From the IMG/VR virus record IMGVR_UViG_3300042691_044733, positions 62,001 to 126,000 of that record: a stretch of 64,000 nucleotides of DNA. One strand, 5' to 3'. The stretch comes from a virus. The notes under the pieces are model-generated. The model saw nothing but the letters and a program-made list of their open reading frames with translations, was not told the DNA's origin and did not search any database. The translations under genes and the position numbers were made by a program. How positions within the stretch are numbered: position 1 is the first letter of the stretch; every line of letters begins with the position of its first letter. Positions 1-64,000 of this stretch are shown in pieces.

Positions 1-1823
1 TCTTTTTGAGGGGCACCTCTTTTTCTTTTGAAAGCAAGAAGATCCATGTAGTACTTATCAATATTCTCAGTCATCTGAGAAAGTTGTTCAGTTAACATTT
101 GTTCACTTGCTTCTTTATAAACGGCATCTCTATATTTCTCAGTTTTCTTAAGTTTTTTAGAAATACTGTTTATTAATGCATAAAGAGGGTTATCACTTTT
201 GAAACTATCTGAATATCTTTCTTCATCAATAACAGATTCAACTTCTTGGATGAATTTTTCCCATTGCGATAGTACTTGATTATAATAATAAATCTTTGAC
301 AGTTTTTCTTTATCATTCATATCTCTACTTAGAATTTTGAAATGATCAATTAATCTGTCAACTGTTACTTCTAATCTTAATAAACTGTTTAATAGTGCTT
401 CTGCTTGACGTTTGTAATATTCAATCTCTTCAGACTCAGATTTAAACTCTGGTGTATTAACAGTACTAAAAAATCTTAAGTTTGATAAAATCTCGGTTAA
501 GTCAGATCTATCAAGTTTATCACGCAATGCCATTCTCAAATCTTTATATTTAGATTTTGAGATTGTTTTTTGTTGTCTGTTAATTACATCAAAAAAGTTA
601 TTACTGATTTTAATGAGATCACTACTTTCAATCTTATTGAGTTCTTTGAGAATTTCTTCACGACTTTCTCTTATGAAACCTGCAACATCTTCTGTATTAA
701 GAAGATCTTTATCTATTGTAAAATCTGAGTTTTGAATTAACTGAAATAGTTCTGAAATCGTTGTATTAACATTTAATTTTTCAATACTGATTCTTTCCGT
801 AAAGAGTCTTCTGAATAATTGTCTTATAGCATAAAGAAGGTTATCAATAAAAGATTTATATTTTGGTGTGAATTTTTCAGGATCAAACTTAGCCTGAAGT
901 GCTCTAACAATTACTTCTTCTTTAAAGATTGCATCTTCTTCAGAATATTCTGGATATAAACTTTTAACAGCTTCTATAAGTTGCTTACCTTCAGCAGTTT
1001 GACTTAATTCAAAGAAAAGATTTTCAAATAATACAGAATTTTGTAATTTAATACTTCTTACTAATGGATGTGCAAATTCATGGAATGCAATATCTTGTGT
1101 GATATTACTACCAACAAAATAAACTTTATCACCCACAAAAAATGCTTTTTCATTATTGTAGGTTTGTTTTCTTAATGATAAAACTTCTTTAGCTTGCTCT
1201 GGAGTTATAAATTCATACTCCACTCCAAATTTATTAGATAAAATACTTAAAAGGTTCTTTAAAAGACCATTTATTCCAGCTGTATTATCTGCAAGTTCAG
1301 ATGCTACATTAGAAGAATCTTCTATAAAAGAATATTGTTGATCATAATCTTCAAAGTCTCTGTAAAACAATACATCGTTTGACATAATTTCAAATGGAGT
1401 ATCTGTTGGTGTAGGCATAACTTCACCATCTACAATGTACTCATTTGCTTGTTTTTGTCTTAAAATATAATCTCTTTCAGCTTGTTCTTTTAATACTTCT
1501 GATTCATGTTGCTTTATTAAATCCTCATCAAGTTCATTTAAGAGTTTGATCTGATTTGCAGAAGGTGCTATTTTAACAACTGTGTTTATACCTTCTATAG
1601 CAGTATAAGCAACATTACCAATTTTTTTAGGTCCATTGTTTATCTGTTTATTTATTTCTTGTGCTAATCTATACCCGTATCCTTTTGTTTGTTCACTTGT
1701 AAAGTTTCTATAAGGATTTTTTATAAATCTAATAACACTATCACTTCCATACTCAAACCAGGGTTTGTTGTTTAGAATTTTTTCTATAGTGTTGTTTAAT
1801 GTTCTATTGCAAAGTTGTCCCAT
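1..1823 (-). CDS. Giant cargo-type protein with HEFAH zincin motif (partial, cut by left edge)
   Basis: An open frame starts at the ATG at 1823, two bases after the stop of the preceding gene, and runs without a stop off the left edge, giving at least 607 residues. Only the N-terminal part is visible. Residues 248-252 read HEFAH within QDIAFHEFAHPLVRSI, a zinc-metallopeptidase-type HExxH motif. The rest is Lys/Glu/Leu/Ile-rich and looks helical, with no signal peptide or obvious membrane segment. It is the last visible member of the run of giant genes that includes the virion RNA polymerase, so I infer that it is a virion-packaged, possibly ejected protein. Whether the zincin domain is active cannot be told. 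No named family was recognised beyond the motif. Confidence 0.8.
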   Translation of the reverse strand, partial: MGQLCNRTLNNTIEKILNNKPWFEYGSDSVIRFIKNPYRNFTSEQTKGYGYRLAQEINKQINNGPKKIGNVAYTAIEGINTVVKIAPSANQIKLLNELDEDLIKQHESEVLKEQAERDYILRQKQANEYIVDGEVMPTPTDTPFEIMSNDVLFYRDFEDYDQQYSFIEDSSNVASELADNTAGINGLLKNLLSILSNKFGVEYEFITPEQAKEVLSLRKQTYNNEKAFFVGDKVYFVGSNITQDIAFHEFAHPLVRSIKLQNSVLFENLFFELSQTAEGKQLIEAVKSLYPEYSEEDAIFKEEVIVRALQAKFDPEKFTPKYKSFIDNLLYAIRQLFRRLFTERISIEKLNVNTTISELFQLIQNSDFTIDKDLLNTEDVAGFIRESREEILKELNKIESSDLIKISNNFFDVINRQQKTISKSKYKDLRMALRDKLDRSDLTEILSNLRFFSTVNTPEFKSESEEIEYYKRQAEALLNSLLRLEVTVDRLIDHFKILSRDMNDKEKLSKIYYYNQVLSQWEKFIQEVESVIDEERYSDSFKSDNPLYALINSISKKLKKTEKYRDAVYKEASEQMLTEQLSQMTENIDKYYMDLLAFKRKRGAPQK

Positions 1824-1825
1824 AA

Positions 1826-4090
1826 TTATAATATACAACTAAAATCTTTTTGTTCTAAATCAGTTCTTATTCCTAAATCATCAGTATCTTCTTTCTGTTC
1901 TCCAAACTCATAAAGAGTTTTCATTTTAAAATCTCCAAATTTACTTTCATCATTTAAAATGGCTTGAAAAAAATCTTGAAATAATTCAATTCCAGTTCTA
2001 AGATCTTCAAAATTTTTACTATTTAAATTCTCTAAAACAGGAGTTCCAAAAAATTTCTCCATTATAGCATTAAAGAATTCTATAAGTTGTTCAATAATTG
2101 AAGAATGTTTTTTCTTTATACCTAATGTCTTTTCATATTTTTCTAAATGTTTTTGATATGCTTCTTTAAGTGCTGGTTCATTTGCTACTAAAAAATCATA
2201 CATTGGACGTAAGTAATCATGTTTTTCATCAACAATGAATATTTTATCTGGATCAAAATTAGGAGTTAATGTTAACATTATTGTACCTACAAGATCAGGA
2301 AATATTTCAATTGTATCGTCTTGATTATAACCTCTAGAACCAACACCTTTAATTTGATAATTTTTAAAAGCATCAGTAGGATTAACAGCTAAATCTTTAA
2401 TAAAATTATGAATATCAGCTCTTAATTTTGGATCATTTATATTTAAAGCATAATCAATACTATGACCTAATTCATGAGCAAACACATAATGAAAGTGATT
2501 TTTTCTCCCTCTCATTGTACTTTTAAAAGCTATCTCAAAAGGAGATTGCATTTCTTCATATGAAGCTAAATCTAAAGATTCTAAAAAAGTGCTTGTAAGA
2601 TATCTATGCAAACTATAAAGATTTGGATAGGTATCAAGAATATAATCTTCAATTTTAGAATGTGTTTCAACTAACAGTCTATTGAAATTTTCCATGTATT
2701 CTTTTGTAGGAAGTCCTTTTTTTTCTGTAGCATTATATATAAGAATTTCAATTAAATGACGTTTAACCATCATGAATGAATCATCTTTTCTATAAACTTT
2801 ATCAGTATTTTTATAGTAATGTTCTGCCATGTCAACTACAGAACTATTTAACTTTTTAATATCTTCTTTTGTTATTTCTAATTCTGGGTATGCTTTCATA
2901 AAATCATAAATAGCAACATTTAAAGACATGAATGAATTAGTTTGCTGAAGAAGTGAACCTTTTATTAATGATTTTATAGGATTTATTTTTTGAGCTGTTT
3001 TTCCGTCTCTAGAATTAATTTTATTACCATCTACTCTAAAAAATCCAGTAGCATCTTCAAGAATAATTAATCTTGCTAAGTGAGCATTTGGTAATTGTCT
3101 TAAAAGATTTAAAATAGCATCAAATTCTAAATCAGAATAATCTTTATGACTAAGTAAATTTTCTAAAAATGTTTTGATTAAATTATCCTTATCTTTTGGT
3201 TTATTCAATTTTTGAGCATCTTCTTTTAATTTATCAGCATAAGAATTAAAAAGATCTATTAAGTCTTGGTACTCATCATCCGAAATATTTAAATTATCCT
3301 TTTTAAAAGTTTCGTTTTGAATTGTTGCATATAGAGATTTAATAGTATCAAGAGCACTTTTCATAAAAAAGCTGCTAACTAATTTTTCAGAAACTATTCT
3401 TTCAGCAATCAGTATTCGTTGTTGTTTAAGTTTTTGGCGAACTAATTCTTTTTTTGATTTTTTATATTGTTCTTGTTTAATTTTATTTTTTTCATCTCTT
3501 AATTCATGATAAGAAAGGATATCAATTTTAATTTTGAATATCATTTCTCCAGTGTCAATCCACATATATGTATTACCATCTGATTCTTTTCTGATGATAG
3601 CCAGATTGGGTTTATCATTCAACAAAAATCCTTTTTCAGTTTCAGAAGGTAAACGTTTTCCTTGAGAAGATGTTACATAAGTTTCCCATTTTGTTTTTTC
3701 AGAATTAGTTAATACATAGGCATACCTGTCATTTATAAACTCTATCCCGAAATTAACTTTTAAAAAGTTTCTATATTTTTTAGACCTTGAGTTTGTTATA
3801 GTAGGATATGGATCTTTTTCGGCACCATATTCAAATAATTCTTCTACTCCTGGTTTTATTTGTGGTTGTGATTTTAATTCCTCCAAAGAGATATTAGTTT
3901 TGGAGAGCAAAGTGATATAAGTACTAGTTTCTAAATCTAATTTAGAAGGATAGTTATTCAACCCATTTCTAGATTGCCACATTGCTATATCAGCAGCAAG
4001 AGATGAAATGTATGGTTCAGTAAAATTAGATCCATATAATTGTTTATATAGACTCTTGAAGTCTTTACTTGTTTTTAATACACAGTGCAT
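1826..4090 (-). CDS. Giant-gene-cluster protein with HELGH metallopeptidase motif
   Basis: 754 residues from the ATG at 4090. A longer frame would need a TTG at 4099 that overlaps the previous gene, while the ATG sits two bases after that gene's stop. The middle is Lys/Glu-rich and helical. Around residue 539 is FAHELGHSIDYAL, a textbook HExxH zinc-binding motif, followed roughly 65 residues later by an acidic stretch (DDTIEIFPDL) that could supply the third ligand as in gluzincins. It lies directly after the RNA polymerase gene and before another HExxH protein. I infer a virion-packaged metallopeptidase-like protein. Its substrate is unknown; prohead or cargo maturation, or cell-envelope passage, are guesses. 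Confidence 0.85.
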   Translation of the reverse strand: MHCVLKTSKDFKSLYKQLYGSNFTEPYISSLAADIAMWQSRNGLNNYPSKLDLETSTYITLLSKTNISLEELKSQPQIKPGVEELFEYGAEKDPYPTITNSRSKKYRNFLKVNFGIEFINDRYAYVLTNSEKTKWETYVTSSQGKRLPSETEKGFLLNDKPNLAIIRKESDGNTYMWIDTGEMIFKIKIDILSYHELRDEKNKIKQEQYKKSKKELVRQKLKQQRILIAERIVSEKLVSSFFMKSALDTIKSLYATIQNETFKKDNLNISDDEYQDLIDLFNSYADKLKEDAQKLNKPKDKDNLIKTFLENLLSHKDYSDLEFDAILNLLRQLPNAHLARLIILEDATGFFRVDGNKINSRDGKTAQKINPIKSLIKGSLLQQTNSFMSLNVAIYDFMKAYPELEITKEDIKKLNSSVVDMAEHYYKNTDKVYRKDDSFMMVKRHLIEILIYNATEKKGLPTKEYMENFNRLLVETHSKIEDYILDTYPNLYSLHRYLTSTFLESLDLASYEEMQSPFEIAFKSTMRGRKNHFHYVFAHELGHSIDYALNINDPKLRADIHNFIKDLAVNPTDAFKNYQIKGVGSRGYNQDDTIEIFPDLVGTIMLTLTPNFDPDKIFIVDEKHDYLRPMYDFLVANEPALKEAYQKHLEKYEKTLGIKKKHSSIIEQLIEFFNAIMEKFFGTPVLENLNSKNFEDLRTGIELFQDFFQAILNDESKFGDFKMKTLYEFGEQKEDTDDLGIRTDLEQKDFSCIL

Positions 4091-4092
4091 AG

Positions 4093-7000
4093 TTAGCAAT
4101 TTAAAATATTATCTTTTTTCTCCTGTGGAAAGCTATCCCAGATTTCTTGAGTGTACCCAATTTCTTTTAAGGTTTTACCTGAACGTACTTTTAGGTTATT
4201 TACATCATCAAAGATAGTGTTATTTACCTCACGATTTGTAGGAGTATCTTCTTTTTTTACAAGTTTTCCAAATTCACCTGAATTATAAAAATATGGATTA
4301 ATAAACTGGAATTCTTCATACAGTCTTTTTGATAAGTACATGTAAGTTTTATACCCTGGGGCATCTGGAATTTTTGGTTGATTTAATAAACTCTCTGATC
4401 CAGTATAGCCAAGTAATGAGTTACCAACACCACGTTCATCAAATACTATGATTTTACCAACAGATTGTTCTTTTAATTTCATTATAGCATCCTCAATAAG
4501 TTTGATATTATCAGAGTAAGTTTCATCCGTCATTATATCTTCTATAGAGGAAACCAAAGCTCCTTTTTTAGTAGGTATCCCAAAAATATTTTCTGGGTTA
4601 ATCATAGGCTTCTTAACCTCTTTATCCTTATTATTAATCTTTACAACTGTAACATCTATTGTTTCAGCTGCATTTCTTAAAACAGTGTTAGAGTAATTAG
4701 CACCCATGTAAGCAAGTTTATTTTTAGAACCTGGAATAAAATCATCATAAATGAACAATGCATTAGGTTGAGAAGCAAGAGTTATATTTACGTTGTCAAT
4801 TAATGTTTTAATTGCAGGTGCAAATCTCTGTTTTGGTTGTGCTTTAACATTATCTGTTTTTGGAGTATAGAAGAATACTTTAGGTGAATAAACAGATCCA
4901 TAAAAGAAACCTTTTGTTTTATCTTCTGCAAAATATTTTTTAATTCTTTTTCTTGCTTTGTTTACAATAGGTTGATCTGCATCTACATTCTCATTATTAG
5001 AAGCAACGGGTTCTTTATAAAGTTTAACAAAGAATGCTTTGTATTGATCTAAATATTTTTTAGATTCATTAGAACTGAGAATTCTTTCTGCTCTTCTTTT
5101 TATAGGTTCCATTAACATGTTCATTAAATCAGTATTAACAATTCTGTTAATTGCAAATGCCCCCATTCTATCTTGACCAGATTGATAAAATGCAAACATT
5201 GGAAACATATTAAATAACATACTTATTTTATCATTATCTATTTCATTCTCAACTTTCTTAACATTTGGATCTGCAAGTTTTATTAACTGTTCATGATAAA
5301 TATTTGCTTTATCTGGAGTTAATTTATTTTCTGTAAATTTCAAATTTGTTATTGCTCCTGATCTAGAAGGTAATAATGTTTTAAGCAAGCTATATTCATC
5401 TGTTAATTCAGGATAATGAGAAATTACATCTACAACCTGATTTGCAAATCCTGTAGGACTATACATCATAGCAACAATATTGAATTTACTTAATAATGCA
5501 AAGTCTCTAAGAAAATCTTCATAAAGATATCTTTCGGTACGTTTTTTAAATTCAGAGTCTGTTTCTCCTTTATTTTTTTCATACATTGAATCCAGCATTT
5601 TTACTTTCTTCTGATATTCTCTTGTTTCTTTAAACTTGGTAAAAGATATCTCAGAACGTAAAAATTCTCTTTCATAAATGAATTTTACATACTCATTAAA
5701 GTTTCCTCTGAAAGGATCTAGGTTAATTTCAATAGGTGATAATCCTTTTGCTCTATAAGTTGGTTTACTATAGATCTGATTTTTAAAATCTCTTTCAAGT
5801 CTTATTAAATCCACATATAGATTACCATCTTTTACAAATGCACCATTTTGTAATACAGTTTCGCTGATTACTTCTTTCTCTACAGGAGAATATTCTTTAT
5901 TTGTAATTCTAAGTGACTTGTAAGGTTTTTTAGGATCAAATTCTATGTTATCAATGTATTCTTGGAAAGCATAAGATAAAAAGTCATTTCTTAATGCTTC
6001 TGCAAACTTTTCTTTTGTTTTCTCATCTGTACCAAAGAAAGCTCCAAATGTTTTAAGTGGATCCAATGACTCAACAGTTTCTTCAACAAACTCTACTAGT
6101 CTGGGATGGTTTCTAAGTTTAAAGAAATTACTCAAGAAATTAATTGCAAATCCTTGAACTTCAAAACTACCTATAGGAGAATTCAAATCAATACCTCTAA
6201 CAATTTCATAAGGGAATCTTCTGTTATTAACAAGATCTATTTTCTTATCAAGTTTTTGTTTTGCTTCATACATGTTTGTTGATCTTGAAGTATCAAAGTT
6301 AGTATTCATTTTAATTTGAGTAACTGCTTTTGACATCTCTTCAATTTCAAGAAAATGTAAAAATACTTTTAAATCCTCTTCGGTCAGATTTCCATCAAAC
6401 TCATCTAATCTTTTGTTGAGGTTCTCAAGTGTAAATACTTCTTTATCAAGTTCTTTATTTAAATTATTAGACAACAAGGTATTAAAAATTGTTCTACTTT
6501 GAGTATAGTTACTATCAAGTTTTTCAAGTCCTTTACCAAGTTGTTTTTGTACAATAGGATGAGATTTTAATACCATTGCTCTTGCTCTGGTTCTAAATTC
6601 TGTTCTTGGTATAACTCCAAGTCCAAGTGCTGGTGCAAATGTACTTTTGGTTAATTGCTGTTTTTTGAGATAATCTCTAACCATTGGTTGGGATAATAAA
6701 GCAACTGCATGCTCTATAGGTACACCTGCTTGAAGCATAAACAACATAGAAGAGGTTAATTCTTTATTACCTTGAATATCAAAGATCCACGCATCTTTAG
6801 CAACGTCAACCCAACCATTAATAAGCTGTCCTATTAAAGTTGAGATTTTGTTTTTCTTGTTTGTATCATAAAAATGAGACAATGAAATATTACCATTTAT
6901 TGTATTATGCGGTAGCAACATGGTTTGTTGTAAAGTATAATAACCAGATTTTTCTGTTCCTAGTGTAACTGTAGGTGACATGTAAGCACCAACCCTGTTA

Positions 7001-10000
7001 AATATTACGTTGTAGGTATTATCAACAGCACCTTGACCAAGAGTTGCTTTACCAACGTTATTTGAACTTTGTTTATATCTGTTATATCCTATTTCAAATA
7101 TTCTTGTGCCTGCAATTACTTTTTTACTTCCTTGTTTATAAGCTTCTTTATTTCTAAAATTCTTATGTTGGTTGTATTCTCTATTGTACTTACCATACTT
7201 AGCAACGGAATCTTGTAACAAGAATGTTCCGTTTGGAGTAATTAATTCCAAGAAGTTAGTTGGTAATGATAAGATTTCTACAATAGTATCTAATAAATTA
7301 TTTTCAAGACCAGCTGCTGATCCAGAATCCATTTTAGATTGGATATCATCAATTTCTCTAACAATAGCCATATGTTCTTTTGCATAATCAAGTTTTCTCC
7401 AATTTGTTTCAGATATAACATTTTCAGTTAACTCAAATAATTGATTTTCAAGATGATACAAAGATTCATACAGATCATCAGTAACCTCTACATTAGAATC
7501 ATTAACACTGTCAAGAATTTGATTTTTAAGAATTTTGATTTCTCTCTTCAATTCAGAAGCATCAAGTTTATAAAAATCAAAATCCTCATTGATCATAGTA
7601 CGAATATCATCTTCGTACCTGTTTCTTACATTTTCAAGTTCTTGATATAAATTATTAAGTTGTGATCTTAATTCTTCTTTGTTTAAATTTTCATTCTCTT
7701 TAACATATTTAGTTTTTCTAACTCCTGTAATAGTCTTAGTAAGAGATGGAAAAATAAAATACATTTTATCAATATCAAAGTCAGAACCTGCTTTAGCAAC
7801 AATCTCAGATGGAAGTACAACTATGTTACCTGCATTTTCAGGTAAGAATTCATAGACTTCAGCAAACTCCATAGAGTTTAATCCTTGTACAGGAATACGC
7901 ACGCCACCAATTGTTATTAAATCTCTGTTTTCTTCAACCCATTCTGGATTACGTAATAAACTATTCAATGCCTCTAATCTTGTCATTGATCTGTATTTGC
8001 CATCTTCTGTAAGAGTTTTAATTTTTATCAAATCTTTTACAGCAGGATGATATAATAACTTTTTGAAATTACCTTGCATTGCAATTTTTACTTTCATTGC
8101 TTTTGTTTTACCATCCTTTCCAGGATGATAAAAAGGTAATTCATTAGTACCATTGTAAAGCATTTGTTCTTCTTCAGTAGCTTTACGCATATTACCTTTT
8201 TCAAAACCTGCACCCGAAACCTGAATTAATGCTTCACCCCTTGTTTTTTGCCTAACAAGTCTTTTAAATACCATAGCAGTGAGTAGTCTTTCTATGTTCT
8301 CAGCATTAGGGTGAATACTTAAATCATTCTTTAATCCTCCTGTTACTGGATTGTAATCAATAAAATCAATTTCATGATCTGCAAGTTCTTGACGTGTAAG
8401 TTCTTTCTTAACAAAGTCAATAAAGTCTTTTGTAATTTTTGCATTACCTTCTTTATCATATGTTAAACCAGCTTCTTTCTCTAACTCACGTTTTTTGAAA
8501 TCTGTTAAAATTCTAATCTGATTTTCATACTTAAGTGCTAAATCATAAAATGGAGTTGATTTATTCTCTTCTTTAGACCATTCTGCATATCTCTCATCAT
8601 TATCTGTAATGTGAGGTTTGTAATCAACAGGAACTCCATTCTCCATAAGTCCTTCTTCAATTAACTTTCTTAACTGAGTTGAGAATATAATTTTACCTTT
8701 GTAACTATCATGAGTTTCCAACTGATCTTTAAAGTATCTAAGGAATATTGAATTCTTGATAAAAGGTTCTGATTTTTCAAATGCTATCGATCCATCTGGA
8801 TTATAAAACTTTTCTAATTTACCATTATTAGTGATAGTACTAACTTTACTTCCTGTTTGGAATAATGCATAATCTACTTTATTTTCCACAAGTTTATTAT
8901 GAAGTTTTTCAAGAGTTGTTCCTTTTATTACATTAGGTACCAAAGGAAACAAACTGAACTTATGAAATCCAATTGCAGGTAAACCAACACTTGTTGCAAG
9001 TGGTCCCGCATATTGCATTTTCTTTACTGGAAAAAACTTTTTTATATCAATATGGTCGATATTTTCACCATTAATTATTTTGTGATATAGCTCATCTTGA
9101 TAAGGACTCCATTTACCTAATGAAATTAACAAATCTCTATATGCATCAAAAGTTATCCAACCTTGAGCATCACCTTCTTTCATGTTAGAATATTCACCAA
9201 ATATTGAAGCTGTATCTTTTTTAATTTCTTCTACTTCTTTTGCATTAGGTTCTTTACCAGTTCTTTCTTTAAATAATTTTTTTTGATTTTCAACAAATGC
9301 TTCTTCATAAATAGATCTGTAAATTGAGTTTCTTTTACTATCTGAAAAAACAACACTATCAAAAACATCACTAAAATCTTTTTTACTAGTTGGATTTCCA
9401 GTGTACCATTTACTTTGTGCATAGGTACCTTTAAAACCAGGTGTATTTAAAGCATGAATCATAGCATCATCAGTTCTAGGAATTGTCCCTGTTGCTGCAA
9501 TACTAGAATTTCTTTTGTGGAATTCTTCTTTTAACATATTATATAAAGCAGGATCACCATAAAACATTGCTGTACTTTCATATTTATGAACCCAGTCATT
9601 TACTACATAACCTGAGATTATACTATTGACAATGAATGAGTTAATGTCATCTATCTCACCTGATGCTTTAAGTTCTTCAAGATAAGAATAATTCATTTTC
9701 TTTCTGATTGAATGAACCAAGCTATTCATTAAAGCTTCATTTTGATAGAAACCCATTTTAACAAGATCTTCTTTATACTTATTGATTTGATCATTTAAGT
9801 ACTCTTCAATCTCTTTTTGAATAGTTTCTCTCAAACTTGTATTTTCTTCTTTTTCAATTTCTCTTAAAAAATTTTCAGATATATATTTATCAAGTAATTT
9901 TTGTTTAGTTTCTGGAGTTAGAATATCCTGAAAGATAATAAAATCATTACCTACGTTTTTATAAAGATTATCTCCTACTGTAACATCACCAGTTGGATCC

Positions 10001-13000
10001 CCATTATTGAGTCTATGAATTCTTTCAATCTCTGATGCAAGATACTTAACATATTGATTTACAACTGTATATGATAAGTATGAAGGTTTAACAAATTCCT
10101 CAATTGGAAAATTATGATTTGAACCTTCTGTTACTATTCTATAGAGATACGTAGTTGCTTTATCAGAGTGACGTGTACCTTCAGACACACCATAGATAAC
10201 CATAGTGTATAAATTCTGTAAAGTGTAACTGATCTCATCTGCTTCAGATGATGCAATACCTAAACCTGAGAACTCATCATTTATAGTCAAGGAAATACCA
10301 GATGAATTTTTTAATTCAATTCTACTTTTAGGTACCCTCTTTCCATACCCTTTACCGAATAATCTTTCAACACTTCGAAGATTTTTAATAAAAGGATTTC
10401 TTTCAGGATTAAATAAAACCATAGGATCTAATCCATCAGGTCTTTTTTCTGAGATACTATTAAAATCTTGAGCTTTATTCACAGAATCAATCATTGTAGA
10501 GATTGTACTTCTAAGTGAATATTCATACTGAGGATCTCCTTTAGCATTACTAACCATAGCTCCACCATACTCATCTGAGTATCTATAAACAAGATCTAAC
10601 AATTGTTTAAATGATGTGGCAAGGGTATTTCCTTTATAAGCATCATTAATAAGTTTGGAGATAGAAGTTACCTTAATTCCATTCTTTTCATAATGTTTTA
10701 TTTTCTCCATTAATGCTGAAAGGAATCCTCCAAAGTTATTTCTTAAACCACTATTTATTGTAGGAACAAATGGTATGTCCATTCCTAATGCTCTAAGGAA
10801 ATGTATTGGATCATATAAATAGGTTTCCTCAAAAGACATAATTATCTTATTAAGCATCAAGTAATTAGCATCTGTTCTTTTTGCTTTTTTACCAAGTTCC
10901 TTATGATCATCTTTTGCTTTCCTGATATATGGATTCATATTATCAGGTTGTTGAAAATTAGTTTCCCATATTTTTAAAATACCAGATGATTCAAGTTTTG
11001 CATTACCAGGTTTGATTTCTAAACCTGAATATTTTCCTTTCTCATCCTGAAGTATATTCACTGTCAACTGAACCAGTGGAATTTTTTTGGATGCAATAAC
11101 GTTAGCAAAGTTTGTCCATAAAGATAACTGACCTAGGTTTGTACCTGTAGAAAAATCTAAAAATACGGGACCAAGTTTCGAAAGCAATTGCATTAAAGAA
11201 TTATCTTTAGTCTGTCTTGATAATGCAGTGATTGCTTCAACCTGATCTATAGGATTATAAATACCTTCTAAGTTTCTTTGAAGTTTATTCCACACTGTAT
11301 CAAAGTCTACTAATTCAGGAAATCCTAATTCATTATAAACAAGTGACCCATCAGGTTTGTACTTAAACAATGTGCGTATAGTGTAAAGAACTTCAGCACT
11401 TGCAAGTTCTTTCATTGCAATTTCATTACCTGATTTTTGAGCATATGAATCCTTATTTGTATTTTTCATTTGCTCTTCAGCGTCATCAATAGAGAAATTA
11501 TCATCAAAGTTTACATACTTTGATCTCTGCATATGATATGCAATAGTTCCCTTACCCGATCTTAATGCTTCAAGTATATCTTCTTTAGTTACTGTATTGT
11601 CTTCTCTAGCATGATTACCTGAGAAATTTATAATTGCAGTTTCTAAAATATGTTTTCTTTTTAAAAGTTTGTTCCTGTCAATTCTTTTTGGTGAGTCATC
11701 ATCTAGCGCAGAATAAATATTTGCTAAAGCTTCTGTAAGTTTTAAATAAACAGCATCATATAATTGAGCTTTATATTCTATATCACCAAGCAATAATGTA
11801 GTATATCTTTCAGTACTGTTTTCTAAGTTTTTCTCATCAATAATCTGAGATATAATAGCATCAATACTATCAATAACTAATTTAGCTTCTGCATAATCTA
11901 AGCTTACTTCCTCCTCTTCACTTAATGGACGTATTTTATTAAGAACACCAAAATCTGATTTATTTACATCAAAATTTCTATTTCCTAAATTTCCAATTGA
12001 GAGTTGTTCAAATAAAGTTTTTACTGTAGAGCTAACATAACTATTAGACATAACATCTTCTATAGATGCACTACTAAATAAAATCTGAAGTATCTCAAAT
12101 ATTTTTTGAAATATTGTTTTTCTTTTTGGGGCTTCACCCTTAAACTTCTGACCATTGAGCATAAAAGTTCTAAACTCTTCTGCTAAGAATTCTTCAACTT
12201 CAAGATCAGTAGCATCTTTAAATGTAATAATTTTACCTAAGTGAGTTGTAAATGTTCCTTTAGTGTTACGTACTTCATTGTACAAATCTGCTTTCTCTTT
12301 CTTAGATAAGAAATAACCTGTAAATACGTGCCACGCTTCATGGTATAAATCCGAATAATCAGAACCATTAAATAAAGTAATACCTGCAAAACTTGCAGTT
12401 GCCGCAGCATTAGGGTTCTCACTATTAACAAGATCAAAGAACTCCTCAAATCCAACATATTTACTTAATGGATGATTAAGATACCATGCTTTTGCTTTAG
12501 CAATCTGCTCTTCTGTTGCTTTTACATCAGACTCTTTTTGATACTTGAGTTTGTTTTTAGGTTTACCAATATTCTTAATATCTACTTTTCTACCTACATT
12601 AACATTTACTCTTTTATCTTCAGTAGTTCTTGAACCTGGAGTTTTAGGTTTTGGTACAACAACTGGTTCATTCTCATCAACTTGCTTAAACTTGATAGAC
12701 TGAACATATTGTTTTTGCTCTTCAGGAATTTCTTTAAAAATCAAGTACCCATTAACTTCTTTAAAAGTACCATCCTCTAAAGGAATCATACTGGTCCAAG
12801 TATGATTTTGTAAGAATTTTCTATACTGCTGTGCAGATAGCATTCTAGGTTTTACTATAAGTTTGTCATTAACTCTTTCAAAATAAGGTACACCATTAGC
12901 GTGTTCTGATGCTTTCAGAATATTATAAGCGTGTTTCTTGATAATACCTTTATCAGTATATGTAGTTAATGCTTGTTTTACTATTTGTTTGGCTTGTTCT

Positions 13001-14313
13001 TTTTCCTCATCTGTCATTTTATCATAAGATGAGAACGTATATGAATTTTTTTCAGTAGTAATAATTAAAGTACGTACCCCATTAAGTAATTCATATTCAA
13101 CGAATTTATTATTCCTAAAGAACGTGTCAATAAATTGTTCAATTAAAGAACGGGATTCTGGTGTATCTCTGTCTCCATTTTCTAATTCAAAATTACCCAA
13201 TAAAATATTTACAGCAGCATCTAGGAATTCTTGATCAGATTCTACTGGATTTGCAGCAAAACTTATTGACGCTCTATTAGCACCTCTAATAAAATTATTA
13301 GAAATAGTATTTATTTCTTGACCGCTTGCAGTTACAATTTTAATTCTTTTTACTTCTATGGGCAACTCTGATAAATCCTCAATTTGAGGATCACCAAGAT
13401 TTCTTCTTATTGAGTTATTAGAAGGAATATATCCAGTACTTAAACCAATTATTTCTTGAGTAATTTGATTTTTAGGACTTGATAATATAAATTCTTTTTT
13501 CTTTTCAACTTCTTTTAATTCTTCTGCAAGAACTTCTTCTGCTTCTTCAATAGAGATATTTCTTGTTTTTGCAATTTCAGGAAGTGTTTGAATAGTTGCA
13601 GGATCAGATCTAAAAAAGAAATAAACATATTTACCAGAATCTGATTCTTTATAATCATTATCTAATAATACAGGTTCCCCCAGGTTATTAGTAACAACCT
13701 GAATTAATGCCTTATTATCAACTCCAGAAATTAATCCATTATTTTGACGAAGTGTTACATAAAAACCACTAAGGTCAGAAGTAGTTTTTTCATTATCAGC
13801 AAGATAATTTAAAAAATTATAACTATGTTCTCTACCAGGTTCTTCTGAATTTCCTGTAGTAGAAGCAAGTGTGTTAGGTCTTGCACTGAATACTTCAGGT
13901 AAAATCTTAGTTTTTGGTTCTGGTTTAGGTTCTACTTTAGGGACCTCTTTAATTGCTGATTCTTGTTTCTTGTTTAAATCTAAAATTGTCTCAAGATTCT
14001 TGATATCATCATTAATACTTTTCTTTAACTGATATGCAGCAGGTAATGATTCAATAATCTTACCAGTTATTGTGTCATCTACACCAACAATATATTCTAG
14101 ATATTGAGGGATTAATCCTGCATAAGTTAATGCAAGATCATATGCGTCAGGATTTTTCTTTTTATCAAAGTTATTCTTAACGTCAGAATACATTTTTTTC
14201 ATGTAACCAATCAAATTAAATGGTTGATTAGTATCATGAAGAACTCTTATATCACTTATAATTTTTTTAAGTAATCTATATTTTTGTTGGTCATCTAGTG
14301 CACAAAAAGCCAT
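4093..14313 (-). CDS. Virion DNA-dependent RNA polymerase, crAss-like single giant polypeptide
   Basis: 3406 residues. The catalytic signature AGSDFDIDKMYFIFP places three aspartates at D2178, D2180 and D2182. This is the metal-binding loop of the double-psi beta-barrel RNA polymerase known from crAss-like phages, which is related to the QDE-1-type polymerases. About 100 residues upstream is AMQGNFKKLL (2078-2087), from the companion barrel region that should carry the conserved lysine. A second, separate motif, YHEAWH (HExxH, H658-H662), marks a zincin-like domain in the N-terminal third. In characterised members the polymerase is packaged in the virion and injected to transcribe early genes. 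Here N-terminal, polymerase and long C-terminal parts are all in one frame. It lies 10 bases after the upstream cargo gene and 2 bases before the next. Confidence 0.95.
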   Translation of the reverse strand: MAFCALDDQQKYRLLKKIISDIRVLHDTNQPFNLIGYMKKMYSDVKNNFDKKKNPDAYDLALTYAGLIPQYLEYIVGVDDTITGKIIESLPAAYQLKKSINDDIKNLETILDLNKKQESAIKEVPKVEPKPEPKTKILPEVFSARPNTLASTTGNSEEPGREHSYNFLNYLADNEKTTSDLSGFYVTLRQNNGLISGVDNKALIQVVTNNLGEPVLLDNDYKESDSGKYVYFFFRSDPATIQTLPEIAKTRNISIEEAEEVLAEELKEVEKKKEFILSSPKNQITQEIIGLSTGYIPSNNSIRRNLGDPQIEDLSELPIEVKRIKIVTASGQEINTISNNFIRGANRASISFAANPVESDQEFLDAAVNILLGNFELENGDRDTPESRSLIEQFIDTFFRNNKFVEYELLNGVRTLIITTEKNSYTFSSYDKMTDEEKEQAKQIVKQALTTYTDKGIIKKHAYNILKASEHANGVPYFERVNDKLIVKPRMLSAQQYRKFLQNHTWTSMIPLEDGTFKEVNGYLIFKEIPEEQKQYVQSIKFKQVDENEPVVVPKPKTPGSRTTEDKRVNVNVGRKVDIKNIGKPKNKLKYQKESDVKATEEQIAKAKAWYLNHPLSKYVGFEEFFDLVNSENPNAAATASFAGITLFNGSDYSDLYHEAWHVFTGYFLSKKEKADLYNEVRNTKGTFTTHLGKIITFKDATDLEVEEFLAEEFRTFMLNGQKFKGEAPKRKTIFQKIFEILQILFSSASIEDVMSNSYVSSTVKTLFEQLSIGNLGNRNFDVNKSDFGVLNKIRPLSEEEEVSLDYAEAKLVIDSIDAIISQIIDEKNLENSTERYTTLLLGDIEYKAQLYDAVYLKLTEALANIYSALDDDSPKRIDRNKLLKRKHILETAIINFSGNHAREDNTVTKEDILEALRSGKGTIAYHMQRSKYVNFDDNFSIDDAEEQMKNTNKDSYAQKSGNEIAMKELASAEVLYTIRTLFKYKPDGSLVYNELGFPELVDFDTVWNKLQRNLEGIYNPIDQVEAITALSRQTKDNSLMQLLSKLGPVFLDFSTGTNLGQLSLWTNFANVIASKKIPLVQLTVNILQDEKGKYSGLEIKPGNAKLESSGILKIWETNFQQPDNMNPYIRKAKDDHKELGKKAKRTDANYLMLNKIIMSFEETYLYDPIHFLRALGMDIPFVPTINSGLRNNFGGFLSALMEKIKHYEKNGIKVTSISKLINDAYKGNTLATSFKQLLDLVYRYSDEYGGAMVSNAKGDPQYEYSLRSTISTMIDSVNKAQDFNSISEKRPDGLDPMVLFNPERNPFIKNLRSVERLFGKGYGKRVPKSRIELKNSSGISLTINDEFSGLGIASSEADEISYTLQNLYTMVIYGVSEGTRHSDKATTYLYRIVTEGSNHNFPIEEFVKPSYLSYTVVNQYVKYLASEIERIHRLNNGDPTGDVTVGDNLYKNVGNDFIIFQDILTPETKQKLLDKYISENFLREIEKEENTSLRETIQKEIEEYLNDQINKYKEDLVKMGFYQNEALMNSLVHSIRKKMNYSYLEELKASGEIDDINSFIVNSIISGYVVNDWVHKYESTAMFYGDPALYNMLKEEFHKRNSSIAATGTIPRTDDAMIHALNTPGFKGTYAQSKWYTGNPTSKKDFSDVFDSVVFSDSKRNSIYRSIYEEAFVENQKKLFKERTGKEPNAKEVEEIKKDTASIFGEYSNMKEGDAQGWITFDAYRDLLISLGKWSPYQDELYHKIINGENIDHIDIKKFFPVKKMQYAGPLATSVGLPAIGFHKFSLFPLVPNVIKGTTLEKLHNKLVENKVDYALFQTGSKVSTITNNGKLEKFYNPDGSIAFEKSEPFIKNSIFLRYFKDQLETHDSYKGKIIFSTQLRKLIEEGLMENGVPVDYKPHITDNDERYAEWSKEENKSTPFYDLALKYENQIRILTDFKKRELEKEAGLTYDKEGNAKITKDFIDFVKKELTRQELADHEIDFIDYNPVTGGLKNDLSIHPNAENIERLLTAMVFKRLVRQKTRGEALIQVSGAGFEKGNMRKATEEEQMLYNGTNELPFYHPGKDGKTKAMKVKIAMQGNFKKLLYHPAVKDLIKIKTLTEDGKYRSMTRLEALNSLLRNPEWVEENRDLITIGGVRIPVQGLNSMEFAEVYEFLPENAGNIVVLPSEIVAKAGSDFDIDKMYFIFPSLTKTITGVRKTKYVKENENLNKEELRSQLNNLYQELENVRNRYEDDIRTMINEDFDFYKLDASELKREIKILKNQILDSVNDSNVEVTDDLYESLYHLENQLFELTENVISETNWRKLDYAKEHMAIVREIDDIQSKMDSGSAAGLENNLLDTIVEILSLPTNFLELITPNGTFLLQDSVAKYGKYNREYNQHKNFRNKEAYKQGSKKVIAGTRIFEIGYNRYKQSSNNVGKATLGQGAVDNTYNVIFNRVGAYMSPTVTLGTEKSGYYTLQQTMLLPHNTINGNISLSHFYDTNKKNKISTLIGQLINGWVDVAKDAWIFDIQGNKELTSSMLFMLQAGVPIEHAVALLSQPMVRDYLKKQQLTKSTFAPALGLGVIPRTEFRTRARAMVLKSHPIVQKQLGKGLEKLDSNYTQSRTIFNTLLSNNLNKELDKEVFTLENLNKRLDEFDGNLTEEDLKVFLHFLEIEEMSKAVTQIKMNTNFDTSRSTNMYEAKQKLDKKIDLVNNRRFPYEIVRGIDLNSPIGSFEVQGFAINFLSNFFKLRNHPRLVEFVEETVESLDPLKTFGAFFGTDEKTKEKFAEALRNDFLSYAFQEYIDNIEFDPKKPYKSLRITNKEYSPVEKEVISETVLQNGAFVKDGNLYVDLIRLERDFKNQIYSKPTYRAKGLSPIEINLDPFRGNFNEYVKFIYEREFLRSEISFTKFKETREYQKKVKMLDSMYEKNKGETDSEFKKRTERYLYEDFLRDFALLSKFNIVAMMYSPTGFANQVVDVISHYPELTDEYSLLKTLLPSRSGAITNLKFTENKLTPDKANIYHEQLIKLADPNVKKVENEIDNDKISMLFNMFPMFAFYQSGQDRMGAFAINRIVNTDLMNMLMEPIKRRAERILSSNESKKYLDQYKAFFVKLYKEPVASNNENVDADQPIVNKARKRIKKYFAEDKTKGFFYGSVYSPKVFFYTPKTDNVKAQPKQRFAPAIKTLIDNVNITLASQPNALFIYDDFIPGSKNKLAYMGANYSNTVLRNAAETIDVTVVKINNKDKEVKKPMINPENIFGIPTKKGALVSSIEDIMTDETYSDNIKLIEDAIMKLKEQSVGKIIVFDERGVGNSLLGYTGSESLLNQPKIPDAPGYKTYMYLSKRLYEEFQFINPYFYNSGEFGKLVKKEDTPTNREVNNTIFDDVNNLKVRSGKTLKEIGYTQEIWDSFPQEKKDNILNC

Positions 14314-14323
14314 AATATATTTT

Positions 14324-17300
14324 TTAGCAATTAGGGTCTATTCCTTTAAAGAACTCATCATCCACATCGAGAGAGTCTGTACTTGTTACATCTGTAAATG
14401 CTTGCTTAGCAGCATCTTTCATTGCTTGATCAGAACTCATATCAATTACAGTATTAACATTGCCAGTTGGTCCATCTGGAGTTGGTGGTTTTGGATTAAT
14501 CATATCATCTATTAAAGTTTCTAAAGCATTAAACTGAGGATGATTTTTAACATCTTCATTTTGTTTAACTAACTCATCAAGTTTATTTTTTGCAATCTTA
14601 GCAATTTCTGCAATACTCATTGGTACTTTTTTATTTTCTTCTAATGTATAAAAATCAGATACATAAATTGGAGATATACTTATTGGCATTAAAGCAAGCA
14701 TTATCTCCATAATTTTATCTGCATTTTTTAAAGTATCAACTTTAGGAGATACCTTAGAATCTTCCGTTAATATATTATACAAAGGTTCTTGCAAATATAA
14801 TACATTATCTACTTCCTTGTTAGCATTTTTTTCTACTTTATCATAAACGTTTTTAATGTATTTTTTGTTTAATAGGTTTTGAATCTGAGTAGTATTTGAT
14901 TCTTCGTCAGTGTAATCCAATATAATAGTGGATTTATCGGGTGCTACAACCACATCCGCGCTATCATGATAGAACCAGTTTGTTGTGATTATAGTCTGAC
15001 CTATTTCTTTTAAATAGTTAACCTCATCTTTTATTTGCTCAAGTATTTCTTTATATTCTGCATTAGTATCCTGTGATTGAGATAAAGAATAAAAATAAGA
15101 ACCAACTTGACTTGAGTCCATGTCTTCTATAGAAGAATGCCCGTAGGATAAAAGTACATTTCTTAAAATATCATCTACATTTACAACATCGTAATCTTGA
15201 TAAATTAAATCAGGAATTGTTCCAGGTACTACATAAATAAGTTTACCTTTAAGTTTTGCGGGTACTTGTTTTTTAGGTGTCGGTCTTTCTGACTGTTCAC
15301 TCTCATCTTCCTCAGTATCCGATTCAATTGGACTTAATTGACTCATCTCAGTTGCAGTAAGTTTTGCAACAGGTAAGAATTTAAGTGCTCCTTTTTCTGT
15401 TTTTGCAGGTTTAATTGAAAGTAATGATCCTGAAATTATACCTTCTTTCTTATTTTGTTTGTTTACTTTTTCAGTAATCTGAAGAGGGAATATCTTGATT
15501 TCATCAATTTCAAATCCTGTTAAGTCTTTAAACAACTTAGCATAGATATTCAATTGAATAGCATCTTCTTCTTTTAATGAAGAATTGCCAGTCATATACT
15601 CAACCTCTCTATTTTTTACTGAAGTTTTAATATCTATGATTGAGAATTTACCTTCTTTCTCAACCAAGATGTCCATAGTACCAGCAGTATTGAATCCGTT
15701 AATTTCACCCCATAAAGTTGTAATATCACCATACACGTTATAATCTTTCAGTGCAACAGCAAGATCATAGATTATATCTGACAACTGATCAGAGAAACTA
15801 TCTGTAATTTTTTCAAATACATTAACACCATTTATTTTATAAGATGGTGATAATGAGGCATTTGTAATATAAGTTGCTTTTATTATTGGTGCAAGAATAC
15901 TTTGTACAAATGTTCTTTTATCAAATTGATCAAAACTTCCTTGAATTTGTTTTAAAATTGAAACTCCTTCAGCATCTTGATATAATACCTGTCTAAAGAT
16001 TTCATCAATAAAGTTACCTCTAATAGTTTGAAAACTATCTTCCGAAACCTGATTTTTAGAGTTAGGTTTAAATCTTGTTACTCTATGGTATTTAAGACTA
16101 CTTATTTTTGCTTTACCTGAATTTTCAATTTCAACATAATACTTTCCATTTTCAGTTTCTGGAATAGCTGCTGAAGAAGAAAGAAGTTTTTCTCTAAGTT
16201 TTTTTCTAACTTCTTCAATCATTTCTTGTGATTGCTCACTTACAGATTTTACAGGTACCTGATTTAGTTTATCAAGTGGATCTGAAATTTCTGTATCTTG
16301 TGTTGGTTGAGTATTTGCAGTAGCTGGTTTAGGTTCTGGTTTTTCCTGTACAGGATTTTCCATATTATACTTATCAATAATTGATTGTGCAATAGGGTTA
16401 TCCTTCATCCACTCTTCTATAGATGGGTCGCCACCTTGTTCCATAGCTTTTCTATGTTCTTGAATCAGAAGTGTTTGTAAGCCAACAGGATATGTTTTTA
16501 ACAAAGGAGTTGTTTCAGTGCCTTGAGGTTTAACTTCTTGGGTTTCTTCTGTTGTTGTTTCTTGTTTTGCTGTAAAGGTTGGTTTATTTTTTAATTTCTC
16601 TCCAATCAATTCTTCATAAGCATCAAATAACTCAAGTATTTTTTTGAATGTTTCTGAATCTTTTGCTACCTCGTTACCATCTTTATCAATAAACTTATTT
16701 GGGAACATTCTGAAATTTTTTAATCTATAAAGATTAGCATCATCAAAATAAACATCCAACTTAGCAATATCTTGAATTAACTGATTTGTTTTATTGTTTA
16801 CTTTAAATCTTTCTAATGCATTACGGCTAATTTGTACTTTATTTTTTTCATACTTTAAAGTAATGTCACTAATTCTCTTAGCCATTTTTAACAATGAACC
16901 TGGGTCAGCAAGTATATTTATATTTTGAGCCTGAAACTTTGCACCTACATCAAGTTTTAAAAAGTCAATGTAATCATTAATACTTTCATCAACAAGATCT
17001 GTAATAGGAAATACATTTTTTAAATTTGCAATTGATTTTAAGTATTGCATGTAGTTATCACGTACAACTTCATGAAGGTGTGCTTCAACAACTGCATTAA
17101 GATCAACTGAATCATCTACGTCTTCACCCTCTGCATCAAACATTGAGAGTTGACTATTCTCATCCATAATTTGAACATTCATCAAATTATTTTTTCTAGC
17201 ATACTCTTTTACTGCTTGTTTATATTTTGGGTTATTATGTGATCTTGTTAATGCATCCATAACACCAGAAAACTCTAAAGCAGCTTCTTTCAAACCTTCT

Positions 17301-19735
17301 AGTTTATCTAAAAAAGTACTCTTTTTATTAAACTCAGATGTATTACCTTCAGCTTCTAAAATTTCAATTTCTGATTTTGTTGTTTCAATTAAAGATCTTA
17401 ATTGATTAACATCATATAATGCAGTGAACAAAGATGAATCAGCATCTCTTACAGGTACATTAGTTGATGCTTTAGCGGCAAGGTCTTTTGCTCTTTTAAG
17501 CATTCTATCAAAACTGTACTCTCCATAAACTGACATCATTTTAGCATGCTCAAATGCTTTGTAATTATTCAGTTCTTCTATGTAAGCATCTGGGTTCTTT
17601 TTCTTGTCTATATAACCAGGATTAAAAGGATTTGTTATGGCATCTGCTTTTTTCATCCTTGATTTTATATCCTCAGCTTTCTTTATAGCATTATCAATCT
17701 TAGACATAATATCTGGAGAGTTACCAAACATTTCTGATAACTCTTTTGGATCAGTTTGTTTAAGATCTTTTAATTGATCTACAAATAAGTCATATTTACC
17801 ATTTTTAATTAATGTAAAAACATGCATAAAGAGTGAATCATCTTTAGCATTTTTTTCTCCATTAATATCTCCATTTGCAGCATTTTCCTGAACATTTGCA
17901 GAAAAGTCACGTTGTGTTTTAACATTAGTATCCAACCAGTTAACATAATCGTATGGTCTTTCCTCTAAAGAATTCATAGATTTAACTAATTCATCCATTT
18001 GTTCTTTTTGAGATTTTACATAATCATCATAAGTAGTAGTTTTATTCTTGTAGTCATTAAACTTCATTTGAAGAAGACTACCTGTATTAGATATATAATT
18101 ACTTACTGCTTGAATAGGTCCTCCCATTAAAAATCCTGACATAAATACATCAAGACCTTGCATGCTCATTTGTTCACCAAAACCTTTCTTGAGTGCTTCC
18201 ATGTAAGTATTTTTTGCAGCAATATTAGGATCACCATATAATTCTGCATAATACTGATTCAAGTAATAATCAATATTTGTTTTTTGAATACCTTCTTGAT
18301 AAACTTCTTGAAGACCTTCAACTAAATTAGCTTGTAAATATTTTAAACTTTTAAGTGCAGCGGGTAAAGGTTTGTTTTTTAAAGCGTCCCAGGTACCTTT
18401 TCCAAAAGACTTTAAATAATCTTTTGTGAACATTCCTTTCTTAAACATTCCTTTTTCAATTACTGAATAAGGAGTTTTACCAGCGGCTTTCCATCCTGAG
18501 TTTTTAACTATTTTATAGAAAGAATTTTGAGCACCCAACCTCATCAATCTTTTGTCAATTGGTTTAAATAGACCATCAAATACTATTTTATTAGAATAGT
18601 AGATTGCAGGAATATTACCAATTACTGTTGCAGCAGCTGCTTTTTTACCACGTTGATAAATATCATCAAGTTCATTTTGTGAAATTTCTTTACTAGGGTT
18701 TGCTTTTTTCCATTCTTCAACTGCTTGATTTACAAAATCATTTTGAGCAAAACCACCCTCAAGAGTTGACTCTGAAAGAACTGCATTTAACTGACGCATA
18801 TCATAATAGAATGCAGTTCCTGTTTTAAATGTTTTAGCAAAAGTACTCAACCTATTTTCTGCTGTCCCAGCAGTAAGAGCTTTTTTAACAAATGATCCTG
18901 CATTGTCAAAAGGATTAAATAATGCATTTGCCCCTGTTTGAAGTGATTTATAAAACATTTTTGCTTTATTAGGATCCTTAAATGATCTAACTAACTTAGC
19001 TAATGATTTAGATAAACCAGCAACATTTTGTCCAGTTCTTACAGCAGCAAGTTCACTAGTACCACCAAATGTTGCAGCTGTAATTGCACCTAATGCAATT
19101 TCTTCTGCTGCCATTTCAAGTACCATACCTATAGTATATGCACTATTAGCAACAAAGTTAGTTGCCCAAGCACCTGCACCTTTTCTATTACTTGTTGCAA
19201 TAGAAAGTCTTTCTTCCATTAAAGATGCACCTTCAGTATTTGGACTGAAATCTCCAGTAAGTAAATCACCCCAACTCTTAAAGTTATCATACATTGCACC
19301 ACCAGCAAGACCCCAAAATTGAGTTCCCATTCTACGTGCATCATCTAGAAATGTAGATCTAGAAGTATATTCACTTTCATTATCATTATAAATACTGAAT
19401 CCTAAATTTTTAAACTTAGGATGATTATAGTATCTATTAAAATTATAACCAAATCTACTACCATCAAAACTTGTAACTTTTGATCTACGTAATGGATCAC
19501 TATAAGTTGCAACTTTTGCTTGAAGATTTGCAAATAAATCTTTAGTCAATCCTTTTGAATCAACAGGTTGTGTAAATACATTACCAGCACCATCCTGAGC
19601 ATTTTGTACTACAGGACTATGTTGTCTAAATTGTGCATCTAGCTTTGGTAAGTTTTGATCAAAAAATTGGTTTATCTGATCTAGTTTTGCATCAATTATA
19701 TTAGGATCTAAATTATTTGCTTTGGGGTTTTCCAT
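14324..19735 (-). CDS. Giant virion cargo-type protein with PD-(D/E)XK nuclease-like domain
   Basis: 1803 residues. The best recognisable part is near the C-terminus: GTMDILVEKEGKFSIIDIKT contains D1355, D1368 and K1370, spaced as in RecB/Cas4-type PD-(D/E)XK nucleases (xD followed by DxK after a beta-hairpin). The N-terminal quarter has Ala/Gly-rich hydrophobic stretches around residues 190-225 that could contact a membrane. Much of the rest is helical and charged, with a low-complexity Pro/Thr/Glu-rich segment near residues 1080-1190. It sits immediately upstream of the RNA polymerase gene and overlaps the preceding gene by 23 nt. I infer a polymerase-associated packaged protein, possibly processing DNA during entry. 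The nuclease assignment rests on the motif alone. Confidence 0.85.
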   Translation of the reverse strand: MENPKANNLDPNIIDAKLDQINQFFDQNLPKLDAQFRQHSPVVQNAQDGAGNVFTQPVDSKGLTKDLFANLQAKVATYSDPLRRSKVTSFDGSRFGYNFNRYYNHPKFKNLGFSIYNDNESEYTSRSTFLDDARRMGTQFWGLAGGAMYDNFKSWGDLLTGDFSPNTEGASLMEERLSIATSNRKGAGAWATNFVANSAYTIGMVLEMAAEEIALGAITAATFGGTSELAAVRTGQNVAGLSKSLAKLVRSFKDPNKAKMFYKSLQTGANALFNPFDNAGSFVKKALTAGTAENRLSTFAKTFKTGTAFYYDMRQLNAVLSESTLEGGFAQNDFVNQAVEEWKKANPSKEISQNELDDIYQRGKKAAAATVIGNIPAIYYSNKIVFDGLFKPIDKRLMRLGAQNSFYKIVKNSGWKAAGKTPYSVIEKGMFKKGMFTKDYLKSFGKGTWDALKNKPLPAALKSLKYLQANLVEGLQEVYQEGIQKTNIDYYLNQYYAELYGDPNIAAKNTYMEALKKGFGEQMSMQGLDVFMSGFLMGGPIQAVSNYISNTGSLLQMKFNDYKNKTTTYDDYVKSQKEQMDELVKSMNSLEERPYDYVNWLDTNVKTQRDFSANVQENAANGDINGEKNAKDDSLFMHVFTLIKNGKYDLFVDQLKDLKQTDPKELSEMFGNSPDIMSKIDNAIKKAEDIKSRMKKADAITNPFNPGYIDKKKNPDAYIEELNNYKAFEHAKMMSVYGEYSFDRMLKRAKDLAAKASTNVPVRDADSSLFTALYDVNQLRSLIETTKSEIEILEAEGNTSEFNKKSTFLDKLEGLKEAALEFSGVMDALTRSHNNPKYKQAVKEYARKNNLMNVQIMDENSQLSMFDAEGEDVDDSVDLNAVVEAHLHEVVRDNYMQYLKSIANLKNVFPITDLVDESINDYIDFLKLDVGAKFQAQNINILADPGSLLKMAKRISDITLKYEKNKVQISRNALERFKVNNKTNQLIQDIAKLDVYFDDANLYRLKNFRMFPNKFIDKDGNEVAKDSETFKKILELFDAYEELIGEKLKNKPTFTAKQETTTEETQEVKPQGTETTPLLKTYPVGLQTLLIQEHRKAMEQGGDPSIEEWMKDNPIAQSIIDKYNMENPVQEKPEPKPATANTQPTQDTEISDPLDKLNQVPVKSVSEQSQEMIEEVRKKLREKLLSSSAAIPETENGKYYVEIENSGKAKISSLKYHRVTRFKPNSKNQVSEDSFQTIRGNFIDEIFRQVLYQDAEGVSILKQIQGSFDQFDKRTFVQSILAPIIKATYITNASLSPSYKINGVNVFEKITDSFSDQLSDIIYDLAVALKDYNVYGDITTLWGEINGFNTAGTMDILVEKEGKFSIIDIKTSVKNREVEYMTGNSSLKEEDAIQLNIYAKLFKDLTGFEIDEIKIFPLQITEKVNKQNKKEGIISGSLLSIKPAKTEKGALKFLPVAKLTATEMSQLSPIESDTEEDESEQSERPTPKKQVPAKLKGKLIYVVPGTIPDLIYQDYDVVNVDDILRNVLLSYGHSSIEDMDSSQVGSYFYSLSQSQDTNAEYKEILEQIKDEVNYLKEIGQTIITTNWFYHDSADVVVAPDKSTIILDYTDEESNTTQIQNLLNKKYIKNVYDKVEKNANKEVDNVLYLQEPLYNILTEDSKVSPKVDTLKNADKIMEIMLALMPISISPIYVSDFYTLEENKKVPMSIAEIAKIAKNKLDELVKQNEDVKNHPQFNALETLIDDMINPKPPTPDGPTGNVNTVIDMSSDQAMKDAAKQAFTDVTSTDSLDVDDEFFKGIDPNC

Positions 19736-22700
19736 CTATAAATTGTATTTGATTCATATATGCATTAAACATATTCATTAATTCATTTGCTGCCATATCA
19801 ACTTCACCTGCTCCAGGATTTGGTTTTACAACTGGAGGAAAATAATTTGGTGTTGGATTTCCTTTTTCATCAAATACGTTAACATAACCTGACATTACCA
19901 TAGATCCATCTGATTGTTTAACTAATGACCCAGCTCCATATTTACCAAAATCAATATTTACACTTCCTCTACTGTTGTATTCTGTAGCAAATGGTCCATT
20001 TTTAGTTGATGAAAATGCTGAGTTGTTATCTGATATAACATCATTATCCATGAATATTGTAATGCTATTTTCACCACCAGGCATAACACCAGGACTTTTT
20101 GAAGTTCCGTCTAGTTTATCTTTTATTCCTGAACCTAATGTAATTGTAATTGCTTTCTTATTAATGTCATTAACTGCAATAGGATATGCTTTTATATCCC
20201 ACATTGCAGCATTTTCTTTAGTACCACGTTGCTCAAGTAATCCTCTAACTGCAAGTAATGCATTTTGGTTGTGCTCTAATTCTTCATATGTTCCACCTTT
20301 ACCAGCCATACCACCAGCATCACCAAATACAACTTTAACCTTATCTGATTTGGTATTATCATTTAAAGCTTTGAATACATCATTATATGTATCTACAGTT
20401 GCTTTGTAACCCCAAGAGTTTGGTGATGCTGAATTAACTCCCATCCATGCAATTGGATTAGCTTCATAAAAATTACCAGAAGCATTATATCCCATAACAG
20501 GAGCAATGTAATTATCAAATTTAACACCTGCTGATGGATCTCTGTTATATACTTTAGAAAACATTAAACTATAATCTTCATATAATTCTTCTCCCCTTGC
20601 AAGTGCATCATCTACATCTAATCTTACATTAGCCATCCCAAAAGTACCAGGTATTGGTTGTGATTTACCTATACCAGGATGTTTTGCATACATGTTTAAA
20701 AACTCTTGTTTTGACATCATTCCTTTATCTGAAACATACTGAGAAAGAACTTGTTTATCAAAAGCAGTTAACTCTTTTTCATTTTTAAACTTAGCATATG
20801 CTAATTTTTGAGCAGCTTGAATATTGTGTTGGTTTTTTATTTCATTATCTTGTAACATCTTAACAACTCCAGTAGCATTATTTTTTGCAATTTGTAAGGC
20901 TGCACTTCCAGAAAATAATGTTTTCATAGTTGGGTCTTCATTTAAAACATGATTGACCTTATCGTAAAGTACTCTATAATTTCTTTGATTGTTAGGATCC
21001 GTGTAACTCGTCTCATTTTTTAAATCAATTAAAGAATAATCATCATTCAAATATCCATTTTGTTTAGTTACTGTTCTTTTAGTTTTTTTATAATCGGGTT
21101 CATTATTTAATAACTCATCCCCCCATCCAGTTATAGTTTTAAATAATGATGATAAACCCATACTAGCAGCATTATAAACATCTTCATCACTTAGCCCAAA
21201 GAGTCCTTCTCCTTCTTGTTTAAATACAGCAGGATATTTTATTGGTTCGGGTTTTTCATAACTATCTTCTTCTTCAGCAACAAAATCACCAGAACTACCA
21301 TAAATATCTTTAAGTTGAGTTCTTAGTGCAGTTTTTACATCTTCAGTTACTTTAACACCATTGTAATAAGTATCTGTTGGCAGATTTAAAATTGTTCTTG
21401 CTTCAGTTACAAATTGTTTATGTAATGCATCTGTTTGCATTACAGCACCATCTGAAAGTTTTACCTGTTCTTTGAAGTCAGTATTGAATGCATCAGGTTG
21501 AACGGCAGCACCACCTTGACTAGCACCTAACTGCATAGGTGTATCACCACTACCATCTCCAAAACCATATCCTTTGAATGATTCAGATAGCAATTCCATT
21601 TTGGTTTTATACTCAATGGTTCTTCTATCTTCATCACCTCTTGCGGATATCTCTTTAAGTCTTAAACCATGTTCAAATCCAGCAAGGGCATATTCATCTG
21701 CTTTAATATCAATTTTTTGAGTTAACTGAGCATAGTTCTGTGCAGATTTAACAAGATCTGTAGAGAGCAACATATTCCCAACACTAGAATCAATTCTCAT
21801 TCTTAATGATTTAGGATCCATTGATGAGATTAATTCCTGGTTTACTAAACCTTTTGTTTTATCATAAAAGTTTACATTACTTTCCAGTACTTTTTTATCC
21901 TGAGTAAGTTGACTTAATGCTTCAGCTAATTCTTTTGCAGTTCTTGTTTCTGGATCCATTGTCTTTAATAATGATCCAACTGCTTTCTCACTTGTATCTG
22001 CTTGATTTAATTTAATACTTTGTTCTTGGATTAATTGATCCGCTATAGCAGGAATGCTCTTTAATACTGAATCAAAGTACATCTCTTCTGCTTTTTGTTC
22101 ACCCACCATAGATGCATTAGCAGCAATATAATCTTTTCTATTTAAATAAGCTTGTGTTTTATAATATTCTATGGCTCCCTGGTCATTTCCAAATGTTGAC
22201 AAGAATACATCACTCAACGCAGGAATAGCAGCAACACCATTTGTTGTTTTAATCCTATATCTACCTGAAGGATCAAAAGTTAAGTTTTCCATTTGGAAAC
22301 CCATATCTTTTGCAAACTTCAAAGCTTCTTTACTAATGTTTCTACCCTTTACATATGTTGGATTTTGGAATCCTAGAATATCAGAATAACGGGATTTAGA
22401 AAAGTCATCAAGTTGATAATGAATAGCTCTAACACCACCTTCCCAATACTTATCTCCACACTTTGCTGAATCCATACAGTTTTTATAATAATCTGCTTCT
22501 TCCATTGCTTTTTGTGCAGATTTTACAAACGCCATGTCTTTAATGATATACTTATCATTAATAATAGGATCAAAAACCTTTCCTGCAAGTTCTACATTTT
22601 CTCTCTTTGAAAAATCAAGTGCAGATACTTTTTTAATATCATCATCAATTTTCTTAAAAAAGTCATCTCTACGTCTAATACTCTCATCATGTGCTAAAGG

Positions 22701-22859
22701 AGAATAGAGTAATGACCCATACATTTTACTAAGTTGGTCATAACCAGAATCATATCTTGCCTGCTTGGTAGACAAAGCTTGATTTAAAAAATCCATGTCT
22801 GGTTGAAATACTGCAATTTCTGGGATAAAATCTCCAGATTGATCTAAATAATTTGCCAT
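19713..22859 (-). CDS. Large virion cargo-type protein, function unknown
   Basis: 1048 residues, starting at the ATG at 22859 after an AT-rich gap that carries a hairpin. I see no catalytic motif. The N-terminal half is helical (heptad-like Leu, Lys and Glu, for example in the region of EMYFDSVLKSIPAIADQLIQ). The C-terminal third is richer in Gly, Asn and beta-type sequence. There is no signal peptide and no clear membrane helix. It is the first of the five consecutive giant genes ending with the HExxH proteins and overlaps the next gene by 23 nt, which suggests translational coupling. By position it corresponds to the large ejected or tail-cargo proteins that accompany the crAss-like virion RNA polymerase. 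This role is inferred from context. Confidence 0.8.
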   Translation of the reverse strand: MANYLDQSGDFIPEIAVFQPDMDFLNQALSTKQARYDSGYDQLSKMYGSLLYSPLAHDESIRRRDDFFKKIDDDIKKVSALDFSKRENVELAGKVFDPIINDKYIIKDMAFVKSAQKAMEEADYYKNCMDSAKCGDKYWEGGVRAIHYQLDDFSKSRYSDILGFQNPTYVKGRNISKEALKFAKDMGFQMENLTFDPSGRYRIKTTNGVAAIPALSDVFLSTFGNDQGAIEYYKTQAYLNRKDYIAANASMVGEQKAEEMYFDSVLKSIPAIADQLIQEQSIKLNQADTSEKAVGSLLKTMDPETRTAKELAEALSQLTQDKKVLESNVNFYDKTKGLVNQELISSMDPKSLRMRIDSSVGNMLLSTDLVKSAQNYAQLTQKIDIKADEYALAGFEHGLRLKEISARGDEDRRTIEYKTKMELLSESFKGYGFGDGSGDTPMQLGASQGGAAVQPDAFNTDFKEQVKLSDGAVMQTDALHKQFVTEARTILNLPTDTYYNGVKVTEDVKTALRTQLKDIYGSSGDFVAEEEDSYEKPEPIKYPAVFKQEGEGLFGLSDEDVYNAASMGLSSLFKTITGWGDELLNNEPDYKKTKRTVTKQNGYLNDDYSLIDLKNETSYTDPNNQRNYRVLYDKVNHVLNEDPTMKTLFSGSAALQIAKNNATGVVKMLQDNEIKNQHNIQAAQKLAYAKFKNEKELTAFDKQVLSQYVSDKGMMSKQEFLNMYAKHPGIGKSQPIPGTFGMANVRLDVDDALARGEELYEDYSLMFSKVYNRDPSAGVKFDNYIAPVMGYNASGNFYEANPIAWMGVNSASPNSWGYKATVDTYNDVFKALNDNTKSDKVKVVFGDAGGMAGKGGTYEELEHNQNALLAVRGLLEQRGTKENAAMWDIKAYPIAVNDINKKAITITLGSGIKDKLDGTSKSPGVMPGGENSITIFMDNDVISDNNSAFSSTKNGPFATEYNSRGSVNIDFGKYGAGSLVKQSDGSMVMSGYVNVFDEKGNPTPNYFPPVVKPNPGAGEVDMAANELMNMFNAYMNQIQFIDGKPQSK

Positions 22860-22928
22860 TTAAACTTATTTATATTATAAATATAAGCAAAAAACATTAA
22901 AAGTTTATTAAACTTTTTAAGTTTAAAC
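22860..22928 (-). promoter_or_regulatory. AT-rich intergenic region with inverted repeats before the cargo-gene run
   Basis: This 69-bp gap holds a perfect 12-bp palindrome, AAGTTTAAACTT (22919-22930, reaching the upstream stop region). It also holds an inverted repeat with 9-base arms (AAAAGTTTA at 22899-22907 and TAAACTTTT at 22909-22917). In the minus direction the second repeat is followed by a T-rich tract, so it could act as a weak terminator. A TATATTTA element follows, one base away from the Bacteroidota TAnnTTTG box. The layout fits a boundary between the structural transcript and the giant cargo genes, but promoter and terminator are both tentative. Confidence 0.35.
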
Positions 22929-24872
22929 TTATAAAAGTCCTGATGCTTTAAGTGCATCAAAGTAATCTTGACTAGGTGCTTGACGTTTATTATTACTCTG
23001 TAAAGCAACTAGAGCATCTAAAAGTTTTTCAGGACTAATTGATCCACTAGCTGGTATAGATTTTCTAATCTGATCAATTAAATTAGAATACTGAGTAGCC
23101 TCATAGTTCTTATCCGCAATAAGCTGTCTTTCTTTATCAAAACTTAAATAGCCACCCATCTCAGGATGAATTTGAAAGTTATCATATAATTCATTAAGTA
23201 CTTGAGCACGTGCTCTATTAGTAAATGAATTAGTAACTTGTTTCAAGATTTCATTATCTGCTTTACGTTTAGAATTATCAAATTGTTGATTTGTTAAAAC
23301 TCCTTTATCATAAAGATCCTGTGCAATTTTAGCATTGTACATGAGAGTAGAGTTATTAATCTCAGTATTGATTCTCTCACTGTCATTTGCTGTAGATACA
23401 TTCTGATTGCTATATCTTGCTAAAACATCAGCAGCATTTTTGGCACCTGTACCTGCAAGTGAAGATAATCTTGATGAACTTGCTTGAGGTCCAGCAAATG
23501 CACTCATTGCTTCTGTAGAAGTATTTAACTGTTCTGATATTGAAGCAAGTTCTCTTGTAGGATCATAAAATGTTGGTTCTACAAAATCAGGAGAAACCTT
23601 AGCTGCCCAAGGCATATATTTCTTCAAGGATGCTCTGTTATATAATGCTCCATAAGTGTTTAATTCATCTTGTAGCCAGAATGGGGTATAACCAGCACCT
23701 GTTCTAGCAGCACCAGATATATCAAGATCTGCATCTGGAATATCTCCAACTTTTTTTTCTGCTTCTTGAACAAATGGTTTTAAATCTGCTTTTGGTTTTA
23801 AACTATTAATTGCCCACAACATTGCTTCATGGAATGGACCAACCTCACCATCAGTTGCTTCTGCAAGAAGAACTTCTCTAATTTTATTTGGATCATTACC
23901 TGCTTTTGCCAATCTTGCGTTAATCCTTGGAGTATAATCAGTACCTTTAAATGTACCAAATTTTAAAACTTGTTTTGTAATTGCAGGAATATTTTCAGGA
24001 GTTAATGCGTCCTCAACCATTTTTTTCCAAGCAGGATAATCTTCATCCCAAATTGTATATCCTGTATCACCTTTTGGTTTATAAGGTAACTTATCTTGTC
24101 CCATAGGTTCATACATATCTAATCCACCAGTAGTAGTACCAGTAGATCTGCCCATAGGTCTATTAATAGTATTTTTAGGAGCTTCTCCTGTTTTTTGTTT
24201 TGGTACTACAGGAGTTGGTTTTTTCGTAAATGATGGAACTTCTTCCCCACCCTCTTGAAATATCATAGGTATATTAATTGATCCACCTTTTTTAAGTGTT
24301 GGCAATTGTTCTCCAGCTACTCCAGAAAGATAATCTTCAGCGATTTTAGGAATACCATTTTCAAACCCTTTCATAGATTCTTGAACCAATGCCAGTTTTG
24401 CAAGTTTGTTTTTATAGTTATCAATCATCATTGTAGCAGTTTGTTTTTGTATATCATCTGATTTTGGATCATCTAATATATCTCTATACTTATTTATATC
24501 ATATTTCTTTGCTATTTGAGCAGGTGGTTTTGCTTTTGTTTCACCGAACTCTTTTGTCATTTCTTTTGGAATAGACATTGATTTAGTTTTTGAAAATATG
24601 AAAGAATTTTCTGGGGCATCAATTGGAGTACCTCCTTTGTGATGGGGATCTCCAGATATATCAAAATGGGCTGGATAACCAAACATATCAGGTACGTATA
24701 TAGTTTCCCCATTTTCTGCTTCAATATTGGCATTTTCTCTTGGAGATTCTTTAAAAGTTTTTCTTGTGTTTTCTTCAATAGAAGATGATCTCTTAGGACT
24801 TGACACAAGTTTTCCTTGATTAGTAGCTTCACTAAAACTAGGAGATTTTGTTATTTTTATTTTTCGTTTCAT
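22929..24872 (-). CDS. crAss-like virion structural protein with KGG motif
   Basis: 647 residues. The basic N-terminus is followed by a compact region containing GETIYVPDMFGYPAHFDISG and GDPHHKGGTPIDAPENSF, a pattern I associate with a conserved large structural protein of crAss-like phages. Near residues 190-210 is LKKGGSINIPMIFQEGGE, which recurs almost verbatim in the next gene. A Pro/Thr/Lys-rich linker and a helical C-terminal half follow. It lies between the other KGG-motif gene and the giant cargo genes, so a tail or internal virion component is likely. There is no enzymatic motif. The exact role is unknown, though virion membership is fairly secure from family and context. Confidence 0.8.
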   Translation of the reverse strand: MKRKIKITKSPSFSEATNQGKLVSSPKRSSSIEENTRKTFKESPRENANIEAENGETIYVPDMFGYPAHFDISGDPHHKGGTPIDAPENSFIFSKTKSMSIPKEMTKEFGETKAKPPAQIAKKYDINKYRDILDDPKSDDIQKQTATMMIDNYKNKLAKLALVQESMKGFENGIPKIAEDYLSGVAGEQLPTLKKGGSINIPMIFQEGGEEVPSFTKKPTPVVPKQKTGEAPKNTINRPMGRSTGTTTGGLDMYEPMGQDKLPYKPKGDTGYTIWDEDYPAWKKMVEDALTPENIPAITKQVLKFGTFKGTDYTPRINARLAKAGNDPNKIREVLLAEATDGEVGPFHEAMLWAINSLKPKADLKPFVQEAEKKVGDIPDADLDISGAARTGAGYTPFWLQDELNTYGALYNRASLKKYMPWAAKVSPDFVEPTFYDPTRELASISEQLNTSTEAMSAFAGPQASSSRLSSLAGTGAKNAADVLARYSNQNVSTANDSERINTEINNSTLMYNAKIAQDLYDKGVLTNQQFDNSKRKADNEILKQVTNSFTNRARAQVLNELYDNFQIHPEMGGYLSFDKERQLIADKNYEATQYSNLIDQIRKSIPASGSISPEKLLDALVALQSNNKRQAPSQDYFDALKASGLL

Positions 24873-24873
24873 T

Positions 24874-26586
24874 TTAATCTAGATATTCAATTGAACCACC
24901 GTTTTTAATAATATACTGAATTTCTTCATCACTTAGTTCATATTCACCACCTTCTTTGAACTTAGACAACTCGTTTAAACCTTTTCCAGTAAACTGCACA
25001 GGTACCATTTGGTCTTGTCTAAAGGCACCTGTATTAATTTCATAATCACCACGCAGGGATTGTTCTTTACCAAAAATATTATCAGCAGCAGTTCTAAGAC
25101 CATACTTTTTAGCATTTCTTTTATCTGTTCCTGAATTTAACATATTAGTAAATAGTTTAGCTGCAAGTATATTTCTACTTGCTGGTATTAAACCACCATA
25201 AGGGTCGCTATATGTTTTTTTTACCATACCCATACTTTCTTCTGGATTTGGATCACCTGTCATTTCACTATTACCAATTAATTTTCTTGCTTGTTGATAG
25301 TCAAGTAAACCGTTATCTGGTGTATATCCTATAGGATTTTCTGGGTAATCTCCAGGTAAAGTATCTCCAGGCAACATACCTTGAATACCCATATATCTCA
25401 ATAAATCATCTCTTCCAGAAGTTACCTGCTTTTTATCAACATTCATTGGATTACCATATGAATCATAAGGATTAATAACATTTGGTCCTTTGCTAGTTTT
25501 AATGTTTAATTGATTATTTAATTCTTCATTAACACTTAAACCCATCTGAGCTTTTTTAAGTTTCTTACTTCTTGCTTCATTAGCAATTTTAGAAATACTT
25601 TTCATAAACTCATTAGATGATTCACCACCATTTTCAAATATTAAAGGTAAAAATATATCACCACCTTTTTTCATTTCTTTCATAATATATAAATCATCAG
25701 GAGTACCCTTGATGGGATGCCATTGACCTTTTATATAATCATCCTCTTTTGCGTAGTGTGAAAATTTACCTTGAGGTCCGAAATTTGCTATATTATAAGG
25801 ATCTTTGTTGTAAACTTTTCTATAAAGTGGATTTAGTACAAGTTTTTTTGGAGTTGCAAGTGTTTTGAGTGGTGGTTGTGCAACGGTATTTGGAGAAACT
25901 TGAAGATTACCAGTTTTAGAAGTTATTTTTTTATAATCTTCCCCTATAGGAACTTCCCTTGTATCGGCAATATTCCAATTAAATTTTTTAGAAGCTTCAT
26001 CATCATAATTATTATTATCATCATCAAACCACGATACAGGAATTTTATGATTTCCTATATTAGTATAACGTTTATTATGATCACATTCCTTACAATATTC
26101 CTCATAGACATCAAAATTATTATTTTTTTTTCTTTCAATAATTTCTAATATTTCAGACTCGGAAAATTTATCAAAAAATAAATCAGCTGCATTAGGATTT
26201 GACATAGCATATTCATAATCATTAGCTAAGGCTTCTTTATTAAATAATCCTGACTCACCTAATAAACGCATTTTATTTTCATAATTGCGAGTATTAATTC
26301 TATGAGATCTCATGTATTTAGCGTCTTCAGCATCCTGTAACATTTTATGATTTAACTCCTCACTTGGTTTTTGACCACCTTTTTGTAAAACAGGAGTTTC
26401 TACAACATAATCACCTGGAAATAAATAATCCTGATCTGGTATCATAAGTTTCATGTTTCCATGATTATCAATACCAAAAACAGGAAAGTCAACTCCTTTC
26501 ATAGTAATATTATTACTAGGAATTTTAAGAGCTGGTTGTTTCTTATCCTTTGAGTTACGTTTGTATCCTTCTGTGGATGTTTTCAT
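24874..26586 (-). CDS. crAss-like virion structural protein with KGG repeats
   Basis: 570 residues. The ATG overlaps the stop of the tail-stabilisation gene by four bases (ATGA), so the two are translationally coupled. Several short Lys-Gly-Gly elements are visible: VLQKGGQKPSEE, MKKGGDIFLPLIFENGGE, and a C-terminal FKEGGEYELSDEEIQYI followed by IKNGGSIEYLD. The middle element matches one in the following gene. The N-terminal segment (VDFPVFGIDNHGNMKLMIPD) looks beta-rich. No enzyme motif, signal peptide or membrane segment is seen. By position it is a tail or inner-virion structural protein. The repeated KGG units may be docking peptides, which is an inference. Confidence 0.8.
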   Translation of the reverse strand: MKTSTEGYKRNSKDKKQPALKIPSNNITMKGVDFPVFGIDNHGNMKLMIPDQDYLFPGDYVVETPVLQKGGQKPSEELNHKMLQDAEDAKYMRSHRINTRNYENKMRLLGESGLFNKEALANDYEYAMSNPNAADLFFDKFSESEILEIIERKKNNNFDVYEEYCKECDHNKRYTNIGNHKIPVSWFDDDNNNYDDEASKKFNWNIADTREVPIGEDYKKITSKTGNLQVSPNTVAQPPLKTLATPKKLVLNPLYRKVYNKDPYNIANFGPQGKFSHYAKEDDYIKGQWHPIKGTPDDLYIMKEMKKGGDIFLPLIFENGGESSNEFMKSISKIANEARSKKLKKAQMGLSVNEELNNQLNIKTSKGPNVINPYDSYGNPMNVDKKQVTSGRDDLLRYMGIQGMLPGDTLPGDYPENPIGYTPDNGLLDYQQARKLIGNSEMTGDPNPEESMGMVKKTYSDPYGGLIPASRNILAAKLFTNMLNSGTDKRNAKKYGLRTAADNIFGKEQSLRGDYEINTGAFRQDQMVPVQFTGKGLNELSKFKEGGEYELSDEEIQYIIKNGGSIEYLD

Positions 26587-29500
26587 CGTGGTGAATTTAA
26601 TAATTTAGTATTTGTTAACTTCAGCATCATTTTAGTACTTCCAGAAACTGATTTAATAAACATTACATAGTTAAGATAATGTCTAAACTTCTTTCTTTCA
26701 AGTGCAAACTTACTGTAATTCAGGTTGTTGATATTTAATGTTTTAATGTAACCATTCAATTCTGTAGACCAAATAGGTTGTGCAGATGCTGTATATTCAC
26801 CTCTATCATTAGTAATATCCCAAAACTGATTTATTCTGTATTTTTGTTCTACCTTCTCACATAATACTGCAATGTTAGTAGCATTTATTATAGGATAAGA
26901 TACTCTTGCAAGAGGATTGTTCTTTGGCATTTGTACAATATTTAACAAACCAGATACCTGTTCTGTATTTGATACAATCATTCTATCAAAATTTTCATCT
27001 AATATATGAAATTTATCGACACCGTCTGCATCATACCTATAACATTCTAAGATATACTCTAAACTTCTAACAGTATTAACTGCTTGACCAGTTGTTGTTG
27101 GTTGTTCAACTTCAAATGGATAATCAGTTCCATAGAAATTACAGAATAAATCTGTTCTATAGTTATGTCTCCATAATGACTCATCTTTAGTAGTAACAAA
27201 ATCTTTTTTCATTGACAGTGTTAAATCAGGGTGCCAGTCATGAAATGATACCCAGAATTTATTCTTAGGATCATAACTTATTGTAAATGAGGTATTTGAA
27301 AAATATCTAGGATCTCCAAGTTTAATTTTAGTGGATCCATTTACTAAGAATATATTATCTTTCAAATAAGTAATATTTACTCCTGGTATTTTCTTTACTT
27401 TATAATCTTTCTTACAGATATATAGCATTTGATCATCTGCATCATATGCTGCTTGACAACCTATTCCAATAACTGGATTATCTGTTACTTCAAAATTTGG
27501 AAAATCCTGCAATAGGGTGTATGGGAGGAATTTAGAAAACCACCATCTCATACCATTACCTGATATTTCCTGTAATCCTTCTCCAACTTGAAATACTTTA
27601 CCCTGATTTTGAGATACGTAAAACAATCCAGCAGGTGTGTTAATAGCAGATCTTAAATTCTGACATGATCCATACTCATATGGCAGATCACTATTAGTTA
27701 AACTTTGCATTGGTTGTGAAAACAATCCTCCATCACCAATAGTTATTTTAGTGTTTAAATCTGTTTGAAGTGTATCAACACCCATAAATTGTACTGGACT
27801 ATCATCATGGAATAAAATAATAGCACCATTCTTACCAATTGTTTTAACTGTTGTTATATCAGATCTAAAATCTTTGTAATTGTTTGCTAAGAAATACTTC
27901 CAGTAATCTTTTTTATTTTCAAGATTTGTAGGTAATGAGTAAATAACTCTATTTCTACGTTTTGTGTAGCATAATAAAGAGTCATTTGGTGTATAATCTC
28001 TAGACTGCATATTACCCCAAGTTATAAAACTTGAGTATAATTTACTGATGCTGAATGAATAATCATATTTATAATAGTTGCCAGTAGTAATTATTGAAGT
28101 GTCAAACAATCTTTGGATATCAGTATATCTATAAGGATCAAAGAATCTCTTGTCATCTTGGTCTTCCCAATCTCTTAAATCAACATTGATCTCGCTTTCA
28201 ACAAAGAAATCTCTAACTCCTGATTGGAATAAATAGAAATATGCCTGCTTTTTAGCAAATTTAAAATTCAATGCCTGTCCAAAATCACTTAACCCAAACC
28301 CAGGATTACTCAATGCAGCATCATCTAAGTTATTTAAATTAGCTGGGGTATTCCAGTTTGCAGGATTTGTTAAGTTACCAACAACAGATCCTATTAATCC
28401 ATTAACATCATACTTAGTTGTATCTGCCCAATACCTTGGATAGATTATAGCATAGTATTTAGAATAATCTAATTCTGCACCATTTGGTTGGTTATATAAC
28501 CAGTTATAGAAATAAAAGAATGTATTCTTTTCTGTGTATCTACCAATGAATGTATCACCACCAAATATAATTGGTGATGTATATATTTGATTAAATAGTG
28601 TATATTGGTTTGTAGATGTTATTACTTCACTAGGAATTTCATTATTATCATTTACAATTACAGTACAACCAGTTGGTATTTGTCTAATATTGTACAACTG
28701 ACCATACTGATTTCTGTTTCTGGTTTTTAATCCACCATAATAAGATACGGTAGAAGTAGAAAATCTATCAGTTGGAGTAGCACGACCAGGTGTTAACCCA
28801 ATTGTGGTGATTGTATTATCTGTAAGAGTAGCACAATCACTAATGTTTTGGTTTACATTAATTGCTACTGCTCTAGATCTATTAAGGTTATTAATAGTTT
28901 TATCGGTAAAAGTTTGAAACTGATTATCCAAATAAGCAGCATCAACTATTGCTCTTCTTTTATTTGAAGAGGTATTAGAGTTTCCAACATTATCTTTATG
29001 TGAGGTTGATGTTGAAACATATCTATAAGCATACTGTCTATATGGGATTGTTGCTCTAATTAACTCAAGTGCTGTTTCTGTACTTTGTGATAAGTAAGAT
29101 AAGAATATCATTATACCACTGCTTGCTTTAATTAAACCAGGTAATTGATCAAATTCACTGTATTCATGTGTGAATATCTTACCTTTACCTATACCTCCAA
29201 ATAATAAAGCATTTGTACCATAAGTTGTATATACAGCATTTGTAGGATTAAAGTTTCCAGTAACTGCTGTTGCAAGATCTAATCCAAAAAGTTCTACTAA
29301 AAAAGAACCAACGTTTAAAGCAGTATTACTTGCTCCAATTGTTGCTGCTGATGGGTTTCCACCAGTTGCTGCATTTAACGACGCAGATCCACTTCCAGCA
29401 GGAATAAGTCCTAAATTCAATACTTTAGGTGCTTCAACAGTCTGTACTTGTTTACCCTTCATTGCTCTTGCAGCATTCGCCATACCCATTAAACCAGAAA

Positions 29501-31592
29501 CTATCAATGATAAATCAGTTAATAATTTATGTTTTGGATGTCCAGGAACAGGCTCAAAAAATCCAGATACGTTACCAGAAGATCCAATTTCACTATAAAG
29601 TCTTAATTCTTTAGCAGCAAGAAATGGATTATTAAACTGTGTATCAGGAGAATGGAAAGTAAAGTAATTACGTTTAGTTAAAAATGGTTGATATGGTTGA
29701 TATCCTTCAACTTGAGTATCCGTTAATGATAATGTAGGATCATTACCAAGTGGATTGTAAGGATAATTCTGGAATAGACCATTATAGTTACCACCCGTAT
29801 CAGTAGGTAATTTATATGATCTCATGTTATTAAACATTCCTTTGGCAACAATGCTTTTGTTACCTTCACGAGTTCCTCTTAGTATTTCATATCCAACAAT
29901 ACCTTTAATAACTTTAATAGAACCGTCGGTATCAATAAATACTGGGGGTTTAATATTTTCAAATTGTACACCTATAACGTTTATAAACTCTCCAAAGTTA
30001 GATGCATTTGTTGAGCATCTTGAAAATTGAGCAGAGTCATTAATGATATCTTCAGGCATTTTATGATGTCTGATAGGTTTACCACACAAATCATACTTAG
30101 TATCTGTGGTACCACTAAATAATGGGTCGAACGTAGAGTTCCATACTTCAGGATTATCTGCTGGATAAACCTCTGTAGATTCCCAATATGCAGGAGTTCC
30201 TTTGTAAAAAGCAATACCTCCATCCTCAACTATTTCATTAATGGGTAAATCTGCTGTTGCAGTGTTTGTTGTTTCAAATCTTTTAGCAATATCATCCCCA
30301 AAGTAGTTTTCTACATAAGAACTACCAACTGGATCAAAACCTGTTGGATCTGGAGAGTAATTAGATTTGTGAGTTCCTGGAATATGAAAACTATTTGACT
30401 TTTCTCCTGTGTCATATACCCATCTGATAAAGAATGAATATACCTCATCTCTCATGTATCCAACTACATTACCACCTTTTCTATAATAATCAACTGGATA
30501 TTTTACAATAACCCAGTTAGTTTTGATTTGGTTAGCTAGTGGTTGGTAATTAAAATCAAATTTAGAAGTAGGTGAAATCCTTAAGAGGTAATTATTTACT
30601 GTTGAAATAGACTCAGACTTCTCAAATATAGTAGTTCTAACAGATAAAAATTCTAATGACACTACAGGTAATGTAGGATCTATAGCATCAATTGTTATTT
30701 TGTTAGAGTTGGTGGAATAATAACCTAATTTTTTAGCAACTGTTTGTTGGTTTACAACAGATACTAATACTAATTCAAACTCATCATATATGTCAGTATC
30801 CAGATTGGATATGTTTATTTCTAATGATCCACCAAAATTAGTGTGTGTAAATAAAGCTTGAGGATTAGATTTAGCAATATAATCTGTTGTTCTAACACCA
30901 CCCACACTATATGCAATAAAAGCAATGTAAGAACCATTTGGCAACGTTCCACCAGTTCCAGGATCAAGTGTGATACATGGAGTTTTAATCTTTTCTGCAA
31001 ATAGTAATTTATTACAATCTAAAGAATTAGTTTGTGTACAGATATTACAACTGTTTATAATATTGCAATCCTCTTTCCATTGGGTTCCAGGCCATAATTT
31101 ATTACCCTGGTAGTAGTTATTACCAATGTAATTCTCATCAAGCAACCATTCTTTTGGGTTTCCTATGTTAAGTATTCTATCAGGATTACTATTGTCAGCA
31201 AAATACACATTCCACGAACAGTCAAATACTTCTCTAGATACACCAGTTACTAAGTTAAGTCTGTTGAAATTTAAACAGGAATCATTAACAATAGTTCTGT
31301 AAATACATTGATCTTCAATAAACAACCCAACCTCTGAATTAGTATCATCAGTTGAAAACAATACCCAGTTTGAAGCAAATAAATGAACTGCACCAATAAT
31401 TGTATATGGTGCATTTGCGCATGATAAATTGGCAGGTTCATTACCAATCATCCCAAGATCACCCTCAATAGAATTATTTACTGCATTACGAGCATGTGTC
31501 CATGATCCTTCAGGATGATATGTTTCATCAAAATCTTTTACTAATCCTTTAGTAAAGTTTGTTGTTTTAATATTTTCTTCTTGTTTTGCCAT
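26583..31592 (-). CDS. Tail stabilisation / tail hub protein (T7 gp12-like in crAss-like phages)
   Basis: 1669 residues. The N-terminus (TTNFTKGLVKDFDETYHPEG, then WTHARNAVNNS and GDLGMIGNEPANLS) has the pattern of the large crAss-like stabilisation protein, which resembles T7 tubular protein B and P22 tail stabilisation proteins. The protein is beta-rich and Asn/Thr/Tyr-rich throughout, as expected for a propeller-like tail hub. It is larger than its podoviral counterparts, as is usual in this phage group. The start is coupled to the preceding connector gene by TAATG, and the end overlaps the next structural gene by four bases. A structural role at the distal tail tube is likely; no enzymatic site was seen. 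Confidence 0.85.
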   Translation of the reverse strand: MAKQEENIKTTNFTKGLVKDFDETYHPEGSWTHARNAVNNSIEGDLGMIGNEPANLSCANAPYTIIGAVHLFASNWVLFSTDDTNSEVGLFIEDQCIYRTIVNDSCLNFNRLNLVTGVSREVFDCSWNVYFADNSNPDRILNIGNPKEWLLDENYIGNNYYQGNKLWPGTQWKEDCNIINSCNICTQTNSLDCNKLLFAEKIKTPCITLDPGTGGTLPNGSYIAFIAYSVGGVRTTDYIAKSNPQALFTHTNFGGSLEINISNLDTDIYDEFELVLVSVVNQQTVAKKLGYYSTNSNKITIDAIDPTLPVVSLEFLSVRTTIFEKSESISTVNNYLLRISPTSKFDFNYQPLANQIKTNWVIVKYPVDYYRKGGNVVGYMRDEVYSFFIRWVYDTGEKSNSFHIPGTHKSNYSPDPTGFDPVGSSYVENYFGDDIAKRFETTNTATADLPINEIVEDGGIAFYKGTPAYWESTEVYPADNPEVWNSTFDPLFSGTTDTKYDLCGKPIRHHKMPEDIINDSAQFSRCSTNASNFGEFINVIGVQFENIKPPVFIDTDGSIKVIKGIVGYEILRGTREGNKSIVAKGMFNNMRSYKLPTDTGGNYNGLFQNYPYNPLGNDPTLSLTDTQVEGYQPYQPFLTKRNYFTFHSPDTQFNNPFLAAKELRLYSEIGSSGNVSGFFEPVPGHPKHKLLTDLSLIVSGLMGMANAARAMKGKQVQTVEAPKVLNLGLIPAGSGSASLNAATGGNPSAATIGASNTALNVGSFLVELFGLDLATAVTGNFNPTNAVYTTYGTNALLFGGIGKGKIFTHEYSEFDQLPGLIKASSGIMIFLSYLSQSTETALELIRATIPYRQYAYRYVSTSTSHKDNVGNSNTSSNKRRAIVDAAYLDNQFQTFTDKTINNLNRSRAVAINVNQNISDCATLTDNTITTIGLTPGRATPTDRFSTSTVSYYGGLKTRNRNQYGQLYNIRQIPTGCTVIVNDNNEIPSEVITSTNQYTLFNQIYTSPIIFGGDTFIGRYTEKNTFFYFYNWLYNQPNGAELDYSKYYAIIYPRYWADTTKYDVNGLIGSVVGNLTNPANWNTPANLNNLDDAALSNPGFGLSDFGQALNFKFAKKQAYFYLFQSGVRDFFVESEINVDLRDWEDQDDKRFFDPYRYTDIQRLFDTSIITTGNYYKYDYSFSISKLYSSFITWGNMQSRDYTPNDSLLCYTKRRNRVIYSLPTNLENKKDYWKYFLANNYKDFRSDITTVKTIGKNGAIILFHDDSPVQFMGVDTLQTDLNTKITIGDGGLFSQPMQSLTNSDLPYEYGSCQNLRSAINTPAGLFYVSQNQGKVFQVGEGLQEISGNGMRWWFSKFLPYTLLQDFPNFEVTDNPVIGIGCQAAYDADDQMLYICKKDYKVKKIPGVNITYLKDNIFLVNGSTKIKLGDPRYFSNTSFTISYDPKNKFWVSFHDWHPDLTLSMKKDFVTTKDESLWRHNYRTDLFCNFYGTDYPFEVEQPTTTGQAVNTVRSLEYILECYRYDADGVDKFHILDENFDRMIVSNTEQVSGLLNIVQMPKNNPLARVSYPIINATNIAVLCEKVEQKYRINQFWDITNDRGEYTASAQPIWSTELNGYIKTLNINNLNYSKFALERKKFRHYLNYVMFIKSVSGSTKMMLKLTNTKLLNSPR

Positions 31593-32500
31593 TAGTATTT
31601 GTAAGATAATCCACCAAAACTACTAAACATATCATAGTATTTTCCGTACATCATTTTTCTATTTTTTCTCCAAACTTTTGCCATTTCTGAAAAATCTGGT
31701 GTATTCACAATAGTTAATGCATTGTTTCTTGCAGCTCTATACTCTGCCGTAACAAGTTGATACTGTGTGGTAACATTTATATTATCCATTATTAAGTTTT
31801 CAAGAACTCGTTTTTTTAAAGCATATTCATAATATTCATTTATCATTGGATGATCTAAAACAAGTAAATCACCATCATCAGATATTAAATCACCTTCATA
31901 ATTTATATAAAGATTACCACAATCAAGATTTGTATATACCCAACCATCTTTGATATATGCACTGTCTACAGTTTTCATTTGAATGTTTGGACAATTATCA
32001 CAATCTATAAAGTCAGATTTCCTGAAATGTATAGGTGCAAACATTGTATATTCTCTAACTGTTTGATTATAAGTCTGTAACAATCTATATTCATTATCAC
32101 ATTTATCTAAACAAGTTGGTACTTCTTTAATCAAACATGGTGGTTGTTGAGGATTACTTTCATCTGAACAATATAAAGGATCCACCCAAGGAGTATATTC
32201 AGGTGATACATCTTCAATATGAGTTCCTTGAGGAGCAGCTGTAATTATTCTATAACTACCGCACAATAGAGCAAAATTCATTAGATAGAAATCATCAGGT
32301 AACTTTGCTCTTCCTTTTTCAATCTCAAGAACAACCTCTTTAGTTTTGTGAATTTTTAATCCCAGATCATAGTTAACCCTGCGAGCTACTTTAATAAGTA
32401 CCCCAGGATCAATGACAGAATCAGAACTTATGTTTTTAAGATCTAATTTAATATCCTCAACTAAAGAATCAAATGTTCTATATTTTATTAAATAGTTCAT
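31592..32500 (-). CDS. Tail tubular / ring connector protein
   Basis: 302 residues. The N-terminal half (FDSLVEDIKLDLKNISSDSV, then VARRVNYDLGLKIHKTKEVV) is a helical connector-like fold, followed by the beta-type segment GRAKLPDDFYLMNFALLCG. This arrangement is typical of tail tubular protein A/gp4-type connectors and of crAss-like ring proteins. A Cys-rich insert (QPPCLIKEVPTCLDKC, CDNCPNI) is seen in the middle. The gene shares ATGA with the upstream gene and TAATG with the large tail-stabilisation gene downstream, so the connector set is translated as a coupled block. The family assignment is by pattern and synteny. Confidence 0.7.
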   Translation of the reverse strand: MNYLIKYRTFDSLVEDIKLDLKNISSDSVIDPGVLIKVARRVNYDLGLKIHKTKEVVLEIEKGRAKLPDDFYLMNFALLCGSYRIITAAPQGTHIEDVSPEYTPWVDPLYCSDESNPQQPPCLIKEVPTCLDKCDNEYRLLQTYNQTVREYTMFAPIHFRKSDFIDCDNCPNIQMKTVDSAYIKDGWVYTNLDCGNLYINYEGDLISDDGDLLVLDHPMINEYYEYALKKRVLENLIMDNINVTTQYQLVTAEYRAARNNALTIVNTPDFSEMAKVWRKNRKMMYGKYYDMFSSFGGLSYKY

Positions 32501-33168
32501 CGTGTTATATTTTGTTTATCTGAAACAATTTGATCAGAAGGAACCTGCATTAAAAATCCAAGATCTTGATAAACTTGCTTTTCAATTTCAGCAAATAAAT
32601 CATCGGGTATTAAGAAATCTCTTTCTCTAGGATTCGAACATATTTCATTTTCCTCACATGCAAATACAGACATATTTTTTTCAAATATCCCTTCAATTTT
32701 TATTTGCTCCCAATCAATGTTAGGAAAATACAAATAACCATTTTGGTACCAGTAGTACAATGTCTTATTATATTTGAAATTACTAGTTTTACTCAAAGAA
32801 CTATAAGCGGCTGGTGTTGTTCTATATACCTCATTATAACCATCTATGGAAGAAACTGTTCTGATAAATTGACCATATTTACCTTCAAATACTTGAGGTA
32901 TTTTATCTTCAGTTCTCATTATTTTAATCTTAGTTGTAATACTTGAGCAGCAGCTATCAGTTTTATCAACTTCAACTAAATCCATAGTGATAGGTTTAAA
33001 CAAACTAGAGAACTTTAAACGCATGTTTAACAATTCTTCTTTCTTAATAAACAACTTAGCATACTTAATAATTATGCTATAGATAAGTCTATCAGTGATA
33101 AATGCATCCTGAGATATTGTTTTTGTTGTATTTCTAATACGTGATATACTTTCACCAATAGTTGTCAT
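32497..33168 (-). CDS. Ring/connector-type structural protein
   Basis: 223 residues. A helical N-terminus (FITDRLIYSIIIKYAKLFIK) precedes a beta-rich body with a Cys-Cys pair (KTDSCCSSITTKIKI) and a C-terminal helix (LIPDDLFAEIEKQVYQDLGF). This resembles the small crAss-like ring proteins that stack below the portal. It overlaps the upstream and downstream genes by four bases each. It has the same overall plan as the 233-residue gene at 42787-43488 (helical N-terminus, CC pair, beta body), so the two may be divergent relatives. Its exact place in the ring stack cannot be told from sequence. Confidence 0.7.
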   Translation of the reverse strand: MTTIGESISRIRNTTKTISQDAFITDRLIYSIIIKYAKLFIKKEELLNMRLKFSSLFKPITMDLVEVDKTDSCCSSITTKIKIMRTEDKIPQVFEGKYGQFIRTVSSIDGYNEVYRTTPAAYSSLSKTSNFKYNKTLYYWYQNGYLYFPNIDWEQIKIEGIFEKNMSVFACEENEICSNPRERDFLIPDDLFAEIEKQVYQDLGFLMQVPSDQIVSDKQNITR

Positions 33169-33764
33169 AGGTCAAATTCATTATAGTTTTCAATGTTTTC
33201 CTCAAAAAATTCTTTTGAACGCTTAACAGCAAAATCTTTAATTCTACGTTTTTTCAAAAGATCAGATGGTTTAAATGACATAGGTATTACCTGATATCTA
33301 TGCCAATCTTCTTTAAATTTTTTTGAAGCTGCTCTTGAAAAATTTCTGCATGCTTCAAATTCCCAGATATCACTATCAATTAAAGTAGATTTATTAGTAT
33401 GATTTGTAAATATAATTTTACCCAAATGACCATCTGTTCCTAAATTTCTTGCATATACTTCTGTATTAGACTTGATTGATGTACCATAATCTTTTATTTT
33501 ACAACGATCTATCTTAATCATACCTAAAAATATAGCACCTAATCTTTGAGGTAATTCAATTCCATCCTTTGTATTACATGCTGTTTCCCATAATAATTGA
33601 TTAGATGCTTTAATTATAGAACTTAATTGAGGATCTGTATATGCTTTATATTGTGGAAAGTGTCTTCTAAATTTTGCAAAGAATGCTTGTGTTGCAATTG
33701 CATATCTTTTTCTTTTCCTTCTAGGAGCGTTTAAATCTGGTTTTCGGAAGGTATTATTCATCAT
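33165..33764 (-). CDS. Conserved crAss-like structural/tail-neck protein of unknown function
   Basis: 199 residues, very basic at both ends (PRRKRKRYAIATQAFFAKFR at the start, LLKKRRIKDFAVKRSKEFFE near the end). The middle has a short beta-like part (GAIFLGMIKIDRCKIKDYG). ATG codons occur at 33764 and 33761; either may be used. It is the first gene after an intrinsic terminator and begins the coupled block of connector genes leading to the tail stabilisation protein. A gene of this size and charge at this place is a regular part of crAss-like genomes. A DNA- or head-vertex-binding role would suit the charge but is inference. Confidence 0.65.
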   Translation of the reverse strand: MMNNTFRKPDLNAPRRKRKRYAIATQAFFAKFRRHFPQYKAYTDPQLSSIIKASNQLLWETACNTKDGIELPQRLGAIFLGMIKIDRCKIKDYGTSIKSNTEVYARNLGTDGHLGKIIFTNHTNKSTLIDSDIWEFEACRNFSRAASKKFKEDWHRYQVIPMSFKPSDLLKKRRIKDFAVKRSKEFFEENIENYNEFDL

Positions 33765-33807
33765 ATCTAAATTTACAAAATTTATTTAAATAATAAAAGT
33801 TTATTTT

Positions 33808-33833
33808 ACAAAAAATCCCTGGTAAACAGGGAT
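33808..33833 (-). terminator. Intrinsic terminator after the FN3 fibre gene
   Basis: ATCCCTG (33815-33821) pairs with CAGGGAT (33827-33833) around a 5-nt loop. Read on the minus strand, the hairpin is followed at once by TTTTTTG. It lies 40 bases after the stop of the 93-residue gene, closing the fibre region before the connector genes. Confidence 0.75.
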
Positions 33834-33872
33834 CCTTGCTCTGAAGGGAGAAACCAATAAAACCCTAAAGAA

Positions 33873-34154
33873 TTATTCTGTACTTGTCTGTAATATAATG
33901 GAATAACATATTTCATCTAGATCACATAAAGATCCTACCCTAATTATGTAACTTGTACCAGGTGTAAGTCCTGTTATGGTTGTAGAATTGGTTTCAACTA
34001 ATACTTCCTCCCATGTACTAATATCATTAGGTATTACTGGAAGTGTCTGATATTGAACAACGTACCCTTGTAGAGCTGTTGATGTTCCAATCCATGAAAT
34101 ACTAATTTCAGTGGTTGAAGTATTAATTATTAAGTTTGTTGGTGATTGACACAT
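33873..34154 (-). CDS. Single fibronectin type III-like domain protein
   Basis: 93 residues that appear to be one FN3 domain: SPTNLIINTSTTEISISWIG for the first strands with the conserved Trp, GYVVQYQTLP for the C strand with the usual Tyr, and TTITGLTPGTSYIIRVGSLC for the Leu-Thr-Pro-Gly-Thr-x-Tyr hallmark. No signal peptide is present. FN3 domains are common as surface carbohydrate- or protein-binding modules on phage particles. It is the last gene of the fibre block and ends just before a strong terminator. I infer a small accessory surface or fibre-tip protein. Confidence 0.75.
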   Translation of the reverse strand: MCQSPTNLIINTSTTEISISWIGTSTALQGYVVQYQTLPVIPNDISTWEEVLVETNSTTITGLTPGTSYIIRVGSLCDLDEICYSIILQTSTE

Positions 34155-34167
34155 AAATTAAAATTTT

Positions 34168-35721
34168 TTAAGTAACTCGTATTTTCACTACACTACCTGT
34201 TCTGTATAACTCATTAATTAATATTCCTCCAGCAGCAGCAGCAGTATCATCTGCAAAATCAAGAAGTCCTTGAGGAAAACTAATTTTCTTATCAAACATT
34301 GCAATATGAGCTTTTGCTTCCTGTAATGTATTACCAGAAGGTTCTTTAACAGGAGCAGATAGAATTAATGCAGTGGTTCCTTGACCAGTACCACAACTAG
34401 CTTCAATGATTGTATCATATCCATCAATATCTACATCAGAACCTCCTTGATTTCTATGATTAGGAACTTTAATTTTTATTGGAAGTGCATTATCACCTGT
34501 ACCAGATGTATCATCCTTTGTTCCACCAAGAACTATTTCTCTATATCTATAACCATGTTTACCACCAAGTACAAATTGAAAATCTGTATCTGTAGAACCC
34601 TCACGTCCAATAACACCACTCATAATATGATCTGACCAAGATTGATAACCAATAACAACACTATATTCTGCTGTAGTCATTGTGCCAACTGCTTGACCAT
34701 TATAATAACCTATAACGACATTACCATGCCTTTGACCATAAAGTAAATTAGCTGTTCCAATTACAGTGTTATGATAAAATAAAGAACTTGTAGAGTTTTT
34801 AACGTTTTCAAAACCAATAGCAACGTTCCCACCAGGAGTTGAAGGAAGGTTATACATGTTTCTTACACCAATAATTGTGTTAGTCCAAGAATATACATCC
34901 GTCATAGACAAAAGATTCTCATGACCTAAAATTGTGTTATAACCAAATCTTTCTCCATTAGGCATATTATTAGCACCCATAATAAGATTTGTTCCAATTT
35001 CAGATGCTGTACTATTGCCGTATTTAGTAGCATTAGCAAATCCAAAAAATACATTCTTCCCTCCTGTAGTAATATCTTGAACAGGGTTCAAACGAGGATT
35101 ATAAATACCATCTCCATTAACACTGGACGCTGATACTACAAAGTTTTGATACCATCCTTTTACTCCAGTAGCAGCGCTTGTACCATAATGGTATTGTTCT
35201 GTTGGTGAAAGTTCATCGTTAACAAGTTTAAGACCATTATTATCACATGTGATAGACATTTGTTTAAGAATGTCAGAACAAGTGATTGCTCTAAAACTTG
35301 GGGTACCTGATGAACCACTTGGAGATGCAAAAAATAAATTTTGATTTTGTACCTCAAGATCAAGATCAAATGTTCCACTTGGACTAGTTACTTGTTGATT
35401 AGCTAAAGTAAATAACGCTGTAGGAGCATTTAAGTCAATAGTAGTAATTCCTCCTCCTGGAGGTCCATTCTCTCCAATAATTGTATTAGTACAACCAGGA
35501 TTAGCTAATAGAAGAACTAATTGTTGAAGAATAGAATTCAGTGTTGAACCAGGATTAATTCCAGCTTCATACAGTCCTTCTTCAAGAATTATACAACTAG
35601 CATTGTAATATGTATCACATTTATCAGGTGATACACAAGAAGATGAATAAGTACTATTAGTAGTTAATGGTACATCTTTACATCCACATTTTTTGTTATT
35701 TTCTTTACATTTGCAACTCAT
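34168..35721 (-). CDS. Tail-fibre/adhesin-like protein with NTxIG repeats
   Basis: 517 residues from the ATG at 35721. A longer frame from 35757 would run into the upstream gene, whereas 35721 lies just after its stop. The N-terminus is Cys/Lys-rich (MSCKCKENNKKCGCKDV). The middle contains repeated units such as NTIIGVRNMYN, NVAIGFENVKN, NTVIGTANLLYG, NVVIGYYNG and SVVIGYQSW. This is the NxxIG pattern of left-handed beta-roll head domains in trimeric adhesins and phage fibres. A Gly/Asp-rich beta region follows, then a short C-terminal end (NELYRTGSVVKIRVT). It probably forms a trimeric fibre involved in host recognition. Confidence 0.75.
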   Translation of the reverse strand: MSCKCKENNKKCGCKDVPLTTNSTYSSSCVSPDKCDTYYNASCIILEEGLYEAGINPGSTLNSILQQLVLLLANPGCTNTIIGENGPPGGGITTIDLNAPTALFTLANQQVTSPSGTFDLDLEVQNQNLFFASPSGSSGTPSFRAITCSDILKQMSITCDNNGLKLVNDELSPTEQYHYGTSAATGVKGWYQNFVVSASSVNGDGIYNPRLNPVQDITTGGKNVFFGFANATKYGNSTASEIGTNLIMGANNMPNGERFGYNTILGHENLLSMTDVYSWTNTIIGVRNMYNLPSTPGGNVAIGFENVKNSTSSLFYHNTVIGTANLLYGQRHGNVVIGYYNGQAVGTMTTAEYSVVIGYQSWSDHIMSGVIGREGSTDTDFQFVLGGKHGYRYREIVLGGTKDDTSGTGDNALPIKIKVPNHRNQGGSDVDIDGYDTIIEASCGTGQGTTALILSAPVKEPSGNTLQEAKAHIAMFDKKISFPQGLLDFADDTAAAAGGILINELYRTGSVVKIRVT

Positions 35722-35725
35722 AATA

Positions 35726-37192
35726 TTATAATACTGATACTGTTGATGAAGGTCCACAGCTAGTCAACTGATAGATACCTTGACTTATACTTGTTATTTT
35801 CGCATAATAAGTTCCTGTTGATAATCCTGTAAATACATTTGATAAACTAGAACCTAAAACTGATACTGGAAAAGTAAATGATGCAACTTGTACATTAGTA
35901 GACGCATTAAACACTGCTACAACATAACCTATTGACGCTGTTGTTATAGGATTTGTAAAATCAACTTGGAACTCACCAGGATTAGGAGATGACACTGTTA
36001 AAGCAGGACAAAAAGAACCATTCAAAAAAGAATAACTTTTTGTATTATTACAAGTAATTGTTCCATCTGTAAAACATGCTAACACATCTATTCTGTAGAA
36101 TATGGTAGGTTTTAAAGAAGGTGATGAACTAATATCAAGTGCATAATTATTACCTCCCATAGCAGGAATAATATTAATACCTGTTACAGTATAATTGTTA
36201 TTGTATGCATCATATACTTTTATTGTAGCATCTGACCCACTACAGAATGAAAATCCTCCTGGTAAAGGTTGACCACTGAAAGTAATATTTAAAGCAGGTT
36301 GATCGTATGTTGCTGTAATATCCCAGATAATATCTTCACAAGTTGAAGTACAGCAATTAGAAATACTATTCTGTAGGTCAAATACAGCAGTTCTAAGATC
36401 ACATAAAGCTAACCATAGATTAGTAACTGTATCAGCTAAATCTTGTGGTGATGAAACCCAACCTGCAATAGCAGACATTTGTGCTGCTGAATTGCTTGCT
36501 TGAGGATCTGAAGGAGTTACACATTGTGCGCCAACAGCAGATATAATTTCACTTGGTGTTCCAGTTGCATTTAAAAGTTCACATACTTTAGTTTCTAAGT
36601 TCTGTAAAAATATAGGAATTGGAACATTTAAATCTCCAGTTAAACAACTAATACTCATTGTAGGAAGTTGTGACCCACCTGAAATTTGATTTTCAATTGT
36701 ATCAACTCTTACCTCAAGGTCATCAATCCGTTGATTAATTGCATCAATTAGAGTTACTAAATTGCAAATCCTATTACCCATTGCAGTAGCATAATCCTTC
36801 AACTGCATGGTTGTTTGTAAATTTCCTAAGTAATCTGTATAATGAAAACATTCTGCAACTTCTATTTCACAATCAGGACATCCATTAGCAGGTGTAGTTG
36901 TGCTATTATCCTGGTTTATGAGAATACAAAGTTGATCTAAAATAAATTGAACAAGGTCTTTAAAGTTATCAACAGAGGGACAAGCTGGATTAAAACAAGT
37001 TAAGTCATACCCAGAAACATTCAAGATATTTAAAATATCACACAGTTCATGTGCTAATCTTGCAGTGACATCTGATATATTATCTCCCTTACAAAGATTT
37101 ATACAAGGTATATCAGGACCTTGCCAAATAACACAATTAGAACTCACTGGAGTACACCCTTTTTGTGTATTATTATTTTTAATATCTTTCAT
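35726..37192 (-). CDS. Cys-rich tail-fibre-like protein with C-terminal FN3-like region
   Basis: 488 residues. The N-terminus, VIWQGPDIPCINLCKGDNIS, starts a helical region with regular Cys residues (HELCDILNILN, YDLTCFNPACPSVDNFKDLV, LDQLCILINQ). A predicted coiled coil (INQRIDDLEVRVDTIENQIS) follows, then beta-rich modules near the C-terminus (FTGLSTGTYYAKITSISQGI) that resemble FN3 or carbohydrate-binding folds. Fibres of Bacteroidota phages often have this order: base-plate anchor, coiled coil, beta modules. No enzyme motif was seen. It sits between two other fibre-like genes with small gaps, so a shared operon and shared assembly are likely. Confidence 0.65.
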   Translation of the reverse strand: MKDIKNNNTQKGCTPVSSNCVIWQGPDIPCINLCKGDNISDVTARLAHELCDILNILNVSGYDLTCFNPACPSVDNFKDLVQFILDQLCILINQDNSTTTPANGCPDCEIEVAECFHYTDYLGNLQTTMQLKDYATAMGNRICNLVTLIDAINQRIDDLEVRVDTIENQISGGSQLPTMSISCLTGDLNVPIPIFLQNLETKVCELLNATGTPSEIISAVGAQCVTPSDPQASNSAAQMSAIAGWVSSPQDLADTVTNLWLALCDLRTAVFDLQNSISNCCTSTCEDIIWDITATYDQPALNITFSGQPLPGGFSFCSGSDATIKVYDAYNNNYTVTGINIIPAMGGNNYALDISSSPSLKPTIFYRIDVLACFTDGTITCNNTKSYSFLNGSFCPALTVSSPNPGEFQVDFTNPITTASIGYVVAVFNASTNVQVASFTFPVSVLGSSLSNVFTGLSTGTYYAKITSISQGIYQLTSCGPSSTVSVL

Positions 37193-37222
37193 AGTATTAA
37201 TTTAATGAATATAAATATAATT

Positions 37223-37990
37223 TCAAAGTGGATTGTTGTTTATTTTCTGATAATCAACTAATTCCTTTTCTACCCATAATTTTAAAAGATCTTGATAATC
37301 ACAATAGTTGTTTATACCATAAGCTTTTTCAAGATATAAATTATAATAATTTGTTGAAAACTTTTCTGTTGTTTCAATATAACATTGTTCATCTAAAGAA
37401 ATTGTAAAATCTTTTACAGGTTCCGAAATTGTTCTTGTTATGACAACAGGTTTTTCAACACAACATTCACAATCATCATATCTTTCAGTAATTGTTACAG
37501 TAACTAATTCAGCATCCTCAAGTGCTACATTTTGATCAATAAAAATTGAATAACATTCATCTGGGTATTCTTCAATTTTTATAATACCTCCTTGATATAA
37601 AGTTAAATCATTTGTTACTATTAATACTGTATCAGGAGAAATTACAAAAGGTCTTTGTTCAGTGTCAATATTTGCCTTACAGTTTATTAAGAAATTTAAA
37701 GGAGGTAAAATTTCTTCACAACTTAAATTCTCAACAAATTCAATGTTTGCAATAACAGCTGATCCCATATTCTGAAAACACTGTTGACAAAATTCATCTG
37801 TAGGAGGAGCATTACAAGTAGATTGAACAACATAGATATCTTCAGGATAATTTGCTAAGTCATTCATTCTTACTGTAGCACCTATCGCACTAAGCCAAAA
37901 ATTCTGGTATTCAGAACTATTACCAGGTCTGACATATCTATAAGTATCTGTTAAACAATTATATAGTGGTACGCAAATAGCTTGTGCCAT
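37223..37990 (-). CDS. Cys-rich surface protein sharing a repeat module with its neighbour
   Basis: 255 residues. A central unit of about 75 residues (from INCKANIDTEQRPFVISPDT through IIKIEEYPDECYSIFIDQ to VTITERYDDCECC) matches the repeat unit seen three times in the upstream 704-residue protein: a Cys after the first strand, TxDxxLxxYxG, a GYPxxC-like turn, then a CxxC/CxCC end. The C-terminal part is Tyr/Asn-rich. No signal peptide or membrane helix is present. It begins two bases after the upstream stop. I infer a fibre or adhesin component; the Cys pattern suggests metal binding or disulfides once outside the cell. Confidence 0.6.
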   Translation of the reverse strand: MAQAICVPLYNCLTDTYRYVRPGNSSEYQNFWLSAIGATVRMNDLANYPEDIYVVQSTCNAPPTDEFCQQCFQNMGSAVIANIEFVENLSCEEILPPLNFLINCKANIDTEQRPFVISPDTVLIVTNDLTLYQGGIIKIEEYPDECYSIFIDQNVALEDAELVTVTITERYDDCECCVEKPVVITRTISEPVKDFTISLDEQCYIETTEKFSTNYYNLYLEKAYGINNYCDYQDLLKLWVEKELVDYQKINNNPL

Positions 37991-37992
37991 AG

Positions 37993-40107
37993 TTAGTTAC
38001 ATTTTTTATTTTTGCAGCATGAACAATCTACATATTCTTTATCAACCTCAACAGTATTTATCGTTGGATTACACATAATTATTTTCATAGTTACTGGTGT
38101 AGTATTATCGTAAAATTCTGGATTTCTGGTCCAATAACTAATATATGGGCAATAAGTATCTATAGGAGAAAAATAATAATCCTGTTGTAAAGAATTATCT
38201 CTAAATATCCATTTTTCACCATCCCAATAAACAGAGTGATCTCCAGCTGAATAAACAGGTTTATCGTTTAATAAACCTATTGAATTAATACTAACATCTA
38301 AAAATCCATATGTAACATCATCAATTACCACTCTTATGCAATCACATTCCTGTTCTCTTACTTCAAAGCATAATGCAGGATATCCTTTTAAAGAAACTAC
38401 TTTACCAAGGTAAATTGAAAGATCAACATCTGTAGTAATTACTTGTTCTGGATTAAAACAGCTAACTAGTTCATATTTAGGTTTATAACAATCAGAACAT
38501 TCCGCAAATTCTTTATCAACGTTGACTGGAAATTGTAAAAGAGGGTTAATCGGATTTTCTTGGTTTATTCCAAAAGTCCAACAATCTGTTGGATATTGTT
38601 CAAAAGTAAATACTGTGCCTGGTTCAGTTCCTGAAAAACTTGGATCATTAGTAGTTATAACTACAGAAGGATCTGCACAATTATAAAAATTATATCCTGG
38701 TAAACAAGAGTCACAATTAGCATAACTATGAGTTACAGTTACTGGAGTAATCTCTCCAATAAATACCTGATCATAAAGAGTTATATAAAAACACGCATCA
38801 CCATATCCTTCTAATTTTATAACAGTACCCATATACTCAGATAAATCTGTATCTGTAGTTATCTGTAGTTCTCCACTACATTCAATAAGAACATAAAGGC
38901 AAGGTATAAATGGTTCTGTTACAGTGCACTTACAACCACCTTTTGCGTCATCTGTTTGTACTTTAGTACATCCTTGTGCACAATTTGGTAAAAATGGATT
39001 TGTACCTTTACAATGACCTGTTGTTGGTTCATAAGTATATCCATCAGGACATAATGGTCCTGAAACTATTTCTTTAATACAAATAGATTTACCATCTTGT
39101 GGTTTTGTATATCCTGGAGGACAAACCCCACATTCAAAATTTTCAGTTGAATCTAAACCATTACTCCTACCGCTTTGTGTATAACTACTCAAAACACCTG
39201 CATTGTCACCAGTTATAAATTTTGCAATAGGAGATGCATTTAATAAATGGTAATCTAAATCTTTTAATTTTTTATAAAATACCTGATTACCAGATGATAA
39301 ATCATTAGCACCCATGTCTGGAATTATTAAATTCCAGACACCATCTCCTATATCTTGATATATTTTAGAATTTGATCCAGATGAACTACTTGCTAGGTAG
39401 GTATAAAAATAATTAATTTCATCTACTTGTAATAAGAAAAATGAATCTGAATTTTCAACCATTGAAATATTAAACGTAGAACCACCATCAATAGAATAAT
39501 ATATTGTAGATGAAGTGGTTCCATTTCTAACAGCAATATATATTCTATTATTTGTTGCTGCAATTGATGTAATTGCAGAATTAGCTTCAATTGGTGCACC
39601 TGTGTTTAATGCTGACCAGGTATTCCCACCATCAGTAGTTTTAAATAACTTATCAAATATACCTATGTATCCAACAGCAGGGTTTAGGAAATGAAGTGCT
39701 CTTGCAAAAATCGTAGGATCCCCAGGAAGTCCATATATTTGACTTGCTGTTTGAGCAATATTATAAAAGTTTGCTCCTCCATTATTACTTAATGCAATAT
39801 AATCTCCAGCAATAATTACTTTATTATTGTCAATAAATTTACCAATTGCCCAAGAAACTCCATTAGTACCTAATATAGGATTCCATGTAATTCCTCCATC
39901 TGTTGATCTATAAACGCCATCACCATTATTAAATAAGATTAGGACATTATCAATATCATAATTTGGAGCTACCAAAGCATTAATATTTCCAACAGCTAAT
40001 GTAAAGTTTGGATGAAAATCTGTAAATCCAGTATTAACATCATATGAGAACATTAATGCATTAGAGGGGCTACCTGTTGCAAGAGCATATGCTTTAAATA
40101 TTGACAT
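37993..40107 (-). CDS. Fibre/adhesin-like protein: Asp-box beta-propeller plus Cys-rich repeats
   Basis: 704 residues. The N-terminal 300 residues carry four Asp-box motifs: YRSTDGGITW (66-75), SNNGGANF (107-114), FKTTDGGNTW (155-164) and YYSIDGGSTF (203-212). This is typical of BNR/sialidase or YCF48-like beta-propellers. The C-terminal half has three repeats of about 70 residues, each ending in CxxC (ANCDSC, AECSDC and a divergent third), plus a terminal VDCSCCKNKKC. The Asp boxes are structural, so glycosidase activity is not implied. Its place among fibre genes suggests binding to host surface glycans. It shares TAATG with the preceding zinc-ribbon gene. Confidence 0.75.
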   Translation of the reverse strand: MSIFKAYALATGSPSNALMFSYDVNTGFTDFHPNFTLAVGNINALVAPNYDIDNVLILFNNGDGVYRSTDGGITWNPILGTNGVSWAIGKFIDNNKVIIAGDYIALSNNGGANFYNIAQTASQIYGLPGDPTIFARALHFLNPAVGYIGIFDKLFKTTDGGNTWSALNTGAPIEANSAITSIAATNNRIYIAVRNGTTSSTIYYSIDGGSTFNISMVENSDSFFLLQVDEINYFYTYLASSSSGSNSKIYQDIGDGVWNLIIPDMGANDLSSGNQVFYKKLKDLDYHLLNASPIAKFITGDNAGVLSSYTQSGRSNGLDSTENFECGVCPPGYTKPQDGKSICIKEIVSGPLCPDGYTYEPTTGHCKGTNPFLPNCAQGCTKVQTDDAKGGCKCTVTEPFIPCLYVLIECSGELQITTDTDLSEYMGTVIKLEGYGDACFYITLYDQVFIGEITPVTVTHSYANCDSCLPGYNFYNCADPSVVITTNDPSFSGTEPGTVFTFEQYPTDCWTFGINQENPINPLLQFPVNVDKEFAECSDCYKPKYELVSCFNPEQVITTDVDLSIYLGKVVSLKGYPALCFEVREQECDCIRVVIDDVTYGFLDVSINSIGLLNDKPVYSAGDHSVYWDGEKWIFRDNSLQQDYYFSPIDTYCPYISYWTRNPEFYDNTTPVTMKIIMCNPTINTVEVDKEYVDCSCCKNKKCN

Positions 40108-40247
40108 TAGTGTTCTTCTAGTTTTGTTTTATTATCTTTTTCTTTAGCAAGTTTATTAATACACTTAGTACATCCTTGCTTTCCATTTGCTAAAACTCTT
40201 TTTTGACATCCGCATGTAATAGCAGATCCACAATTTTCACATTTCAT
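40107..40247 (-). CDS. 46-residue zinc-ribbon-like protein
   Basis: A short frame from the ATG at 40247: MKCENCGSAITCGCQKRVLA followed by NGKQGCTKCINKLAKEKD and a charged tail. Six cysteines (C3, C6, C12, C14, C26, C29) form CxxC pairs as in a small zinc ribbon. Its stop shares TAATG with the start of the fibre gene that follows, and it fills the gap between two fibre-region genes exactly, which supports it being real. Function unknown. The partner 184-residue protein upstream ends in CGCGCSSCK, a similar Cys-rich signature. Confidence 0.6.
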   Translation of the reverse strand: MKCENCGSAITCGCQKRVLANGKQGCTKCINKLAKEKDNKTKLEEH

Positions 40248-40264
40248 AATTTATTGGTTTTTAA

Positions 40265-40819
40265 TTATTTACATGATGAACAGCCACATCCACAAGCAAG
40301 TTTATCAAGCTTTTTAATAACATAGTTATACATCTGCATTCCTTGTTCAGGTTTATGGCAGAATTCAACTTGAGCTTTTGCTGCTTTTAGTAATACTGTT
40401 AATATTTGAATTTGTTTTATTGCTTCCTGAATTTTTTCATTGTAATCAGGACGCAAATTTAAACAACAAAGAATTTCATTTATTTTAATTAATGCCTTTG
40501 TTATTCTTAAATGGTTGTATTCAACATACACTTTATCATTAGGACTAACACTCCATTTAATTACATAAATACCATCTGTAAAATCATTGTGATATGTTTC
40601 ACAATTTGCTGTTTGTAACCCAATATCACATGCTGATAAATTAACAGTAAAGTTCTGCTCTAGATCCTCTACCACAAAAGGTTCAACAAAACCTGGAGGT
40701 GTTATCTCTAAAATAGGGCATTCATAAGGAACAAGTGAATTATAAATACTTGCATCCCTAATATGTATAATTTGTGATACTAATGTATCTGGAACGTCTA
40801 AACCTAATTGATGTTTCAT
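40265..40819 (-). CDS. Fibre-region structural protein with Cys-rich C-terminus
   Basis: 184 residues. The N-terminal half is beta-like (LEITPPGFVEPFVVEDLEQN, then GIYVIKWSVSPNDKVYVEYN). The C-terminal half is helical (INEILCCLNLRPDYNEKIQE, then ILTVLLKAAKAQVEF) and ends in LACGCGCSSCK. This plan, a beta domain followed by a helical Cys-tipped end, is common among small structural genes of Bacteroidota phages. It is the first gene after the terminator of the 430-residue structural gene and so probably opens the fibre transcript. Role unknown. Confidence 0.6.
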   Translation of the reverse strand: MKHQLGLDVPDTLVSQIIHIRDASIYNSLVPYECPILEITPPGFVEPFVVEDLEQNFTVNLSACDIGLQTANCETYHNDFTDGIYVIKWSVSPNDKVYVEYNHLRITKALIKINEILCCLNLRPDYNEKIQEAIKQIQILTVLLKAAKAQVEFCHKPEQGMQMYNYVIKKLDKLACGCGCSSCK

Positions 40820-40829
40820 ATGCTCTAAA

Positions 40830-40869
40830 ATAAAAAACAGGAGAGGAGAGCTTAACTCCCTCTCCTGTT
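40830..40869 (-). terminator. Strong intrinsic terminator after the 430-residue structural gene
   Basis: AACAGGAGAGG (40836-40846) pairs perfectly with CCTCTCCTGTT (40859-40869), an 11-bp stem. On the minus strand it is followed by TTTTTATTTTA. It separates the head/connector transcript from the fibre genes. Confidence 0.85.
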
Positions 40870-40888
40870 ATTATAAGTTAATAGTTGT

Positions 40889-42181
40889 TTAATCTTCAAA
40901 AACTGGTAATACTCTCTCACAAGCATCTGCACAGTTCATAGTTTCCAACTGCACACAGTCAGCACCATTTGCATTCTCCAACCAAGTATTTACAAAATCT
41001 TCAAAATCTGTATCAGGAGATTCAACTATAATCTCAAGCAGGTATTGATCATTATCAAACACACCAGTTGGGTTGTTGAAACGCGGTACAGAGTGTTGAA
41101 TGTAGTATCTGTAGTAACTTGAAGTTCTTGAGATAGTATCAGTTACATCATAACCTTGAGTAATCTCGCGGATACGCAGATCCATTCCAGTATTGAAGAA
41201 AGTTTGACCATATGCTTCAGAAAGAATTAACTCTCTTACAATGTTCTCACCAAATCCACTTCCTTGAATAGGAGCACAGGTTTTATTTACACACAATCCA
41301 GTGAATGCACAAGGATCACCGTTATAATCAACTTCAGAAGCAAGAACAACAACTGGTTCAAGTTTTGCGATAATTGAATCACTTGGATAGAAAGTGCAAT
41401 CTCCAAAAGTAGTATCAACATAAGCACCATTTATGATAAGACCTGCAAGTGTATCTGCTGGAGTAGGATTTGCTGGAAGTGCAGTAGTTCCATTGATGTA
41501 ACCAAGCAGAGTTGCTAAGTTAGCTTCAGAAGAGGTACCATCTCCAAGTTGCAACCAGCTAACACCAGCATCAATGCTGTAAGTAACTTGTACTTGAACA
41601 AATGGATTAATCAAAGGACTTCTAAGGAAATTGTAAGCCCACTGAACATAAACCATCAAAGGGTTAACAGCAGTTGGAGTTTCTGGATCTTCACAACAAC
41701 CAGTGTAAGCATCAGCAGTAAAGTAAGTATTACGTGTCAAGAAACGCAATACAGGTGAACCTTTAATATCAAGACGCATGTAGTATGTTTGACCACACAT
41801 AAATTGTTTTTCACATGCACCAGGAGTTTCATAGTTCTCAACATTCAAACCAATAGTTACTTGAGTTTGTTGAGGATTACATGGGTCAACACGATAAAAC
41901 TTACGAACATACTTTGGGTTAATGGTCTTTGATTTTACTGACTCCTTGTATCCACCATGAAATGGACCAATTTTGTCATTGCTATAAATAGATCCTGCTG
42001 CAAGCACCAGTGGACATTTGAGAGTAGTAGTACCATCAAGTGTAGCTGGAACTGCCCAGGTATTAGGGTCAACAAAGGTAAATTCTCCCTTTGTTAATGC
42101 AGATGTAGTGGTAGCCGCAGTTTTAACGAAGGCATCTGTACCAACGAAAACTTTATTAAAGGCATGATTAAAATAAGACAT
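40889..42181 (-). CDS. Abundant-type virion structural protein, candidate auxiliary head protein
   Basis: 430 residues, beta-rich with Thr, Asn, Pro and Cys (for example CGQTYYMRLDIKGSPVLRFL, then FVQVQVTYSIDAGVSWLQLG). The C-terminal part has DCVQLETMNCADACERV. Unlike its neighbours it has its own promoter-like element (42237-42250) and a strong terminator. Its codon use, with many GCA/ACT/GTT codons, also looks more optimised than that of surrounding genes, so high expression is likely. In crAss-like phages an abundant non-capsid structural protein lies near this position. I infer a head-decorating or vertex protein. No catalytic motif or signal peptide was seen. Confidence 0.7.
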   Translation of the reverse strand: MSYFNHAFNKVFVGTDAFVKTAATTTSALTKGEFTFVDPNTWAVPATLDGTTTLKCPLVLAAGSIYSNDKIGPFHGGYKESVKSKTINPKYVRKFYRVDPCNPQQTQVTIGLNVENYETPGACEKQFMCGQTYYMRLDIKGSPVLRFLTRNTYFTADAYTGCCEDPETPTAVNPLMVYVQWAYNFLRSPLINPFVQVQVTYSIDAGVSWLQLGDGTSSEANLATLLGYINGTTALPANPTPADTLAGLIINGAYVDTTFGDCTFYPSDSIIAKLEPVVVLASEVDYNGDPCAFTGLCVNKTCAPIQGSGFGENIVRELILSEAYGQTFFNTGMDLRIREITQGYDVTDTISRTSSYYRYYIQHSVPRFNNPTGVFDNDQYLLEIIVESPDTDFEDFVNTWLENANGADCVQLETMNCADACERVLPVFED

Positions 42182-42236
42182 AAATTTTTGTTTTAAGGGT
42201 TATATACAATTAATTCAATATAATTAATATTTACTA

Positions 42237-42250
42237 TTATTCCAAATTTA
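42237..42250 (-). promoter_or_regulatory. Promoter-like TAAATTTGGAA element before the 430-residue structural gene
   Basis: On the minus strand TAAATTTG (42250-42243) matches the Bacteroidota -7 box TAnnTTTG and is followed by GAA, like the early promoter motif TATnTTTGGAACTC on the plus strand. It overlaps the ferritin stop codon and lies about 60 bases before the structural gene's ATG. No TTTG was found near -33. Confidence 0.45.
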
Positions 42251-42790
42251 TCCTGACATTTTCTCATCGAGAAGTCGTAATGCAATTTTATCTGTACCGA
42301 ATGCTTCTAATTGATCCATCCAGTTTTGCATTTTATTATGCTCTTCAACTTGTTCTTTTAAATATTTAAGTGCTAATTCATAAAGCATATGATCACCTTT
42401 TTTAAAAGCTTCAGTCGCAAGATCTTTACACTGTTTAGATACTTCAATTTCATGGTCGTAAGAAAGTTTAATTATTTCTGGTAAACCCGAAAATAGTTGC
42501 TGCTGCATTGATAATGCAGGTGTTTGAGGTTGAACCCCAAAGGAAAGTAAATATTCTCTTGACCAGTCTGCGTGAGTTAGTTCTTCATTAGAATATTGTT
42601 TCCATAATTTTGCAGCACCTTCATATCCTTTATTATTTAACCATAAAGACATTGAAAGATAAAGTCTAGAACTTAATTCCTCTTGTTCTATTCTATAATT
42701 CAAATACTTAACACACTCCTCGGATAACAGAAAATTAGGAGCTGCTGTAGGAGGTATTTTTTGAAGTCGAGATATTTTGTGTTCTATCAT
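42248..42790 (-). CDS. Ferritin (bacterial FtnA type) with complete ferroxidase centre
   Basis: 180 residues, a four-helix-bundle iron-storage protein. It aligns without gaps to E. coli FtnA from my memory of that sequence, with a constant offset of 20. All ferroxidase residues are kept: E37 (FtnA E17), Y44 (Y24), E70 (E50), H73 (H53), E114 (E94), Q147 (Q127) and E150 (E130). Key blocks are EELSSRLYLSMSLW, EGAAKLWKQYSNEELTHADW, YDHEIEVSKQ and YLKEQVEEHNKM. It is not a Dps, given its length and intra-subunit site. FtnA-type proteins form 24-mer cages that oxidise Fe(II). Its ATG overlaps the stop of the upstream connector gene (ATGA), so it is co-translated with virion genes. An extra N-terminal 20 residues precede helix A. 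Confidence 0.93.
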   Translation of the reverse strand: MIEHKISRLQKIPPTAAPNFLLSEECVKYLNYRIEQEELSSRLYLSMSLWLNNKGYEGAAKLWKQYSNEELTHADWSREYLLSFGVQPQTPALSMQQQLFSGLPEIIKLSYDHEIEVSKQCKDLATEAFKKGDHMLYELALKYLKEQVEEHNKMQNWMDQLEAFGTDKIALRLLDEKMSG

Positions 42791-43488
42791 TTATTTTCTT
42801 CTATTTTTTGATTAAGTCTTTGATATTGATTTGTAGATTCAATATCACCTGAAATTATCTGAGCACAAATGTCTATTAAAAGTTCTGTAATATCTTCTTT
42901 AAATTCACATTCTATATCTACTGTAGAGGTATTGAAAGTATAAGGATTGACACAATCAAGTATTTGTATTTTCTCTGGTAGTCTATAGTATGTTAAAGTA
43001 CATTCATCAATACTGAACTCTCCATTTGTATAAATTCTCAGTTTATTATCTACTACTGTAACAACTGTTTCACCCCATTCGTAGTTGGGTTTCTTTAATT
43101 CATCATTTAAAATAATATCAATATTTGATTCTTCAACCAAATAAGTTATCATTTTTTTAGGTTTATCACAGCAAGAATTACTTGAAATCAGAGTCACCCT
43201 TTTGTATTCCATAAAATCCTCTGGGAGTAACTCTGATTCATAGTAATTTCCACGATTAACAGTAAGTAGTTTTTCAGTTTTAACAAGAACCTGTAAATCA
43301 TCAATAGATCTAACAGATTGATCATTACCAGGTGTAGCAGTTTTTGGTGCAATCTTTTCTCTACACCAAGTAATCATTCCTTTATTAAATGCTTCAACAA
43401 TTTGCCAACACTCAATGTTATCATAGTCTTGACTTGATAATTTATTGACTCGTTGTTTTACTTTTAACTGTAACGTATTGTTAAGCAT
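42787..43488 (-). CDS. Head-tail connector / ring-type structural protein
   Basis: 233 residues. The N-terminal helices (LSSQDYDNIECWQIVEAFNK, then MITWCREKIAPK) precede a beta-rich body (ELLPEDFMEYKRVTLISSNS with a CC pair, then VVTVVDNKLRIYTNG). A C-terminal helix follows (ITELLIDICAQIISGDIEST). This arrangement recurs in crAss-like portal-proximal ring proteins and in the later 223-residue gene at 32497-33168. It shares ATGA with the ferritin gene downstream. Placement directly under the portal is inferred from synteny. Confidence 0.7.
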   Translation of the reverse strand: MLNNTLQLKVKQRVNKLSSQDYDNIECWQIVEAFNKGMITWCREKIAPKTATPGNDQSVRSIDDLQVLVKTEKLLTVNRGNYYESELLPEDFMEYKRVTLISSNSCCDKPKKMITYLVEESNIDIILNDELKKPNYEWGETVVTVVDNKLRIYTNGEFSIDECTLTYYRLPEKIQILDCVNPYTFNTSTVDIECEFKEDITELLIDICAQIISGDIESTNQYQRLNQKIEENK

Positions 43489-43496
43489 CTAATTAA

Positions 43497-43643
43497 TTAA
43501 TGACAGGGTTCAACTTTTGCTGGTGAATTAGTTCCACCAACTCTTCCACCTGGCTTAGTTTGTACTTCTAGTTTTGGACTTTTAGTTGGTCCTACACCAT
43601 TTGAACCAGGTTTAGTTTGTACGGTTGCGGGTTTGTTTTTCAT
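43497..43643 (-). CDS. 48-residue tandem-repeat basic peptide
   Basis: Starts at the ATG at 43643, four bases after the upstream stop; an upstream extension would overlap that gene. After MKNKPAT come two copies of a 19-residue unit: VQTKPGSNGVGPTKSPKLE and VQTKPGGRVGGTNSPAKVE, then PCH. The composition (Pro, Gly, Lys, Ser, Thr) is that of a disordered linker-type peptide. It sits between a head gene and a connector gene, so it may be a small capsid or DNA-associated peptide. No family was recognised. Confidence 0.6.
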   Translation of the reverse strand: MKNKPATVQTKPGSNGVGPTKSPKLEVQTKPGGRVGGTNSPAKVEPCH

Positions 43644-43647
43644 ATTA

Positions 43648-44658
43648 TTAACTATTCCATTGTTTTTCAACTTTATTGAGAACATCTCCTAAGATCTGGT
43701 CATTGATTGGGTTTTTAAGAAACTCAAGTACATCACTTGCATTTCTACCAAGCATGGCATTACTTTCAGTGTGGTAAATAAAACCATCTGATTTTAAGAT
43801 AATTATCTTATAAAACAATGCATCTTTAATAACTGATCTTAGTTTTAATGTCTCCATATCTTGTGCAGCAGCATTCAAGAAATCTTGCGATGCTCTGTAT
43901 GCAGATTTTTCAAAACTAAGCCCATTAATGAAATTATCCATGTTTTCATAAATAACATCATTAGGAGTATCTTTTTTGTATTGTACACTATTGAGATCAA
44001 CAATTTTAGCAACATACTTCAGTTTAACTGGAGTTTTGTCATACAATTTTTGAAGTTCTGAAAGTGCTTTATTTTTGATTTTCTTCATCTCAGTTTTTGT
44101 AGAAACTGTATCAATGAATCTATCAAGGAAAAACTTAGGAGCAACTTGTCTATTTTTAGCATCCTCGTATGATTTTGCTACAAGACTAAATCCACCTGCA
44201 TCTATAGCATGGAGTTTGATCCTATCAAATACGTTAGCAACTGGATCAAGGAATACAGGATCATTGCCACATCTCAGTGTAATTTTTGACCAAAATTCAT
44301 CGTTATCTGGTCTTAACAATTTTACTTTATTCCAGAATTGTGGGTCCTCTGGATCTATAACATTGGATGCAATTTCTTTTTCAATTTCAGAAACTGCTTT
44401 TCTAATTTCTTTAATTTTTGCCTCCCTTAATTCTTCATCGGGAATTTTTTTAATTTCTGGAGCAAACTCATTGAGACCTGTTAAGTATCTTTTTACACCA
44501 TTTGCTTCAATACAAGCTAATTGCTCTTCATGATATACATTATCAAAAAGTACTTGGTTAGCTCTTTCAAGTCCCATATTTTGGGAGTTTGTAATAAAAG
44601 GTTTAATACTTATTGAACCTGATTTACTTTTAATATTATATTCTGCTACTGTTATCAT
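43648..44658 (-). CDS. Head-module protein downstream of the major capsid gene
   Basis: 336 residues. Mostly helical and charged (IPDEELREAKIKEIRKAVSE, then MKKIKNKALSELQKLYDK), with a short beta segment near the C-terminus (ALFYKIIILKSDGFIYHTES). It begins right after the terminator that follows the capsid gene. Genes of this size immediately after the capsid gene are regular in crAss-like genomes and encode head-associated proteins. No catalytic motif, signal peptide or membrane segment is seen. The specific role is not known to me. Confidence 0.7.
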   Translation of the reverse strand: MITVAEYNIKSKSGSISIKPFITNSQNMGLERANQVLFDNVYHEEQLACIEANGVKRYLTGLNEFAPEIKKIPDEELREAKIKEIRKAVSEIEKEIASNVIDPEDPQFWNKVKLLRPDNDEFWSKITLRCGNDPVFLDPVANVFDRIKLHAIDAGGFSLVAKSYEDAKNRQVAPKFFLDRFIDTVSTKTEMKKIKNKALSELQKLYDKTPVKLKYVAKIVDLNSVQYKKDTPNDVIYENMDNFINGLSFEKSAYRASQDFLNAAAQDMETLKLRSVIKDALFYKIIILKSDGFIYHTESNAMLGRNASDVLEFLKNPINDQILGDVLNKVEKQWNS

Positions 44659-44674
44659 TTCTTTTTTTGGTTTT

Positions 44675-44717
44675 TAAAAAATTTGATTAATGGGGGGAAT
44701 AAACTCCCCCCATTAAT
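44675..44717 (-). terminator. Very strong terminator after the major capsid gene
   Basis: ATTAATGGGGGG (44686-44697) pairs perfectly with CCCCCCATTAAT (44706-44717), a 12-bp stem with an 8-nt loop. On the minus strand it is followed by CAAATTTTTTAAAAA. It probably lets the capsid gene be expressed above its downstream neighbours. Confidence 0.88.
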
Positions 44718-44765
44718 ACTTGTCGGGTTTAAAAGTTACACACCTGCACGGCAGTGTAATATTAA

Positions 44766-46394
44766 TTAGAACGATCCACCTGTAATAGGGTTTCTCATTA
44801 CAATTTTCAAAACTTTGGTTGGGTCTTTTACCCAAATTGCTGGCATTGTTTGAGTCATATAAACTCGGTAACCATTGAATTGACCAGAACTTTGGAATCC
44901 TTGGTGACGACCCATGTAATCCATTGTTCCGTTTTGGTACCACCATTTCAGTTGATTATCCCATTTAAGTTTCAACAGGAAGATGTTATCATTTGTATTA
45001 TCAGTAATATCAAAGATAACAAAGTTGTAACTTGAAAGTGGGAAACCATCAATGATTGGGTTCTCAATATCATTTGTGTGAACGTTATCAAATGCAGGGT
45101 TAATTACAAACTTAACGTTTGCTAAGAATGGGATCACATAGCTAGTAAATGCAAATCCAAAGTTCAGATCCATTCCTTTACCAGTGATAGCACCAATACC
45201 TGCATCACTTGCAGCTTGGATAACCAAACCAGAGTTAACTGCTTCTTTCTTGATAGCTTCATTAACAAGTCTCATACCTCCAAGACCAGTCTGAACAATC
45301 AGTTGTCTTTTTGGATCAGGACCAGCAAACTCAACTTTACCATTATAGAAGTTATAAAGCTCTGATCTAAACAAATCAAGGTTAAAACCTGATTTATTAT
45401 AAATACGTTTGAATGAGTTGTCAAGTTGTTTCCAAAGACCTACAGACAATCTTACATCATCTGGACCATCTTGTTTAACCTTACCACCTTGTCCCCACAT
45501 CAGATATGTTTCAATATCATTAGAGATTTTAGACAAGTGACGTGCTTCAAGTGTAGTCAAGAAAGTTCTGCTAAGAGAACCATTTGATACTGCTTTTTTG
45601 AAGAAGTCTTTACCCATTTTCTTAATGTAAGAATCCAAGTTAGTGATAGAAGGGTCAATGTTCTGGTCAAAGTTTCTCCAGATTTCTGTAACAGGTACAG
45701 TACCATCTGCATTCATTCCACCTTTAATCATCATGTCTGCACGTGAACTTACGGAGTAATGTACGTGTGCTTCAGCACCACCCACAAAATTGTAGTACTC
45801 ACGGAAACCTGATTGAACTTGAAGGTCGGAGAAACGCTCACCATACTCTCCTCTTGCAGAACCTTTTCTGAAGATTTTAGTTCCTGAAGCAAGATATTTG
45901 TTATCAAGGAATTTAACACTGTCGTTGTTCACAAGTTGAACTGTGTAAATAAAACCTTCACTACCATAAGGGATGATGTCCTCGCTAGGAACTACATACA
46001 TCTCAGCACCAGAGTATTTATCATAAGTGATGATATCACCATGACCAAATTCTCTACGTGAAAGTTTTATTTTAAAAGTAGTACCATCAATACCTTTAGT
46101 GGTATTACTTGGTTCAATATCTTCCAAAATGTAAGGAAGATCCTGAACTACAGGTACTTGCCATTTATATTCACCACGTGGGTGGTCAACTTCAATGACA
46201 TTTTTTCCATTAAAATTGGACATTTGGTACAGAGGCATTTCTACCTTTTGTGCCATTGCCCACAAATCAACAGGACCCATATCCATAGGTTCTGATGTTC
46301 TCAGCATATTCTGAAGGTGATAAGAATCAACATGTGAAGATGCTTGATAATTTGTATCACGTAGGAATATACCATTGTTTAAAACTGGTGTCAT
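44766..46394 (-). CDS. Major capsid protein (HK97-fold, crAss-like)
   Basis: 542 residues. The N-terminus (YQASSHVDSYHLQNMLRTSE, then MGPVDLWAMAQKVEMPLYQM) and central segments (FREYYNFVGGAEAHVHYSVS, then VPVTEIWRNFDQNIDPSITN) have the pattern of the crAss-like major capsid protein. The position fits: TerL, portal, scaffold, then capsid, with a homing endonuclease gene inserted just before it. A 12-bp-stem terminator follows closely. No N-terminal pro-domain is obvious, consistent with a separate scaffold gene. Confidence 0.88.
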   Translation of the reverse strand: MTPVLNNGIFLRDTNYQASSHVDSYHLQNMLRTSEPMDMGPVDLWAMAQKVEMPLYQMSNFNGKNVIEVDHPRGEYKWQVPVVQDLPYILEDIEPSNTTKGIDGTTFKIKLSRREFGHGDIITYDKYSGAEMYVVPSEDIIPYGSEGFIYTVQLVNNDSVKFLDNKYLASGTKIFRKGSARGEYGERFSDLQVQSGFREYYNFVGGAEAHVHYSVSSRADMMIKGGMNADGTVPVTEIWRNFDQNIDPSITNLDSYIKKMGKDFFKKAVSNGSLSRTFLTTLEARHLSKISNDIETYLMWGQGGKVKQDGPDDVRLSVGLWKQLDNSFKRIYNKSGFNLDLFRSELYNFYNGKVEFAGPDPKRQLIVQTGLGGMRLVNEAIKKEAVNSGLVIQAASDAGIGAITGKGMDLNFGFAFTSYVIPFLANVKFVINPAFDNVHTNDIENPIIDGFPLSSYNFVIFDITDNTNDNIFLLKLKWDNQLKWWYQNGTMDYMGRHQGFQSSGQFNGYRVYMTQTMPAIWVKDPTKVLKIVMRNPITGGSF

Positions 46395-46408
46395 GTTTAA
46401 AAAAATTA

Positions 46409-47008
46409 TTAATTGTTTGTTTTATTGTTTACTAAATATTTAAAATTTTCTGGCATTTTTTCATCTGGTTTTAAAAACTTAACTATTTTACCATCTGTTA
46501 TTTTTTTATAACCTTTTGTAGATTTATTGCCGAGGTGTGCTAAAGACATTTTATTTTTTGTTTCTTCAGACCATTTTTTACCTAAATTGTTTTTATGTCC
46601 TTTTCTGGAATCTGAAAATTTTTGTTTTTGTTCTTCATCCCACTTATGATTAAGTGCATATTTGTTACCTATCATTCTTAATTTTAAAAGTTGTTTATTT
46701 TCTTCACTTATAAAACCTTTAATGGAACCAGACCCAAAATTAAGAACATTTGCTAATGTTCCAGATTTATCTATTATTTTACCATATAATTCTATAAATT
46801 CTTTTTCTTTTTCAATAGCTTGTTCAAAAGTTAAATCTTCTAATATAATCTCAACTTTATACTTTCCAGAATTTTTATTTACAATATTTAACCATAATTT
46901 ATTACGACGTTTATCTTTAGATCTATTATAAGTTTTTGAAAACTTTCCTAAACCTATATAAAAAACTTGGTTTTTATCTGGTCGTATATGTCTATATATA
47001 TAATACAT
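46409..47008 (-). CDS. GIY-YIG homing endonuclease with NUMOD3 motifs
   Basis: 199 residues. The N-terminus MYYIYRHIRPDKNQVFYIGL holds the GIY-YIG catalytic fold (YIYRH and FYIGLGK), followed by KTYNRSKDKRRNKLW with the conserved Arg, and EKEFIELYG with the metal-binding Glu. The C-terminal half has NUMOD3-type DNA-binding repeats: HKWDEEQKQKFSDSRKGHKN, KKWSEETKNKMSLAHLGN and a final KITDGKIVKFLKPDEKMPEN. It lies free-standing between the scaffold and capsid genes with gaps of 14 and 24 bases. It is a mobile homing gene whose likely cleavage site is in a related phage's capsid or scaffold region. Confidence 0.9.
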   Translation of the reverse strand: MYYIYRHIRPDKNQVFYIGLGKFSKTYNRSKDKRRNKLWLNIVNKNSGKYKVEIILEDLTFEQAIEKEKEFIELYGKIIDKSGTLANVLNFGSGSIKGFISEENKQLLKLRMIGNKYALNHKWDEEQKQKFSDSRKGHKNNLGKKWSEETKNKMSLAHLGNKSTKGYKKITDGKIVKFLKPDEKMPENFKYLVNNKTNN

Positions 47009-47032
47009 TCAATTTAAATTGTTTGCATTTTA

Positions 47033-48211
47033 TTATTTTCTTGCAAAAATGTTAGAAGTTCTCGGAATGCTTCTACGTTGGAATTTTTCTTCTTCAATTA
47101 TTGGAGAAGATTGTCCTTTACTAGATTGTTCAGTTTTTAACATTTTTACTGTTTTTTCTGTAGAGGTTTTTACCCCTACTTCTTTTATTTTTGATTTGTA
47201 TCCTTCAGGATCTGAGAGTAACCATAGTGCTTCAGCAATCAATCCATGATTTGGTTCAACAAATTGGTATTTCTCTAACAGGTGTCCTAAAAGATTAGTT
47301 TGTTTCCCTGTAATGCTTTGGTATTTAGGTTGGGTTAAACCTTCATATAAGAACTGTTGATTTTTCTTATCTAGTTTAATTCCTCCTAATTCACCTGGTT
47401 CAATAACTTCAAATACACTTTGCATGTATTTTTTAGCATGAGCTTCTCTAAGTTTTTGATCTTCAGCTTGCTTTTGAAGTTTTTGATTAACTCTCTCCTC
47501 TGCCAAAGCATCCAACTTTGGTTTGAACTTTGAAGCTTTAGATTTAAGTTGATTTAAATCTTTCCAAGATTCAATTTCTTCTTGGATTTCATTATCATCA
47601 CCAAAATTTGTAGCTTTCAAATATTCTCTAACTATTTTTTCTTGATCTGATTCAACGTCAAGATTCAACTCTCTAGTTTCTTCTACTTCAGATAATACTC
47701 TAAAAAGACTTTTTAGATCTTTTCCACCTCTTGCAACATATTCAGCAGCCACTTGAATTTCTTCTGGAAGTGACTCAAAGAATTCTTTAGGTGTAGATTC
47801 TTTAATTTGTTTTTCTTTTTCTTTGAAATTTGCTTCAATCAATTCTTGCAGTTCATCTTCTGAGTAATCCTCAATGTCTTTTTCATCTTCAAAAGGAAAT
47901 AAAACTCCTGATTCAACAAGTTTTTTAATAACTTTTGCTTCTGCTTTTTTAGAACTTGTCTGTTGCTTAATAGGTTCTTCTTTTGTAACTGCAACAGATG
48001 CTTCATCAGGATCTATTTCTGCAAGCGTCTCTGTAATTTCTTTAGAATCTGTTTTTTCTTCTGGTAGAATAGGATCATTTACAAATGATGTATCCACACC
48101 AGGTTTTTGAAATATCTGGTTTTCTGGAACAATGATATCTTCAGCACTTGGATTCAGAATTGCATCCAGGTCAAGATCAACTTGTTCTATTTTAGTATCT
48201 ACTTGATTCAT
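47033..48211 (-). CDS. Probable prohead scaffolding protein
   Basis: 392 residues, strongly acidic at the N-terminus (VDLDLDAILNPSAEDIIVPE) and then long charged helices with coiled-coil character (DYSEDELQELIEANFKEKEK, then RVNQKLQKQAEDQKLREAHA). A basic C-terminal tail (EEKFQRRSIPRTSNIFARK) could bind the capsid protein. This charge pattern, and its place between the portal and capsid genes, are typical of scaffolds. No protease motif is visible within it. Confidence 0.75.
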   Translation of the reverse strand: MNQVDTKIEQVDLDLDAILNPSAEDIIVPENQIFQKPGVDTSFVNDPILPEEKTDSKEITETLAEIDPDEASVAVTKEEPIKQQTSSKKAEAKVIKKLVESGVLFPFEDEKDIEDYSEDELQELIEANFKEKEKQIKESTPKEFFESLPEEIQVAAEYVARGGKDLKSLFRVLSEVEETRELNLDVESDQEKIVREYLKATNFGDDNEIQEEIESWKDLNQLKSKASKFKPKLDALAEERVNQKLQKQAEDQKLREAHAKKYMQSVFEVIEPGELGGIKLDKKNQQFLYEGLTQPKYQSITGKQTNLLGHLLEKYQFVEPNHGLIAEALWLLSDPEGYKSKIKEVGVKTSTEKTVKMLKTEQSSKGQSSPIIEEEKFQRRSIPRTSNIFARK

Positions 48212-48310
48212 AATGTTAATTGGTTTTCAATAATAATATAATTTATTTTTTAGGTTTAAACTTTAATAATTTAAAAAAAATTAAAAAAGGCGGGAGTCAT
48301 ATAGCTAAAA

Positions 48311-51079
48311 TCATTTCTTTTTCTTTGCATCTTGTTTTAATTTACGTTTTGCCATCAACTCTGCACTTGTTTTATTCTCTCTCGCAATCATTAAATTATT
48401 ATCGCTAATTTGTTTTTTCAACTTTAGATCTTCTCTTTTAAGATCTATTACCTGCTTATCATAGTTTTCTTTTGATATTTGTTTCTGTCTTTCAAGATCC
48501 ATTGTTTCAGAATACTCTTGTGAAGCTTGAATTCTATCAAGTGCATCAAGATAATCTGAGTTCTGATTTTGATTAAGATCTTGCATAGAACCATAACCAG
48601 CAGCTTGAATTTGTCTTTCAATGATACGTGCTTCTCTATCTTTCTGATTTTCAGAAGCTTCAAATTGCATATCTTGAATTTTCTGTTGCTGTTCAAACTC
48701 AAGTTGTTTTTGCTGCATTTCATTTTCATGCTGCATTTCTTGCTGTCTTTGTTGTTCAAGTCTATCTTGAGACTCTTTAAGAATTCTAGAAACTTCAGAA
48801 ATACTTTCAGATTTTATAATATTACCAAGATCATAGATACTAGCACCAGAAGTATTGTTTTCTATCGCAAGTCTTTTTAATTGCTCTAAAACATTTCTAT
48901 GATTTGCTTTTGTAGAAATAAAAATATTAAGAGATCTCATTAACAATTCTGTTCCATTTATCTCAAATATCTTTTTCTGGTTAGCAGTTGTCATATATTG
49001 TAATCTAACACTTGGTTTAGTTGAGTTATAATACTGCGCTAGATCAGTTCTCATTTGATGTACTCTTGGCATCAAGTAATCACTATGTTGTACAAAATAC
49101 ATCTCAGTTTGTGCATAACTTGCATTGAGAGATTGCTGAATACCTGTAGCGGTTTCTGTGGTTATGTTCTGACCCATTCTTTGTGGAGTAATGCCTATAA
49201 CCTCAAATGCTTGCGTTTTAAAGTAATTGGCAAGCTCTACACGAGACATTAACCTTTGGGTTTGTTCAAGGTTTAATGATTGAAAATGCTGGAAATTTAA
49301 AGCATTTTCTGTATTAGTAATTGTAGTATCAAGAGGTAAGATTTGGAAGTTCTTCATCGCCATGTAAGCCTTAGAGAAATTATTTTTACCCCAATCTTCA
49401 CCCATAGATTTTTTAGGTAATGCATTTTGATCTAGAACAATTATTGTCCCTAATTCGTCAACTAAAATATCTGCAATTTGATTATTTACAATGTTATATC
49501 CAATCTGGAATGGTTTCATTAAATCTACCATTGCTGTAGATCTCATGGATCTATCACTGAATACTGACCCTTCTACAGGAAGCTTACACCCATACAAGGT
49601 AGAATCACCCTTAAATTGAAATTTAAGTGGTCCTATTTTGTTTTGGTTAATTCCTAAGTAGATTGGATTCATTCCTTCTGGGTTATTTGATCCCCAGAAT
49701 GAAGGTTTATTAGGTCCTATTTTAATTCCGCCCCAAGTTTGATTTATCCAAATCCACTCAATATGTTCACCAAACACTAAATTCTTTTCATCTTTATTTT
49801 TGTACAATGAAGTATCATAAACAGCCTTGTCAGTTATTTTATAATCCTCATCTACAATTGCTTTAATTATTTCACCTTCTTCTGTAATCTTCGTAAGATA
49901 TCCAACCTTTCTTTGTGATTTCCAATATGCTGTAGTGACACGTAATAAATTAGTGTTACCAACATCCATATAATCTTCACTTTCACTAAGTATCCAGTTT
50001 ACAATATCTGTAGTTTGATATCTATCATCATAGGTTGACATAAACTGTCTATAACCTAATGAAGGCATATTTGTATTCCAGGAGTGAGATTTAGTTGCAT
50101 CATAAAAAGTACCATCATTTTGATAACCCCCTATAGCATAACCAGCAGATCTTATTGGGAATATTGATTCTAAGGTTTCTAACTGATCTTGTGTCATTAA
50201 CCAACCATAGTTGTCAATAACATCAGCAGCAGTCATCATATCAAATTTACCAACCCATTGACTTTCAGATATATATCTCTTATCTGGTGATTTATGGTAA
50301 AATACTAATAGTGGGTTCCATAATTCAATCTCATAATCATCATCCATCATTTTAAAATGCCAGAACTCTCTATCAGTAATAAGCATGTCTTTAAATGCTC
50401 TTTCTTCAAGTTCTTCCATTTTAAATCTTTCAACATCAATTTGGTGTTGATGATTTGCCCATTCTTCAAATTGTGATCTATAACTTTGTTCGTAAAATTG
50501 TTGTATTTCAGGTAAATTTTTGATTGCTTCTGGAGAAATCATTTGTTGCATTTCTTCCTCAGAAGGTTCATAACCAGATTCTTGTAATTGAAATAGAATT
50601 TTAGATTGTGCATCTGCAATTAAAGCTTGTTCAACCTCAGCTCTTTTCTTTTCAAGTAATTCATTATATGAAATATCATCAACTGCAATGTAATGAATGT
50701 TTGAATTTCTTTTAGCAAACTCAGAAACCAATGTATTTACAACATTAGGAATAATAGGATAAAATTTAAGTTCTAATGCACCATTATCTTCTTCTACTAA
50801 ATTACTTATAAGATCTGAATATTCTGTATCTGATTCTACTATATAGTCGGTTTTATCAATTATACCCTTTGCCAGTTTATAATTCTTTTGAAGTCTTCTT
50901 GCATTTCTTCTGACATGCATTAAACCTCTCCATTCCAGCCAATCCATGTTCCATTGAGTCCACTCCTCATCCTTTTCAATTCTTGGTAGAAATTGAACTG
51001 GTTGCGTAAGAGTACCCATCCTATTGTTCTTTTCTACCTTTGCCCCATTCTTGAGCTGTAAACCATTATAAATTTTCAC
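48311..51079 (-). CDS. Portal protein
   Basis: 922 residues. The frame opens with a GTG at 51079, one base after the TerL stop; the first ATG is at 51019 and would give 902 residues. Portal-type features are the central core (NMPSLGYRQFMSTYDDRYQT, VEGSVFSDRSMRSTAMVDLM), the long wing/crown helices (QSLNASYAQTEMYFVQHSDY, then MPRVHQMRTDLAQYY) and a Gln/Glu-rich coiled-coil C-terminal barrel (QQQKIQDMQFEASENQKDRE). It is large, as usual for crAss-like portals. The dodecameric portal connects the capsid to the tail and works with TerL encoded just upstream. Confidence 0.9.
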   Translation of the reverse strand: MKIYNGLQLKNGAKVEKNNRMGTLTQPVQFLPRIEKDEEWTQWNMDWLEWRGLMHVRRNARRLQKNYKLAKGIIDKTDYIVESDTEYSDLISNLVEEDNGALELKFYPIIPNVVNTLVSEFAKRNSNIHYIAVDDISYNELLEKKRAEVEQALIADAQSKILFQLQESGYEPSEEEMQQMISPEAIKNLPEIQQFYEQSYRSQFEEWANHQHQIDVERFKMEELEERAFKDMLITDREFWHFKMMDDDYEIELWNPLLVFYHKSPDKRYISESQWVGKFDMMTAADVIDNYGWLMTQDQLETLESIFPIRSAGYAIGGYQNDGTFYDATKSHSWNTNMPSLGYRQFMSTYDDRYQTTDIVNWILSESEDYMDVGNTNLLRVTTAYWKSQRKVGYLTKITEEGEIIKAIVDEDYKITDKAVYDTSLYKNKDEKNLVFGEHIEWIWINQTWGGIKIGPNKPSFWGSNNPEGMNPIYLGINQNKIGPLKFQFKGDSTLYGCKLPVEGSVFSDRSMRSTAMVDLMKPFQIGYNIVNNQIADILVDELGTIIVLDQNALPKKSMGEDWGKNNFSKAYMAMKNFQILPLDTTITNTENALNFQHFQSLNLEQTQRLMSRVELANYFKTQAFEVIGITPQRMGQNITTETATGIQQSLNASYAQTEMYFVQHSDYLMPRVHQMRTDLAQYYNSTKPSVRLQYMTTANQKKIFEINGTELLMRSLNIFISTKANHRNVLEQLKRLAIENNTSGASIYDLGNIIKSESISEVSRILKESQDRLEQQRQQEMQHENEMQQKQLEFEQQQKIQDMQFEASENQKDREARIIERQIQAAGYGSMQDLNQNQNSDYLDALDRIQASQEYSETMDLERQKQISKENYDKQVIDLKREDLKLKKQISDNNLMIARENKTSAELMAKRKLKQDAKKKK

Positions 51080-51080
51080 G

Positions 51081-53255
51081 TTATCTTAAATTTTTAAAAA
51101 GAGATCTGTGCGAAGTACTCCTACCAATATGATTAAATGGTAATACCTCTAATTTACTAAATTTTTTTGAATTTTGCAACTTATCATTATCATTTTCAAC
51201 ATGTCGTTTTTTATAACCTTTATTTGCTTGTTGAATTTTAACAAACGCAATGAGTGCTGCAAATGAAACTAACCTATCCACGTTGAGATCTTCTTGATAA
51301 TTTTTCATTTCTGCAAGCAGCATTTTATCAGGTATTCTCTCAACTCCATAAGTTATTTTTTTAATTTTACCATCATTAAATTCCTCTACCGCTAATTCCT
51401 CACGCAGATATTCTACAGCATAACCAAGTAAATTATCTTTAAATAATCTACCCATGTTTCTCCATCCATATTCTTGATAACCATTTGCGCCAGATGCTAA
51501 ATCTTTTAGAAAAACCATTTGATCTTTTGGTACCAAGTATTTCTGTTTTTTATGTTCAATCATGTATTGTATAAAACTATACACGTTATTTTCTACAATT
51601 GTCCATGCATTATACCATTCGATCAAATGTAATAATCTTTCATGCGTTTTATTAATATCATCAAATCTACCACACCAAGCAGCAACTATTTTACCTTCTT
51701 CTACGTGTGAAGTAAATCCATCTGGAGTTTTTGTAGTTACTTCTACTGAATTCTTATAGATATAAATAGAACACAATGATTCTGAAGTTGATGTTTTACC
51801 AACTGCTACTGGGTCAACTGATGCATAATATAATCCCCATTCAGGATCTTTTAGAGGTCTTTCCCATACTACTATAGATCCTTCCTTATTCTCTGAGGAT
51901 TTAGGAAATGGAAATTCTGATATTGGTAATTTATCAGTTCCCTTTGCAACTATTTCACCTTTTTCATTTTTATACAAATCAACAAATTCAAATGGATAAT
52001 CCTTATTATCAATTCTGATTTCTTGAGCTTGAATTAAATGCTGTGGGAATATGGATACGGTTCTATAGTCAAATGCTTCTTTAATGTTTCTTGGATTCTG
52101 AGAAACCCTTAACTGATACTGATCGGGTGGTAATTCTTTTTTCCATTTTGCAAATTGCTCATTTAGTGCTTCAAGTGCTTGTTCGACTTGGGAATTACCA
52201 TATTGATCTATATATGGTAACATAGACCATTGTTCTGGTATAAATAAACCAGATCTTCCTATAGTTCCTTTGTCATCAATTAAATTTGTTTCTACACTGT
52301 AGATATCATTTCTATCTGGAAATAAGGTTAATTCTTTAAGTGGATCACACTGATCCAAATCACCCACAGATCCAGCTGCAATAAACATACCTGTAGTAAC
52401 CATACCAGCTTTTAAAGCAGGTCTCATATAACCATAAGTTTGATCCATTTTAGGAGCAATACCAGCCTCCTCATGAAAGAAGTATTTTACAGGTCCACCA
52501 ACACCAGTTGTTGCATCCTTTTCAAAAGACATACCTTGTAGAGTACCTTTTAAACCAACTTCCGCTTTCTTGTTATTTTTCCTAACCTCAATCTTTTGTT
52601 GCCACATCAAAACCTTATTGGGGTTCATCGGTCTATACCATGCAGTATGCTCATTTAGGAATGCAGCATATTCATTGAAGAATCTCCAAGTACCTTTTTC
52701 ATTTATATAATCTTTTAGGTTAGCACCAATTTTTAATGTTACCCCTTCTTCAAACCATAATTGATTTATTAATTTACCTGCATGGTAATAACTGGATGCA
52801 AACTGACGTTTCTTTAGAATACTACAGTGTTTATAATGTAACTCTGCTAAAGTTTCATAGAGTGCCATATGATACTGACCATCACGTACTTTAGCAAAAC
52901 CAAATTTTTGTTCCTCTTTGTCAAAGATTGGTAGAAAATTTAACCACATATAATAATCTCTAGGAATATACCAGGTTTCTCTATCATCTCTAAAAATTAC
53001 TCCTTTTCTGCATTTTGATTTTTGGTCATCCCAGTATTTTAAATAATCCTTGGTATTTTTTGGTGTTTCGGAATAAAAACCATCCCTATTGAAATTACGT
53101 GCTTGTTCATTAAACAAGAGACTAATCTCATTAAAGTTATAATAACCTGGTTCTCTAAATAATGGTTTTACGAAGTTTTTAAGATCTTCTTTGTTCTTAA
53201 ACCCTTCGTAATCCCATTTACCACCCGAAAATGAAGGGATAATTATTTCTTCCAT
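51081..53255 (-). CDS. Terminase large subunit
   Basis: 724 residues, longer than average. The ATPase part has a degenerate Walker A region (SILKKRQFASSYYHAGKL) and a Walker B, KYFFHEEAG, with E262 and E263. A conserved TTGMFIAAGSVGD coupling motif follows. The nuclease part has YYASVDPVAVGKTSTSES with D481 as the first metal ligand, and later VENNVYSFIQYMIEHKK. It packages DNA into the prohead through the portal encoded next. Its start overlaps the upstream HExxH gene by 13 bases. Confidence 0.93.
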   Translation of the reverse strand: MEEIIIPSFSGGKWDYEGFKNKEDLKNFVKPLFREPGYYNFNEISLLFNEQARNFNRDGFYSETPKNTKDYLKYWDDQKSKCRKGVIFRDDRETWYIPRDYYMWLNFLPIFDKEEQKFGFAKVRDGQYHMALYETLAELHYKHCSILKKRQFASSYYHAGKLINQLWFEEGVTLKIGANLKDYINEKGTWRFFNEYAAFLNEHTAWYRPMNPNKVLMWQQKIEVRKNNKKAEVGLKGTLQGMSFEKDATTGVGGPVKYFFHEEAGIAPKMDQTYGYMRPALKAGMVTTGMFIAAGSVGDLDQCDPLKELTLFPDRNDIYSVETNLIDDKGTIGRSGLFIPEQWSMLPYIDQYGNSQVEQALEALNEQFAKWKKELPPDQYQLRVSQNPRNIKEAFDYRTVSIFPQHLIQAQEIRIDNKDYPFEFVDLYKNEKGEIVAKGTDKLPISEFPFPKSSENKEGSIVVWERPLKDPEWGLYYASVDPVAVGKTSTSESLCSIYIYKNSVEVTTKTPDGFTSHVEEGKIVAAWCGRFDDINKTHERLLHLIEWYNAWTIVENNVYSFIQYMIEHKKQKYLVPKDQMVFLKDLASGANGYQEYGWRNMGRLFKDNLLGYAVEYLREELAVEEFNDGKIKKITYGVERIPDKMLLAEMKNYQEDLNVDRLVSFAALIAFVKIQQANKGYKKRHVENDNDKLQNSKKFSKLEVLPFNHIGRSTSHRSLFKNLR

Positions 53256-53671
53256 CTACTTATTGATTTTTGAAGTTGTCCAAAAAGATAACCTTGCAAA
53301 TATGCATATGCTTCCTCTGAACCATTATTAAACTGTAAACCTCTACTACTCATCAGAACTGCAATAACATGGAGCATTTCATGCGCCATATCATCATAAT
53401 CTGATGAGGAACCATTTTGATAATAGTAAAATCTAACAAAAATTGGTGATTGAGGATTATACCATATTGTTTGTGCATTTGCAGTATCTGGTGTACATGG
53501 TTCTAATATAAACTTTTTAGTTTCTGGATTTATATCCTTACCTGTAACAAGTTTATGTTGTACCATACTTTTCCAATATTGCTCATCAGTTTGATTAAAA
53601 CTGAAACAAATTTTTTTTCTGTAGAGTGGAACATCCACTATAATAAATTTATTTTTTATTGTTTTTTTCAT
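53243..53671 (-). CDS. Small zincin-like metallopeptidase (HEMLH) beside the terminase
   Basis: 142 residues. The motif DDMAHEMLHVIAVLMSSRG (H97, E98, H101) is a classical HExxH zinc site. GSEEAYAYLQGYLFGQLQ follows, placing E119 or E120 about 18 residues later as the likely third ligand, as in gluzincins. The N-terminal half is beta-like (KFIIVDVPLYRKKICFSFNQ). There is no signal peptide. The start shares ATGA with the upstream gene. A role in processing capsid or scaffold proteins is possible because the head gene cluster has no other protease; this is inference. Confidence 0.75.
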   Translation of the reverse strand: MKKTIKNKFIIVDVPLYRKKICFSFNQTDEQYWKSMVQHKLVTGKDINPETKKFILEPCTPDTANAQTIWYNPQSPIFVRFYYYQNGSSSDYDDMAHEMLHVIAVLMSSRGLQFNNGSEEAYAYLQGYLFGQLQKSISRWKK

Positions 53672-54183
53672 ATTTGGTCATATGCTAAAGATTGATCACC
53701 GCGAACAACACTTGCTTGTTCATCTTTTAAATCACTATAAATTCCTTTATAGCTTTGTCTAACATCATTAAACTGTTTTGCTAAAGAAAGTATTTGAGTA
53801 ACATTACCATCTTTTCCATCTCTAAACTTCGTAGTGTTTAAATAATCTGCCATGTTATCAAGTGCTTTCTTAATAGCATAATATGCTCTAGAGGTCTCAG
53901 TTTCAAATAATTTATTACAAACTTCAATTGCTCTTTGAATGACAGGTTCATCTAATGAAAAATCAATATCTAATTCTTCAATAATCAACTCTTCTTTATC
54001 TTCTTCTGTCATATGAAAGAATGGATTATTTTCTTCAGTCTGAGATGTCATGTAGAAAATATACTGATAAACTTTAAGGTAATCATCAGGATATTCTTCC
54101 ATAATTGCCTTTAATGACTTTAAAGTATAACAATGTTCTGTAGGTATTACCTTACTATTTTGTATGTCAAAAAGTTTAATCAT
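53668..54183 (-). CDS. Conserved helical protein next to TerL, function unknown
   Basis: 171 residues, helical and acidic (KEELIIEELDIDFSLDEPVI, then FETETSRAYYAIKKALDNMA), ending in SVVRGDQSLAYDQI. It lies between the nuclease gene and the HExxH gene, with four-base ATGA overlaps on both sides. A gene of this type regularly precedes the terminase in crAss-like genomes. A small-terminase role would suit its place but no DNA-binding motif is clear, so I do not assign it. Confidence 0.65.
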   Translation of the reverse strand: MIKLFDIQNSKVIPTEHCYTLKSLKAIMEEYPDDYLKVYQYIFYMTSQTEENNPFFHMTEEDKEELIIEELDIDFSLDEPVIQRAIEVCNKLFETETSRAYYAIKKALDNMADYLNTTKFRDGKDGNVTQILSLAKQFNDVRQSYKGIYSDLKDEQASVVRGDQSLAYDQI

Positions 54184-54989
54184 TTCTTTAAATGTTTTAT
54201 TACTGCAATTACTTCATTTTTCAAATAAGGTAACTCATAATGAACTATATCTTCAATTATTGGATTATTATTTTCGTCGTAAATATACAATTTATTTCCA
54301 TATTGATCTTCTCCTTCTGATTTAAAAATTATATGGTCTAAGATAAGTTTACCAGGCTTAAGTTTTGGGTTATGCTTTAGAATCATGTACATGTACAAAC
54401 TTAACTGTAATGCATAATGCCAATAATTAGCGTCAGGTATATGAGTTAATGGCTCAAGCATGCACTTTTTAATCCCATCCCAACTCGTATAAGAATCTAT
54501 TTTAATCTCTTTATTTGTTTTAAAGTCATATATATCAACTATTCCATTTATAACTTCAACCCTATCAGATTGACCACAAATACCAGCAGATTTTAAATAA
54601 ACAAAATGTTCTGGGTATATACCATCTGATAGTTTCTGTTCAGGGGCATATTTAAGTCCATTCTTCACAATTGGTTTTATAATTGGAAGTACAACATCCT
54701 TTTTTGTTATAGTAGAAAATTCAAGGATATCAGATTCTCTTTGATTATGATACCACGTACCAGTTGCCATAGATCTTTCTGATTCAGCTCTCCAAATTGC
54801 AATTATCTCATCTGGTTTTAAACCATACCATTTAGATTTTTTATTTTTAGAGCATTTATCTGCTATCGCAGCCTCATCAAATTTTTCTTTAAATTTTGAA
54901 ACTACTGACGTTACACTGGTCCATTCTATGTTTTCAGAATCATTAGAACTAGTGTACTTATGTTTTATTGGTTCAAATATTACGCTCAT
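54180..54989 (-). CDS. PD-(D/E)XK nuclease (RecB/Cas4-like)
   Basis: 269 residues with the full set of RecB-family motifs in order: GTWYHNQRESD (H81), EHFVYL (E127), GQSDRVEVINGIVDIYDFKT (D142, D155 and K157), and YALQLSLYMYM with Q194 (the QxxxY-type motif). This is the pattern of phage lambda-type and Cas4-like exonucleases. In crAss-like phages such nucleases lie near the replication or packaging genes. It overlaps both neighbours by a few bases. It could trim or recombine DNA ends before packaging. Confidence 0.88.
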   Translation of the reverse strand: MSVIFEPIKHKYTSSNDSENIEWTSVTSVVSKFKEKFDEAAIADKCSKNKKSKWYGLKPDEIIAIWRAESERSMATGTWYHNQRESDILEFSTITKKDVVLPIIKPIVKNGLKYAPEQKLSDGIYPEHFVYLKSAGICGQSDRVEVINGIVDIYDFKTNKEIKIDSYTSWDGIKKCMLEPLTHIPDANYWHYALQLSLYMYMILKHNPKLKPGKLILDHIIFKSEGEDQYGNKLYIYDENNNPIIEDIVHYELPYLKNEVIAVIKHLKK

Positions 54990-55176
54990 TTAATTTAATT
55001 AATATTAAGTCATATGCTAAATTCCTAGAACTTTCATCACTAGAATCTATCATTTTTAAAATTGTTTCTTTTTCATGTTTTTCAAAAGAAGAAGATTGTA
55101 AAAAGTGTTTAAATGCCTCTCTTTTAAAAAGATCCTCGAAATTTTTATAACCTTTTTCTCCCGTGTATATTACCAT
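54973..55176 (-). CDS. Small helical protein, unknown
   Basis: 67 residues, charged and helical (FEDLFKREAFKHFLQSSSFE, then KHEKETILKMIDSSDESSRN). Its stop overlaps the nuclease start by 17 bases, and a short gap of 34 bases precedes it. No motif or membrane segment is seen. Its place in a tightly packed operon argues that it is real. Confidence 0.55.
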   Translation of the reverse strand: MVIYTGEKGYKNFEDLFKREAFKHFLQSSSFEKHEKETILKMIDSSDESSRNLAYDLILIKLNERNI

Positions 55177-55210
55177 TTTCTTAATTGTATATTCATAATC
55201 AATTATTTCC

Positions 55211-55528
55211 TTACTGATTGTTGTCCAATGTTTTATTTAATTTATCTTCTTCATCTTCTGTTAAAACGGCTTTCCATTTATCTACTGGACAATCTGAAGA
55301 TAAAGATCTGAGTTTGAATTTTAAACTGCAACCACACTTTCCACAACAAGGTTGTGTATTTGGCATTGCACACTTCTCTCCAGTTTTATCTATGAACTCA
55401 CATCCTTTACAGATTTCTAATCTCTCGTTATAAATCTCTTCAATATGTTCCTTCTTGAACATCGCGTTCTTGATCCCCTCCAGAATCTTCTCCCGATTTT
55501 TCCAAATATTTGTAATATTGTTTTCCAT
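55211..55528 (-). CDS. Cys-rich zinc-binding protein
   Basis: 105 residues. The core ERLEICKGCEFI, GEKCAMPNTQPCCGKCGCSL and SSDCPVDKW holds nine cysteines in CxxC and CCxxCxC clusters, a zinc-ribbon-like type common in phages. The frame starts at an ATG at 55528, overlapping the IHF-like gene by 89 bases. A second ATG at 55462 with GGAGGGG upstream would give 83 residues and a 23-base overlap, and would fit the domain boundary well. Function unknown; nucleic-acid or protein binding is likely. Confidence 0.75.
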   Translation of the reverse strand: MENNITNIWKNREKILEGIKNAMFKKEHIEEIYNERLEICKGCEFIDKTGEKCAMPNTQPCCGKCGCSLKFKLRSLSSDCPVDKWKAVLTEDEEDKLNKTLDNNQ

Positions 55529-55889
55529 ATCGTTGTTTTAATTTCTCCTGGTCTTTCCTATAAAGAGTATCATTTTTAGATAGTATTTCTCTAAGTATTT
55601 CTAACTCTTTTTTTAGTTTATTATACCTACTATACTTTTCAAATGAGTCTCCTTTTGATTCATAGAACTTTATTTTATCTTGTATGAAAAGTATCTTTTG
55701 TAAAAGTTTTTTTCTACGAATTTTAAAAGATCCTAAACCAGAAACATTTATCTCAGCATCTTTTTTATCTTCCAATGCTTTTCTAACGTGCAACCAGTAA
55801 AAATCAAGTAGATCTTTAACAAGCTCACAGTTTGAGTTTAGTTGATTAATGTTCTCATCAACTATTTGTTTGCTCTTTTTCGGTGTCAA
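55440..55889 (-). CDS. IHF/HU-like DNA-binding protein with extended C-terminus
   Basis: 149 residues. The N-terminal part (NCELVKDLLDFYWLHVRKAL, then AEINVSGLGSFKIRRKKL) matches the helical body and the GLGxFxxR strand of IHF/HU-family subunits, known in crAss-like phages. The DNA-binding arm is not obvious. The C-terminal half is a charged coiled coil (YNKLKKELEILREILSKN) instead. There is no ATG or GTG in the domain's N-terminus, and a stop lies two codons upstream, so initiation at the TTG at 55889 is forced. It overlaps both neighbouring genes. Confidence 0.78.
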   Translation of the reverse strand: MTPKKSKQIVDENINQLNSNCELVKDLLDFYWLHVRKALEDKKDAEINVSGLGSFKIRRKKLLQKILFIQDKIKFYESKGDSFEKYSRYNKLKKELEILREILSKNDTLYRKDQEKLKQRYGKQYYKYLEKSGEDSGGDQERDVQEGTY

Positions 55890-56205
55890 CTCTTATGCAT
55901 TTATAGTTTAATAAAATATTACCAGAGGTTTGTATATTCATGTCTGGATTTAATTTAATTCTCTTTCTGTTTTTATTAATCTTTGTAATTAGATTTTTCT
56001 TTTCATTTTTCGTTAGTGAATTTCTTACAGATTGATCGCTACTAAATATTTTTTGTTTAGTAGCGATCATACAAAAATCTGTAATTTCTTTCTCCCCTGA
56101 AAGGGCTAAAAGAGTCAAACAATTTAAATCTAGATCAGATACACTTATCTTATTAAAATTACAATGCATACTTATTTGGAATTTTACAATATCCCAAAGA
56201 TTCAT
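55858..56205 (-). CDS. Small basic protein, possible winged-helix
   Basis: 115 residues from the ATG at 56205, ten bases after the upstream stop. A longer frame from 56298 would overlap the upstream gene by 83 bases. The sequence DLNCLTLLALSGEKEITDF and FSSDQSVRNSLTKNEKKNLI suggests a helix-turn-helix in which a recognition helix precedes a basic strand (INKNRKRIKLNPDMNIQ). DNA binding and regulation would suit it but are not proven. Confidence 0.6.
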   Translation of the reverse strand: MNLWDIVKFQISMHCNFNKISVSDLDLNCLTLLALSGEKEITDFCMIATKQKIFSSDQSVRNSLTKNEKKNLITKINKNRKRIKLNPDMNIQTSGNILLNYKCIRVDTEKEQTNS

Positions 56206-56215
56206 TCTAATTTTT

Positions 56216-56434
56216 TTAGTTACCTGATTTACTATTGCCATCTTGTTGATTGGATTTTTCTTCTGTACCAGTAAGTTCTGCATACTTTTGCATTGCAATA
56301 TACTTATCTCGTCTCAGCATTTCTATTTCTGTAGCCATTCTTTCAAATTCAAGTTGAAGTTTTAAAAATGGGATTTGTTCCTCGTAGAATTTTTTAATTC
56401 TTTCTCTTTGTTCTTTTATTTGATTGTTATCCAT
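56216..56434 (-). CDS. Small coiled-coil protein
   Basis: 72 residues, nearly all helix (KEQRERIKKFYEEQIPFLKL, then QLEFERMATEIEMLRRDKYI), with a Gly/Ser/Asn-rich tail. It overlaps the end of the Acb2-like gene by eight bases and is probably expressed with it. No function can be given. Confidence 0.6.
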   Translation of the reverse strand: MDNNQIKEQRERIKKFYEEQIPFLKLQLEFERMATEIEMLRRDKYIAMQKYAELTGTEEKSNQQDGNSKSGN

Positions 56435-56735
56435 TGAATGTAAGGTATTTTACAGTTAACATTTGAGCTTTAAGAATTTCTTGAATTGCGTCTTCAAGAA
56501 CAAATCTTTTAATTAGAAAAGAATCATAATCACTAACATCATTAAGTGTTTTAAATGTTTGAGATCTTTCCTTACTTACTTCCATTACTAAATCAGCAAG
56601 CTCTGCACAAAGTTCTTTTGCTCTATGTACTTTAGGATCCCCAGATGGATTAAAGGTTAATCCTACAAGCTTCTCACCAAATGTCATAGTCCTATTGGTT
56701 TGGGTATCTGGTTGTGATTGGTTATTTTGTTCCAT
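56427..56735 (-). CDS. Acb2-like candidate cyclic-nucleotide sponge (anti-CBASS)
   Basis: 102 residues from the ATG at 56735; an ATG at 56747 is an alternative. An upstream TTG at 56783 is ruled out because it lies before the predicted transcription start. The segment MTFGEKLVGLTFNPSGDPKV, then RAKELCAELADLV, and the end LEDAIQEILKAQMLTVKYLT match the pattern I know for the Acb2 / T4 Vs.4 hairpin family: FNPSGxxxV, then IK/AK...AELxDL, then LExAxMxAVK. Characterised members form helical hexamers that bind 3',3'-cGAMP and related molecules to block CBASS immunity. The match is by memory, not by search. The gene opens its own transcript, with a Bacteroides-type promoter just upstream. Confidence 0.6.
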   Translation of the reverse strand: MEQNNQSQPDTQTNRTMTFGEKLVGLTFNPSGDPKVHRAKELCAELADLVMEVSKERSQTFKTLNDVSDYDSFLIKRFVLEDAIQEILKAQMLTVKYLTFNG

Positions 56736-56769
56736 TGTTATATTCATATTGTTTATTGATATTACAATA

Positions 56770-56800
56770 CAAATATACGTCAAAAGTTTAAACTTCCAAA
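56770..56800 (-). promoter_or_regulatory. Bacteroides-type promoter before the Acb2-like gene
   Basis: On the minus strand a -33 TTTG (56800-56797) and a -7 TATATTTG (56777-56770, consensus TAnnTTTG) are separated by 19 bp, the preferred spacing for the Bacteroidota housekeeping sigma factor. It lies directly after a terminator, so it starts a new transcript about 25-30 bases before the gene. Confidence 0.75.
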
Positions 56801-56804
56801 ATTT

Positions 56805-56836
56805 AAAATAAAAAATCCAGAAAATTTTCTGGATTT
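56805..56836 (-). terminator. Terminator closing the lysis cassette
   Basis: AAATCCAG (56813-56820) pairs with CTGGATTT (56829-56836) and the loop AAAATTTT can extend the stem. On the minus strand it is followed by TTTTATTTTAAATTTT. It lies about 25 bases after the stop of the 124-residue TM protein. Confidence 0.8.
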
Positions 56837-56860
56837 AAACTTTAAATATTTATAGTAGTG

Positions 56861-57235
56861 TTATTGCCTTTTACTTGAGGTACCTCTTATAAAACCTGTA
56901 ATCTCCGCAAGATTAGATGTGATTGTGCTAAGGTGATTGAATATGATATCAATTTTTGATTCTAACTTCTGGTAAGAATTAATGTTGTCATTTCTTACCT
57001 CATTAATCCGATCGTGGAGATTAATTTCTCTCTTTTCAAAATCTTTTTTGTTTTCTTCAAGAGCTTCCATTACAGATTTATTAGATTCATTGTGTTTTTT
57101 TTCTAGCTCATCCACGTGAATATAAAGTTTATCTAATTGACGTTTTAATCTGAAATAAAACCCTAGTAGTGACGCTACAGCAATAGTAAGTGCAATTACA
57201 TCTTTTAGTTCAAAGATTATGGAATTAATGTTCAT
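56861..57235 (-). CDS. Single-TM coiled-coil protein, holin-accessory candidate
   Basis: 124 residues. One membrane segment near residues 11-29 (KDVIALTIAVASLLGFYFRL) is followed by a long cytoplasmic coiled coil (QLDKLYIHVDELEKKHNESN and on to LESKIDIIFNHLSTITSNLA). A layout of one TM helix and coiled coil occurs in XhlA-like and other phage lysis-accessory proteins. It is the last gene of the lysis group, just before the terminator. Holin activity itself is uncertain because a better 3-TM candidate lies upstream. Confidence 0.65.
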   Translation of the reverse strand: MNINSIIFELKDVIALTIAVASLLGFYFRLKRQLDKLYIHVDELEKKHNESNKSVMEALEENKKDFEKREINLHDRINEVRNDNINSYQKLESKIDIIFNHLSTITSNLAEITGFIRGTSSKRQ

Positions 57236-57284
57236 AAAAATAAAAAAATAGTATATAGTAATATAACAATTTTTTTATAAAAAA

Positions 57285-57785
57285 TTACAAAATAATTTCA
57301 GTAACAACTACATAAACTAATGTAGCTGACACTATAATTGTTGTAAACTTAAATACCTTAACCTGTACCCCAAGCTTGTAGTTATCTAATTTATATGCCC
57401 TATTATCTTTTTTCAGGGTTTCATTTTCTTTTCTTATAAATTCAGTCTGTGAAATTATTTTAAGATTTTCATCTTCTTGAAATCTAAGATCAGCTTTTAA
57501 AGAAGTATTAATAGCAAGTAAATCTTTATTTCTGTCTTCAAGTTCTCTAGCAATCCAGTACATAGTTACAGCATCTTCCCTATATTGTTCCTTCCATAGC
57601 ATTTTTTCAAGAGTAATTCTTTCCTGAAATTCATTCAGGAAAACACCTTCCTCTTGTAAGTACTTAATTCTTTTAGGAGGTTCAGAAAGGGGCGGATTCT
57701 TGGGTGCTGAACTCTTTTGTCCAGATGCTATCTTTATAAGCATTAGGAGCAAGACGCAAAGCATTAATTTTATCTTTTGTTGCAT
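57285..57785 (-). CDS. Spanin-like exported protein with C-terminal TM
   Basis: 166 residues. An N-terminal signal-like segment (KLMLCVLLLMLIKIASGQ) is followed by a Pro-rich stretch (KNPPLSEPPKRIKYLQ), a long coiled coil (REDAVTMYWIARELEDRNKD, then EFIRKENETLKKDNRAYKLD) and a C-terminal TM (FTTIIVSATLVYVVVTEIIL). It overlaps the upstream Rz-like gene by 104 bases in another frame, as Rz/Rz1 pairs do. It lacks a lipobox cysteine, so it may be a single-gene-type spanin or an outer partner with an unusual anchor. Confidence 0.7.
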   Translation of the reverse strand: MQQKIKLMLCVLLLMLIKIASGQKSSAPKNPPLSEPPKRIKYLQEEGVFLNEFQERITLEKMLWKEQYREDAVTMYWIARELEDRNKDLLAINTSLKADLRFQEDENLKIISQTEFIRKENETLKKDNRAYKLDNYKLGVQVKVFKFTTIIVSATLVYVVVTEIIL

Positions 57786-58041
57786 TTCGTAATGTATTTA
57801 AATTGTTATTCAAAGTTTTAATTCTTTCGGTTCTCAGACTGTCTTTGTAAAGAAAAATAAGTTCTTCCTTTTCTCTATTGTGTCTACGCATCATTATAGT
57901 ATCCCTCCTGGCAATTACTTGATTGTATTGTTGTTCAATCAGTAATTGTTGTTTTTGCATTCTATAATTATGAATAAATATTCCCAATACTATAAGCAAT
58001 ACCACCACTATAGCAGTGGAAATTATGTGTTTAGTTTTCAT
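57682..58041 (-). CDS. Rz-like inner-membrane spanin
   Basis: 119 residues. An N-terminal TM (ISTAIVVVLLIVLGIFIHN) is followed by a periplasmic coiled coil (MQKQQLLIEQQYNQVIARRD, then RHNREKEELIFLYKDSLRTE). This is the layout of an i-spanin. The stop overlaps the next gene by 104 bases. It begins 11 bases inside the end of the endolysin gene. Spanins join the two membranes at the last step of Gram-negative lysis. Confidence 0.72.
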   Translation of the reverse strand: MKTKHIISTAIVVVLLIVLGIFIHNYRMQKQQLLIEQQYNQVIARRDTIMMRRHNREKEELIFLYKDSLRTERIKTLNNNLNTLRNATKDKINALRLAPNAYKDSIWTKEFSTQESAPF

Positions 58042-58663
58042 TTATGTGATCTGTTATTGAGTGTATTGTTGAAAGCGGTCTAAACATTTTATAAACTCCA
58101 TCTCCTTCATTGCTTCCTTTCATATTTGTATTTCCCTCGTTTGTTATAATCATTGATTCATTTAGAAATCCATCAAAGAATCCTGTGTGACCAATTCTTT
58201 TTAATCTTGGGTAATATAATGTGAAAACATCAGCTCTTTCAGGTTGTTTAATTATTTTACCATTTCTATATTTAAAATTCTTTTTGTTCTCTGCTGTAGG
58301 GGACCATGCTGTTATATTATTTTCAACTCCTGCTTTATCAAGACAAAAGTGAACATAGGCAGCACACCATGCATAACCAGGTCCTAAATTTACAGATCTT
58401 AAAAACTCTTCAACTTCTTTACCATCATTCTTACCTGTCTTTTCCCTAACTCCTACATAAGAGTTATATACTTTTATTACTTCTTCCCTTTTGGATTTTT
58501 TCGTAACTGATTTAGGTTTTGGTGGTTTATATTCATATTCACCATTATCAATTACTGAAATATTTCCTATAGTGGGTTCATCTACACGTATTGTGCAAGA
58601 ATGAAACAATAAAGCAATAAGAGCAATAAAGAATAAATAGGTATGAAAAGTAGTTTTAACCAT
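58031..58663 (-). CDS. Endolysin, CHAP/NlpC-type, with lipoprotein-like signal
   Basis: 210 residues. The N-terminus LFFIALIALLFHSC has a signal segment ending at C23 in a Bacteroidota-style lipobox. The catalytic part is GPGYAWCAAYVHFCLDKAG (C100), RIGHTGFFDG (H159) and ITNEGNTN (N175/N178), matching CHAP-like peptidoglycan amidases/endopeptidases. It is similar in size to TIGR02594-type lysins. A lipoprotein lysin would be held in the membrane and so act at a defined side of the wall. It overlaps the holin candidate by 82 bases. Confidence 0.82.
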   Translation of the reverse strand: MVKTTFHTYLFFIALIALLFHSCTIRVDEPTIGNISVIDNGEYEYKPPKPKSVTKKSKREEVIKVYNSYVGVREKTGKNDGKEVEEFLRSVNLGPGYAWCAAYVHFCLDKAGVENNITAWSPTAENKKNFKYRNGKIIKQPERADVFTLYYPRLKRIGHTGFFDGFLNESMIITNEGNTNMKGSNEGDGVYKMFRPLSTIHSITDHINEN

Positions 58664-58947
58664 GTTGGTGTGTATTGATAAATGTCTTTTATGTCTTTAT
58701 TATCTGTATAATATTTTCTAAACCATCCTCTATGATATAAGTTTATAACCAAGTTTACCACCCCAACACCTAGAATCAAATTATATGCTGCAATTATTGG
58801 AGCAGAAATTAAACCAGGTGCATACACACCTGATTCATTTCCAAATACATTTACTATGGTGTAGGTAGTTATTCCTATGATAAGTATGAGGACTGGCGGC
58901 AGCCATGCAATATCATATAACAACAACCATTTTTTTATTTTCTTCAT
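58582..58947 (-). CDS. Three-TM membrane protein, holin candidate
   Basis: 121 residues from the ATG at 58947, which shares ATGA with the upstream stop; an earlier ATG at 58974 lies well inside that gene. Three hydrophobic segments are seen: LYDIAWLPPVLILIIGITTY, LISAPIIAAYNLILGVGVV and LLFIPIYSLLLLLLYCFIL. Short charged loops lie between them. A class I holin topology directly before the endolysin and spanins is the main argument. Confidence 0.68.
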   Translation of the reverse strand: MKKIKKWLLLYDIAWLPPVLILIIGITTYTIVNVFGNESGVYAPGLISAPIIAAYNLILGVGVVNLVINLYHRGWFRKYYTDNKDIKDIYQYTPTWLKLLFIPIYSLLLLLLYCFILAQYV

Positions 58948-59462
58948 AGATAAATTTGATTTTCTGAAATCCAAACTGTTCTAGCTAAACGTTCTTCTTC
59001 TGCTCTAGAGTCATTTGCATAATCTGCATACCTTGTTACTTTGGTAACGTATCCAATTCTTTCGATCTTTTGTGCAATACACTCTTCATGCGTAAGTAAT
59101 TTCTTAATAATAATTCCATCAGAACTCAATCCTAAGATCGCACCAGAATAATTAAAAGTTGTTTTTCTTGTTGCAGGATCTGTAGATGCAGCAACATTGA
59201 TTAGTATATGATCACAATCATACTTCAGGTATTCATCAGCTGGAGTACCATCAAGCATGTTTGTAATTGTAAAATCTAGTCTAGGTGAAGACTCACATAC
59301 AGTAGCTACAAAGTTTCCATTGAATCTCGGATTCAATGGAGCAATGTAAGTACAGGTCCCATCAAGCATACCATACTGAAGTTTAACTCCATTATTAGTA
59401 GATTCTACTTTTACCTTCAATGTTGGTCCTACTGGTGTTAATGTCATTTTTGAATTCAGCAT
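58944..59462 (-). CDS. Small structural or surface protein before the lysis genes
   Basis: 172 residues, mostly beta-type (LTPVGPTLKVKVESTNNGVK, then LDFTITNMLDGTPADEYLKY), with a basic helical end (KVTRYADYANDSRAEEERLA). It begins one base after the preceding gene's stop and shares ATGA with the holin candidate. Fibre or tail-accessory function is likely from context; no motif is recognised. Confidence 0.6.
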   Translation of the reverse strand: MLNSKMTLTPVGPTLKVKVESTNNGVKLQYGMLDGTCTYIAPLNPRFNGNFVATVCESSPRLDFTITNMLDGTPADEYLKYDCDHILINVAASTDPATRKTTFNYSGAILGLSSDGIIIKKLLTHEECIAQKIERIGYVTKVTRYADYANDSRAEEERLARTVWISENQIYL

Positions 59463-59463
59463 G

Positions 59464-60237
59464 TTAAATAAATTTTATTGTGTTTGTATCAAGGTCAAGT
59501 TCAACTTCATTAGTCCATTCTTTCTGACCCATTGGACTATTGATAAAAAATAATCTCATTTTACAACCTGGTTGTACAGTAAATGTGTGTGTTGCCACAT
59601 CATATCCTGGGAATTGTCCATAAACAATATTAACTTTTTCAGCTTCTGGAGCAGTAAGAGCAAAGTGTTTAAGTCTTGGAATGTAATTAGGTTTCTGTAG
59701 ATTAGGTGCTACACATTCCCACTTGCCACCAGTACTATCAATCATTTGCCAACTAATTGCAAAGTTAGAACTTGATTCAGGACTAAAAGGCATCCTCCAC
59801 TGTGATACTGTATTCTGAGAAAGGAAATCCTTATAATATAACTTTTCAATAAAAGTATGATTAAAAATCTCAGTACCTTCCTTAGTAACAAAAGCATTGA
59901 TAGAACTAAATTCTTTTAATTTTGCTTTTCTAACAAAGTACCTGTACTTACCAAAGTTAATATCATAACCTCCATTATGAGGTTTTGCAATAAAGTCTGT
60001 ACCACTGAGTAATTCAGTGCCAATCAAAATATCTTCATCAAAAAGAGACTCTGCACCAAAATCTTTTGGAATGGTTGCAGTTATCTTTCTAGACCCAATC
60101 AATCTATTGTTTTGTATGACAGGGACAGAAATCTGAGTTGTTGTCTCAAAGGTCATTCCACACATAACATAATCCGAAAGGAATGCGTTATCTAGGTGAA
60201 TACCAACAAGTTCTGGTGTATATGTAAGTTTATTCAT
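59464..60237 (-). CDS. Surface or fibre-associated protein, unknown
   Basis: 257 residues, beta-rich (TQISVPVIQNNRLIGSRKIT, then GYDINFGKYRYFVRKAKLKE). The C-terminal part is FFINSPMGQKEWTNEVELDL. No signal or membrane segment is present. It lies between the collagen-like fibre gene and the 172-residue gene. A role in a fibre or tail accessory complex is inferred only from the neighbours. Confidence 0.6.
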   Translation of the reverse strand: MNKLTYTPELVGIHLDNAFLSDYVMCGMTFETTTQISVPVIQNNRLIGSRKITATIPKDFGAESLFDEDILIGTELLSGTDFIAKPHNGGYDINFGKYRYFVRKAKLKEFSSINAFVTKEGTEIFNHTFIEKLYYKDFLSQNTVSQWRMPFSPESSSNFAISWQMIDSTGGKWECVAPNLQKPNYIPRLKHFALTAPEAEKVNIVYGQFPGYDVATHTFTVQPGCKMRLFFINSPMGQKEWTNEVELDLDTNTIKFI

Positions 60238-60297
60238 TTAATGTATGTTTTCATTCAAAGGTAATTAAAAAAACTTGAATAACAAAATAATTTCCAA

Positions 60298-60510
60298 TTA
60301 TTCTGGTGGAAATAAAATATCAAGTTGCTGAAACGTAAGATTAGTAAGTCCTAAATAGTTCTTAAGTTCTACTGACGTAGAAAACGTCAAACCATCTACA
60401 ACAGTGTCATTTACATGTAAAAAGATGATCTGTCTATCATGAGTAATCAAATGAACTTGAGTACTAGTAATGATATTTATGTAAGCATAATCTTCTTTAT
60501 TTATTATCAT
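60298..60510 (-). CDS. Small protein coupled to the fibre gene
   Basis: 70 residues (TSTQVHLITHDRQIIFLHVN, then SVELKNYLGLTNLTFQQLDI). It shares a four-base ATGA overlap with the fibre gene that precedes it. Such small coupled genes after fibres can be chaperones or tip proteins; no family is recognised. Confidence 0.55.
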   Translation of the reverse strand: MIINKEDYAYINIITSTQVHLITHDRQIIFLHVNDTVVDGLTFSTSVELKNYLGLTNLTFQQLDILFPPE

Positions 60511-61577
60511 GGTCTTAAACGCATTATGTAATATCCTAGAAAAATAAAAGAATCTGAAGCACTTGCTGGATTAGCAGTAAAAAACAAATACTGAGTAACC
60601 GTCCAGTCAATAGAGCTACTTACTCCTTGAACAGTTGTTAGTATATCATCACTTGCAATGTTAGATGATGTTACATATCCATGTGTAGTTGCTCCTCTAA
60701 CAAAAAAATCTCTTTTCATTTGTCCAATAGGATTTGTTGTTGCTAAAGTTGTAGATGCTAATAAAGCTGCACCAACTAAAGTATTAGCATTATTAACATA
60801 AATACCCATAGAACAAGTAGAGTTTGTTCCAGTATTCCTTCTAAGTCTTTGTCTGACTAATATTCCATCACCATTTTGAAAAGTATTTGCTGGGATAGTA
60901 ACTGTAGCTAAAGCATTGACACCTGTAGAACTAACAGGTAGGTTAACCTCAGTAAAGTCAGTCCATATTTTAGTAGAACTTCCTGTATAAGCTACAGTAA
61001 AGTTAGGATAGGTTCCTGTTACTGAAATATTAGCTCCAGCATTAATAACAACAGTTTGATCTGGTGCAGTATTAGTAATAACAATTGTACCTGTACCTGT
61101 AATAGGATTCGTACCAGACAACCCAATCCCAGTTCCTGCTGTGAATCCTACAGAAGTAACAGTACCAACTGACCAGGATCTATCAGCAGATAAATCAAAA
61201 CTAGTACCATTTATAGTCAATGTCCTAGTTAATGGCACACCACCTAAGCCAGATAAAGAATAAACTGGAATGTTTAATACATTACTACCAAAAGTTGCTG
61301 CTCCACTAGACCCAACTGTAGTTAGGGAGATAGGGTCCTGTTTTGAATTAAAAGTAACCCAATCTAAATTAGTAAGATACCCACTCACTAATGCTGTAGC
61401 AGCAGGCATAGAAATATTAGGTGTGGCTCCACCAGAACTGGCAAGAGGAAGAGTTGCGGTTACAGCACTAACTCCGCCGCCCCCACCTGTTAATGTTTTA
61501 ATTTTTCCATCTGGACCATGAATTACAATAAACCCAGGTCCAAACATATTTCCATTTATGTCAACAACTTGCATCAT
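60507..61577 (-). CDS. Tail-fibre-like protein
   Basis: 356 residues. The N-terminus has GNMFGPGFIVIHGPDGKIKT and a Gly-rich hinge (TLTGGGGGVSAVTATLPL). The segment SGYLTNLDWVTFNSKQDPIS is the GYLTxxDWxTFNxKQ unit typical of Bacteroidota phage fibres and related surface proteins. Repeats such as GVGLSGTNPITGTGTIVIT-like stretches follow, with a beta-rich C-terminal domain from about residue 205 (STKIWTDFTEVNLPVSSTGV) that could bind receptors. It starts with two ATGs (61577 and 61574). Confidence 0.78.
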   Translation of the reverse strand: MMQVVDINGNMFGPGFIVIHGPDGKIKTLTGGGGGVSAVTATLPLASSGGATPNISMPAATALVSGYLTNLDWVTFNSKQDPISLTTVGSSGAATFGSNVLNIPVYSLSGLGGVPLTRTLTINGTSFDLSADRSWSVGTVTSVGFTAGTGIGLSGTNPITGTGTIVITNTAPDQTVVINAGANISVTGTYPNFTVAYTGSSTKIWTDFTEVNLPVSSTGVNALATVTIPANTFQNGDGILVRQRLRRNTGTNSTCSMGIYVNNANTLVGAALLASTTLATTNPIGQMKRDFFVRGATTHGYVTSSNIASDDILTTVQGVSSSIDWTVTQYLFFTANPASASDSFIFLGYYIMRLRP

Positions 61578-61873
61578 GATATATATCCATAAACTTCATA
61601 ATCTGTACTAGCAGCAGTTGTAGTAATAACCAAAGAGTCCCCGTTTTTGAGACCATAAGGAGTACTATCAGTAAGAACATCCCCAGCAGCTAAAGTAAAA
61701 CTATAAATCTTTTTAGTACCAGAAGCCCTAACCAATTCTAATGTAACAGTATTAACACTAGTAGAGGTTACCCTAATAAAACTAATACTAGCTCCACTAT
61801 TAGGATTACTAACTGTAACAATAGTATTTGCACCAGGAGCAAGCACTCCTTCACTAATTATTGTATTATTCAT
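61574..61873 (-). CDS. First minus-strand gene: small beta-rich surface protein
   Basis: 99 residues from the ATG at 61873; a TTG at 61888 is unlikely as the start. The sequence is Thr/Ser/Val-rich (GANTIVTVSNPNSGASISFI, then VTLELVRASGTKKIYSFTLA), one compact beta domain. It overlaps the fibre gene by four bases. It could be an adaptor or decoration domain for the fibre. Confidence 0.65.
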   Translation of the reverse strand: MNNTIISEGVLAPGANTIVTVSNPNSGASISFIRVTSTSVNTVTLELVRASGTKKIYSFTLAAGDVLTDSTPYGLKNGDSLVITTTAASTDYEVYGYIS

Positions 61874-62051
61874 ATATAGAATATACAAAAAATTTTTAAA
61901 AAATAAATTTTATTGTATGTTTTGCTTTGGAGGGGGTCATATATGTGACCTCCCCCCTCTCTTAAATATTCGGGGCTACCCCCTAGCAAAAATCACCAAG
62001 GAAACAACCTATTAGGATAGAACATATCAAGGAAAATGTTTTGAAGAAATT
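61874..62051. promoter_or_regulatory. Divergent junction with two G/C-rich hairpins
   Basis: The direction of transcription switches here. GGAGGGGGTCA (61929-61939) pairs with TGACCTCCCCC (61946-61956) apart from one mismatch and one G-T wobble. GGGGCTACCCC (61972-61982) makes a second small hairpin. Neither is followed by a T run in either direction, so they are not standard terminators. They may bind a regulator or belong to a replication start. No TAnnTTTG box was found for the minus side. Confidence 0.45.
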
Positions 62052-62065
62052 TTTGTTTGGAACTC
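62052..62065 (+). promoter_or_regulatory. Early promoter motif, copy 1
   Basis: TTTGTTTGGAACTC, one base from the TATnTTTGGAACTC consensus seen six times in this region. It lies 23 bases before the 60-residue gene. Confidence 0.65.
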
Positions 62066-62088
62066 ATCATTGAACTGAAATCAATGTC

Positions 62089-62271
62089 ATGAGCACAACA
62101 CAACAACGTAAAACACGTATTGATCTTGAGGTGGTTGCACCTCAAGAGTTAATCAAGATCCAACAGAAACTTAATACTTGGCACACAACCAAGACACTTG
62201 TTAAGTTTGAGACCCAACCATTAGCAGATGGTAGGATCCTGTTCAAGATCATCAGAGTACAAGAGGGTTAA
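62089..62271 (+). CDS. Small early protein (60 residues)
   Basis: Sequence MSTTQQRKTRIDLEVVAPQE followed by LIKIQQKLNTWHTTKTLVKF; basic, with an N-terminal strand and a central helix. It is alone in its unit, with promoter motif copy 1 just upstream and a hairpin whose loop contains the stop codon. No family is recognised. Small early proteins of this kind often modify host functions. Confidence 0.7.
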   Translation: MSTTQQRKTRIDLEVVAPQELIKIQQKLNTWHTTKTLVKFETQPLADGRILFKIIRVQEG

Positions 62272-62283
62272 ACCTCTTTGTTG
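62261..62283 (+). terminator. Compact hairpin at the stop codon of the 60-residue gene
   Basis: AAGAGG (62261-62266) pairs with CCTCTT (62273-62278). The loop GTTAAA includes the TAA stop. A weak T-rich tail (TTTGTTGTGTTTG) follows. Confidence 0.5.
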
Positions 62284-62311
62284 TGTTTGACAGGAATGCA
62301 ATGACATTATA

Positions 62312-62325
62312 TTCGTTTGGAACTC
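62312..62325 (+). promoter_or_regulatory. Early promoter motif, copy 2
   Basis: TTCGTTTGGAACTC, placed 23 bases before the next ATG, the same distance as copy 1. Confidence 0.65.
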
Positions 62326-62348
62326 AATACTGTAAATAAATAAATATT

Positions 62349-62597
62349 ATGAAACGTTTCAATTTAACAGCAGCAATCATTTGTGGAGTGAGTTGTATTT
62401 ATTACATGCTTGCATTCTGCAACAATCCACAACAGTTCACTGAGAACAGTGAGATGCATGTCACATTGTTCATGACATGTATCACGGGACTGTTATTCTT
62501 CAGCATGTCTGCATTACTTGATGATGCAAGAGAACAGATAAGTGAGAAGAATGATATAATCTTAGGTCTTCACAAGAGACTGAGAGATAAGGGGTAA
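62349..62597 (+). CDS. Small early membrane protein with two TM segments
   Basis: 82 residues. Two hydrophobic segments, AAIICGVSCIYYMLAF and VTLFMTCITGLLFFSMSALL, flank a short polar loop (CNNPQQFTENSEMH). A charged tail (DAREQISEKNDIILGLHKRL) likely faces the cytoplasm. It stands alone between promoter copy 2 and a short hairpin. An inner-membrane early protein could act in superinfection exclusion; this is only a suggestion. Confidence 0.7.
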   Translation: MKRFNLTAAIICGVSCIYYMLAFCNNPQQFTENSEMHVTLFMTCITGLLFFSMSALLDDAREQISEKNDIILGLHKRLRDKG

Positions 62598-62606
62598 AAC
62601 CCTTTG
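62589..62606 (+). terminator. Short hairpin at the stop of the membrane-protein gene
   Basis: AAGGG (62589-62593) pairs with CCCTT (62600-62604). The TAA stop lies in the loop. There is no T run, so termination may be weak. Confidence 0.4.
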
Positions 62607-62611
62607 AATAT

Positions 62612-62625
62612 TATGTTTGGAACTC
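62612..62625 (+). promoter_or_regulatory. Early promoter motif, copy 3
   Basis: TATGTTTGGAACTC, an exact match to TAnnTTTG followed by GAACTC. No TTTG was found at -33. Confidence 0.72.
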
Positions 62626-62656
62626 ATTAATGTTAATAAATTAAATATTTAATCCA

Positions 62657-62857
62657 ATGGTAGAAACAATTCAAAACACCAGTAAAGTGCCAACCAAAGT
62701 TGTAGCACGTAAAGCAAAAGAACTCAACGTACTAACAATCCTGAGTATCAAACATGCAGGACCACGTTCAACCAAAAGTGTTAAAGCACTGGTTGTCATG
62801 GAAATAACCATGAAGTTCACTGATGAAGAAATGAATAAATACAAAAGAAAGGGGTAA
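62657..62857 (+). CDS. Small basic early protein (66 residues)
   Basis: Begins MVETIQNTSKVPTKVVARKA and continues KELNVLTILSIKHAGPRSTK; highly basic, ending FTDEEMNKYKRKG. It has promoter copy 3 upstream and a strong terminator at its stop. A nucleic-acid-binding role would suit the charge. No family is known to me. Confidence 0.7.
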   Translation: MVETIQNTSKVPTKVVARKAKELNVLTILSIKHAGPRSTKSVKALVVMEITMKFTDEEMNKYKRKG

Positions 62858-62870
62858 ATCCCCTTTTTTT
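62848..62870 (+). terminator. Strong terminator with the stop codon in its loop
   Basis: AAAGGGG (62848-62854) pairs perfectly with CCCCTTT (62860-62866) around loop TAAAT, followed by a T run (62864-62871). Confidence 0.85.
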
Positions 62871-62885
62871 TAAATCTTTTAAACC

Positions 62886-63041
62886 ATGAAAATACAATTA
62901 GTTGTTAATGACATTATGGTCTATCAAGTCATGGGTGAAACACCTGAGACCAAACTCAAAGCAATTGAGTTAATTATTGATGAATTAAAACTCATGAAGA
63001 GCACAGAACTCTTAAAACTTAGCAAGATTGGAGAGACATAG
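62886..63041 (+). CDS. Small early protein (51 residues)
   Basis: From the ATG at 62886: MKIQLVVNDIMVYQVMGETP, then ETKLKAIELIIDELKLMKST, ending KIGET and TAG. It has a beta-strand start and a single long amphipathic helix. It lies behind a strong terminator and has no TTTGGAACTC copy of its own, so it depends on read-through or on an unseen promoter. A 7-bp-stem terminator with the TAG in its loop follows, which supports it as a genuine gene. Confidence 0.6.
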   Translation: MKIQLVVNDIMVYQVMGETPETKLKAIELIIDELKLMKSTELLKLSKIGET

Positions 63042-63057
63042 TTCTCTCCTTTCTTTT
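63030..63057 (+). terminator. Terminator at the stop of the 51-residue gene
   Basis: GGAGAGA (63030-63036) pairs with TCTCTCC (63043-63049). The TAG stop is in the loop and TTTCTTTT follows. Confidence 0.8.
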
Positions 63058-63060
63058 AAT

Positions 63061-63074
63061 TATGTTTGGAACTC
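63061..63074 (+). promoter_or_regulatory. Early promoter motif, copy 4
   Basis: TATGTTTGGAACTC, identical to copy 3, 32 bases before the ATG of the next gene and right after a terminator. Confidence 0.72.
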
Positions 63075-63106
63075 ATTATGGATAATAATCATTAATACAT
63101 ACACAC

Positions 63107-63532
63107 ATGAAAACAGTTTTAAGTTTAAAGCCAGCAGGTTCATTCCTTAAAGACCGTAAGGTTGACGGAGTAACAACACGTGACCGTAGATACCGTTATG
63201 AGGTTCACGGAGAGAGTTCTGCTATAGAACAATACAAACAGGATATTGAACGTACCTCTGATGAAGGAGATAAGATCTTCCCACAGGGTGAGGAACGTGA
63301 AGGTAAACTGTTGTATTACACCTGGGAACCAATTCCTAATGGTGTCAAATTGATCCGTAATGAAAGGAGCAAATCCTGGTATGCAGATCTTGAAGACATG
63401 GATACCATGAACAAGATGCTGAAGAAATACGGAGAGATCGGTAAACTCATGGGGATTAAAGAGTTTAAGAAAACATTCATCCCAAAGGTTGAGGAAGAAC
63501 AAGAAGAAACAACCGATCTTGAGAATGAATAA
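63107..63532 (+). CDS. Early protein (141 residues) with RRYRYEV motif
   Basis: Begins MKTVLSLKPAGSFLKDRKVD. The core TTRDRRYRYEVHGESSAIEQ is followed by GKLLYYTWEPIPNGVKLIRN and an acidic C-terminal tail (KVEEEQEETTDLENE). The region around RRYRYEV resembles KTRFRYAVTQATEEE in the next, truncated gene, so the two are probably paralogues. The acidic C-terminus after a basic/beta core is reminiscent of single-strand-DNA-binding proteins but no fold can be proven. It has its own promoter and terminator. Confidence 0.72.
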   Translation: MKTVLSLKPAGSFLKDRKVDGVTTRDRRYRYEVHGESSAIEQYKQDIERTSDEGDKIFPQGEEREGKLLYYTWEPIPNGVKLIRNERSKSWYADLEDMDTMNKMLKKYGEIGKLMGIKEFKKTFIPKVEEEQEETTDLENE

Positions 63533-63562
63533 AAAGTGGGGAGCAATCCCCCTTTTTATTTT
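63531..63562 (+). terminator. Terminator after the 141-residue gene
   Basis: GGGG (63538-63541) pairs with CCCC (63548-63551). A bulged T then allows the stem to extend through GAAAAA to TTTTT, giving about ten pairs, with a T-rich tail. Confidence 0.82.
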
Positions 63563-63576
63563 TATATTTGGAACTC
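63563..63576 (+). promoter_or_regulatory. Early promoter motif, copy 5
   Basis: TATATTTGGAACTC, a consensus copy. It drives the unit with no clear ORF. Confidence 0.72.
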
Positions 63577-63577
63577 T

Positions 63578-63727
63578 TTAGTGATATTACATTTTTCCTT
63601 AAATCATAGACAGAAGACATAAGACATTATACTCACTGACAAAATGACAAAAGTGAGTAAATACTGGTATTCCAGTGGTGAGCAATCAGCACTTCACAAT
63701 ATCAACTCTGACAACATGTCAGTTTTA
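63578..63727 (+). ncRNA. Putative structured small RNA between two early promoters
   Basis: The stretch between promoter copy 5 and the terminator next to copy 6 is about 150 nt and has no ORF that ends before the terminator. Three hairpins are visible: ACTCACT (63631-63637) with AGTGAGT (63652-63658), ACTGG (63663-63667) with CCAGT (63672-63676), and the final CTGACA (63708-63713) with TGTCAG (63717-63722) followed by TTTT. An ATG at 63645 opens a frame of about 50 codons, but this runs through the terminator and the next promoter, so I reject it. Function is unknown; a regulator of early genes or of host RNA are possibilities. Confidence 0.55.
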
Positions 63728-63739
63728 TATTTGGAACTC
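63726..63739 (+). promoter_or_regulatory. Early promoter motif, copy 6
   Basis: TATATTTGGAACTC, starting at the last T of the preceding terminator's tail. It lies 122 bases before the next ATG, the longest leader in the set. Confidence 0.72.
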
Positions 63740-63781
63740 TGTAGTGGTCTTAAGTTTCGTGAATATACAATGACACAAACC

Positions 63782-63827
63782 ATTAGGGATATAGAGTAAT
63801 ATCACTAATCATGTAAAAGAATACTCT
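63782..63827 (+). promoter_or_regulatory. Leader hairpin with possible pseudoknot
   Basis: ATTAGGGATAT (63782-63792) pairs with ATATCACTAAT (63799-63809) apart from one mismatch. The loop AGAGTA (63793-63798) is complementary to TACTCT (63822-63827) downstream, so an H-type pseudoknot could form. It lies in the 5' leader of the last gene, about 35 bases before its ATG. Confidence 0.45.
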
Positions 63828-63861
63828 AATACACACATAAACATTTTAAAATTTACATCAA

Positions 63862-64000
63862 ATGAAATTGAGATTTTTAAACAGCTACAGAGCATCGGAG
63901 ATGACACCTGAAGGTAGAATCACCAAAACCCGTTTCCGTTATGCGGTAACACAAGCTACTGAGGAAGAACGTGCTATGTTCAAAAAATGGAAAACCCAAG
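63862..64000 (+). CDS. Early protein paralogue, cut by the right edge
   Basis: The frame from the ATG at 63862 has 46 residues visible: MKLRFLNSYRASEMTPEGRI, then TKTRFRYAVTQATEEERAMF and KKWKTQ. The TRFRYAVTQATEEE segment parallels TRDRRYRYEVHGESS in the 141-residue gene. It has promoter copy 6 and a long structured leader. Function is unknown, and the C-terminus is outside the window. Confidence 0.7.
   Translation, partial: MKLRFLNSYRASEMTPEGRITKTRFRYAVTQATEEERAMFKKWKTQ

What the first reader, a model, noticed from the sequence alone, without database searches (positions are those of the whole stretch)
42248..42790. Intact ferritin gene inside the phage head/connector operon
The gene keeps every ferroxidase residue of bacterial FtnA at a constant offset (E37, Y44, E70, H73, E114, Q147, E150) and is joined by ATGA to a virion connector gene. 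It is therefore co-translated with structural proteins in a virus of anaerobic or microaerophilic hosts. Possible roles are storing or detoxifying iron during lysis, protecting packaged DNA, or being carried in or on the particle. I know of no characterised phage system in which ferritin is made with head-connector proteins.
Basis: partly seen in the sequence, partly recalled or inferred. Interest (0 to 1): 0.88.

Follow-up and report, generated by a model that had tools for sequence, protein, structure and literature searches.

The report
Swappable ferritin in crAss-like phage operon
Many crAss-like phages keep a gene slot among their particle-building genes for an iron-handling protein cage, filled by either a true ferritin (as here) or a Dps-like protein carrying a similar tail tag, which suggests that phage particles are made together with, and may carry, their own iron and oxidation protection.

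Summary
ORF 42248-42790 (-) is an intact FtnA-type ferritin with all ferroxidase residues, ATGA-coupled to a gene best read as the R3/R4-type tail-barrel ring protein of a crAss-like phage. It is not an assembly chimera. The same gene sits between ring and auxiliary-capsid genes in about 50 distinct loci and is under strong purifying selection.

The larger finding is that this position is a slot. Among 80 loci fetched by the ring protein alone, it holds ferritin (16), a Dps-like DUF5856 protein (49) or nothing (14), never both. Two phages 98-99% identical over 20 kb differ in just this gene. Both families carry the same short N-terminal motif (LKR; 0.5% of other ORFs) on a basic, disordered tail that bacterial relatives lack. 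A second crAss-like lineage has DUF5856 and/or ferritin between portal and capsid genes, with a different tag shared by both. Published proteomics of CsCl-purified virions detected DUF5856-type proteins in two other phage groups (PMC10892097, PMC13119998).

Best reading: a late, probably virion-associated ferroxidase cage, addressed by its tail, that keeps iron and peroxide away from phage DNA. Virion association and function are inferred for this lineage. The anaerobic-host claim is not supported.

The parts
42248..42790 (-). FtnA-type ferritin gene, 180 aa; complete ferroxidase centre and third iron site
42734..42790 (-). codons 1-19: disordered basic N-terminal tail (MIEHKISRLQKIPPTAAPN) absent from bacterial relatives; carries a relaxed form (RLQK) of the LKR tag shared with the Dps-like slot proteins
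   Evidence: pLDDT <50 for residues 1-14; motif statistics; tail charge
42787..42790 (-). ATGA overlap: stop of the ring-protein gene and start of the ferritin gene
   Evidence: sequence; gap of -4 to +21 nt conserved across the lineage
42787..43488 (-). ring protein gene (233 aa), crAss001 R3/R4 type by position and weak profile match
   Evidence: phrog_29507 virion structural E 2e-10; csAssE-Sib 'ring protein'; crAss001 gp35 weak
42182..42247 (-). 66-nt spacer between ferritin and the next gene; 40-90 nt in most relatives
40889..42181 (-). gene directly downstream of the slot (430 aa), position of crAss001 auxiliary capsid protein gp36; same neighbour in the related loci
   Evidence: function by synteny only
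43497..43685 (-). 62-aa low-complexity ORF between the next gene upstream and the ring gene
43648..44658 (-). 336-aa gene in the position of crAss001 gp33, first gene after the major capsid gene
   Evidence: by position
44686..44717 (-). strong terminator-like stem (14 pairs) after the major capsid gene; probable upstream border of the transcript that holds ferritin
40844..40860 (-). weak terminator-like stem after the 430-aa gene; possible downstream border
   Evidence: weak
44766..46394 (-). major capsid protein (Crass_capsid PF23898, E 2.8e-31)
48311..51079 (-). portal protein (phrog_6547, E 6.6e-88)
51081..53255 (-). terminase large subunit (phrog_6681, E 3.3e-53)

Best explanation
The gene encodes a catalytically complete FtnA-type ferritin that fills a dedicated slot in the late virion operon of a large lineage of crAss-like phages. 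The slot is for a ferroxidase cage as such: a ferritin or a Dps-like DUF5856 protein, each displaying the phage's own short basic N-terminal tag on a flexible tail. The cage is made together with ring and capsid proteins. Most likely it is brought to the assembling particle or its DNA by the tag, where it oxidises and sequesters Fe(II) (with O2 or H2O2) and so suppresses Fenton damage to the genome being packaged or carried. Shown here: family, intact active site, synteny, translational coupling, slot exchange, shared tag, purifying selection. Shown by others: DUF5856 relatives in purified virions of two other phage groups. Inferred: 24-mer assembly, virion association of this protein, what the tag binds (DNA or a virion protein), the protective function.
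For: Ferritin family, active site and fold. Slot content in 80 loci found with the ring protein alone: 16 ferritin, 49 DUF5856, 14 neither, 1 undetermined, 0 with both. Of 24 long records (84-127 kb), 11 have ferritin only, 10 DUF5856 only, 3 neither, none both. L028 and L030 are 98-99% identical over 20 kb but carry ferritin and DUF5856 respectively; identity runs through the first 12 codons of the slot gene and resumes within the last 4-5 codons. On the ring-protein tree the ferritin label needs at least 10 changes even if only well-supported branches are kept, 18 on the tree as drawn. Exact LKR in the first 15 residues: 29/50 ferritins, 23/41 DUF5856 proteins, 4/745 other ORFs of the same loci, with 12 codon spellings among ferritins. 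All 93 tails have positive net charge, against 46% of other N-termini. The tag follows genomic context: 46/50 ferritins in this lineage against 1/7 in other contexts carry the relaxed motif (Fisher 4e-5), although the two sets are mixed on the ferritin tree. In the second crAss-like lineage, where both genes stand in tandem, both start with a DINK-like tag. DUF5856 keeps the Dps positions H51, H63, D78 and E82 invariant, and its profile finds Dps in the PDB (E 1e-5). DUF5856 genes follow portal or head-tail adaptor genes in unrelated phages. Mass spectrometry of CsCl-purified virions found the DUF5856 protein gp217 of Sajous1 (PMC10892097; identity of the gene checked) and a 'starvation-inducible transcriptional regulator' (the product name borne by DUF5856 genes in T4-like phages) in two Klebsiella phages with 26 and 27 spectra (PMC13119998). 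Purifying selection: dN/dS 0.01-0.18 in 14 pairs.
Against: No virion proteomics exists for this lineage. In crAss001, whose Dps-like gp7 lies outside the virion operon, the structure paper lists other cargo proteins (gp45-47, gp49, gp50) and not gp7 (PMC10172136). Some lineage members lack any slot gene, so the function is not essential in all conditions. Presence in CsCl-purified virions does not exclude contamination, as the Sajous1 authors say. A 24-mer (about 12 nm) would hardly pass the portal, so it could not be injected intact. The window's own tag is a weak version (RLQK) of the consensus. The DUF5856 fold match to Dps is moderate (TM about 0.6, best E 4e-3).
Confidence: 0.52

Rival explanations
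1. Soluble late-infection ferritin: the cage stays in the cytoplasm, sequesters iron freed by host breakdown and protects replication and assembly, and is in the late operon only for timing. The N-terminal tail is a Dps-style DNA-binding tail that coats intracellular phage DNA rather than a packaging signal.
For: Dps and catalase genes in other gut phages were read this way (PMC8008677). All tails are basic, as in bacterial Dps. crAss001 carries its Dps-like gene outside the virion operon.
Against: The gene keeps to positions inside the virion module in two crAss-like lineages and next to portal genes in unrelated phages, and DUF5856 was detected in purified virions (PMC10892097, PMC13119998). 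The tag is lineage-specific rather than a generic basic tail.
Confidence: 0.3
2. Ferrojan horse: iron-loaded cages on or in the particle supply iron for binding to siderophore receptors at adsorption.
For: Proposed for Sajous1 by its authors because ferritin-like gp217 was in the virion (PMC10892097).
Against: TonB- and FeoB-deficient Salmonella were infected as well as wild type (PMC10892097). A ferritin core is shielded ferric mineral and does not present chelated iron. The slot lies beside ring and capsid genes, not beside receptor-binding genes.
Confidence: 0.04
3. Exchangeable host-derived cargo gene (moron or auxiliary metabolic gene) that hitch-hikes in a permissive intergenic site; position and N-terminal likeness are by-products of recombination in the conserved flanks.
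For: Patchy presence with many gains and losses; nearest cellular relatives are host-type flavobacterial ferritins; in L028/L030 the shared first 12 codons could be a recombination border.
Against: Only ferroxidase-cage families fill the slot (one exception, a 54-aa ORF in L077); the LKR tag is conserved at protein level with varied codons across deep divergence while the adjoining linker is highly variable; no own promoter or terminator stands out, and coupling is tight; phage ferritins form their own branch beside the cellular ones.
Confidence: 0.12
4. Assembly chimera or degenerate host fragment.
For: None found.
Against: About 50 distinct ferritins at the same position in contigs from many metagenomes, dN/dS well below 1.
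Confidence: 0.01

Closest known systems
Bacterial non-heme ferritin FtnA (E. coli, Vibrio cholerae 3qz3, Helicobacter pylori Pfr)
   Same: Fold, ferroxidase residues E17/Y24/E50/H53/E94/Q127/E130 (E. coli numbering) and third site; 33% identity to 3qz3 in the structural alignment
   Different: Extra basic, disordered N-terminal tail with a phage tag; encoded and coupled in a virion operon; assembly not tested
Flavobacteriaceae ferritins (Maribacter, Winogradskyella, Lutibacter)
   Same: Nearest cellular relatives, 45-55% identical
   Different: Start directly at the first helix (MKTKSEFLSE...), no tag; chromosomal; branch beside the phage family
DUF5856 (PF19174) / phrog_858 phage proteins, including T4-like rI.-1 and Sajous1 gp217
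   Same: Occupies the same slot with the same tag in sister phages; conserved Dps-type H, H, D, E positions; found in purified virions of two other phage groups
   Different: A different cage family (Dps-like, about 120-170 aa); detectable only as a distant ferritin-superfamily relative (PF00210 E about 0.003)
Dps and manganese catalase of gut phages (Gratiaviridae and others, PMC8008677)
   Same: Phage-encoded ferritin-superfamily enzymes predicted to limit iron and oxygen damage
   Different: Reported as accessory genes; no virion slot, exchange or tag described in the passages read
Encapsulin with ferritin-like cargo (from general knowledge)
   Same: HK97-fold shell, ferritin-superfamily cargo, short terminal targeting peptide
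   Different: A phage capsid full of DNA; tag is N-terminal and of other sequence; binding to the shell not tested

Membership tests
FtnA-type bacterial ferritin | Ferritin domain above curated score | tested here: met
   PF00210 83.8 bits, cut-off 24.5
FtnA-type bacterial ferritin | Di-iron ferroxidase centre residues and third site | tested here: met
   E37, Y44, E70, H73, E114, Q147, E150 plus E69, E146, E149; kept in 72-73 of 73 relatives
FtnA-type bacterial ferritin | Four-helix bundle with short fifth helix | tested here: met
   AlphaFold2 pLDDT 86.5, helices 24-53, 57-83, 103-131, 134-164, 168-178; TM 0.93 to E. coli FtnA 1eum
FtnA-type bacterial ferritin | 24-subunit shell with iron core, ferroxidase activity | not testable with these tools
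   Needs purified protein
Crassvirales (host phage) | Crass-type major capsid, portal and terminase in the conserved order | tested here: met
   PF23898 E 2.8e-31, phrog_6547 E 6.6e-88, phrog_6681 E 3.3e-53
Dps (for the slot partner DUF5856) | Inter-subunit ferroxidase residues H51, H63, D67, D78, E82 | tested here: inconclusive
   H, H, D, E invariant in 20 sequences; the D67 position is N or G
Dps (for the slot partner DUF5856) | Four-helix Dps fold | tested here: inconclusive
   Model pLDDT 82.4; Dps among the best PDB matches, TM about 0.6, E about 4e-3; sequence profile E 1e-5 to HP-NAP
Virion protein | Present in purified particles of this lineage | not testable with these tools
   Only relatives of the exchange partner have proteomics (PMC10892097, PMC13119998)
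Auxiliary metabolic gene / moron | Separate transcription unit, optional, in a variable region | tested here: inconclusive
   Optional (14 of 80 loci empty) but ATGA-coupled within the virion operon, fixed position, no promoter excess over shuffles
Encapsulin-like targeted cargo | Short terminal peptide that binds the shell interior | tested here: inconclusive
   A conserved terminal peptide exists; its partner is unknown

The most novel reading that the evidence does not exclude
Phage capsids of this lineage act as loaded protective compartments: a short N-terminal address tag, specific to each phage lineage, sends whichever ferroxidase cage the phage happens to own (ferritin or Dps-like) into or onto the particle. 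Cages can thus be swapped by recombination while the address stays, a phage counterpart of encapsulin cargo loading.
Probability: 0.3. Interest if true: 0.92.

Novelty: new variant of a known kind. Interest (0 to 1): 0.77.

Why it matters
It turns an isolated oddity into a pattern. Two ferritin-superfamily cages replace one another at one site in the virion operon of a widespread group of crAss-like phages, with a common N-terminal tag, and the Dps-like one recurs beside portal genes in unrelated phages. If the cages ride with the particle, tailed phages carry enzymatic protection against iron and peroxide. That would bear on virion survival in oxic water and gut, on what DUF5856 (an unnamed protein found in over 1,400 public phage records, including T4-like phages) does, and on how phages address cargo proteins. 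It is directly testable in T4-like laboratory phages and by proteomics of one environmental crAss-like isolate.

Tried and rejected
Assembly chimera: rejected, same gene and place in about 50 distinct loci. Degenerate gene: rejected by conserved active site and dN/dS. RNA-level or translational reason for the N-terminal motif: made unlikely by 12 codon spellings in ferritins and its rarity in neighbouring genes, not excluded for DUF5856, where one spelling dominates. Simple recombination border as sole cause of the shared tag: explains L028/L030 but not its conservation across 25 ferritin clusters at 80% identity, 22 of which have the relaxed motif. Profile search for CON, ferritin and DUF5856 homologues in csAssE-Sib, phi14:2 and crAss001: only the ring protein of csAssE-Sib was found; Pfam gives crAss001 gp7 a sub-threshold DUF5856 match (E 3.4e-5). 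Ring-protein profile against PDB sequences gave one chance hit. Ribonucleotide reductase as an oxygen marker for the host: none found, uninformative. Literature searches for ferritin in crAss-like phages and for DUF5856 gave no prior description of this slot within the held open-access library.

Full report
What is there. The ORF at 42248-42790 (-) encodes 180 aa and starts with ATG inside the stop of the upstream gene (ATGA). It is a ferritin by Pfam (PF00210, E 1.4e-23) and by PDB sequence search (V. cholerae ferritin E 2.5e-23, then H. pylori, E. coli and others). Over 73 related proteins these positions are kept in 72 or 73. An AlphaFold2 model built on 12 phage homologues gives the helices of a ferritin subunit with a short fifth helix (pLDDT 86.5; residues 1-14 disordered). 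It matches FtnA-type structures at TM 0.92-0.93 normalised to the target. The window lies in a 127-kb virus record with crAss-type capsid, portal and terminase.

The neighbour. The gene coupled to ferritin (42787-43488) has distant virion-protein matches (phrog_29507) and matches the protein annotated as ring protein in phage csAssE-Sib (profile E 3.9e-22). In crAss001 the genes after the major capsid gene are gp33, gp34 (ring R4/R5), gp35 (ring R3) and gp36 (auxiliary capsid) (PMC10172136). The match to gp35 itself is weak but collinear (E 4e-4, probability 37%). So the neighbour is best called a tail-barrel ring protein, and the gene after ferritin (40889-42181) stands where the auxiliary capsid gene stands; that last point is by position only. 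A strong terminator-like stem after the capsid gene (44717-44686) and a weak one at 40860-40844 suggest one transcript with ferritin inside.

A slot, not just a gene. The ring protein alone found 591 relatives in viral contigs, of which 80 loci were kept. This sampling does not depend on the slot content. Downstream of the ring gene these loci hold a ferritin (16), a protein of about 130-173 aa of Pfam family DUF5856 (49) or no such gene (14); one is cut off. No locus has both. Searching 24 long records completely gave ferritin in 11, DUF5856 in 10, neither in 3, both in none. L028 and L030 are 98-99% identical over 20 kb, with the same ring protein, yet one has ferritin and the other DUF5856. 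Identity runs through the first 12 codons of the slot gene and resumes within its last 4-5 codons. On the ring-protein tree of 108 rows the ferritin label changes at least 18 times, at least 10 if only well-supported branches are kept.

What the alternative is. DUF5856 proteins of the slot are Dps-like. In 20 divergent sequences H65, H77, D92 and E96 (L030 numbering) are invariant, with the spacing of E. coli Dps H51, H63, D78 and E82; the D67 position is N or G. The profile finds HP-NAP and other Dps in the PDB (E 1e-5). The model is a four-helix bundle whose best structural matches include Dps and related ferritin-like proteins, but at modest similarity (TM about 0.6). PHROGs labels the family a starvation-inducible transcriptional regulator, which looks like a name carried over from Dps. 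So one ferroxidase cage replaces another.

The common tag. Nearly all phage ferritins of the lineage have an N-terminal extension that the flavobacterial ferritins lack. LKR within the first 15 residues occurs in 29 of 50 distinct ferritins and 23 of 41 distinct DUF5856 slot proteins, but in 4 of 745 other ORFs of the same loci. A relaxed form, which includes the window's RLQK, is in 46 of 50 and 38 of 41, against 10.6% of other ORFs. In ferritins LKR is spelled with 12 codon combinations. The tails are basic in 93 of 93 cases, against 46% of other N-termini. At 80% identity the ferritins form 25 clusters, of which 22 have the relaxed motif and 16 have LKR in at least one member.

A second lineage. 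Other crAss-like contigs have the order terminase, portal, [DUF5856 and/or ferritin, in either order], scaffold-like gene, capsid (L189-L199, L136). Where both are present, both begin with a related tag: MALDINKSLV and MALDINKINF in L138/L189; MIDINKPIG and MALDINSFK in L194; MININKQIA and MALDIAKFK in L198. On the ferritin tree these proteins are mixed with those of the first lineage, so the tag follows the phage context and not the ferritin (46/50 against 1/7, Fisher 4e-5). Elsewhere DUF5856 genes overlap or directly follow portal genes of another class (phrog_156 in L202, L203, L205, L217) or a head-tail adaptor gene (L206).

Link to particles. Two published data sets contain DUF5856-type proteins in CsCl-purified virions. 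One is Sajous1 gp217, called ferritin by Phyre2 (PMC10892097; I checked that locus Sajous1_217 is PF19174 at E 1.3e-28). The other is the starvation-inducible transcriptional regulator of two T4-like Klebsiella phages, with 26 and 27 spectra (PMC13119998); I did not retrieve those two sequences, and the identification with DUF5856 rests on the product name, which DUF5856 genes of other T4-like phages bear. The Sajous1 authors warn that low counts may be contaminants. Their iron-uptake mutants were infected normally, which speaks against an adsorption role. For the present lineage there is no proteomics.

How it probably works. Coupled translation with ring and capsid proteins puts the cage at the assembly site late in infection. 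In known ferritins and Dps the N-terminus lies on the outer surface (general knowledge), so 24 or 12 copies of a basic tag would face outward, able to bind DNA or a virion protein multivalently. The cage would then oxidise Fe(II) and consume O2 or H2O2 next to the phage DNA. Steps up to the tag are shown. Assembly, target of the tag and protection are inferred. Whether the cage is inside the particle, on it, or only around phage DNA in the cell cannot be decided here.

Origin and host. The phage ferritins form a family whose nearest cellular relatives are Flavobacteriaceae ferritins (45-55% identity). This fits a Bacteroidota host but does not prove it. Selection has kept the protein functional (dN/dS 0.01-0.18 in 14 pairs).

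Limits. IMG/VR contigs carry no sample or host data in these tools. Counts of ferritin loci are biased towards ferritin and were not used for frequencies. The ring-protein tree is a quick tree with some long branches, among them the window itself, so the exact number of exchanges is approximate. Novelty was checked only in the held open-access papers.

Noticed in passing
window 46409-47008 (-): Homing-endonuclease-like gene (phrog_314; NUMOD3 motif) inserted between the major capsid gene and the 392-aa gene upstream of it.
   Followed up: no
window 43497-43685 (-): 62-aa ORF with imperfect repeats (VQTKPGSNGVGPTKSPKLE / VQTKPGGRVGGTNSPAKVE) between the 336-aa gene and the ring gene.
   Followed up: no
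L202, L203, L205, L217 (DUF5856 at about 3500-4000); L206:3950-4330: DUF5856 (Dps-like) genes directly follow or overlap portal genes of a different class (phrog_156), or follow a head-tail adaptor gene, in phages unrelated to crAss: a second, broader pattern of cage genes beside the portal.
   Followed up: partly
L089:4551-5000 (crAss001 gp7): crAss001 has a Dps-like gene (annotated DpsA, sub-threshold DUF5856 match) among tRNA genes, far from the virion ring genes and without the tag.
   Followed up: partly
L243:3926-4348 (Klebsiella phage KP27) and Aeromonas phage 31 rI.-1: In T4-like phages DUF5856 is the gene next to the lysis-inhibition gene rI (rI.-1); over 1,400 phage records carry a relative.
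   Followed up: no
L004:139-648 and 1423-1905: Gut phage contig with two ferritin-like ORFs; the first has lost several ferroxidase residues, perhaps a specialised partner subunit.
   Followed up: no
L171:1090-1689: A 5.5-kb contig binned as a Tissierellales MAG carries a ferritin that groups inside the phage family; probably a misbinned phage fragment.
   Followed up: partly
L123:3926-4492, L148:587-1162, L124:3893-4516: Ferritins of the phage family in a third and fourth setting, upstream of terminase genes, with other N-terminal sequences.
   Followed up: partly
L077:10724-10888: One locus of the ring-protein set has a short hydrophobic 54-aa ORF in the slot instead of a cage gene.
   Followed up: no
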